DNA of 35,144 nt from Thermococcus sp. (GTDB taxonomy: Archaea; Methanobacteriota_B; Thermococci; Thermococcales; Thermococcaceae), in assembly GCF_015523185.1 (NCBI RefSeq), contig NZ_WAKV01000056.1, positions 1 through 35,144 on the forward strand, read 5' to 3'. A program made the position numbers and the translations under genes. Below, one piece after another: positions 1 to 35,144 of this stretch (position 1 is the stretch's first letter; each line of letters starts with the position of its first letter). Below the pieces are notes generated by a model that was given only the letters and a program-made list of their open reading frames with translations, made no database searches and had not been told where the DNA came from.

Positions 1-1094
1 AAATCCTCACCGAAAAAGGAATCCACAGGAAGGTTTTCGCCGACGTGACTACAACAAGCCTCCCCCACGGCTGGAAGTGGGGTGTTTTAGCGGGAATAGA
101 GGAGGTCGCAAAGCTCCTCGAGGGCCTTCCTGTCAACGTCTACGCGATGCCAGAGGGAACTATCTTTCACCCCTACGAACCGGTTCTCCAGATAGAGGGC
201 TTTTACGAGGAGTTCGGGGTGTATGAGACGGCTTTACTTGGAATGCTCAGCCAGGCGAGTGGAATATCAACTTCGGCCCTAAGGATTAAGATTGCAGCGA
301 ACTTCAAGCCGGTTTACTCCTTTGGCATAAGGCACATGCATCCAGCAATAGCCCCGATGATTGACCGCTCCGCCTTCATAGGCGGTTGTGATGGGGTTTC
401 CGGCGTTCTTGGAGCCGAGATGATTGGCGAGAAGCCCGTTGGAACCATGCCCCACGCACTGATTCTCACGGTTGGCGACCAAGTTAAGGCCTGGAAATAT
501 TTTGACGAGGTCGTTGAGCCCGAAGTTCCTAGAACGGCTTTAGTTGATACCCTCTGCGACGAGAAGTTCGAGGCGTTGATGGCGGCCGAGGCCCTCAGTG
601 AAAGGCTCAGCGCGGTCCGCTTAGACACACCCGGCTCAAGGAGGGGGAACTTCCGAAAAATCATAGAGGAAGTCCGCTGGGAGCTCAATTTGAGGGGCTA
701 CGACTGGGTGAAGATACTCGTCTCAGGTGGCCTAAACGAGGAAAGCATAAGGGAGATAGTTGACGTTGCAGATGCCTTTGGAGTTGGCTCTGCCATAGCG
801 AGTGCGAAACCCGTGGATTTCTCCCTCGATATAGTGGAGGTCGAAGGGAAGCCGATAACGAAGCGTGGAAAACTCAGTGGAAGGAAGCAGGTTTACCGCT
901 GTGAGAACGGCCACTACCACCTCGTTCCGGCGGATAAAAAGCTTGAACGCTGTCCAGTCTGCGGGGCGAAGGTTGAACCCCTTCTTAAACCACTCATAAA
1001 GAACGGAGAAATCGTGGGAGAACTGCCAAAGGCGAGGGAGATAAGGGAGTACGTCCTTGAGCAGGCCCAGAAATTAAACCTGGGTCTCGAATGA
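1..1094 (+). CDS. pncB: Nicotinate phosphoribosyltransferase (5' end outside the window)
   Basis: Converts nicotinate and PRPP to nicotinate mononucleotide in NAD salvage, in the cytoplasm. The frame is open from the first bases of the window, with residues such as KGIHRKVFADVTTTSLP preceding the first internal GTG at 45, so the true start lies upstream and the gene is partial. The body matches the archaeal NAPRTase type: a WGVLAG segment, a YAMPEGTIFHPYEPVL segment, the SFGIRHMHP loop and a late ILVSGGLNEESI phosphate-binding strand. The C-terminus carries a small zinc-ribbon-like extension (YRCENGHYH followed about 20 residues later by CPVCG), common in archaeal members. It ends 68 bp before the convergent ferredoxin gene. 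The family call is secure; only the start is missing. Confidence 0.93.
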   Translation, partial: ILTEKGIHRKVFADVTTTSLPHGWKWGVLAGIEEVAKLLEGLPVNVYAMPEGTIFHPYEPVLQIEGFYEEFGVYETALLGMLSQASGISTSALRIKIAANFKPVYSFGIRHMHPAIAPMIDRSAFIGGCDGVSGVLGAEMIGEKPVGTMPHALILTVGDQVKAWKYFDEVVEPEVPRTALVDTLCDEKFEALMAAEALSERLSAVRLDTPGSRRGNFRKIIEEVRWELNLRGYDWVKILVSGGLNEESIREIVDVADAFGVGSAIASAKPVDFSLDIVEVEGKPITKRGKLSGRKQVYRCENGHYHLVPADKKLERCPVCGAKVEPLLKPLIKNGEIVGELPKAREIREYVLEQAQKLNLGLE

Positions 1095-1145
1095 ACTTAT
1101 TCCTCTTTTATGTCTCTTTAGTTTCCCAGAAAAGCTTCACAGGGA

Positions 1146-1372
<227 letters not shown>

Positions 1373-1400
1373 TCACCGGGTTTAAGTGGGTTCGGACGAA

Positions 1401-1413
1401 TATAAACTTTTCG
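1401..1413 (-). promoter_or_regulatory. BRE/TATA promoter of ferredoxin
   Basis: The minus strand reads CGAAAAGTTTATA, a textbook archaeal BRE plus TATA. A start site about 25 nt downstream (near 1381) would give a leader of about 15 nt containing GGTGATG before the ATG at 1366. Confidence 0.7.
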
Positions 1414-1497
1414 TTTCTAAAACTGGCGGTTTGAAACGATAATCTGTAGAAAGGGAAGCGAAAGAAGGCGATGATGAACAGAAAAAGTCAGGACTGG

Positions 1498-2031
1498 TCA
1501 GTAAAGGCCCAGCTTTTTCTTGTACTCCGGGCTTATCCTATCTGGTGTCCACGGCGGGTCAAAGGTAAGCTCTATTTCCGCGTCCTTAACCCCGGGAATT
1601 TCAAGGATTTTGTCCTCAACTGCCCTGAGAATCCACATCGTCATTGGACAACCTGGTGTCGTCATCGTCATCTTGACGTAAACCGTGTTGTCGGGCCTTA
1701 TCTGAAGGTCATAGATAAGGCCGAGGTTGACTACATCCAATCCAATCTCCGGGTCAATGACCTCCTTGAGCTTCTCAAGGATGAGTTCCTTCGTGAGCTG
1801 GACGTTCTCTCCAGTATCCTGAACCTCCCTCTCGCGGTTTACCGTTATCAATCCCACACCCTCAAGTTTTCCGAGCTCGGAGTGGAGCTTTATGAGAGTG
1901 TTGTCCAGGTCGGGGGTGTCCTTTGCGAGGGTTACCGTAACGTTGCCCTTCTCATCGACCTCGATTGAGCGAATGAACTTCTCGTCAACGACGGACTTCA
2001 CAACCTTCTCAACCTCTTCCTTTGTGACCAT
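1498..2031 (-). CDS. MIP18/DUF59-family iron-sulfur assembly protein
   Basis: Protein of 177 aa. The C-terminal 100 residues form a DUF59/MIP18 domain (SufT/Cia2-like), involved in Fe-S cluster carriage or target delivery. Seen motifs are VIDPEIGLDVVNLGLIYDL, the TTPGCPM segment with the single conserved Cys, and FDPPWTPDRIS near the end. The N-terminal 70 residues form an extra alpha/beta segment that I do not recognise. I start at the ATG at 2031 and not at the upstream GTG at 2040, because GGTGGTGAGG directly precedes that ATG and the TATA element at 2062-2070 predicts transcription starting near 2041. Its neighbour is the ferredoxin gene, itself an Fe-S protein, but the two have separate promoters. 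The exact client is unknown. Confidence 0.85.
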   Translation of the reverse strand: MVTKEEVEKVVKSVVDEKFIRSIEVDEKGNVTVTLAKDTPDLDNTLIKLHSELGKLEGVGLITVNREREVQDTGENVQLTKELILEKLKEVIDPEIGLDVVNLGLIYDLQIRPDNTVYVKMTMTTPGCPMTMWILRAVEDKILEIPGVKDAEIELTFDPPWTPDRISPEYKKKLGLY

Positions 2032-2061
2032 CCTCACCACCGGCTTAGGTTAAAAACTACA

Positions 2062-2076
2062 CATTTAAACCTTTTG
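2062..2076 (-). promoter_or_regulatory. TATA promoter of the MIP18-family gene
   Basis: The minus strand reads CAAAAGGTTTAAATG. The centre lies about 25 nt upstream of 2041, giving a leader of about 10 nt that consists mostly of GGTGGTGAGG. This supports the start at 2031. Confidence 0.6.
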
Positions 2077-2091
2077 GGTCAGAATTGTGAA

Positions 2092-2829
2092 CTATCTGGA
2101 GAGGACGTCTCTCATCAGTTCAACGGCCATCTTAGGAGTTAAGGCTCTCGCCCTTGTCTCGCGGAGAATCCTTTGAAGGGCCAGCCTCTTCGTTGAAGGC
2201 GCCCTCCTGAAGAGTTCCCAGAGCAGAGGGCAGCCAAAGCTCAGCTCGTACTTTCCGCCGATTATCTCGATAATCTCCTCTTTATCGAGGGCAAGAAAAG
2301 CGGGGAGGTTCAACATTACGAGTTCCCCCTTTTTGTAAATGGAGATTAAGCCCGAGCTCAGCATGTCTCCAGTTGCAAGGATTTTTGCACCCAGTTCCTT
2401 TGCCTTTTGTTCAACAGCTTCCATAACCATCGAATGACAGCGACCGCATATGGGTGCTCCTTTTTCAATGAGCTCTCCCATGGTCTCTTCGTAATCCGGC
2501 ACCTCTACAAGTATCGCGTTCTGGGAACGAACCTTTTTGAGAGTCTTTTCACTCATTTGGGGCAGTTTGGCCGTTATAGGAACTACCTCAAAGCCGGCCC
2601 AGCGGAGTATCTTTAGGGTTGCCGTGCTGTCGGAGCCGGCCGAGAATGCAACGGCAACCTTAACCTCAAGGGGGATCCTTTCAAACTCCCTTCCTTCAAG
2701 GCGGTATAAAATGAGTGCTTTCAGCCTTGAATAAGCTTCCTCGCCAATCTCTCCCCTGACCCGTTCAAGGGCTTCAATGTTGTAACGGAGGCGATACCCT
2801 TTGACTTGATCATTGATTGGAACCAGCAT
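2092..2829 (-). CDS. PP-loop ATP pyrophosphatase-family protein (tRNA/base thiolation or deazapurine-like)
   Basis: Protein of 245 aa with an N-type ATP pyrophosphatase fold. The PP-loop is FSAGSDST at residues 62-69. It also has a GAPICGRCHSMV segment with a CxxC (C128, C131) and a GDMLSSG nucleotide-site motif at 154-160. Known relatives adenylate a substrate before sulfur or nitrogen transfer (TtuA/ThiI, QueC, DndC/PAPS reductase-like). Which reaction this one does cannot be read from the sequence. The CxxC could hold a metal, an Fe-S cluster or a persulfide. A late Cys lies in SFGCPLLWEL. The ATG at 2829 abuts the stop of the upstream EVE/nuclease gene exactly (TGAATG), so translation is probably coupled and the two form one transcript. 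No separate promoter is visible. Confidence 0.75.
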   Translation of the reverse strand: MLVPINDQVKGYRLRYNIEALERVRGEIGEEAYSRLKALILYRLEGREFERIPLEVKVAVAFSAGSDSTATLKILRWAGFEVVPITAKLPQMSEKTLKKVRSQNAILVEVPDYEETMGELIEKGAPICGRCHSMVMEAVEQKAKELGAKILATGDMLSSGLISIYKKGELVMLNLPAFLALDKEEIIEIIGGKYELSFGCPLLWELFRRAPSTKRLALQRILRETRARALTPKMAVELMRDVLSR

Positions 2830-3781
2830 TCAGACCTCCTCCAAGGTTAGCTTTTCCAGAAGTTCAGGGTAGGTGTAGGTGGTATCTTGGTTAATTCCCC
2901 TGAAGCTATACTCCCACAGTCGTATGCCAGGAACCCTCTTGATGTTTCTTTTGAAAGAACGGGCTATCAAAATCCCCCCCAACGGTCTCAGGACCACTCT
3001 CCAATATATACCTCCCCAACTGTCCCAGCTCAGTGTTACCCGCACTACTCATCTTTACCTCGATGAGAATCTTTGGGACAATCCCAACGGGGTGTTTGGG
3101 CTTTATTAACAGATCCACATGGCCTGAGGGTAGGGCTTTCTCGCCAAGGACTTCAAAATCTTCAGGATTACCCTCCAAGCCGAAGGTTTCTAGCACGTTC
3201 CTCATGAATCCCCTCTCCAATGCCTTCCTCAACAGGGATTGAAGTATGACCTCACGCATTGGGAACACTTCAGGTGGGTTCACTAGGTCCTTAGAAAACG
3301 CTATCTTCGGCGTGAATGGAATTCCCTCATGCGCTAGTTTCTCGAATTCACCTTCCGATGGATTTCCCATGACGGAAACGTTGTGCAGGGTAACTTTGTC
3401 TGCCTGGAAATGAGTTTTTCTGTAGCCCCCTCTAAGAAGAAGGTTTTCCGCTATGTATGCGAATTCCGGCCTTACCATGGACTCGGATAGCTGGCGTATG
3501 GGCCTGAGCAGAAGTCTAAAGGGAAAAGAGTATTCCCTTCCAGAGGGTAGTTTTATTGGCCTCCATGGTCCAATTTCATCCGAGTTTTTAATCGCCACCT
3601 TATCCTCAACCTGATACAGGTTGTAAACCCTTGCCCCGTGGAGAAATGAAACATAATCACCGATTTCAATATCCACAAAGGCCCAGTATCCATTAATGCT
3701 CCCTGTAAATCCTGCCAGGTTCGTCTCGATGCATTTTTTAAGGTTCTCTTTGGTTGCAACGGCAACGAGGAAGTACGCCAT
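2830..3781 (-). pseudogene. EVE/YTH-like domain fused to a NucS-like PD-(D/E)XK nuclease, frameshifted
   Basis: The unshifted frame gives 291 aa ending at 2906. The natural C-terminus lies in the next frame and ends at 2830. Residues 1-135 look like a PUA-superfamily EVE/YTH-type domain (INGYWAFVDIEIGDYVSFLH, then FPFRLLLRPIRQL). Residues 205-260 hold a PD-(D/E)XK nuclease: SGHVDLL with D223, ILIEVK with E241/K243, and QLGRY (Q254, Y258), the D...ExK...QxxxY arrangement of NucS/EndoMS-type nucleases. After ...ETVGG the frame enters unrelated sequence at a run of seven G (complement of 2974-2980). With six G the reading continues GGILIARSFKRN...LWEYSF, the expected next strand of the fold, giving about 316 aa and a stop abutting the PP-loop gene. 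The active-site residues precede the shift. This could be a real mutation, slippage or a sequencing indel. Confidence 0.72.
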
Positions 3782-3810
3782 TTTTACCCCTCTTCACTTT
3801 TCAGTTGGGG

Positions 3811-3824
3811 GTTAAAACTTTCAC
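3811..3824 (-). promoter_or_regulatory. Promoter of the EVE-nuclease / PP-loop unit
   Basis: The minus strand reads GTGAAAGTTTTAAC, a BRE/TATA-like element. It predicts transcription from about 3790 and a leader of about 10 nt with GAGGGG before the ATG at 3781. Confidence 0.5.
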
Positions 3825-3838
3825 GCCCCCGGGAAAAC

Positions 3839-3846
3839 CTTAAAAG
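3839..3846 (+). promoter_or_regulatory. TATA element of bpsA
   Basis: CTTAAAAG preceded by GGGAAAAC. It lies back to back with the divergent promoter at 3811-3824. A start near 3867 gives a leader of about 30 nt containing the strong site GGAGGGAGGG at 3887-3896. Confidence 0.5.
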
Positions 3847-3898
3847 AGGCCCTTCCTAACCCCGCTTACGAACCAAAAATCCTTCTGGAGGGAGGGAA

Positions 3899-4954
3899 AT
3901 GAAGGAGATAATTGAGAGGGTTAGGAACAAGACGAGCATCCCCGTTTATGAAAGGACCATAGAAAACGTTCTGTCAGCGATACTGGCGAGCAGCGACGTC
4001 TGGAGGATAGTTGACCTCAGCGAGGAGCCACTTCCACTTGTCGTTGCCGTTATCGAGGCCCTTCACGAGATGGGCTACCTGACCTTTGAGGGCTCGAACG
4101 TTGTGCTTACTGAGAGTGGAAAGAAACTAGTCGAGAAATACGGGATAGGGGCGAGAAAGGACTACACCTGCTCCCACTGCCAGGGCAAGACTGTTGAGCT
4201 TTCAGCCTTCAGAGATTTGCTCGAGGAATTCAAGGAAATCGTCAAGGACAGGCCCCAGCCGAAGCACGACTTCGACCAGGCCTACGTTACGCCGGAAACC
4301 ACAGTTGCCAGGGTTGCATTAATGCACAGTAGGGGCGACCTCGAGAACAAGGAGGTCTTCGTTCTTGGAGACGATGACCTGACGAGCATCGCCTTAATGC
4401 TCTCGGGCCTGCCTAAGAGGATAGCGGTTCTTGACATAGACGAGAGGCTCATGAAGTTCATCGAAAAGACGGCAGACGAGCTCGGTTACTCCGACATCGA
4501 GATATTCACCTTCGACCTCCGCGAGCCCCTTCCGGAATATGCTCTCCACAAGTTTGACACCTTTATTACAGACCCGCCTGAAACGGTTCCAGCGATAAGG
4601 GCCTTCGTCGGCAGGGGCATAGCGACGCTGAAGGGGCCAGGCTGCGCCGGCTACTTCGGCATAACGAGGAGGGAAAGCTCCCTCGACAAGTGGCGCGAGA
4701 TTCAAAAGCTGCTCCTCAACGAGTTCGGGGTTGTTATAACCGACATAATCAGGAACTTCAATGAGTACGTCAACTGGGGCTATGAAGAGGAGACGCGCGC
4801 CTGGAGGCTCCTTCCCGTTAAGGTCAAACCCTCCTATAACTGGTACAAGAGCTACATGTTCAGGATTCAGACGCTTGAAGGCTCGAAGGGCTTTGAGGAG
4901 AAAATAGAAATTGGAGACGAGCTTTACAACGATGAGGAAGCCTCGACAACATGA
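3899..4954 (+). CDS. bpsA: N4-bis(aminopropyl)spermidine synthase
   Basis: Transfers two aminopropyl groups from decarboxylated S-adenosylmethionine onto spermidine to make a quaternary branched polyamine, which stabilises nucleic acids at high temperature. The 351-aa protein is colinear with Thermococcus kodakarensis BpsA. It has an N-terminal winged-helix-like region (1-85), a CSHC pair at 91-94 and a Rossmann transferase domain with the GDDD motif at 157-160, where the catalytic aspartate of the characterised enzyme lies. TDPPETVP follows around residue 222. The acidic C-terminal tail (IGDELYNDEEAS) is also typical. The start ATG follows GGAGGGAGGGAA. It is transcribed alone, divergent from the nuclease unit, and converges on the toroid-protein gene with only a 5-bp gap. 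Confidence 0.95.
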   Translation: MKEIIERVRNKTSIPVYERTIENVLSAILASSDVWRIVDLSEEPLPLVVAVIEALHEMGYLTFEGSNVVLTESGKKLVEKYGIGARKDYTCSHCQGKTVELSAFRDLLEEFKEIVKDRPQPKHDFDQAYVTPETTVARVALMHSRGDLENKEVFVLGDDDLTSIALMLSGLPKRIAVLDIDERLMKFIEKTADELGYSDIEIFTFDLREPLPEYALHKFDTFITDPPETVPAIRAFVGRGIATLKGPGCAGYFGITRRESSLDKWREIQKLLLNEFGVVITDIIRNFNEYVNWGYEEETRAWRLLPVKVKPSYNWYKSYMFRIQTLEGSKGFEEKIEIGDELYNDEEASTT

Positions 4955-4959
4955 CGTTT

Positions 4960-6696
4960 TCAGCGTTTCTTCCTATTTCTTCTGCTAAGGACAACTCCGA
5001 GAGACACTACAACCACAACAAGCACGGCAACTATGTAGACAAGGTATATTCCTCCAATCGTTGCTTTCTGGTTCTCCACCAGCGGTTTTTTCCAGGGACT
5101 CGTTGCTTTAAAGCCCTCGACAGGGGTCGCGTTCACCAAGAGCGGATGCTTTGTTGGGTATATTAGTATGTAGCCGTCTAATCCCCCAATTTTGGCACTG
5201 GCAGTTACGTTCTCAACAAGAGTTCCGTCCTTTATCAGAAGGAATGTTGCGTTTTTCATTGTAACAATGCTGTTTTTTATCTTTGGTTTGGAGATGTTCA
5301 CGTAGAAAACGTTCCTCAGAAAGTCATATCCCCTCTTGTATGTGGTAGTATTTGAAAGTCCCACCTCAAGGAGGGCCCTGAGTACCTCCGCAGTGGTCTT
5401 GATGTTGTCAGGGGCACCCGCTGTATAACCCCATGCACCAGTCGGATTCTGGCGTTTCTTTATTATCTCAAAAGTTTCATTAAACGCCTCGGTATAGTTG
5501 AACCTACGAAAATCAACAAGTGCGTAGGCATAGTAGTAGTTTGGATACTTGTCGGTCAAGTTCGAGGAAAGCCAGTTGAGGATTGGCGTGTAGTTGACCT
5601 CAACCTTAAGGGTGGAGAGAACCCATACTATATATGCCGTATTAAAAAAGTTGCCCCAGTGATTCCCGCTCTCGTTCTTAAGCAGGTACTCAACTTCTCT
5701 CTCGTAGGGCCTTCCGAGGAGGTAGTTTATCCTTGCTATCTCCGCAACCATCCACGGTTTGAGCTTCTTAAGGTTCAGGTTCGACAGGTCAACGCTGGTG
5801 TTACATTCCACATAGTACTTCGCCAGAACAACGGTCTCCCATTCGAATTTTGGCTTAACCTTTAACATATAAGGACACGCCAGTGGTTTTAGGTCGGAAA
5901 ACCCGGGAAGCAGGGCAGTTTCTAACATGTCCGGTGGCTGATACTTTAGAGTTCCCCAGTAGCCGAAATGAACCGATTTCAGCAATTCTTTTTCATATTT
6001 CTCGTTCCCGGTGGAGTACAGGAGAAGGGCAATGGAGGCAGGGTCGTTAAGTGTTGAGTTGATTTCAACGTTTTCCCCGGTTAGGTAGGCCAATGCAAAG
6101 GCCTTGTAGAGAGCATTCACTCCCGTTGCCTCAACGTTTTTAAGGTCTTTTACATCGCCCAACGCCATGTATCCAAAAATCTTATCCATTGTCGTCTTTG
6201 GACTGTGGGTTTGGAGATAATAGAGCCCGTTGTTTATTGCTTTCTCAACAGGGAGCCATGAATACTTGAAATCCGCGTATTCTTTTAGCGCAATTACTGC
6301 TAGGGCCGTGTCAGTATAATCCCCAAAGGAGCCGTCGTCCTTCTGTTTGTACATCAGCCAATAGATTCCCTGGTGGATTGTTCTGTTGAAGAGACCCCGG
6401 GCTATTGACTCTCCCCTCATGAGTGCCATTAATGCGAGAGCTGTGTATTTCGCCTGGGGAGCCATTCCATAGCGATACGCCCATGCTCCCTCTGGAGTTT
6501 TAAGCATCATCAACCAGGTATCTGCCTCCAGAACATACTTGTATTCGTGAACCTTGTACAGTGCAATCGCTGAGAGCGCAGTTGCTGGGATGGTGGGGGT
6601 AAACACGTACGGCACTTCATCACCTTTGACGGGATGAGCATAAAAGAGCGGTAGAACCAAGAGTGTAACCAGAAGAACCGCTATAACCTTTTTCAT
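4960..6696 (-). CDS. Secreted, membrane-anchored alpha/alpha-toroid (prenyltransferase/squalene-oxidase repeat) protein
   Basis: Protein of 578 aa. A signal peptide (hydrophobic stretch after MKK, residues 4-20) is followed by a large extracellular region and one C-terminal membrane helix (about 547-571) with a basic RRNRKKR tail, so the body faces outside. The ectodomain contains QW-like repeats of terpenoid-cyclase and protein-prenyltransferase toroids: GAWAYRYG...AKYTALALMAL, DDGSFGDYTDTALAVIAL and PTGAWGYTAG...KTTAEVLRALL. I see no DxDD or DCTAE cyclase motif, so it is probably a binding or structural toroid and not a cyclase. NxT/S sequons are numerous. The ATG at 6696 follows GGAGGTG. 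It lies 42 bp downstream of the subtilisin gene on the same strand and may be co-transcribed with it. Function unknown. Confidence 0.8.
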   Translation of the reverse strand: MKKVIAVLLVTLLVLPLFYAHPVKGDEVPYVFTPTIPATALSAIALYKVHEYKYVLEADTWLMMLKTPEGAWAYRYGMAPQAKYTALALMALMRGESIARGLFNRTIHQGIYWLMYKQKDDGSFGDYTDTALAVIALKEYADFKYSWLPVEKAINNGLYYLQTHSPKTTMDKIFGYMALGDVKDLKNVEATGVNALYKAFALAYLTGENVEINSTLNDPASIALLLYSTGNEKYEKELLKSVHFGYWGTLKYQPPDMLETALLPGFSDLKPLACPYMLKVKPKFEWETVVLAKYYVECNTSVDLSNLNLKKLKPWMVAEIARINYLLGRPYEREVEYLLKNESGNHWGNFFNTAYIVWVLSTLKVEVNYTPILNWLSSNLTDKYPNYYYAYALVDFRRFNYTEAFNETFEIIKKRQNPTGAWGYTAGAPDNIKTTAEVLRALLEVGLSNTTTYKRGYDFLRNVFYVNISKPKIKNSIVTMKNATFLLIKDGTLVENVTASAKIGGLDGYILIYPTKHPLLVNATPVEGFKATSPWKKPLVENQKATIGGIYLVYIVAVLVVVVVSLGVVLSRRNRKKR

Positions 6697-6738
6697 TTCA
6701 ACACCTCCAAATGGAAAAAGAAGAGGGAGTTAAAAACT

Positions 6739-8802
6739 TCAGCCATAGTATATCTTAACCTGGAGGAAGTAGTTTGCCGACCAGTAGTAGGTGCTGTAGG
6801 CGTAGACCACGAAGTACCATGTTCCGGGCTGTGGGTTGTTGTAGCTTACGTATTCGTTTGAGCTTGACGTTGTTGAGCTCGTAACGAGGTTCTGGTTCGG
6901 GTCATAGAGATAGAGGTCGAGGTCATCATAGCTGCTTCCATAGAGGTAACCCTCAATCTTGGTTGCACCGCTGTCAACGGTGACTGTGTCAACGACGTAG
7001 CTTCCGTAGTTCACGGTTCCGGTGAAGTTCTTAACGACTACTGTTGGATTGGACGGGGTTGTTGGGGTGCTTGGTGTTGTGTTGGTGTTGTTGGTTGGTG
7101 TCGTAGTGTTGCTCGGAGTGCTCGGGGTGCTTGGCTGGCTTGGAGTGCTTGAGGAGCCTTCTGTCACCGTTCCACCCTCGTCGAGAATCTCAAGGTTGTA
7201 GTTGGCACTTCCTGAATAGCTGACGATTAGGAAGTACCAAGTTCCAGGAGTGGGGTTCCTGTAGGCAACCTTTTCAAATCCGTAGTAGCCAGTGTTTGAG
7301 TAGTCAACGAGCTGGCCGTTCGGGTCGTACATGTAAAGATCAAGGTCGGCCTGTGGGTTGTCCCAGGTTAGGAGGGCGGCTATCCTAGTGGTTCCACTGC
7401 TGATGGTAACCTCCTTAGTCACGTTCTGCTTGTCGGCGAGATAGCCGGTTATAACGACCTTTGAGTCCTGGTCATAGTTCAGGGCCTCGTAGACGTTTAT
7501 CCTACCCGCACCGTAGGCGATGCCCGCTATGGCGCTGGCGTTAACAACGTCTGCAGTTATCTCAAGGACGTGCTTAATCTTATCGGGAGTCCAGTCTGGG
7601 TGGGCTTCCCTAAGGAGTGCAACAGCACCGCTAACGTGTGGAGTAGCCATGCTCGTTCCAGGGGCGGCGACGTAGTACTGTCCAACGAGCTCGTCGGTTA
7701 GCTGGGTTCCGGCGGCCCTGTCAGAGATAATCCAGTTGCCCGGAGCGACGACTTCGGGCTTGAGCCTGCCGTCAGCGGTCGGTCCCCTGCTGGAGAAGCT
7801 TGTTATGACATCGTTCTTGTCAACAGCTCCAACGGTTATCACATCGGGAGCAGCAGCCGGAGAGCCTATGGTGTAAGTGTCAGGCCCACTGTTTCCAGCG
7901 GCAACACAGACAACAATTCCATCTTCCCAAGCCTTGTCAACTTCCTGGCTGAGGGCGTCAGTTCCGTCGGAGCTCTGGCTTGAACCGAGTGAGAGGTTAA
8001 TAACGCTTATGTTGTACTCATCTTTGTGCTGTATAACCCAATCAACACCCGCTATTATAGTGGAAACTGAACCGCTACCGTCAGCGCCGAGAACCTTAAC
8101 GCCAACGAGCTTGGCGCCGGGTGCAACACCCTTGTATTTTCCATCGCTGGCGGCACCGGTGCTGGCTATTATTCCGGCAACGTGGGTTCCGTGACCGTTA
8201 TCATCGTAGGGAGTAGTCTTGTTGTTAACGAAGTCCTTCCATCCAATAACTTTTCCCTGAAGATCCGGGTGGGAGCCGTCAATACCAGTGTCGATGACGG
8301 CAACGACAACACCACTTCCATCGTATCCAACGTTCCAAACCTCGGGGGCTGATATCTGGGCGGTGGATTCATCGAGTCCCTCAAGGTCGACCTGAACCTG
8401 AACTTTGTAGTCGTCCTGTATGAACTGTATTCCCTGCACGCTAAGACCGCTTATAATGCCTGCATCTGAAAGACCACCGAGAACCAGAAGATACTTGACT
8501 GGTATCGTGATTGCAACGGCTGGAATGGCATGATAGTTATACTTTATCTTTGCTCCAAGGAACTTAAGGATTGGCAGAGCTTTGTTTTTGTCAGCCTGAC
8601 TATTGAATACTATGATGGTACTGATTTCCTTGTTTGGGTTCATTCCCTGGACTTTCTGGAAGAGTTTCGGAGTTAGTAGTCCGTAGTTCTTTGGGGTATG
8701 CGTTGCAAGATGCGAGTTGCCCCCTACTGATGCAGCAGCTGCGAAACCAAATGTCATGCCAACGAGGAGCACAGCCAACAAAATGGCCTTAACTTCCTTC
8801 AT
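6739..8802 (-). CDS. Secreted subtilisin-like serine protease, Tk-SP type
   Basis: Extracellular S8 protease of 687 aa. Domains seen: signal peptide 1-24, I9-like propeptide to about 136, and a catalytic domain with Asp171 (VIDTGID), His204 (GHGTHVAG), oxyanion Asn304 (AAGNSG) and Ser384 (GTSMATPH). A beta-jelly-roll/PPC-like domain follows at about 450-540 ([12 protein letters not shown]...PGTWYFLIV). Then comes a Ser/Thr/Pro/Asn linker at 545-588, and a second copy of the same domain at 592-687 ([12 protein letters not shown]...PGTWYFVVY). The layout matches T. kodakarensis Tk-SP, in which the last domain is removed as a C-terminal propeptide. Here both C-terminal modules are clear homologues of each other. 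The start ATG follows AGGAGGGT and a TATA box at 8877-8886. Confidence 0.93.
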
Positions 8803-8876
8803 TGCAGTACCCTCCTGAATTCATTCATTCTTTTCAGGCATAAAGCCCTCATCAGAGAGCACTTTTGGACAGCAAT

Positions 8877-8887
8877 GCTATATAAGG
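8877..8887 (-). promoter_or_regulatory. TATA promoter of the subtilisin gene
   Basis: The minus strand reads CCTTATATAGC with CCGAAAT upstream as a BRE. It implies a start near 8856 and an unusually long leader of about 54 nt for this window. The rest of 8888-9054 is AT-rich intergenic DNA in which I see no gene. Confidence 0.65.
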
Positions 8888-9054
8888 ATTTCGGTATTTA
8901 ATCAAAATATTGCATATATCCTCAAAGTGTTGTTTATCTTTAGAAATATTTACTTTGAACATCGGAGAATTGTTGGATTTCTAACATCGTAAAAGTGGAC
9001 AGTTTGGTTCATTTCCATATCCCAAAATCCGACAGTCAGATTGGGGTAAATATG

Positions 9055-9072
9055 AGAAAAGAGAAAAACAAC
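9055..9072 (-). terminator. U-tract terminator after aor
   Basis: Just downstream of the aor stop the minus strand reads TTGTTTTTCTCTTTTC without an obvious stem. T-rich tracts of this kind terminate archaeal RNA polymerase. Confidence 0.4.
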
Positions 9073-9077
9073 AAGAC

Positions 9078-10898
9078 TCACTCAAGCTCATCAAGGCCGA
9101 GCTCCTTGAGCTTCTCCTCGGGAATCCTTCCATCCTCAGTCCAGCCGCGGAACTTGTAGTACCTCGGAAGCATGAGGTGTAACCTTACCACGTGACCCTT
9201 GTTCGGTCCGTTCCTGACAGGTTCTTCAAGGAGCCTCTTCGGGAGTGTGTCTTCCTTAAGCGGGTCAAGGCCGGCCTTGAGGTTGAATAATCTTTCTGCG
9301 TTCCAGATGCGCTCGCCTATCTTGAGGTACTCCTCGGTCGAGAGGTCCCAACCGAGAGCTGCGTTGAGCATGTCACGATAGTCGTCTGCCCCAAGACCGA
9401 AGGTCGTGAAAACACAGAGTCCAGCGGCGTCGATGAGGGCAGTAAGGTCCTGGAAGAGTATGACCATCTTGACCTTCTCATCGCTTATGTCATGCGGGTC
9501 CATCTTGTATGGATAGCCAAGAATCTCGGGGCTTATCATGTACTGCTTGATGTGACAGCCACCGCGGTTGTTGGTGGCATAGCCGAGACCGTGTCCCTCG
9601 GCTCCACGCGGGTCGTAAGCCGGAAGCTCCTGCTTTTTGACACCCATGAAGTACTCAACGCCGTTGTACATCTCGGCTAGGCGGTAGCCACCCTCAGCGA
9701 GCTTGTCTCCGAAGCCCTCTCTCTTGGCAATCTTCTCGATGTAGTAGTGGAGAACTTCAGTATTGCCCCACCTGAAGGGCGGAGCATCTTCACCTAGGTC
9801 CTCCTGCTTGAGGAGGCCCTTCTCGTAGAGCTCCATGGCAGTAGCTAGAGTTCCACCGAGGCTTATGGTGTCCATACCGTACTCATCGGCCATGTGGTTT
9901 GCCTCGATTATACTCGCGAGGTCGTTTATACCGTTGTTAGCTCCAAGCGCCCAGATGCTCTCGTATTCAGGCCCTTCTGTTATGCCGAGGGTTGGAAGCC
10001 TGTTGACCCTTCCACAACCGATTGGACAGGCGTAACAGGGCTTGTTCCTGACGAGGTACTTAGCGGCCATAGCCTCACCGCTCTGCTCCTCGGCGTATTC
10101 AAACTGGCTGTACTGGAAGTTTCTCGTCGGGTACAAACCGTTTTGGTTGATTATGTTCACGAGTACGGCCGTTCCATACTTGGGCAGTCCCCCACCCGCT
10201 GTCGGGTCGTTCCTGAGCTTGTCGGTCTTCTCCTTGACGACACTTGTGAACTTTGCTCTGTCCGCAACCTCAACGCGCTTGTGCCCGCGAACAACTATAG
10301 CCTTCAGCTTTTTGCTTCCCATTACGGCACCAACGCCTCCCCTTCCAGCGGCTCTGTGCTCGTCGTTCATTACAGCGGCGAAGCGAACGAGGTTCTCTCC
10401 AGCGGGGCCTATTAGCGCGACGCGAATCCTCTTATCACCGATTTCCTCCTTTAGGGCCTTTTCAGTTTCGCTCGAAGTCTTACCCCACAGGTGGCTCGCA
10501 TCGCGGAGTTCGACGCTCTCATCGTTGATGTAGAGATACACCGGATGGTCAGAGGAGCCTTCGACTATTATAGCGTCCCAGCCGGCGAACTTTAGCTCGG
10601 CTCCAAAGAATCCACCGGAGTTCGCCATGGCTATGTAACCGGTCAACGGGCTCTTGGTTATGACCATGTACCTTCCACCGGTGGGTGCCGTCGTTCCTGT
10701 TAGAGGGCCTGTGGCATAAATTATCTTGTTTTCCGGGCTGAAGGGGTCAACGGTCGGGTCCATCTCCTTGAGGAGATAATAGATTCCGAAGCCCCTCGTT
10801 CCAAGCCATTTTCTGGCGAACTTCTCGTCGAAGTGCTCCTCCTTTATGGTTCCATCGGTCAAGTTTACTCTCAAAATCTTACCCCAATAGGCGTACAT
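9078..10898 (-). CDS. aor: Tungsten-containing aldehyde:ferredoxin oxidoreductase
   Basis: Oxidises aldehydes from amino-acid fermentation to carboxylic acids with ferredoxin as acceptor. It is a cytoplasmic W-bispterin plus [4Fe-4S] enzyme. The 606-aa protein aligns by eye end to end with P. furiosus AOR (605 aa). Visible: GPLTGTTAPTGGRY near the N-terminus, HRAAGRGGVGAVMGS, the cluster motif PCYACPIGCGR (about residues 287-297), the pterin-site segment DPRGAEGHGLGYATNNRGG and the late cluster Cys in DAAGLCVFTTFG. I start at ATG 10898 (MYAYWGK) instead of the ATG at 10979: GGAGG lies at 10908-10912, a TATA box at 10946-10954 places the transcript start between the two, and the extra 27 residues have no counterpart in AOR. 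The gene follows cmo on the same strand but has its own promoter. Confidence 0.97.
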   Translation of the reverse strand: MYAYWGKILRVNLTDGTIKEEHFDEKFARKWLGTRGFGIYYLLKEMDPTVDPFSPENKIIYATGPLTGTTAPTGGRYMVITKSPLTGYIAMANSGGFFGAELKFAGWDAIIVEGSSDHPVYLYINDESVELRDASHLWGKTSSETEKALKEEIGDKRIRVALIGPAGENLVRFAAVMNDEHRAAGRGGVGAVMGSKKLKAIVVRGHKRVEVADRAKFTSVVKEKTDKLRNDPTAGGGLPKYGTAVLVNIINQNGLYPTRNFQYSQFEYAEEQSGEAMAAKYLVRNKPCYACPIGCGRVNRLPTLGITEGPEYESIWALGANNGINDLASIIEANHMADEYGMDTISLGGTLATAMELYEKGLLKQEDLGEDAPPFRWGNTEVLHYYIEKIAKREGFGDKLAEGGYRLAEMYNGVEYFMGVKKQELPAYDPRGAEGHGLGYATNNRGGCHIKQYMISPEILGYPYKMDPHDISDEKVKMVILFQDLTALIDAAGLCVFTTFGLGADDYRDMLNAALGWDLSTEEYLKIGERIWNAERLFNLKAGLDPLKEDTLPKRLLEEPVRNGPNKGHVVRLHLMLPRYYKFRGWTEDGRIPEEKLKELGLDELE

Positions 10899-10945
10899 AC
10901 TTCGATGCCTCCAGCTGTTGTGCGAATCATTTTTGTACATTGATG

Positions 10946-10957
10946 CTAATAAACTTG
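10946..10957 (-). promoter_or_regulatory. TATA promoter of aor
   Basis: The minus strand reads CAAGTTTATTAG. It predicts a start near 10925 and a leader of about 27 nt carrying GGAGG, which rules out the longer open frame beginning at 10979. Confidence 0.6.
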
Positions 10958-11008
10958 ACGAAAGCAAAAAAGGGAACATAAATAGACAAGGTAAGTTATT
11001 CTGTTTAA

Positions 11009-12133
11009 CTACCAGAAGCCCTTCATACCCTTCTCAGGGATAGGACAGAGCACTATCCGCCTCGACCACAGGCAATCCGCACAGCTGGGTGTGTTCCCCC
11101 AGCAGTCGTATTTGGTGTCTTGCACAAAGGAACAGGACTCGTTCAGTGGACAGTCTGTACAGCTCGGGTAGAGGGAGTTCTTGACGACGTAGCGGAACCA
11201 GCTATACTCCCTGCTCGTCCATATCTCGGCGAGGCTTTTCTCCCGGACGTTGCCAAAGGAATGCGCGTAAACCTTCTTCTCCCTGCCAAAGACTATCTCA
11301 GGGTAGGTGTGGAGGAAACGGTAGCAGGGAGCAACTTCTCCGTCCCACCTGACAACTGCAACTTTTTTGTCGACGAACTCGCACCTACGTTCCGTCCTCA
11401 GTGAGAACTCGGCTATCTTATGGAGGTAGCCGTGATATATGGCCTCAAGTTTGTCAACAATTGGCTTCATGTCAACGGAACCGTCGTAAACTATCAAATC
11501 AGCGTGCTCTTTGGTGATTGGAATTAGGTTTGAGATTAAGAGCGTATCAACCCCAAGGGAACCAACGTAGTGCGCTATTTTCGGTAACTCCTTGTAATTT
11601 TCCTTCGTTGCAACCACCTCAACGCCAATGTGCGGAACGTCGCTCCCGAGTTCCCGCTTGACCTCTTGGATTTTCCTTATGCGGGAGCTTGTGTAGTCTG
11701 GCTTTATGTGACCGATATCAACGGGTTGGGTCGGCACTGAATCTATTGAGAAGTAAATTAAGTCCAAACCCAGCTTTACAAGCTCCTCTATTCTCTTATC
11801 TGTTAACAAAAAGCCGTTTGTGCTTATTCCCAGGGCAAAACCGCGCTTCTTTACTTCCCTCGCCATGTCCATGAAGCGAGGGTGAACGGTGGGTTCGCCT
11901 ATTCCGCCAAAGTATATCATCTCAAGCTCCGGAAGTTCCTCGGCATCGTCCAGTATCTTTAAAAACAGCTCCCATTCCATGTCCCCTTCCGGGTCGTCCC
12001 AGTACTGCTTGAAGCACATTTCACAGCGAAGGTTACAGCGGTTGGTTATCTCAATGTAGAGATACTTTATGTCGGGGTTCTTTGGGATGAGAACCTTGTA
12101 GTCAGACAAATCAAAAAGATGATGCTCCTCCAT
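11009..12133 (-). CDS. cmo: Radical SAM/SPASM maturase of the tungsten oxidoreductase (Cmo)
   Basis: Radical SAM enzyme of 374 aa lying directly upstream of aor, the position of the 'cofactor-modifying' gene in P. furiosus. It is presumed to act in tungstopterin or enzyme maturation; the reaction has not been established as far as I know. Seen: CNLRCEMC (C33, C37, C40) for the SAM cluster, FGGIGEPTVHP as the GGE-like SAM motif, STNGFLL, and a C-terminal SPASM-like region with many Cys. These include CTDCPLNESCSF, then DCW, SCADCLW and LCP, enough for two auxiliary clusters. I prefer the ATG at 12133 over the GTG at 12142 because AGGTG (12140-12144) is spaced for it and a TATA box at 12169-12177 predicts a start near 12147. 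Confidence 0.88.
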   Translation of the reverse strand: MEEHHLFDLSDYKVLIPKNPDIKYLYIEITNRCNLRCEMCFKQYWDDPEGDMEWELFLKILDDAEELPELEMIYFGGIGEPTVHPRFMDMAREVKKRGFALGISTNGFLLTDKRIEELVKLGLDLIYFSIDSVPTQPVDIGHIKPDYTSSRIRKIQEVKRELGSDVPHIGVEVVATKENYKELPKIAHYVGSLGVDTLLISNLIPITKEHADLIVYDGSVDMKPIVDKLEAIYHGYLHKIAEFSLRTERRCEFVDKKVAVVRWDGEVAPCYRFLHTYPEIVFGREKKVYAHSFGNVREKSLAEIWTSREYSWFRYVVKNSLYPSCTDCPLNESCSFVQDTKYDCWGNTPSCADCLWSRRIVLCPIPEKGMKGFW

Positions 12134-12168
12134 GCTAAACACCTGAGTTTATAACTCATAGTGATTCC

Positions 12169-12178
12169 CTTATAACAG
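12169..12178 (-). promoter_or_regulatory. TATA promoter of cmo
   Basis: The minus strand reads GTTATAAGG, about 25 nt before a predicted start at 12147, giving a 14-nt leader. A second TATA-like stretch at 12147-12154 is too close to the ATG to serve. Confidence 0.5.
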
Positions 12179-12208
12179 TTAGTGGACAGGATTGGGTAGT
12201 TGGGATAA

Positions 12209-12219
12209 AGCTTATAAAC
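12209..12219 (+). promoter_or_regulatory. TATA promoter of tRNA-Lys
   Basis: AGCTTATAAAC lies about 30 nt before the mature tRNA 5' end, the usual archaeal spacing. Confidence 0.65.
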
Positions 12220-12244
12220 ACTCCTCCTGTTATCACCTCGGGGT

Positions 12245-12322
12245 GGGCCGGTAGCTCAGCCTGGTTAGAGCGCGGGGCTTTTAACCCCGTGGCCGCGGGT
12301 TCGAATCCCGCCCGGCCCGCCA
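12245..12322 (+). tRNA. tRNA-Lys (anticodon UUU), CCA encoded
   Basis: The full cloverleaf can be drawn: acceptor GGGCCGG/CCGGCCC, D-arm GCTC/GAGC, anticodon stem CGGGG/CCCCG with loop CTTTTAA (anticodon TTT), T-arm GCGGG-TTCGAAT-CCCGC, and discriminator G. The mature body is 75 nt (12245-12319), followed by an encoded CCA. The 3' half and 34 nt of trailer are identical to those of the tRNA-Arg gene facing it at 13343-13420. Confidence 0.96.
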
Positions 12323-12356
12323 TCAGCCCTTGCAAAGCAAGCACTGGCGGAAAAGT
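12294..12356 (+). repeat. Left copy of a perfect 63-bp inverted repeat covering the tRNA-Lys 3' half and trailer
   Basis: Identical, in inverted orientation, to 13309-13371. It contains the T-arm, 3' acceptor strand, CCA and then 34 nt of non-tRNA sequence including the small hairpin CTTGCAAAGCAAG and ending ...GGCGGAAAAGT. Identity stops immediately inside that point. The tRNA part may be constrained by function; the 34-nt trailer is not. Confidence 0.93.
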
Positions 12357-12734
12357 AGTGCCTTTTTAAAGTGCCCATCTCTGAGGTAGGTTTCTTCGAT
12401 GTCCCCCCCGGTTGTTAGTGTTTCTTTCTATTTCTTTCTAAACGACGTCAGGAGGTTGCCAGAAACAGGTTGAAACCGCTTGGGAAGGCTTCATTTAGTG
12501 TTAAACCTCGACTTGAATTGCCTCTAGTTAGTGCACGACTGGTTTTTTTTGCAGATTTGGTGAGAAGGAGCAATTTTTTCACCACCCTCTCCCAAAGGCT
12601 GAACGCGAAGTTTGGCCAAGTTTGGTGATTTTTGAGTGCTCTGTTCTTTTGTAAGTGTTTGCATTTCTGGATAGCCTTTTGAAGCATAGAATTTCCTATC
12701 AGGGAGCATTTGTGTTAGGTTTTGCAATTTCCCC

Positions 12735-12751
12735 GCGCTCCAAAGGAGCGC
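12735..12751. repeat. Hairpin in the island, 7-bp stem
   Basis: GCGCTCC-AAA-GGAGCGC, a perfect GC-rich stem in AT-rich surroundings. The AAA loop is the same as in the trailer hairpin CTTGC-AAA-GCAAG. Confidence 0.7.
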
Positions 12752-12786
12752 CTTTAATAAGTAAAATCATGACTAAAGGGGTTTTA

Positions 12787-12804
12787 AGGGTAAATTTTTA
12801 CCCT
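12787..12804. repeat. Near-perfect palindrome in the island
   Basis: AGGGTAAA-TT-TTTACCCT, an 8-bp stem with a 2-nt centre, closer to a protein-binding palindrome or cruciform than to an RNA terminator. Confidence 0.65.
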
Positions 12805-13070
12805 AAAGGCATTATTTTAAAGTGCAAACTTCATGAAAGAGCACTAAAAGGGAATCACGAACTTTGATGAAGCTTTTTCTAAAAGTTTCACGCTGGCAGA
12901 AGATTTCTTACTCTATTATCCTTTGATAAGTATCTTAGCTCTAGAGAAGTTCCTAAAGGGCGTTGTTCCAAAGAAGAACTATCAAAAACAAGTAAGTGGG
13001 AGAATAAACTTCATTAAAACCTTCAATTCATCAAAAATAGCATTCTAACCTTGCTCGAACTTCGCACGGG

Positions 13071-13089
13071 CAAGCTTTAGGAAAGCTTG
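13071..13089. repeat. Hairpin in the island, 8-bp stem
   Basis: CAAGCTTT-AGG-AAAGCTTG, a perfect stem with a 3-nt loop. Confidence 0.65.
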
Positions 13090-13308
13090 ACCAAAGATAG
13101 CCCTTACCACTCAAAAGGGCAAAGATTAGCCGTGCACTACTCAAAAAGCAACTCAAGACAGAATTTATCACTAACTGAAACTCTTCAGGCAGTTTCAACT
13201 TTGTTTTTTTGGCGTCCGAAGAACGCCGTTTGCAAAGTGAAATACTCTGCAAGGAGTAAGTAAATTAGAAATCCACTCAGAAGACTGCAAATTTCAAAAA
13301 AGAACTTC

Positions 13309-13371
13309 ACTTTTCCGCCAGTGCTTGCTTTGCAAGGGCTGATGGCGGGCCGGGCGGGATTCGAACCCGCG
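13309..13371 (-). repeat. Right copy of the 63-bp inverted repeat covering the tRNA-Arg 3' half and trailer
   Basis: Read on the minus strand it is base-for-base the same as 12294-12356, from CGCGGGTTCG in the T-arm through CCA to GGCGGAAAAGT. The two tRNAs differ in D-arm and anticodon arm, so this is not a simple duplication of a whole tRNA. Confidence 0.93.
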
Positions 13372-13420
13372 ACCTTCGGCTCCGGAGGCCGACGCTCTAT
13401 CCAGACTAAGCCACCGGCCC
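13343..13420 (-). tRNA. tRNA-Arg (anticodon CCG), CCA encoded
   Basis: Cloverleaf on the minus strand: acceptor GGGCCGG/CCGGCCC, D-arm GCTT/GAGC, anticodon stem TCGGC/GCCGA with loop CTCCGGA (anticodon CCG), T-arm GCGGG-TTCGAAT-CCCGC and discriminator G. The 75-nt body lies at 13346-13420, with CCA at 13343-13345. A TATA-like TTTTTAAGTC at about 13445-13454 (minus) is correctly spaced. It faces tRNA-Lys across the AT-rich island. Confidence 0.95.
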
Positions 13421-13514
13421 AACCCAAAATGAGTATTGAGAGTGACTTAAAAACCTTAACCCCTGCCAAAACACTTTTTAGGGCAAAGATAAGAGTACTA
13501 GTTAGGTGAGACGC

Positions 13515-13880
13515 ATGGAGCCCCACGAGTTCAAGCTAACCGAGGAAGGCATCAAAGCCGTTCTCCCTCCCCTCGAGGCCGAAATAATGGAGCACATGTG
13601 GAAGGTCAAAGTTGCAACAGCAGGTCAGGTTTACGAGCATATGAAGCAGAAGCACCCTGAGATAAGGCGCTCCACCATAAGCATTCTGATGAACCGTCTC
13701 TGCGAAAAGGGACTCCTTAAGAGGAGTGTTGAGAAGGGCAGGGGTGGGATGAGATATGTATATTCAATAACAACGACCAGGGAAGAGTTCGAGCAGAAGG
13801 TCGTCCAGAGTATCCTCGACGCCCTGATGACAAATTTCAGAGAGGCAACCTACGCGTATCTCTCACGGATAAAGAAGTGA
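13515..13880 (+). CDS. BlaI/MecI/CopY-family transcriptional repressor
   Basis: Winged-helix repressor of 121 aa. The family pattern is clear: LPPLEAEIMEHMWKVKVATAGQVYEHM (helices 1-2), RRSTISILMNRLCEKGLLKR (recognition helix) and the wing RGGMRYVYSITTT, then a C-terminal dimerisation helix. Bacterial relatives repress their own operon and are inactivated by a membrane metalloprotease. The ATG at 13515 is chosen over the GTG at 13506 because AGGTGAG (13504-13510) is the ribosome site of the former and overlaps the latter. It is followed after 6 nt by an M48 membrane protease and then a dCMP deaminase, so the three are probably one operon and autoregulated. It lies right beside the tRNA-Arg gene. 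Confidence 0.88.
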   Translation: MEPHEFKLTEEGIKAVLPPLEAEIMEHMWKVKVATAGQVYEHMKQKHPEIRRSTISILMNRLCEKGLLKRSVEKGRGGMRYVYSITTTREEFEQKVVQSILDALMTNFREATYAYLSRIKK

Positions 13881-13886
13881 TGAACA

Positions 13887-14666
13887 ATGTTATACCTTAT
13901 CCTCATAATTGAGGTCGTTCTTCTCCTTGAGGCTCTGCGAGACATCGGAATTATAACAACAGTGGGGGCAATGACTTTTCTCGGGATACTGTACATATGG
14001 GCAACGAAACACAAATTTGGTGAAAACCTTATTCCCCTAGAACGGGAAGAGATGCCTTGGCTTTACGATGGTATCGCGGAACTCTCCAGAAAGGCAAACA
14101 TCCCAATGCCTCGGATTTATCTGCTCGACGACTACATACCCAACGCGTACTCCTTTGGGAATACCATAGTTCTATCTCTTGGCCTCTTCGAAGTTTTGGA
14201 CGAGGAGGGGATACTAGCGGTTGCCGCCCACGAGCTTGGTCATATAAAGAACCGCGATACCAAGTGGTTCCCAATGGTGACCTACGGGAGATACCTAATG
14301 GCAATGACCACACTTGTGCTTCTTATTGCCGGAGCCGGGCCGATAAAAGTGGCAGCACTCACGCTGTATATAGCATATGAATTGTCCAGGAGTGACTTCA
14401 TGAAAAAGAGGGAGTTCCTGGCAGATGAAACTGCACTGAGGCTACTGACAGTTCCCCTCAGCCTTAAGAAGGCCCTAGAGGAGCTTAAGTATTATGAAGA
14501 TCTGAGAATGAAGGTGAAGGTCAGCGCCGTTCCGAGCATCGAGCCAAATATAGAGAGGGAAAAGCGCTTTACCTTTTTCACGGAAACACATCCAAGCTAC
14601 GAGGAAAGAATTATACGAATAACATTTGAAATGAACAACCTAATGAGAATGAAGCGGGTGCAGTAA
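13887..14666 (+). CDS. M48-family membrane zinc metalloprotease (HtpX-like)
   Basis: Protein of 259 aa. Two hydrophobic segments lie at the N-terminus (about 2-15 and 20-38) and another pair at about 137-165. The zinc site is complete: HELGH at 115-119 and the third ligand E176 in EFLADE (ExxAD), as in M48 peptidases. NAYSFGNTIVLSLGL before the HExxH motif is also typical of HtpX/Ste24-like enzymes. A GTGATG ribosome site overlaps the stop region of the BlaI-type gene. By analogy with BlaR1/MecR1 (M56) it could cleave the upstream repressor, but it lacks the sensor domain, so this role is inference. It could equally be a general membrane quality-control protease. Confidence 0.9.
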   Translation: MLYLILIIEVVLLLEALRDIGIITTVGAMTFLGILYIWATKHKFGENLIPLEREEMPWLYDGIAELSRKANIPMPRIYLLDDYIPNAYSFGNTIVLSLGLFEVLDEEGILAVAAHELGHIKNRDTKWFPMVTYGRYLMAMTTLVLLIAGAGPIKVAALTLYIAYELSRSDFMKKREFLADETALRLLTVPLSLKKALEELKYYEDLRMKVKVSAVPSIEPNIEREKRFTFFTETHPSYEERIIRITFEMNNLMRMKRVQ

Positions 14667-14667
14667 C

Positions 14668-15201
14668 ATGGGAATCGAGATTTATCTCGACAGGGAAAAG
14701 GCCGAGAGGATTAGAAGGATAAGACCCACTAAAGACGAATATTTCATGCTTATAGCTAAACTCGTCTCCCTCAGAGCAACGTGTCCAAGGCTTCGCGTTG
14801 GGGCCGTGGCTGTTAAGGACGGCTACATCTTGGCTACTGGCTACAACGGTGCACCAAGGGGAATGGACCACTGCATCGATGTCGGCTGTCTCATCGTTGA
14901 CGGACACTGCCACAGAGCCGTCCACGCGGAACAGAACGTCATAGCAATGGCCGCAAGGAAGGGCATAAGCCTCGAAGGAGCAACGCTGTATGTTACCCAT
15001 TTTCCCTGTGATACCTGCTTTAAGCTTCTGATAAACGCAGGCATAAAGGAGATTGTTTACGAGGAAATGTATCCAAACGAAGCAACGGAAATACTCCTCA
15101 GGGAAGCCCAAGAGAAAGGGATAGTAAAGATTAGGCAGTTCAAACTGCCAAAGGAGCGCGTTAGAGCGTTCCTCGAAGAGCTCTTCGGGGGGTTCATTTG
15201 A
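14668..15201 (+). CDS. dCMP deaminase-family protein
   Basis: Zinc-dependent deaminase of 177 aa that would convert dCMP to dUMP for dTMP synthesis. Catalytic motifs: H86-A-E88 (VHAEQN) and P113-C114-D-T-C117. The extra Cys/His-rich insert between YNGAPRGMDHC and DGHCHRAVHAE is characteristic of ComEB/Dcd1-type dCMP deaminases. The ATG begins 1 nt after the M48 stop, so it is translationally coupled to the repressor-protease pair, which is unusual company for a nucleotide enzyme. The last 8 nt overlap the 3' end of the convergent DUF2304 gene. The substrate is assigned from family only. Confidence 0.88.
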   Translation: MGIEIYLDREKAERIRRIRPTKDEYFMLIAKLVSLRATCPRLRVGAVAVKDGYILATGYNGAPRGMDHCIDVGCLIVDGHCHRAVHAEQNVIAMAARKGISLEGATLYVTHFPCDTCFKLLINAGIKEIVYEEMYPNEATEILLREAQEKGIVKIRQFKLPKERVRAFLEELFGGFI

Positions 15202-15562
15202 GCTTTTTCTCAATCTCTTCAAACCTCTCGTTTATTTCCTCAAGCTCGATGGCAACCTTTCTCGTGAGTTCCGTCATCTCGCGCTCGGTCCTGTCAACAG
15301 CTAAGTAAACCTTGAATATCATGAGATACGCTAGACCGATTGCAACGACGAAGAGGGCATCTAACCCACGGCCAAGGCCAAGTATATTTTTGATTTCGTT
15401 TGCAATCCTAACCGGGAAAAATGCAACGATGAACAGGCCAAGCAGAATTGCTTCCCAGAACAGGAAGTCCCCCCACTCAACTTCACTGTTCCTGTATTTG
15501 CCGAAGACATAAACCATGAGAATAACCACAACGACGAGGGTTATCATCTGGACTGCGTACAT
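15194..15562 (-). CDS. DUF2304-family membrane protein
   Basis: Protein of 122 aa with three hydrophobic segments: MITLVVVVILMVYVFG; LLGLFIVAFFP; ALFVVAIGLAYLMIFKVYLAV. A charged coiled-coil tail (ELTRKVAIELEEINERFEEI) follows. DUF2304 genes commonly sit beside GT2 glycosyltransferases, as here; a role as a membrane anchor or partner is inferred, not proven. The upstream stop TGA and an in-frame ATG overlap at 15568. I prefer the ATG at 15562 because GAGGTGAT is spaced for it; the ATG at 15568 is the alternative. Confidence 0.78.
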   Translation of the reverse strand: MYAVQMITLVVVVILMVYVFGKYRNSEVEWGDFLFWEAILLGLFIVAFFPVRIANEIKNILGLGRGLDALFVVAIGLAYLMIFKVYLAVDRTEREMTELTRKVAIELEEINERFEEIEKKLK

Positions 15563-15567
15563 TTCCA

Positions 15568-16890
15568 TCACCTCAACTTGTCGAAGAGAAGGTTGAGCGC
15601 TATCTTAACGCCCTCCAAAACGTTCGTCCCCTTTTTCATTGAATACTCGGTATAGACTGCCTTAATTGGCACCTCAACGATTCTACAGCCAGCCTTTGAT
15701 GCCTCAATGATAATCTCACTCGACACGGCATAGCGGTCGCAGGTTATCCGTATCTTCCTCACGCAGTCACCGCTGAGGCACCTCAGCCCGCTCTGGCTGT
15801 CGCTGACGTATTTTCCGGCAAAAACAGCCGTAACCGCGTCGAGAACGAAGTTACCGAACTTCTTTATAAGGGGCATTTCGCTGGTATCGCCCTTAAGCCT
15901 CGAACCGACGGCAAAATCTGCCCTTCCTTCAGCGACTGGTTTCATGACGCGAATCGCATCGCCGATTAGGTGCTGTCCATCGGCGTCAAAGGTGAGGACA
16001 AGCCTCGCGTTTTTCCTTACCGCATAGGCAAAGCCAGTTCCAAGTGCACCGCCGAGCCCCCTGTTGACGAGGTGATTGAGAACGTGAACGCCGTAAGAGC
16101 GCGCTATTTCCTCCGTCCTGTCCCTTGAGCCATCGTTTACAACCACTATTTCCTCCCTCTTAAAGTATCTCAGGAGGTCCTCCAGAACGGAGCCGATAGT
16201 CTTTTCCTCGTTGTAGGCAGGAACAACGACATAGGTCGAGAGGAGCCTCTCAACGAGCTCCTTCAGGTGAATCAAGTTGACCACTTCAAAATGGGGTTCT
16301 GCCTTGACCTGAAAGCTCATCCTGCCGTGTTCATGCCCCGTAACAAGAACGCTGAGCGCGCCGAGCTCCCTAGCAGGGATAACGTCGTAGCCGTGGTCCC
16401 CAACGACGAGGATTTTTTCAGGAGGGACGTTCAGGGTTTCGAGAATTCTCTTCAGCTGGCCGGGGTTGGGTTTAAGCTCTTCAGCAGGAACGTCGTCCCT
16501 CGTTAATATTACATCGAAGTAATTGGACAGGCTATGACTTTCTAGGGCAATGAGAGTAGCTTTTCTGGAACTTCTAGTCATAAGGGCGAGCTTTATTCCT
16601 CTGCCTTGGAGGTAATCGAGGAGTTCAATAGCGCCATCGAACAGGAAGCTATCCTTTATTCTTTCCCCTTCTAACTCAACGAGAATTGAGTAGAACTCCT
16701 CGAAAGGTCTCCCAGTCTTTTGCGACAGTTCTATAAGACCCTCGTACATCGGCGTCAGCTCGCCTATTTCATCGGCCGGGATTCCAAGGGAGACAAGCCT
16801 TTCCCTAAGCTCTCTTTTAACTTCGCTGAAGGGCTTTTCAGCCCCAACAAGGGTTCCATCGAGGTCAAAAACAACCGCCCTGATGTCCAT
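15568..16890 (-). CDS. Fused HAD-superfamily phosphatase and family 2 glycosyltransferase
   Basis: Single 440-aa polypeptide. Residues 1-215 are a HAD hydrolase (VFDLDGTL with D9/D11, LMTRSS, KPNPGQ, VVGDHGYDV at 162-170). Residues 218-440 are a GT2 enzyme of the dolichyl-phosphate sugar synthase/AglD type (VPAYNEEKTIG, VNDGSRDRTEE, TFDADGQH with the DxD at 302-304, QSGLR). The domains join almost without linker at ELVERLLSTYVVVPAYNEE. A GT2 of this kind would move a nucleotide-activated sugar to dolichyl phosphate or a lipid carrier. The HAD part might supply or recycle a sugar phosphate; that is inference. The ATG at 16890 follows GGTGGT, and the 24 residues upstream have no domain character. 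It is coupled to DUF2304 and divergent from the AglH-like gene. Confidence 0.87.
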   Translation of the reverse strand: MDIRAVVFDLDGTLVGAEKPFSEVKRELRERLVSLGIPADEIGELTPMYEGLIELSQKTGRPFEEFYSILVELEGERIKDSFLFDGAIELLDYLQGRGIKLALMTRSSRKATLIALESHSLSNYFDVILTRDDVPAEELKPNPGQLKRILETLNVPPEKILVVGDHGYDVIPARELGALSVLVTGHEHGRMSFQVKAEPHFEVVNLIHLKELVERLLSTYVVVPAYNEEKTIGSVLEDLLRYFKREEIVVVNDGSRDRTEEIARSYGVHVLNHLVNRGLGGALGTGFAYAVRKNARLVLTFDADGQHLIGDAIRVMKPVAEGRADFAVGSRLKGDTSEMPLIKKFGNFVLDAVTAVFAGKYVSDSQSGLRCLSGDCVRKIRITCDRYAVSSEIIIEASKAGCRIVEVPIKAVYTEYSMKKGTNVLEGVKIALNLLFDKLR

Positions 16891-16943
16891 GCTACCACCG
16901 AAGGGTTTATTTTCGCTCCCACGTAGGGAAGCCGGTGTCAAGG

Positions 16944-17840
16944 ATGATAGTGATGACTTCACTTATAGCTTTAATCCTTTCGCTCGCACTAACGGCGTAC
17001 ATAAAGGACGCGATGAAAAGGGCCGGAATCGTGGGTAGAGACATACACAAGCCCGAAAAGCCCAAGGTTCCCGAGATGGGAGGGTTAGCGATAGTTCTGA
17101 CCGTCGGAATCCTTGGGGCGCTCGTGGGGTCAGATGCACTTGTGGTTTTTCTGCTCTTCGGTCTCGTTGGGGTCATTGACGACATAACAAACCTGAGACA
17201 GTCCCACAAAGTGGCCCTATCACTCCTCGTCTCAGTCCCGGTGGCGTTTTTAAACGTCGGAAGGAGCGTTGACTTTTTCGGATATTCACTAAACCTAGGC
17301 CTTCTCTACCCGATATTTGCCATGTTCTTCGTCACGGGTTCGGCAAATTTGGTTAACATGCTGGCCGGGTTCAACGGTCTCGAAGTTGGCACGAGTGCAA
17401 TAATACTCGGATTCCTTGCACTCATCACGGAAGGAACCGCAAGGGAACTCGCGTTGATTGGCCTTGGAGCCTCCCTAGGCTTCCTTTGGTGGAACAGGTA
17501 TCCGGCAAGGGTCTTTCCCGGTGACACAGGAACGCTCAGCCTTGGAGCCCTGATAGGCCTCGTTGGAATTCTCGGCAAGGTAGAGGTTTACACGGCAATC
17601 CTTCTGATTCCCCACTTTCTTGACTTCACGATAAAAGCCCTGAGCGTTCGCTTTGGCGTGAGGAAGCACGGGAGAACGGAAGTTTTGCCAGATGGAACTC
17701 TAAAAGCACCGCCGTATCCGAGCTTCCTTGGGAAGATAATGAAAATGGTCAGGGTCACAGAGCCGAAACTCGTGGCAATTGTCTGGGGAATAGAGTTTAT
17801 TCTTGGCCTTCTCGTCTGGGCTCTGAGTCAATTACCTTAA
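16944..17840 (+). CDS. MraY/WecA/AglH-family polyprenyl-phosphate sugar-1-phosphate transferase
   Basis: Integral membrane enzyme of 298 aa with about ten hydrophobic segments. Family motifs: HKPEKPKVPEMGGLAIV near the N-terminus, GVIDDITNLRQ (the DD loop), NLVNMLAGFNGLEVG, and VFPGDTGTLSLGALIG. It would transfer a GlcNAc-1-phosphate-type group from a UDP-sugar to dolichyl phosphate, the first step of archaeal N-glycan assembly (AglH), with the active site facing the cytoplasm. The donor sugar is not readable. The ATG at 16944 with GGTG upstream is preferred over the GTG at 16935. A TATA-like GGTTTATTTTC at 16904-16914 fits. The 3' end overlaps convergent cas6 by 44 bp. Confidence 0.87.
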   Translation: MIVMTSLIALILSLALTAYIKDAMKRAGIVGRDIHKPEKPKVPEMGGLAIVLTVGILGALVGSDALVVFLLFGLVGVIDDITNLRQSHKVALSLLVSVPVAFLNVGRSVDFFGYSLNLGLLYPIFAMFFVTGSANLVNMLAGFNGLEVGTSAIILGFLALITEGTARELALIGLGASLGFLWWNRYPARVFPGDTGTLSLGALIGLVGILGKVEVYTAILLIPHFLDFTIKALSVRFGVRKHGRTEVLPDGTLKAPPYPSFLGKIMKMVRVTEPKLVAIVWGIEFILGLLVWALSQLP

Positions 17841-18546
17841 CCATTCCAAAGCCATACCTTGTTTTCTCTCCAAAGCCCGTCTCATAGCCGAACCTTGCCA
17901 GCTCCACTGAACCAGTGTAGCGGAACACCATGAGGGAACTCCTGAAATACGTGTCCCTGACAAGAATCCTTACCGGCTTGAATTTCAGAACCTCAAGCTT
18001 GAACTCCTTGTCCTCGGGCATGTGACCGTAGATTGCGGAATAGCGCATTAGCATTACCTTGCGAAGCTTGTCGAAGAACATTTCATCGCTGGGATAGAGG
18101 TCCCATATCTTCATCCTGCCATTGACGAACTTGACAGTTCTCACCATTATCGGACTTAAAGTCGAGAAGAGAACCTCGTTTTTGATTTCAGGTTCTTTGA
18201 GCACTTTAACATTATCGGCAATGAACGCGGCGTTTCCAATCTTGAGGAGAGGGTCATCGAGAAAACCTTCTGCTATAGCCTTAATGAGTTCTCCGGAGTG
18301 GGACGAGACGTACAGGGAGACATCATCAGAAAGGACTCTGATGCCAGCCTCTGGAAGGAGCTCCCTTCTACGGACCATTATCCTGGAGAAGGTAAAATAG
18401 TCCGCGTGGCTCGTCTCAACCTCGTGGGCAAGCTCCGGAGAGACCAGATATATCTTTTCGAGGATTTGAGTATAAACCTCGTAGTTATAGTTAAAGGGCA
18501 GTACCGTATCCTCCTCCGCAGGCCTGAGTTTGATTTCGATTCTCAT
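17797..18546 (-). CDS. cas6: Solitary Cas6-family CRISPR RNA endoribonuclease with divergent active site
   Basis: Protein of 249 aa with the Cas6 signature: an N-terminal RAMP strand (MRIEIKLRP), LPFNYNYEVY, a central LSPIMV and the glycine-rich loop GYETGFGEKTRYGFGMVKV near the C-terminus, as in P. furiosus Cas6. Known Cas6 cuts CRISPR repeats to make crRNA. Aligning to P. furiosus by eye, Tyr31 falls on Leu29 and Lys52 on Asp49. His41 of AHEV may match His46, and a second His lies at 47. The standard triad is therefore not intact and activity cannot be assumed, though some Cas6 proteins work without it. About 10 residues extend past the usual end. The start at 18546 follows GGGGTGA. No repeat array or other cas gene is in the window. 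Confidence 0.88.
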   Translation of the reverse strand: MRIEIKLRPAEEDTVLPFNYNYEVYTQILEKIYLVSPELAHEVETSHADYFTFSRIMVRRRELLPEAGIRVLSDDVSLYVSSHSGELIKAIAEGFLDDPLLKIGNAAFIADNVKVLKEPEIKNEVLFSTLSPIMVRTVKFVNGRMKIWDLYPSDEMFFDKLRKVMLMRYSAIYGHMPEDKEFKLEVLKFKPVRILVRDTYFRSSLMVFRYTGSVELARFGYETGFGEKTRYGFGMVKVIDSEPRREGQE

Positions 18547-18589
18547 TTCACCCCACCCCGGTTTCAACCGAGTAAAATTGGAATTCAGG

Positions 18590-18600
18590 GTTAATAAGAA
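18590..18600 (-). promoter_or_regulatory. TATA promoter of cas6
   Basis: The minus strand reads CTTATTAACC preceded by ACGAAAT. It predicts a start near 18571 and a leader of about 25 nt with GGGGTGGGGTGA. It argues that cas6 is expressed independently. Confidence 0.55.
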
Positions 18601-18706
18601 TTTCGTATGTTACACGTCGATTGAGTTACAACGCTAAAGAGTCACCAATACTCATTGGACAAGAATGAACACAAAGAGAGCATGAAAAAGGTGGAACACC
18701 CAACAA

Positions 18707-18717
18707 GGTTAAAAAGG
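18707..18717 (+). promoter_or_regulatory. TATA promoter of pan
   Basis: GGTTAAAAAGG, predicted start near 18736 and a leader of about 20 nt containing GAGGTGA before the ATG at 18756. Confidence 0.6.
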
Positions 18718-18755
18718 CTATCGGTGATAATGACACAGTGACGAGGTGAGATAAC

Positions 18756-19946
18756 ATGAGCATAGAGGATGCAAACATGCATGAAAGTTACGATGACTAC
18801 GTCACCTTCCTGAAGAGAAGGATTAGACAGCTCGAACTCCAGGTGAGAACCCTAGAGGCCGATAAGGAGAGACTTGAGAGGGAACTTTCGCGATTAAGGA
18901 TGGAGATGTCGAGGCTCAGACAGCCCCCGGCCTTCGCGGGCAACGTTATCGAGGTTCTCGACGACGAGAGGGCGATAGTCCAGAACTACAACGGACCGCG
19001 CTTCGTTGTTAGAATCGCCCCTTGGATAGAGCGCGACAAGCTCAAGCCCGGTTCGAGAGTGGCCCTCGACCAGAGAACGATGGCCATAGTGGAACTCCTC
19101 CCAACAGAGAAGGACCCGAGCGTGCTCGGATTTGAGGTCATAGAGCGACCCAAAGTCACGTACGACGACATCGGGGGTCTTGAGAAGCAACTCCAGGAAC
19201 TCAGGGAGGCCATAGAGCTTCCCCTCAAGCACCCTGAGCTCTTTGAAAAGGTTGGGATAGAGCCTCCGAAGGGCGTTCTCCTCTACGGTCCGCCGGGCTG
19301 TGGAAAGACCCTCATGGCAAAGGCCCTAGCGAGGGAAGTTAACGCCACCTTTATACGCGTAGTCGGTAGCGAACTCGTGAGGAAGTTCATCGGCGAGGGT
19401 GCCCGGTTGGTTCACGAGCTGTTTGAACTCGCCAAGGAGAAGGCTCCAACGATAATCTTCATAGACGAGATTGACGCCATAGGAGCGAAGAGAATGGACG
19501 AAACGACGGGTGGCGAGAGGGAAGTTAACAGAACCCTGATGCAACTCCTTGCTGAGATGGACGGCTTCGACCCGCGCGGAAACGTCAAGGTCATAGCCGC
19601 AACCAACAGACCCGACATACTCGACCCGGCTCTGCTGAGACCTGGAAGGTTTGACAGGCTCATAGAGGTTCCTCTCCCTGACTTCCGCGGAAGGCTTGAG
19701 ATACTCAAGGTCCACACGAGGAAGATGAACCTGAAGGACGTTGACCTGCGCATTATAGCCGAGCTCACAGAGGGCGCGAGCGGAGCGGATTTAAAGGCGA
19801 TAGCGACTGAGGCAGGAATGTTCGCAATCAGGGACAGGCGCGAGTACGTTACGCAGGACGACTTCCTCAAGGCAGTCGAGAAGGTCTTGGGAGCCGAGAA
19901 GAGACTCGCCCAGGCGATAGCGATGCACGAGGTCATGTACGGCTGA
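18756..19946 (+). CDS. pan: Proteasome-activating nucleotidase (PAN)
   Basis: Hexameric AAA+ unfoldase that feeds proteins into the archaeal 20S proteasome. The 396-aa protein has an N-terminal coiled coil (about 16-55), an OB domain (about 60-115), Walker A GPPGCGKT at 178-185, Walker B IIFIDEID at 233-240, the second region of homology [20 protein letters not shown], and the C-terminal HbYX-type tail MYG that opens the proteasome gate. Length and every motif are normal. The start is supported by GAGGTGA and TATA. The last 14 bp overlap the 3' end of the convergent MFS gene. From memory, the T. kodakarensis PAN gene is followed by a similar neighbourhood. Confidence 0.97.
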
Positions 19947-21042
19947 CTCCCGTTTCTGTCCCCTTTATTATTACCTCGGCCAGAACGTAGAGAACCGCTA
20001 TGGAGAAGAACGCTCCCCTGTAACCGAGCCTGTCTATCAGGTAGCCGGTGAAATAGGGCCCGACGGTAGCCCCAAAGAAGCCCACCATGTTAACGAATCC
20101 CATAACGGGGCCCAGGTTATCTCTCCCCGCGGTTTCGGCAGAGAAGGCTGTAACCATCGGCCCAACGGAGTAGAACGTCAGGCCGAGTATCAGAACCGGA
20201 ACGAGACCTGGCCTTAAGGTAAGGAGCAATATGAAAACCCCATTGAAGAAGAATACGAACTCCAGCGCCCTTCTCCCGAGCCTGTCGTAGAGAAAACCTC
20301 CCGCGAGAGAACCGGCTACGCCGACTAAGGAGAGGAGGGAGAACAGAAAGGAAGCCCTTTCAACTCCCATTCCCCTATTGGTCAAGAATGCCACAAGAAA
20401 CGTTAGAACTCCAAAAAAGGCCATGAGCGAGAGAAAGTTGGCAATGGCAAGGTTTATTGACCCAACTTCAATGGAAAGTCTCGCCCTTACTCGTTTCTCC
20501 TCAAGTTTTCTTAGGGATAAGAGGAGCAGAACCCCCACAGCCGAACTCAGGAGGGCCAGAACCGGAAAGGCGTAGCGCCATCCTAGGTTCAGGGCTATAG
20601 GCACGACAAGGAGTGGAACTATGCCGGAACCGAGGGGAGGGCCGAGCATGAAGACACCAAGGGCAGAGCCCTTCCTTCTGCCGTAGGTCTCGGCTATTAA
20701 AGCCGTCGCAGGGGCGTAGTAGAGACCGGAGAAAAAGCCGTAGAGAGCTCTGAAAGCCAAAAACTCCCAGTAACTCGATGAAAAGAAAAGCATCGCCGAT
20801 GAGAGGGAATAGCCGAACACGCTCAGTGTGAGAAGCGTTCTCCTCCCAAAGCGGTCTCCAAGGTAACCGGCGGGAACCTGAACGATGGCGTAAGGAAGGA
20901 GCAACGCCGTCATCAAAAGACCGGCCTGAGCGTTCGTGAGATGGAACTCTGACTTAATCATGGGCAAGAGCGGAGAAACCACCATTCTGTGGGCGTAGTT
21001 GAAAATCCAGCCCAGCGTTATGAGCAGCAACTGGAGGAGCAT
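19933..21042 (-). CDS. Major facilitator superfamily transporter
   Basis: Membrane protein of 369 aa with about 12 hydrophobic helices and the MFS motif A between TM2 and TM3 ([10 protein letters not shown]), repeated in weaker form in the second half ([11 protein letters not shown]). The substrate is not readable; the family includes drug, sugar and metabolite carriers. I use the ATG at 21042: the upstream frame would need a TTG start at 21084, and a TATA box (minus strand ATTTTTAAC, 21064-21072) lies 25 nt before the ATG, implying a leaderless or nearly leaderless mRNA. It is divergent from rio2, with promoters close together. Confidence 0.85.
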
Positions 21043-21063
21043 AACTTCGATGAACAACTGAAC

Positions 21064-21072
21064 GGTTAAAAA
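21064..21072 (-). promoter_or_regulatory. TATA element placing a leaderless start for the MFS gene
   Basis: The minus strand reads ATTTTTAAC; 25 nt downstream is 21043, next to the ATG at 21042. No GGTG-type ribosome site precedes that ATG. Confidence 0.5.
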
Positions 21073-21098
21073 TCTGTTGGACAAAGGTGCTCAACTAA

Positions 21099-21108
21099 GG
21101 TTTATAAG
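21099..21108 (+). promoter_or_regulatory. TATA promoter of rio2 and the TPR gene
   Basis: GGTTTATAAG, predicted start near 21129. The 15-nt leader is almost entirely the purine-rich ribosome site GGGAGGAGAGGAG. Confidence 0.65.
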
Positions 21109-21143
21109 AATCCAAGACAAGTAACGCCGGGAGGAGAGGAGAG

Positions 21144-22076
21144 ATGGTAAGCAAACTGCTGGCCCTAGAGGCCTACCCGAGCCTCCACGACCTAGACTTC
21201 AGAATCCTCAGGGGAGTAGAGCTTAACATGAGGCACCATAAGTGGGTTCCACTAGAGAACATAGCGCGCTTCGCGAGGGTGGACGTTGAGACGGCATCCT
21301 TCCGGTTGGGCAAGCTGGACGACATGTCTCTGGTCAGGCGGAGGAGCGACATAGGATACATCGGCTACCAGCTGACAATACACGGTTACGACGTTCTGGC
21401 TATAAGAGCCTTGGCGAGAAAAGGCGTGGTGGAAGCCATAAGCACCACACAGGTAGGTGTCGGAAAGGACGCCGACGTTTACGTTGGAATAACGCCAACC
21501 GGCGAGAAGGTCGCCGTGAAGTTCAACAGGGTAGGCGGAAGAACTGCCTCACGGAGGGCAGGCTACCACTCGCACGTCTTCTCGGATAAACATCACACAA
21601 GCTGGCTCTACATTTCAAGGCTCATAGCCAAGAAGGAGTACGACGCCCTGGTTCTTCTTAGCCCAATAGCGAGGGTTCCAAAGCCGGTAGCGTGGAACAG
21701 GCACGTTCTGGTAATGGAGTTCGTTGAGGGAACCGAACTGGCCGAGCTAAGGGACGACGAGCTCACCAGAGAGGAAGCCGAAAACTTCCTCGACAGAATC
21801 CTAGAGGAGTACCTCAAGATAGTGCGCTTTGGAATAGTCCACTCCGACCTGAGCGAGTTCAACGTCGTCCTGACGGGAGATGACGTTCTCATAATAGACT
21901 GGGCACAACACCTCACAACCGCCAACCCCGAGAGCTACGAGCTGTTGAAGAGAGATTTGAGTGTCATAATTAACGCCTTCAGGAGAAGGTGGAGGGTTAA
22001 CAGGAGCTTTGATGAAATATGGCCGGACTTTGAGAAGGCCTGGCATGAGAGCAGGGGGGAGAGATATGGTGATTAA
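21144..22076 (+). CDS. rio2: RIO2-family atypical serine/threonine protein kinase
   Basis: Cytoplasmic kinase/ATPase needed for late small-subunit ribosome maturation. The 310-aa protein begins with the winged-helix domain specific to Rio2 (about 1-90). The RIO kinase core follows: STTQVGVGKDADVY (nucleotide loop), AVKF with Lys126, the hinge VMEFVEGTEL, catalytic IVHSDLSEFN with Asp235, and IIDWAQ with the metal-binding Asp252 (phosphorylated in the known mechanism). The length is normal for archaea. The last 11 bp overlap the start of the TPR gene, so the two are translationally coupled. Confidence 0.95.
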   Translation: MVSKLLALEAYPSLHDLDFRILRGVELNMRHHKWVPLENIARFARVDVETASFRLGKLDDMSLVRRRSDIGYIGYQLTIHGYDVLAIRALARKGVVEAISTTQVGVGKDADVYVGITPTGEKVAVKFNRVGGRTASRRAGYHSHVFSDKHHTSWLYISRLIAKKEYDALVLLSPIARVPKPVAWNRHVLVMEFVEGTELAELRDDELTREEAENFLDRILEEYLKIVRFGIVHSDLSEFNVVLTGDDVLIIDWAQHLTTANPESYELLKRDLSVIINAFRRRWRVNRSFDEIWPDFEKAWHESRGERYGD

Positions 22077-22557
22077 GTACGAACCCCTTAACAGGCGCGA
22101 GAGAATAGTTAGGCTCTTCCGAGAGGCTATCGAGGCGGAAAACAGGCGGGACCTCGAAACCGCAAAGAAGAAGCTCGACGAGATACTCCACGAGAGCCTA
22201 GAAGTCGAGCCGGAGTTCTACTTCGAGGCCTGCTTCCGCCTGGCCGACATCTTCCTCCAGGAGGATAACTACCGAGGGGCAGTTAAGTGCGCCCTCAGAG
22301 CCATACTCAGGGCCCCAAGCGAGGACCACTACAGGCTCGGTGTCAAGAGACTTGGCGACATACTGGCGATAATCAAGAGGGAAAGCCGCCTCAGTGAACT
22401 CGCGGAGAACATGGAAGCAACGCTCAAGCTAATTGAGGAAGACGAGGAACTGCACCGCTTCACTCTGGCCCTCGTGAAGCTCGCAAAGGGAGAAAAGGTG
22501 AGGGAAAAGTTCATCTTACCCGAATTCAACGAGGTCTTCGAGAGCCTAATCGAGTGA
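22066..22557 (+). CDS. Tetratricopeptide-like helical-repeat protein
   Basis: All-helical 163-aa protein with TPR-like units, for instance ERIVRLFREAIEAENRRDLE followed by AKKKLDEILHES, and FYFEACFRLADIFLQEDNYR followed by GAVKCALRAILRAPS. It probably mediates protein contacts; the partner is unknown. The ATG at 22066 follows GGGGGGAGAG and lies inside the end of rio2, which suggests a role linked to Rio2 or ribosome assembly (inference from coupling only). Its 3' end overlaps the convergent radical SAM gene by 32 bp. Confidence 0.75.
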   Translation: MVIKYEPLNRRERIVRLFREAIEAENRRDLETAKKKLDEILHESLEVEPEFYFEACFRLADIFLQEDNYRGAVKCALRAILRAPSEDHYRLGVKRLGDILAIIKRESRLSELAENMEATLKLIEEDEELHRFTLALVKLAKGEKVREKFILPEFNEVFESLIE

Positions 22558-23464
22558 GCGTTTCCTCCACGTACCCTTTTTCAGGCAGAAACGGGAAGTT
22601 GTAGGGCTCTCTTTTCGGCCTCTCGTTGTAGTAGGGCCTGTTACATGCAGGACAGCCGTGGGTTGAGAAAACGGACGGCGGAACGTTGAGGCCATCGAGG
22701 TCAAAGCCCGCTATTTCATCGCCTTCAAGGAGTATTCTGTCCATTAAGCTATTCTCCACGAGCCATCTGGCGAGCTGAATCCGCCGGTAGCGCTCGAGAC
22801 CTGGTGGTGAGAGGTTCTCAAGCCTCGTTCCATTAAGTGGAGTGAAAGCAAAGAGAGAAACGTCCGCACCTAATGAATAAGCTCTCTCGAAGGTCTCGAT
22901 TAGCTCCCTGTCGGTTTCTCCGAGACCGACTATGACGTGGACAAAGGCCTTGCCCTCGCCGAGTACGTCAATAACATCCTTTGCAAAGCGCCACATCTCT
23001 TCCCACTTGAAGTCAGGCTTGAGGGTTTTGAAAAGTCTCTCGCTCGCTACATCAAGGCCAACGCCAACGTAGTCAACACCAAGAGCCCTGAAACGCTCGA
23101 GAGTTTCCGAATCAACGGGAGTTATTGAAACGGAAATCGGCAGTTTAAGGGGTTTAAAAGCTTTGAGAAGGACAAAAACGTCGTCGAGCATGCCCGGATA
23201 GTTTATGGTCTGGAGGCATATCCTTCCAAAGCGGCCGTTAGGGAGGGCTTTAACCACCTCCTCAAGCTCAAAGGCCGGCCACGTCACACGGGAAAGCCTG
23301 TCAAGGTTAGCTTTGCTCGTCCTTGCCTGGGCGCAGAAGGCGCAGTCGTTGGAGCACTTACCGGACCAGTACGTCATGAGGTAGGCGGTCGTTGGCCTGG
23401 CCATGAGCTTAGCCTTGATTAAACCCATAGTTATCGCGGTTCCGTAGGAGACCCTAACGAGCAT
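22526..23464 (-). CDS. lipS2: BioB/LipS-like radical SAM enzyme, probable archaeal lipoyl synthase subunit LipS2
   Basis: Radical SAM protein of 312 aa. The SAM cluster motif is C37-SND-C41-AF-C44 (KCSNDCAFCAQARTS), very like biotin synthase. A second Cys pair, C271-PA-C274 (HGCPACNRPYYNERP), near the C-terminus could bind an auxiliary cluster that gives up sulfur. Archaeal lipoyl synthesis in Thermococcus uses the pair LipS1/LipS2, both once annotated as biotin-synthase-like. I recall the LipS2 gene lying a few genes from pan, as here, so I suggest LipS2; the subunit assignment is less certain than the family. The ATG at 23464 overlaps the end of the upstream MFS gene by 11 bp, so both are in one operon. 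Confidence 0.68.
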   Translation of the reverse strand: MLVRVSYGTAITMGLIKAKLMARPTTAYLMTYWSGKCSNDCAFCAQARTSKANLDRLSRVTWPAFELEEVVKALPNGRFGRICLQTINYPGMLDDVFVLLKAFKPLKLPISVSITPVDSETLERFRALGVDYVGVGLDVASERLFKTLKPDFKWEEMWRFAKDVIDVLGEGKAFVHVIVGLGETDRELIETFERAYSLGADVSLFAFTPLNGTRLENLSPPGLERYRRIQLARWLVENSLMDRILLEGDEIAGFDLDGLNVPPSVFSTHGCPACNRPYYNERPKREPYNFPFLPEKGYVEETLTRLGSRRPR

Positions 23465-24623
23465 TCAGCTTCCCCCACAAAGCTGGAGCATAGAGGGTTA
23501 TAAAGCCAGCCCCCAAAATGAGTGGCAGGAGCGGGAAGACACCGGAGTAGCCCTTAAGCTGGGCGACGTAGCCGAGGCTCACCTGACCCGCTAATGTCCC
23601 AAGGTCAAAGAACATCGTGTATATCCCCGAACCCATCGTCCGTATTCTCTTGGGAAGGCTCCCCAGGGCCATCAGTTGCATGGCAGGAACCGCCAGACCG
23701 AAGCCGGCCCCTATGAGGGCGGCACTCATATAGGCCATTGGGGGGAGAATGTAAACGTTGAGGAGCATGTAACCGGCAAGAAGGAGGGTTAGTCCAAGGG
23801 TTATCACGGGAACGGGCCCATTCCTGTCGGCACTTTTACCGCCGATGACCCGCGTCATAAAGGAGAAAAGCCCTATCACCATCATGTAGTAACCGAAGAG
23901 ACTCTGGGGAAGCGAGAGGGACTTGTAGAGAGCTGGCAGATAAGTTGTAACACCCGCGTAACTAACGGAGAAGAGAAAGAGCGTCAGCGATGCTGAAACG
24001 AAGGAAACCCTGAGGAGCTCGCGGTAGCTGGCCTTCTCATGCTCCCTCGGCTTAGCTATATCTCCTGCCTCATTCCATGCCACGAGGGCAAAGACCGCTC
24101 CAACTGCCGAGAACAGGGCGGTGAGAGCGAAGGTCCCCGAGAAACCTATGGCATCGGAGGCATAACCACCTATGGCGGGGCCAACTATATTCCCTAGGGA
24201 AAACATCATCCCACGCCAGCCGAGTGTTTCTCCGACCCTGCCTTCAGGAGCCAAATCAACCGCCGTTGAGAGACTGGAGGGAAAGAACAGGCCCATCGAA
24301 AAGCCATGTATTGCCCTTGCGAAGGCGAAGAGGTAAACGTTTGCGCTTAATGCAGAGACCACGTAGAGAACCCCTGCGAAAAGACCTAGTAAGTTACCCC
24401 CAACGAGGGCATGGAAGCGGTAACCCCTGTCCCCGAAGGCACCGCCTATCGGCTTCGAAACCAGAGAAAGGAAAGAGGTTATTCCGGCGATAAGGCCCAC
24501 GAGGAATGGTTCAGCCCTTAAGCTAACCAGAAAGGGGGAAACAACAGGAGTAACCACGCTTATCCCGAGGAAGAAAAAGAACGTTGAAAAGTTCAAAAGC
24601 CAGACGTTCCTCATCGAACCCAC
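23454..24623 (-). CDS. Major facilitator superfamily transporter
   Basis: Protein of 389 aa with about 12 transmembrane segments. A degenerate motif A occurs after TM2 (GGAFGDRGYRFH) and again in the second half (GGKSADRNG). It looks like the drug/metabolite-efflux type but the substrate is unknown. The GTG at 24623 overlaps the last base of the asparaginase stop (TAGTG) and has GGTG 4 nt upstream; the ATG at 24614 is the alternative. Gene order asparaginase, MFS, radical SAM with overlaps at both junctions indicates one transcript, so it could move a compound linked to either enzyme, but nothing in the sequence decides this. Confidence 0.83.
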   Translation of the reverse strand: MGSMRNVWLLNFSTFFFFLGISVVTPVVSPFLVSLRAEPFLVGLIAGITSFLSLVSKPIGGAFGDRGYRFHALVGGNLLGLFAGVLYVVSALSANVYLFAFARAIHGFSMGLFFPSSLSTAVDLAPEGRVGETLGWRGMMFSLGNIVGPAIGGYASDAIGFSGTFALTALFSAVGAVFALVAWNEAGDIAKPREHEKASYRELLRVSFVSASLTLFLFSVSYAGVTTYLPALYKSLSLPQSLFGYYMMVIGLFSFMTRVIGGKSADRNGPVPVITLGLTLLLAGYMLLNVYILPPMAYMSAALIGAGFGLAVPAMQLMALGSLPKRIRTMGSGIYTMFFDLGTLAGQVSLGYVAQLKGYSGVFPLLPLILGAGFITLYAPALWGKLNAR

Positions 24624-25543
24624 TAAACACCAGCCTCCGGCTCGTCCATGCCGTCCTTCATGAAGGCGTAGCTCATATGCTTGGTGTTCTTCGCGAAGCC
24701 GACGTTACCCTTTGAATCAACCATGATTATACCCATAGTGTCCTTCCCGAAGTACTTGGTCGCAAGGCTTATCGCGGCTTCGCTGGCTGTTTGTGCGTCC
24801 ATACCGAGCCTTACAAAGTCGGTGGCACTTTTAGCTAAAGCGAGCTTTATGGCAACCTCCCCGAGGCCAGTACATGAAGCCCCGGCAACTTCGTTGGCGT
24901 ATGTTCCCCCACCGATTATCGGTGTGTCACCAACGCGACCGAACATCTTAAGGAAAACCCCTCCTGTTGAGGTCCCCGCAACGACTTCCTCCCCGTCAAA
25001 AGCCACCGCTCCGACAGTGCTCCTCAGGACCTCGGGATACTCCCTTATCAGCTCGTTGAGCTTCTTCCAGTGCTTGGTCTCTCCCTTCTCAAGGAGATTT
25101 TTCCTGAGCTCTTTCCACTGTTTCAGCCTTTCCTCGGTTGTGGGGTCGTATTCCTCGAAACCGAGAAGTCTCGCGAATTTTACGGCACCTTCACCAATTA
25201 GGAGGACGTGGTCAGTCTTCTCCATTACCTTTCTGGCAACGCTTATCGGATTTTTAACTCCCCAGATTCCGGCAACAGCCCCGGCATCCAAAGTTTTTCC
25301 GCGCATTATTGCCGCGTCCATCTCGACCCTTCCGTCGAGGGTTAGAACACTCCCGGTTCCCGCGTTGAAGAGCGGGTTGTCCTCGAGAACTTTTACCGCC
25401 TCCTCGACGGCATCCAGAGCTGAGCCCCTCTTAAGCTCGCGCCAGCCGGCAAGAACAGCATCCCTAACACCAGCTATAACCTTTGGTATCCTCTCCTCCT
25501 TTTTGATAGTCCCGGCACCGCCATGGACTATTATCGCGACCAT
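24623..25543 (-). CDS. Plant-type L-asparaginase / isoaspartyl peptidase (Ntn hydrolase)
   Basis: Precursor of 306 aa that self-cleaves before a Thr to give alpha and beta subunits and hydrolyses asparagine or isoaspartyl peptides. The nucleophile is Thr176 in RSTVGAVAFDG; the alpha part starts IIVHGGAGT and contains NAGTGSVLTLDGRVEMDA. Substrate residues GDTPIIGGGTYAN follow the nucleophile in the beta part. The start at ATG 25543 follows GGTGGTT; a TATA box at 25574-25582 places transcription near 25553, so the upstream GTG at 25552 is not used. First gene of an overlapping operon with an MFS transporter and the LipS-like enzyme. Confidence 0.92.
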   Translation of the reverse strand: MVAIIVHGGAGTIKKEERIPKVIAGVRDAVLAGWRELKRGSALDAVEEAVKVLEDNPLFNAGTGSVLTLDGRVEMDAAIMRGKTLDAGAVAGIWGVKNPISVARKVMEKTDHVLLIGEGAVKFARLLGFEEYDPTTEERLKQWKELRKNLLEKGETKHWKKLNELIREYPEVLRSTVGAVAFDGEEVVAGTSTGGVFLKMFGRVGDTPIIGGGTYANEVAGASCTGLGEVAIKLALAKSATDFVRLGMDAQTASEAAISLATKYFGKDTMGIIMVDSKGNVGFAKNTKHMSYAFMKDGMDEPEAGV

Positions 25544-25573
25544 TAGAACCACCGGAAAAAATTCCCTCGAAGG

Positions 25574-25582
25574 GTTAAAAGA
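25574..25582 (-). promoter_or_regulatory. TATA promoter of the asparaginase operon
   Basis: The minus strand reads CTTTTAACC, predicted start near 25553 and a 10-nt leader with GGTGGT. Confidence 0.55.
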
Positions 25583-25602
25583 ATTGTGGAAACGAGAAAA
25601 AA

Positions 25603-26514
25603 TCAGCTGAGGGACATGTTTATTATTGTCTCCCCGATGTTCTCGATGTACTCAAGAACCCTCCTGAAGCTCTCCTTCGCTATCGACTGCCTGTAATCGG
25701 TAGCCTTAATCGTGGCACGGATTTCAAGCATTAGCTTGTCTATGGCCTTGAGATCGCGCTTCTCAATCTGGACAACCATGGCCTCGAATTTCTCCCTCAG
25801 GTAGGGAACGTCAATCTCATCCGGATTCTCGGCGATTCTGATGATGTGATCGCCTATCCTCTCGATTTCCCTCGCTATGAAGAGGATTCCCATGAGGTCG
25901 AAAGTTCTCTTCACAATTCCGCTCTCCTCGGTAACGGTGTGCTTGCTGAGAAGCCTGTTGACGGTTCTTATTATCAGGAAGTAGAAGCGGTCGAGCTCGT
26001 TTTCGAGGTCGTTTATATCCCGCTTTATCTCGCCATTCTCCCCCCTGATGAGCAGTTCGAGGTCGCCGAGCATCGAAACTACTATAGAGCGGATTCTCCT
26101 GAGGAGCTCAGCGAGGTTCACCTCGTCCTCGTCAAGGAGACTTTTAGCTATGATTCTAGTCGGCTCGTCGAGGATTATCTCAACGCCCGGAAGGCTCTGG
26201 AGGACCTTTCTGATTTTCACCTTGTAAATCGGCATCTCCTCATTTAGTTGAATCTCAAGAACGTCGTAACCCTGAATGTAGGCTGAGATTACAAGCCTGA
26301 TGGCCATGTCCGGGGAGAACTCCCTTGAAAGCGTCAGAACTTTCTTTTCGCTAACTTCCTTAGGCTCGCTTGGAAATATAGTGATGCTCCCATCGGGGTT
26401 TATAACCAGTGGTATCGTGTCCCCCTGTTTTAAACCATGCTCCCTAACCCACTTTTTTGGAAGAGAAATTATGTATGAGCTTCGCCCTGTGAACTGTATC
26501 TTCCTGAACTCCAT
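25603..26514 (-). CDS. AbrB/SpoVT DNA-binding domain fused to PhoU-like domains
   Basis: Protein of 303 aa. Residues 1-50 are a swapped-hairpin AbrB/SpoVT domain (MEFRKIQFTGRSSYIISLPK, then GDTIPLVINPDGSITIFP). The rest is two helical PhoU-like units, with the metal-site-type pattern EIERIGDHIIRIAE and YIENIGETIINMS at the end. PhoU proteins bind metal clusters and control phosphate uptake; the AbrB fusion suggests an archaeal phosphate-responsive regulator (inference). No Pst genes are nearby. The ATG at 26514 follows GGTGTCAGCT. A TATA element CCTTTAAGA at 26546-26554 (minus) fits a start near 26525, so the longer frame from 26559 is not used. Confidence 0.85.
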   Translation of the reverse strand: MEFRKIQFTGRSSYIISLPKKWVREHGLKQGDTIPLVINPDGSITIFPSEPKEVSEKKVLTLSREFSPDMAIRLVISAYIQGYDVLEIQLNEEMPIYKVKIRKVLQSLPGVEIILDEPTRIIAKSLLDEDEVNLAELLRRIRSIVVSMLGDLELLIRGENGEIKRDINDLENELDRFYFLIIRTVNRLLSKHTVTEESGIVKRTFDLMGILFIAREIERIGDHIIRIAENPDEIDVPYLREKFEAMVVQIEKRDLKAIDKLMLEIRATIKATDYRQSIAKESFRRVLEYIENIGETIINMSLS

Positions 26515-26568
26515 AGCTGACACCAACGATATATAGAGGTAGGGTCTTAAAGGTTTCATTTCGATAAG

Positions 26569-26577
26569 CTTATAAAC
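26569..26577 (+). promoter_or_regulatory. TATA element placing a leaderless start for the MFS gene at 26598
   Basis: CTTATAAAC; its centre is 25 nt before the A of the ATG at 26598, and there is no ribosome site in GACGTTTTACC just before it. Confidence 0.6.
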
Positions 26578-26597
26578 GCTATGAGAGACGTTTTACC

Positions 26598-27764
26598 ATG
26601 CTCTCAGAGTACGGCAGGGACGCGAAAATACTCATAGGAGCAAACGCACTGGGTCAGACTTTCCTGTGGTTTTCTTTCTTCATAATGCCCTTCTATTTAA
26701 AGGTCCTAGGATACAACATGAAGGCCATGGGTGCCTTCTTCTCGGCGCAAACAATTGTGGGGGGACTTTTCTTCCTCCTCGCTGGTCCGATATCCCTGCG
26801 TCTCGGCTACAGAAAAACCCTCCTCCTGAGCGCTTTTCTCGGCCTAACAGGGAGGCTCCTTCAGGTACTAGCCATAAATTCCCTCGTTCTTTTTCTAGGC
26901 TTTGTCCTCGTTGGGGTAAACATGGGGCTAAGACAACCGAACTACAACGCCTACCTAAGCGAGCTCGTTCCCGATGAGAGAAGACACGAGGCCTTCTCCA
27001 AGAGCTTCGGACTAGGAACCCTCTTCAACTCATTGGGGGTTCTCCTCGCGGGTTTTCTGCCTGGCTATTTCATGGGCTTGTCCATTGCTGAGGAAACCGC
27101 ATACCGAATAACGTTTTCCCTCTCGCTCCTCCAGTTCGTCTTCGTCATCCCTGCTCTGCTTATGGTCAGGGACGTCGTTGTCAGAGAAAGAAAGATTAGA
27201 TGGGAAAAGGCCCTCGTTCTCAAAATCCTCAAGTTCTCCCTGCCGAGCGCACTCATAGGTCTCGGCGCGGGGATAACGATACCCTTTATGAGCCTCTACT
27301 TCAAGCTCCGCTTTGGAGAAACCCTTCAGGCAATAAGCTGGATTTTCTTCTTCCAGCAGTTGGCCATGGGCCTCGGCTCCTTTGGATTGCCCGAGCTCGT
27401 CAAGAAATACGGGCCTGTAAAGGTCATAACAGCATTCCAGGGGACGGCCACCTTCCTCTTCGTGGTATTCCCGTCAATAAAGACCTTTACTTTAGCTGGA
27501 GCTATCTACGTCCTCAGGGCAATACTCATGAACATAATCTGGCCCATAAACAGCTCCTTTATGATGGGGTTCTTTAGAACCGAGGAGAAGGCAACAGCCA
27601 ACGGAATCCAGCAGGCGTTTTCAACGTTTATGAGGGGAATAGGAAACTCAATAGGCGGAACTCTTTTCGCGGTTTCCTTGGCCTATCCCTTCTACGCCAC
27701 CGCGTTCCTCTATGCCTTCGCAACGGCACTCTTTTACGCCTTTTTCATCAAGCACGATGAATAA
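26598..27764 (+). CDS. Major facilitator superfamily transporter
   Basis: Protein of 388 aa with about 12 membrane segments. The TM2-TM3 loop GPISLRLGYRKT is a weak motif A. SELVPDERRHEAFSKS after TM4-5 and GFFRTEEKATANGIQQAF in the second half resemble multidrug or unknown-substrate MFS members. Substrate not readable. Promoter spacing points to a leaderless mRNA. It is divergent from the PhoU-like regulator and converges on the IorB-like gene with a 9-bp gap. Confidence 0.84.
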   Translation: MLSEYGRDAKILIGANALGQTFLWFSFFIMPFYLKVLGYNMKAMGAFFSAQTIVGGLFFLLAGPISLRLGYRKTLLLSAFLGLTGRLLQVLAINSLVLFLGFVLVGVNMGLRQPNYNAYLSELVPDERRHEAFSKSFGLGTLFNSLGVLLAGFLPGYFMGLSIAEETAYRITFSLSLLQFVFVIPALLMVRDVVVRERKIRWEKALVLKILKFSLPSALIGLGAGITIPFMSLYFKLRFGETLQAISWIFFFQQLAMGLGSFGLPELVKKYGPVKVITAFQGTATFLFVVFPSIKTFTLAGAIYVLRAILMNIIWPINSSFMMGFFRTEEKATANGIQQAFSTFMRGIGNSIGGTLFAVSLAYPFYATAFLYAFATALFYAFFIKHDE

Positions 27765-27773
27765 GGAGAAGGC

Positions 27774-28358
27774 TTACTTATCAGCCAGCTCCTCGCCGCG
27801 CTCGAAGGCCCTGAAGTTCATTTCCCAGAGCCTCTCGCGGAGGGTGAGCTTTATGCCCTCAAGCAGGGAGTCGCGCTTGAGAGGGATTAGACCCTTGCCG
27901 TAGGCGTAGCCGAGCATCAGAACGCCCAAAGTGCGGGGGTTTATCTTATCAGCCTCCCTCTGGAAGTTAGTCATGTGAACCGGGCAGATTTTTCCTATAG
28001 CGTCCCTTATCTCGCCGAGCTCTGGATACTTTTCCTTACCGACTAAAGTGGTCGCTGTGTGGATGGGGTAGGCGTTGATTATAGCAACGCTCTTCTTTCC
28101 TAAAAAGCGTGCGTTCCTCAAAGCTTCAGCAGGTTCAAGTGCCAGCATGAGGTTGGCCTTGCCCTCCTCGATGAGGGGGGAATAAACCTCCTCGCCGAAG
28201 CGCAGATAGCTCAGAACGCTACCGTAGCGCTGGCTCATTCCTAAGGTCTCGCCTATCCTAACGTTGTAGCCTTCAACCATTGCCGCGTTTCCGATTATCC
28301 TAGAGAGGGTCAATCCACCCTGACCGCCGACACCAGTAATGATGAGGTTGAACTCCAT
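27774..28358 (-). CDS. iorB: Indolepyruvate:ferredoxin oxidoreductase beta subunit-like protein
   Basis: Protein of 194 aa of the pyruvate/ketoisovalerate oxidoreductase gamma-type domain family. It starts with LIITGVGGQGGLTLSRIIG, followed by GETLGMSQRYGSVLSYLRFG, characteristic of IorB. With IorA it oxidatively decarboxylates aryl pyruvates to aryl acetyl-CoA, reducing ferredoxin. No iorA lies on either side: upstream is DUF1464 and downstream a convergent MFS gene. A distant iorA, or a paralogue with another partner, must be considered. The ATG at 28358 follows GGTGGTGCTC, and a TATA element at 28387-28396 gives its own promoter. Confidence 0.83.
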   Translation of the reverse strand: MEFNLIITGVGGQGGLTLSRIIGNAAMVEGYNVRIGETLGMSQRYGSVLSYLRFGEEVYSPLIEEGKANLMLALEPAEALRNARFLGKKSVAIINAYPIHTATTLVGKEKYPELGEIRDAIGKICPVHMTNFQREADKINPRTLGVLMLGYAYGKGLIPLKRDSLLEGIKLTLRERLWEMNFRAFERGEELADK

Positions 28359-28386
28359 GAGCACCACCGGGGAAAATTAGAGGGGA

Positions 28387-28396
28387 GAAATAAAAA
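28387..28396 (-). promoter_or_regulatory. TATA promoter of the iorB-like gene
   Basis: The minus strand reads TTTTTATTTC, predicted start near 28366 and a leader of about 8-10 nt with GGTGGTG. Confidence 0.45.
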
Positions 28397-28417
28397 CCTA
28401 AGCTCAAAAAAATTCGC

Positions 28418-29569
28418 CTAAAGGATTAGCTTTTCGAAAATCCTGAGCTTATCGCGTTCCTTCATGTTTACCCAGTCAAAGATAGAGCCCGAGCTCTCCC
28501 TCAGCTTTAAGCTCTCGACCAGCGGGGCGTAGGTCCCGCCGGCGATGCCGTTGGCTATTATTGCGCTCCCCTCGGCGGCCTCTTTGGCCTTCGCCCTGCT
28601 CTCAAGCTTGAGGACTTCGATGGAGAAACCGTAGCTCTCAAAGGCCCCGTTGAGTGCCTCTTTGACATCACTGAAGAACTCGGGAATTCTTGAAAAGCGG
28701 CCGCTGATGTAGATTGACTCCGGCTTTGCCGAGGGCAGTAGGGCAAAGACATCCTTGACTATGGCCTCCACCATGGCTCTGTAGCCCTTCCCGACCCTTT
28801 CATCCTCTTTCGCGAGCTTCACGAACTCCTCCAGGGAGATTGAGAAGGGGTCCACTCCAGCTATGTAAGAGGCACCGCCCTGGAAGAGGGCTAACTTTCC
28901 AAAGTCGTCCAAGGCGTTTGCCAAAGCATAGGCGAGCTCACCGTCCATGAAACCCATTCCAAGGTAGCCCGGGAAGCCGGCAGTTCCGGCCATGGCGTCA
29001 ACGATTTGACCATTCTTAACTGCCATCGCCGAGGTATAGGCAAAGCCGACCTCAACGGCAATGAGGTTGGTCTGGGAGTAGGGGATGCCCTTCCGCTCCG
29101 CCTCTCGGACCATCGCAAGAGCCACGGTGAAGACCTTATCCGCTGTTCCAAGGTCAATCCTGTTGGCCTTTCTCCACTCGGGAACCGTCGGAAGGTGTAT
29201 GACGCCGGGCGTGAAGTAGACGTTTAAATCCCTCGCTTCTCTGAGGAGCAACATTAACTCTCTCAGACCGACTATCTTGAGCCTCCTCCTAACGTCGGCC
29301 TCGGTGATGAAGGTCGCGAGGGCTATCTCTTCATCGGTGGCTTCTCTTGCCGGCTTCAGCGGCATTCCGTAGCCACAGGGGCCGACTATAGCGTCAATCT
29401 TTTCGTATTTTTCCTGAACTTCCCTCAAGAGCTCGACGATTACAGCCGGGTTCTCGGTCACTTTATTCCTGTCAACGGAGGTGTCAATGATTATCTCCCC
29501 CGTCTCGTCGTCGAAGCCAAAGAAGTCCATACTCTTCGTCCCGGAGTCTATACCAACGGCCTTAACCAC
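28418..29569 (-). CDS. DUF1464-family ASKHA-fold kinase-like protein
   Basis: Protein of 383 aa. The N-terminal AVGIDSGTKSMDFFGFD is an ASKHA phosphate-1 motif, and later GFAYTSAMAVKNGQIVDAMAGT and YISGRFSRIPEF are adenosine-type motifs. The family has been annotated as predicted butyrate kinase, but I know of no proof. The GTG at 29569 starts inside the end of the upstream GHMP gene (8-bp overlap), preceded by GGTGGTGGAGC, so the two are coupled. The function is unassigned beyond a probable ATP-dependent small-molecule kinase. Confidence 0.8.
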   Translation of the reverse strand: MVKAVGIDSGTKSMDFFGFDDETGEIIIDTSVDRNKVTENPAVIVELLREVQEKYEKIDAIVGPCGYGMPLKPAREATDEEIALATFITEADVRRRLKIVGLRELMLLLREARDLNVYFTPGVIHLPTVPEWRKANRIDLGTADKVFTVALAMVREAERKGIPYSQTNLIAVEVGFAYTSAMAVKNGQIVDAMAGTAGFPGYLGMGFMDGELAYALANALDDFGKLALFQGGASYIAGVDPFSISLEEFVKLAKEDERVGKGYRAMVEAIVKDVFALLPSAKPESIYISGRFSRIPEFFSDVKEALNGAFESYGFSIEVLKLESRAKAKEAAEGSAIIANGIAGGTYAPLVESLKLRESSGSIFDWVNMKERDKLRIFEKLIL

Positions 29570-30512
29570 GCTCCACCACCATCCCGCGGTTGTCGGTGCG
29601 GGTTATAAAGACCTCACCGCCGTCGCCGTTCTCGCGGAGGAAGGACTCAACCATTGCCCTTAGTTCCTCGGCCTGAGCTTCCCCCTCAATGAGGCCGTAG
29701 AAAGTCGGTCCCCAGCTCGTCTGGCAGGCGCAGTAAGCTTTGTCAAGCATCAGCTTTATTCCCTCGTTGACTACGTCACAGCAGTAGACGTTCTCCTGGT
29801 AGTCGCTCCAGAACTCGCCAAGGAGGTGGTTGAACTGGTAGAGACCCTCACCGAAGGTTTTGATGTCGCGCTCTACAAAAGCTGGAAGGATTTTCATGAG
29901 GACAATCCTCGAGAGCCTGTCGGCCAGTTCAAAGGGCATCCTCCTCAGGTTGCCCAGTATCTCGTCCTCCCTCTTCCTGACCTCAGCCAGGGTCTTCCTC
30001 GGTGTTTCTGGTATGGCAACGACGAAGAGCCAGTCCTCCGGCATCTCACCCCTGAAAATAAGGGGAGGGACCACCTTCTCGCGCTTGTCCACAGGGAAGC
30101 CTCCCTCGTAGATAAAGCCGCCGACCTTAACCGCGTAGAAGCCGAGGGCCGTTATTAGGCCACGCCTCATCGCGAGGGCAATCTCATCGAGCGAGAGGTT
30201 GAGGTTGTAGAGCTCGCTAACTGCCTTTCCAAGGCTCAAGGCCAGGGTCGTATGGAAGCCTATTCCGACCCACTTAGGGATGTAACTCTTAATGGTAACC
30301 TCAACCGGAGGAAAGTCGTAGCTTTCTCTGAAACGTTTGAGGAACCTGAGAGCATCTTCATCGTTTGAGGTGTCCTTCTCGGCTTCCCTGACCACTATCT
30401 CAAGCCTCGGCGTTTCGATGGCGAAGCCAATCGTTCCATAAAGCCTTCCCATGTCACCGCTCAAGTCCGGGTTTCCGGTGTGGAGGTGGGCAGGGGCACT
30501 TATCCTTATCAC
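29562..30512 (-). CDS. Beta-ribofuranosylaminobenzene 5'-phosphate synthase family (GHMP fold)
   Basis: Protein of 316 aa. Motifs: ISAPAHLHTGNPD at the start, the GHMP glycine-rich loop variant WVGIGFHTTLALSLGKAV, and CACQTSWGPTFYGLI near the C-terminus, all typical of beta-RFAP synthases. These make the first intermediate of the pterin-linked C1 carrier methanopterin. Whether this paralogue does that or another GHMP reaction is open. The start is the GTG at 30512, preceded by GGTGGTGGTCGAG. The TATA element at 30541-30551 predicts transcription near 30522, so the longer frame from 30572 would begin upstream of the promoter and is rejected. It is coupled to the DUF1464 gene. Confidence 0.8.
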   Translation of the reverse strand: MIRISAPAHLHTGNPDLSGDMGRLYGTIGFAIETPRLEIVVREAEKDTSNDEDALRFLKRFRESYDFPPVEVTIKSYIPKWVGIGFHTTLALSLGKAVSELYNLNLSLDEIALAMRRGLITALGFYAVKVGGFIYEGGFPVDKREKVVPPLIFRGEMPEDWLFVVAIPETPRKTLAEVRKREDEILGNLRRMPFELADRLSRIVLMKILPAFVERDIKTFGEGLYQFNHLLGEFWSDYQENVYCCDVVNEGIKLMLDKAYCACQTSWGPTFYGLIEGEAQAEELRAMVESFLRENGDGGEVFITRTDNRGMVVERG

Positions 30513-30539
30513 CTCGACCACCACCGGAAATTTTGGATA

Positions 30540-30551
30540 CTTATTTAAGGG
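30540..30551. promoter_or_regulatory. Palindromic TATA element shared by two divergent genes
   Basis: CTTATTTAAGG on the plus strand reads CCTTAAATAAG on the minus strand. From one centre, 25 nt rightward lands at the ATG of the methyltransferase (30571, leaderless). About 25 nt leftward gives a 10-nt leader for the GHMP gene (GTG at 30512). Confidence 0.55.
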
Positions 30552-30570
30552 AACGCGAGAATTCAAAAAC

Positions 30571-31257
30571 ATGACGTTCGAGGAGTACTACTCGGCATTC
30601 AAGGCATACAGCGACATATACTCCGACGAATACAAAAGGAGAATTGAAAGCCTGGAGCCACTCCTTGTAAAGTTTATGAAAGAAAAGGGCAAAGTTCTCG
30701 ACCTCGGCTGTGGTGCAGGAGGATTTTCCTTCCTCCTCGAGGACCTTGGGTTCGAAGTTATTGGAGTTGACAACAGCGATTACATGCTGTCCCTTGCACA
30801 AAGCTTCGCGAAGGAGAAGGGCTCAAGGGTCGAGTTCGTTAAAGGCGATGCCAGGAATTTGCCCTTCGAGAACAGCTCCTTCGACTACGTCCTCTTCATT
30901 GACAACCTCGTGCACTTTGAGCCTTTGGAACTCGGGAAGGCCTTTCGAGAAATTGCCAGAGTTCTGAAACCCAGAGGAAAGCTACTCCTACAGTTCACGG
31001 ACCTTAGGGAGCTCCTCCCGGTTCTAATGAATGGACAGGTTGTCGGTGCCGAGTACTGGATTAGCAAGGTTCTACCAGACAAAGACGAGAAAACCGTTCT
31101 CATAGAGTTTCAGAGCGAGGAAAAATCCTTCCGCGTCAGGTTCAACGTCTGGGGAAAGACAGCCGTTGAACTTCTGGCAAAGCTCTACTTCAAAAAGATT
31201 GCCGAGGAAAAAATAAACGAGCACAGCTACTTTCAAGTTTACATCCCGAAAAAATAG
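30571..31257 (+). CDS. Class I SAM-dependent methyltransferase
   Basis: Protein of 228 aa. Motif I VLDLGCGAGGFSFLL (about residues 37-51), motif II VIGVDNSDYML, the FVKGDARNLPF acidic loop, and the FDYVLFIDNLVHFEP strand match small-molecule methyltransferases of the UbiE/Methyltransf_11 type. The substrate is unknown. ATG 30571 has no ribosome site and lies 25 nt after a TATA element, so it is probably leaderless. It ends 1 bp before the stop of convergent lysS. Confidence 0.86.
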   Translation: MTFEEYYSAFKAYSDIYSDEYKRRIESLEPLLVKFMKEKGKVLDLGCGAGGFSFLLEDLGFEVIGVDNSDYMLSLAQSFAKEKGSRVEFVKGDARNLPFENSSFDYVLFIDNLVHFEPLELGKAFREIARVLKPRGKLLLQFTDLRELLPVLMNGQVVGAEYWISKVLPDKDEKTVLIEFQSEEKSFRVRFNVWGKTAVELLAKLYFKKIAEEKINEHSYFQVYIPKK

Positions 31258-31258
31258 C

Positions 31259-32839
31259 TCAGGCCTCGAGGCGGAGGCGCTTGATAACGAATTCCCTATC
31301 GAGGGAAGCCAAGAAAGGAGCGAGCCTCGGTCCGCGGTCCTTGCCGATGAAGATGTTGTAGAGTGCCTTGAACCACTTCCTACTTGGAATCCCACGCTTT
31401 TTAGCAGCATCAAAGAGAACGTTGTTCAGCTTGTCAACCGTGAATTCCTTGTTCCTTTCAAGCCATTCTGACACTTCAAGCATTGCCTCCCTGATTTCCG
31501 GCTCGAGCTCAACCTCTGGGAGTTTTTCGAGCAGGGTGAACTTAACGTCATCGGGCGCGTACTTCTCAACCCAGTTTTTGGCAAGTCTTATGCGGAGCCT
31601 TATCCTCTCGAGGTCTTCTTCGCTCAGCTCTTTTGGAACGTGCCCCTGCTCTTGGAGGATTTTGATTATGCCTTCCTCGTCAAGGTGTGGCATCTGGACG
31701 AGAGTTACGAGGAAGCGGAACGGGGCTTGAGCGACCAGTTTTTCGGGAACCTTCGGCATCGAGAGCTCATAGGTTCTCTTCAGTTCCTCCTCTTCCTCAG
31801 GGTTTTTGGCCTTTTCAAGGCCGAAGTATATCCTTTCAACCTTGTCAAACTCGTCGTAGAGGTTGAGAAGGCCCAAACCAAGGTCAATCTTAAGCTCTTT
31901 ATTTGGCCTCGTCTTCGCGTAGATAAACCGGATTATGCCTGGCTCGAGAACCTCGTAGAGGTCGGAAAGCAGTATCACGTTACCCCTACTCCCTGACATC
32001 TTGCCCTTCTGACCTTTTATTCCAACGAACTCGTACATCAGTGTCATGGGGGCCTTCCAGCCAAAGACCTTCTCGGATATCTCCTTTCCAGTGTCGTAGG
32101 AGCTTCCAGCAGCTAAGTGGTCCTTTCCGGCCGGTTCAAAGTCAACCTTGAAGTGTGCCCAGCGCATCGGCCAGTCAACGCGCCATCTAAGTTTCACGTT
32201 GCCCTCCCTTATGTCGGTCTCGCCTTCCTCTCCGCAGTGCTCACAGCGATATTTGACCTTCCACTCGCCGTCCCAAGAAATGAACTCCGCTTCCTTCCTG
32301 CACTTCGGACAGTAGACCATCACCGGTTGCCAGCTCTCCTCGAGCGGTGGCTGTTTGGCCCTCTCGCGGTACTTGTCGAGGACTGCCTTAATCTCATCCC
32401 TCTTTTCGAGGGCGAGCCTTATCTCGTCGGCATACTCCCCAGATTTGTACAGTTCGCTCGCGTAGAGGAAGTCCACCTCGATGCCAAGCTTTCTCACTTC
32501 TTCCTCGAACTTTTCCATGAAGTGCTCCGCATAACTATCATGACAGCCCCACGGGTCTGGAACCTCACGAACAGGCTTTGTTAAATGCTCCCTCCACTCG
32601 GCCGGGATGTCCTTCGGAACCTTCCTAAAGCGGTCGTAGTCATCCCACATGTGGATGTGTCTCACCTTCTTACCCCTATCGCGGAGGGCGTGGCCAACGA
32701 TGTAAGCCGTGAAGAACTCCCTAAAATTGCCTATGTGAACGTAACCGCTCGGGGTGATTCCACTCTCAACGACGTACTTCTCCTTGTCGCCCCTTTCTTT
32801 GATTATCTTCTCAGCCATGTAGTCAGCCCAGTGAACCAT
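31259..32839 (-). CDS. lysS: Class I lysyl-tRNA synthetase
   Basis: Charges tRNA-Lys; archaeal class I type, unrelated to the bacterial class II enzyme. The 526-aa protein has HIGN at 35-38, an inserted zinc ribbon C177-x2-C180 and C199-x2-C202, KMSGS at 280-284 and a C-terminal helical anticodon-cage domain. The ATG at 32839 ([11 protein letters not shown]) is preceded by GGTGGTGAGG, and a TATA element CTTAAAAGT at 32869-32877 (minus) predicts a leader of about 10 nt. The frame is open to 33016 but that extension precedes the promoter. The cognate tRNA-Lys(UUU) gene lies about 19 kb to the left. Confidence 0.97.
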
Positions 32840-32868
32840 CCTCACCACCTGCTCTAGCTCGGGAAAAG

Positions 32869-32877
32869 GACTTTTAA
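32869..32877 (-). promoter_or_regulatory. TATA promoter of lysS
   Basis: The minus strand reads CTTAAAAGT, predicted start near 32848, just upstream of GGTGGTGAGG and the ATG at 32839. Confidence 0.6.
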
Positions 32878-32954
32878 GGTTAAGCGTTAAGCTTTGTAAA
32901 AGGATAAACGAAAAATTTTTCTGATAACAGGATTTACATTTCGTGGGAACAAAA

Positions 32955-33563
32955 ATGATTGAATGGGTACCCTGCGCGGGTGTTGCCGCGGGTATTATTC
33001 TCCTTGCAATATGCATGACACAGAAATTAGGACACGAATGGGCGTGGATAAACAGGAAGATAATTCATTTCAGCATTGTTCCAGCCGTTCTAATGTTCTA
33101 CTACGGAGAAATTCCAGCCAAAGTCTTCAGCGTTTCGGCTTTCGCCTTTGGACTAGTTCAGCTGTGGCCACACATTAAAAAGAAAGAGTTCTCATGGTAT
33201 CAGATTGAGCACAACTACGGAGAGGTTTTCTTCGCATTTTCTGCCTCGGTAATCCCGCTTATTCTGCCGGTTAAGTACGCCACAGCTCTGTTACTTGCGA
33301 TGGCGATAAGCGATGGTGTTACTGGGATAGTGAGGCACCATTACTTCAGAAGGCACGGGTTCAAAGTAAAGCTGAAAAAGCACTGGACCGGGAGCATGGC
33401 CTACCTAATTACCGCCGTTCTGATAGCCTTTGCATTCCTTGATGGAGGGATAATAAAAAAGATTGTGTGGGCCGGAATACTGACGCTGGCAGAGTATCAG
33501 GGCTGGCTCGACGACAACCTTGCAGTTCCGCTCATTGGAAGTTTGCTGTTTTTCATCTACTGA
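32955..33563 (+). CDS. Polyprenol/dolichol/phytol kinase-like integral membrane protein (CTP-dependent type)
   Basis: Protein of 202 aa with six or seven membrane segments. Family marks: INRKIIHFS (the RKxxH motif of dolichol and phytol kinases), [14 protein letters not shown] (DG-containing loop), [12 protein letters not shown] in the place of the K-x-EGS motif, and the C-terminal [16 protein letters not shown], like DNLTIPL. These enzymes phosphorylate isoprenoid alcohols with CTP. In archaea this would supply dolichyl or geranylgeranyl phosphate for lipids or glycan carriers, which links it to the AglH-type gene at 16944. The ATG at 32955 is preferred to the GTG at 32943, but no clear ribosome site is seen for either. 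The 3' end overlaps DUF366 by 7 bp. Confidence 0.78.
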
Positions 33564-34123
33564 GCCCACCGAACCTTAAGGCTGTCCTTCTTCACCTTTT
33601 CGAACTCAGCAACGAGGGCTTTTCCGGTCTTCTCCATAAAGTCATCAATGTCAGTAATGCCGAGCTCCTTGAGACCGATGGCATCTACACCCGCGGGGAT
33701 TCCCCTGGCTTCCACGTTTATCCCAATGTGAATCTTGACGCTGACAGGAGAAACTGTGGCTATTGAGATGCTGAGCTTCTTCCCGCTGACGTAGATGTCG
33801 TCGCCCTTTCTGATAGTCTTTATCCCGTATTCACCGAGAACTTCACAGAGCTTGGCTATGAAAAGCTTCTGGAGAGTTGAGGCAAAGAGGGTGTTGACAA
33901 GGTCAAAGACTTCGATTATGTAGTGCACCATATCGTCGCTTTTGATTTCCTTGCTCGCCCTCAAATCTTCTATGTCAATCATCTCCTCGACTTTAACGTC
34001 GCACTTCCCGCGGAAGACGACGAGGGAGTTGCCCAAGATTCCAAAGTTCCTGTAGGCCCAGTGGCTTTTAATTGCCGAGCCGTCGTAATCAATGCGCTTG
34101 TCTCTGATAACCAACAGCTCCAT
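33557..34123 (-). CDS. DUF366-family protein
   Basis: Soluble archaeal protein of 188 aa of unknown function, recognised from its N-terminus MELLVIRDKRIDYDGSAIKS and following HWAYRNFGILGNSLVVFRG. It has a later regular alpha/beta pattern with IHIGINVEARGIPAGVDAIG. DUF366 resembles class II synthetase or biotin-ligase-like folds in some classifications, but I would not assign activity. The ATG at 34123 follows GGGGTGATTGTT and lies 5 nt after the restored stop of the upstream HAD gene, so the two are one operon. Confidence 0.8.
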   Translation of the reverse strand: MELLVIRDKRIDYDGSAIKSHWAYRNFGILGNSLVVFRGKCDVKVEEMIDIEDLRASKEIKSDDMVHYIIEVFDLVNTLFASTLQKLFIAKLCEVLGEYGIKTIRKGDDIYVSGKKLSISIATVSPVSVKIHIGINVEARGIPAGVDAIGLKELGITDIDDFMEKTGKALVAEFEKVKKDSLKVRWAQ

Positions 34124-34128
34124 AACAA

Positions 34129-34604
34129 TCACCCCAGCTTTTCAAGGAGTTCCCTTAATTCTTCAAAAGATTTCGCATCCACCCACATGTGCACAAAGTT
34201 AACTGAGGGAAGTATCCTCCTAATCTCATCGACGTGAATATCTCTGTTATCCACGTAAATGACTCCTCAATATTGTATCCAATTGAGCTCAGCTCGTCAA
34301 GGGTCCGTCTTATCATGTCGGCCTTGTTTGGATGTCCCTCAATCTTTGGAAACAGGAAGTAGTCCCAGAGGCCAAAGCCTTCAAGAATACACCTCACCTT
34401 ATCCTCGAGGTTCCAACTGGCTATGCTCAGAACGAACCTTTCGCTTGCCCAGTCGAGGAACTCGCGAACGCCGTGAAAAAGGCATAGCTCCTGACCAGTA
34501 GAGTCTATGAGACAGTTGCCCCTAAACTCGGAAGGAGGAACCAAAACCGAAGCATCCTCATGGTCCCAGAGGGTGCCGTCTAAATCGAGAACTAGTAGTT
34601 TCAT
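34129..34604 (-). pseudogene. MDP-1-like HAD phosphatase with a single-base frameshift
   Basis: HAD-superfamily magnesium-dependent phosphatase-1 type. The N-terminus MKLLVLDLDGTLWDHEDAS holds the nucleophile and acid (D7, D9); LSIASWNLEDKV and the lysine-bearing FPKIEGHPNKADMI follow. After NIEES the frame goes on in unrelated sequence to a stop at 34155. The adjacent frame gives YVDNRDIHVDEIRRI and then VHMWVDAKSFEELRELLEKL, the expected metal-binding strand and tail, ending with TGA at 34129. One T is missing from what should be four (AAA at 34257-34259 on the plus strand), and restoring it gives about 158 aa. The break removes the last Asp-bearing motif, so the product as written would probably be inactive. 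Start ATG 34604 follows GGTGATTTC. Confidence 0.75.
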
Positions 34605-34633
34605 CGAAATCACCGGAATAAGAACGACAAGGG

Positions 34634-34643
34634 AATTTAATCC
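34634..34643 (-). promoter_or_regulatory. TATA-like promoter of the HAD-DUF366 unit
   Basis: The minus strand reads GGATTAAATTCC around this position, predicted start near 34613 with GGTGATTTC following. Confidence 0.4.
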
Positions 34644-34677
34644 TTATCATTGAGTCCTACAGAAGAGAATGGCAAAG

Positions 34678-35144
<467 letters not shown>

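Follow-up and report, generated by a model that had tools for sequence, protein, structure and literature searches.

A probable array of gene-less, hairpin-ended mobile elements between facing tRNA genes of a Thermococcus genome

The island of about 950 bp that separates the facing tRNA-Lys(UUU) and tRNA-Arg(CCG) genes of a Thermococcus sp. draft genome was found to consist of hairpin-bounded modules that recur throughout the genus. We consider it probable (roughly 78%) that non-autonomous mobile elements settled at RNA-gene ends and built up the island as an array. The exact core string was found in no open-access paper, and searches of the open-access literature for Thermococcales repeats, MITEs, hairpin elements and tRNA introns turned up no account of the hairpin family. 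This gene-less, hairpin-ended mobile family is apparently undescribed so far.

The facing tRNA pair and the modules between

The window, i.e. the whole stretch of 35,144 nt that was analysed, belongs to a fragmented draft assembly of 85 contigs, several contig ends being located inside elements. Both tRNA genes, including their encoded CCA, were predicted by ARAGORN (ttt and ccg) and Rfam, tRNA-Lys at 12245-12322 on the plus strand and tRNA-Arg at 13343-13420 on the minus strand. The longest inverted repeat without a mismatch extends over exactly 63 bp (CGCGGGTTCGAATCCCGCCCGGCCCGCCATCAGCCCTTGCAAAGCAAGCACTGGCGGAAAAGT), with its left arm at 12294-12356 (plus strand) and its right arm at 13309-13371 (minus strand). 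It comprises 26 bases of the tRNA 3' half, the CCA and a 34-nt trailer, which is the start of an element; no inverted 22-mer match was detected beyond it within the 35-kb window. ARAGORN, Rfam and the inverted-repeat search confirm the facing pair described by the initial annotation. The same annotation had called the island AT-rich and gene-free, which was confirmed: its GC content is 39.6% (51% for the window), among the lowest of 684 sliding windows, and no credible ORF was found, the minus-strand ORF at 13185-13526 overlapping the tRNA. In the Rfam scan of the window only tRNA and rRNA were matched, and neither island nor element corresponds to a curated family. The flanking genes encode a radical SAM protein on the left, and a penicillinase-repressor-like regulator and an M48 peptidase on the right. 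The 3' part of an archaeal 23S rRNA lies at 34727-35144 on the minus strand.

The island is made up of approximately 3.5 copies of ~280-bp modules bounded by hairpins. Alignment of the copies beside tRNAs distinguished two module types, and every one of these copies begins directly 3' of the CCA. Module I measures about 270-280 bp, with hairpin L at its start (CAGCC-CTTGC..GCAAG-CGCTGGCGGAA), a central hairpin (GGCGTCC..GGACGCC) and hairpin R at its end (TTTTGGTCAAGCTTT..AAAGCTTG). Hairpin R is an inverted relative of L, so terminal inverted repeats are present. Module II is palindromic (GAAACTTTGC..GCAAAGTTTCATCAAAG ... CTTTTGGTGAAGCTTT..AAAGCTTC).

The modules follow each other in the order I, II and a truncated I start, after which come a II-like piece and I, oriented the other way. 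The left copy of module I (12324-12601, plus strand) is degenerate; it opens with the terminal hairpin L of the left element (CAGCCCTTGC-AAA-GCAAGCACTGGCGGAA, 12324-12352, plus strand) and its end, AAAGGCTG, is an inverted relative of L. Module II (12602-12888, plus strand, outer bounds approximate) displays a central hairpin GCGCTCC-AAA-GGAGCGC at 12735-12751 and a right hairpin end AAAAGTTTC at 12888. The adjoining 5'-truncated fragment resembles the module I start (CACGCTGGCAGAAG...) and was delimited partly by eye at 12889-12951 (plus strand), its extent being uncertain. On the minus strand, the right copy of module I (13071-13341; hairpin L at 13313-13341, central hairpin at 13211-13227, hairpin R at 13071-13089) is followed by a partial second module, II-like according to its matches to loci L019 and L026 (12952-13070). 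At other loci the hairpin-to-hairpin spacing was about 270-320, 500-610 and 800-880 bp, which indicates serial modules.

Covariation was evaluated on 29 copies of module I. Three local hairpins were predicted, comprising 24 pairs with 99.0% of the cells paired, and compensatory change on both sides was observed at 10 of the 24. The score was matched by none of 500 shuffles, and slid controls collapsed. A rod fold of the whole module was rejected as unsupported, only the three local hairpins showing covariation. The single-sequence fold of the window copy was weak (z = -1.84). The conservation of the hairpins would be compatible both with a transposition system that recognises hairpins and with an RNA function.

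Distribution, insertion sites and turnover

The search of the island against Thermococcales, which the initial annotation had suggested, showed that its sequence is not unique and revealed a dispersed repeat family. Pieces of the island matched about 12 further places in its own genome (69-84% identity, several at contig ends), and matches were present in 56 of the 61 genomes of the genus. The latter fell mostly on island query positions 725-1019 and the inverted counterpart 2-311, with a separate piece around 500-590. The exact L pattern (CAGCC-stem-CGCTGGCGGAA) was detected in 65 of 94 Thermococcales genomes, and the reversed control gave 0 in every one. In the complete genome G010, seven of nine exact L sites directly follow a tRNA. 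In the genome of the window, contigs C69, C71, C19, C79, C12, C48, C14 and C22 have ends within or beside elements or their tRNAs; contig ends in elements suggest that the family limits short-read assembly here.

Among 76 sampled distinct Thermococcales L sites, 45 begin 1-5 nt after the tRNA 3' end (CCA), while the rest are mostly found at other RNA or gene ends. Reading of the upstream sequences assigned these other contexts to C/D-like sRNAs (L232, L192, L294, L297), H/ACA-like sRNAs (L189, L295), a small RNA with a conserved GATGACGTCGGGACC core (L231, also L044 and L047), tRNA 3' halves (L277, L176), stop codons (L261, L265, L268) and positions immediately ahead of start codons of the opposite strand (L173, L177, L183, L193, L196, L236, L281, L292). 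Islands start behind the C/D-like sRNA genes at L232, L294 and L297, and at L232 a second C/D-like sRNA faces the first, parallel to the tRNA case. The start-codon site of one gene is occupied in three species (L173, L177, L196). Some insertions thus appear to be old or recurrent. Since some of the sites upstream of genes are common to several species, not all copies are young.

At L277, L176 and L045 a tRNA 3' half directly precedes the L hairpin; such halves are likely att remnants of integrated plasmids. The copies in general could be remnants of integrative plasmids or viruses with att sites at tRNA 3' ends (pTN3 or pT26-2 type), of which only the flanks survive. The tRNA genes are known integration sites in Thermococcales (PMC5495485, PMC2718504), and the resemblance of the halves at L277 and L176 to att remnants is in line with this origin. 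It is nevertheless very improbable. Neither the island nor the L pattern was matched in plasmid and phage collections or in viral contigs (a 16-mer matched 81 viral contigs, the hairpin none), no integrase or other ORF lies inside, repeated modules are found instead of plasmid sequence, and non-tRNA copies carry 15-20-bp duplications.

Direct evidence of mobility was obtained from two clean insertions, both at protein genes; among the tRNA-adjacent copies neither a target duplication nor a clean empty allele sharing the downstream gene was seen. The first, in G030, is an insert of 153 bp with a 20-bp target duplication, flanked by TCATTTCTTCCCACC(T/C)CCCA; at the empty sites of G018, G005 and G012 the two flanks join without interruption, with an 18-bp overlap of their matches. 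The second, in G003, is an insert of 88 bp with a 15-bp target duplication, flanked by TTCGGGAGGGAGTGA, and the flank matches overlap by 16-17 bp at the empty sites of G020 and G047. Of 203 L sites, 27 have flanking direct repeats with a score of 14 or more, some of them being neighbouring tRNAs, and 2,436 shuffles never exceeded 11. The true target duplications range from 13 to 58 bp, and duplications of such variable length fit no standard DDE transposase. At L128 (1537-1720) and L130 (1570-1690) perfect direct repeats of 58 and 42 bp enclose the L hairpin, in the extreme case with nothing but the 29-bp hairpin between them. All L-R pairs within 3.5 kb were checked for ORFs; no convincing autonomous copy, no transposase-bearing copy and no mobilising enzyme was found among these loci, and no copy contains a gene.

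For the initial annotation, conservation of the island across the genus would have argued for an old functional RNA locus. The sequence is indeed genus-wide, but its positions turn over. The tRNA-Lys trailer is module II in G010 and module I in the genome of the window, and the tRNA-Arg(CCG) of G010 is empty. That a given tRNA bears an element in one species but none, or a different one, in another points to mobile DNA and not to a fixed functional trailer. A conserved RNA, transcribed with the tRNA or sRNA for 3' processing, termination or protection, would agree with the covarying hairpins, with the strict placement 1-5 nt after the CCA and also behind C/D-like or H/ACA-like sRNAs, and with a T-run ~45 nt after the CCA in many copies. 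We regard it as quite unlikely. In addition to the turnover, only 17 of 44 tRNAs in G010 and about 12-14 of 40 in the genome of the window carry I or II (by simple motif classes), copies with target duplications are also located at starts and stops of protein genes, and there is no match to an Rfam family.

Origin of the shared 3' ends and of the facing arrangement

Long identities at tRNA 3' ends are also found elsewhere. In G010, tRNA-Lys and tRNA-Arg(TCG) are identical over 26 bp of tRNA and 114 bp of trailer, and two tRNA-Leu genes share 39 + 292 identical bp. The similarity of the trailers tracks that of the tRNA 3' halves (permutation test; r = 0.37, p = 0.003 in G010 and r = 0.62, p < 0.001 in the genome of the window). 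The 26 + 37 bp of the window represent the same kind of case as the pairs of G010, which makes homogenisation between tRNA 3' ends the likely cause of the 63-bp identity. This agrees with the gene conversion between tRNA 3' ends that had been suggested for the pair.

The facing arrangement is a separate matter. Homology of the left flank and tRNA-Lys to G045, G010 and G013 stops at or just past the CCA, and that of the right flank and tRNA-Arg to the same genomes starts at the CCA of tRNA-Arg. The two loci lie at separate places in all three, among them the closest relative, G045. Since homology breaks off at the tRNA 3' ends, the facing arrangement results from a rearrangement at these ends, barring an error of the draft assembly here. 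The published account reports Thermococcus inversions by the pTN3 integrase with breakpoints at oppositely oriented tRNA pairs, the crossover lying in the tRNA 3' half and the conserved sequence right after it (PMC5495485). Breakpoints at tRNA pairs and the involvement of the 3' half with conserved downstream sequence are features in common with the present case; the portion of the account at hand differs in naming no element behind that sequence (PMC5495485). Inverted recombination at tRNA sites, another of the origins initially offered, agrees with synteny breaking precisely at the 3' ends of both tRNAs as well as with this mechanism.

Alternatively, the assembly could have joined two tRNA loci through the 63-bp end or the repeats, an error that would leave the element family unaffected. 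The separation of the loci in G045, G010 and G013 and the many contig ends in or beside elements would be accounted for in this way. Such an artefact is unlikely, given that the contig crosses ~950 bp of island whose halves diverge from each other. Furthermore, in G004, G005 and G028 tRNA-Arg and the right genes come after the left gene and tRNA-Lys is missing from this place, so left flank, tRNA-Arg and right flank are genuine neighbours in other species.

Taking the island as an array of mobile elements, the following course may be proposed. An enzyme encoded elsewhere would recognise the hairpin ends and insert copies at RNA-gene ends, and later copies would insert beside earlier ones to form arrays. 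The tRNA genes with similar 3' halves may then swap the 3' end together with the element, by gene conversion or integrase-type recombination. Such an exchange would yield the 63-bp identity, and a chromosomal rearrangement would bring tRNA-Lys and tRNA-Arg face to face. No host function would be required. Among the origins put forward at the outset, a decayed element with terminal repeats came closest, since a dispersed mobile family contributes the 34-nt trailer as its terminal hairpin and the island is an array of its members. Taken together, the three origins are partly supported, and membership in a genus-wide family, patchily present across phyla, comes in addition.

Known systems, other archaea and significance

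The family shares with MITEs and small palindromic prokaryotic repeats its short, gene-less and dispersed copies, terminal inverted hairpins, target duplications and insertion polymorphism. Dispersed non-coding copies, terminal inverted repeats and, at two loci, precise insertion with duplication relative to empty sites were all found. In contrast to MITEs, its duplications measure 13-58 bp, RNA-gene ends are strongly preferred as sites, arrays are both head-to-head and serial, no parent element could be found and the end hairpin is common to archaeal phyla. In fungal mitochondria, mobile double-hairpin elements are similar in that they settle within or next to structural RNA genes; the present family differs in sequence and organisms, in its longer modules and in its demonstrated target duplications of 15-20 bp. 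Insertion of IS200/IS605 elements produces no target duplication. Related non-autonomous elements (PATEs, omega-RNA-like repeats) have hairpins near both ends, as here, and repeat-derived ncRNAs related to OrfB elements occur in Pyrococcus (PMC3124441). In the present family, however, insertion was accompanied by duplications of 15-20 bp. Casposons generate target duplications of around 14-15 bp. They are likewise archaeal and insert at tRNA 3' ends (PMC4046053, PMC6614799); unlike them, the present family has hairpin ends, duplications of up to 58 bp and copies devoid of cas1 or any further gene (no ORF of comparable size inside).

Beyond Thermococcales, the L pattern was scanned in one genome per GTDB species and was found in a few Aenigmatarchaeota, Altiarchaeota, Pacearchaeota, 'Thermoplasmata' and unclassified euryarchaeal genomes. 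Ten genomes behind these hits, including DPANN and Altiarchaeota, contain 1-13 copies each (control 0). Within the phylum of an Aenigmatarchaeota genome, L was present in only 4 of 145 genomes sampled, and one further genome had a single control match. The stems vary (CTTGC/GCAAG, CTTTC/GAAAG, CTTTT/AAAAG) around a constant outer CAGCC...CGCTGGCGGAA. Patchy presence in multiple copies is the pattern expected of a mobile element. The densest recent set seen was that of the 'Thermoplasmata' bin AUK033, with 13 near-identical short L elements (L070, L080, L083, L086, L119, L124). Shewanella matches, with homologous context and no flanking duplication, were taken as chance.

In some DPANN and euryarchaeal genomes L lies in the anticodon loop, D-loop or T-loop of tRNA genes (L113, L065, L094, L102, L103). 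ARAGORN reads L113 as a tRNA-Glu(CTC) with a 56-nt intron holding L, and L065 as a tRNA with a 74-nt intron holding L; the other three were recognised by eye only. Brute-force splicing tests gave too many solutions to be informative. A bolder and doubtful proposal is that a cross-phylum hairpin family targets RNA transcript ends, its long variable duplications arising perhaps by RNA-templated insertion, and that the copies in these genomes are spliced tRNA introns, i.e. an archaeal 'introner' that creates tRNA introns.

The chromosomes of Thermococcus have undergone extensive scrambling, and the inversions published so far have their breakpoints at tRNA pairs (PMC5495485). A mobile element placing near-identical sequence after many tRNAs would provide substrates for recombination there, and may explain the conserved sequence after tRNAs noted in that work. 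The end hairpin shared by unrelated archaeal phyla points to a mobilising enzyme with an unusual choice of target, and the presence of L inside DPANN tRNA genes offers a testable route to new tRNA introns.
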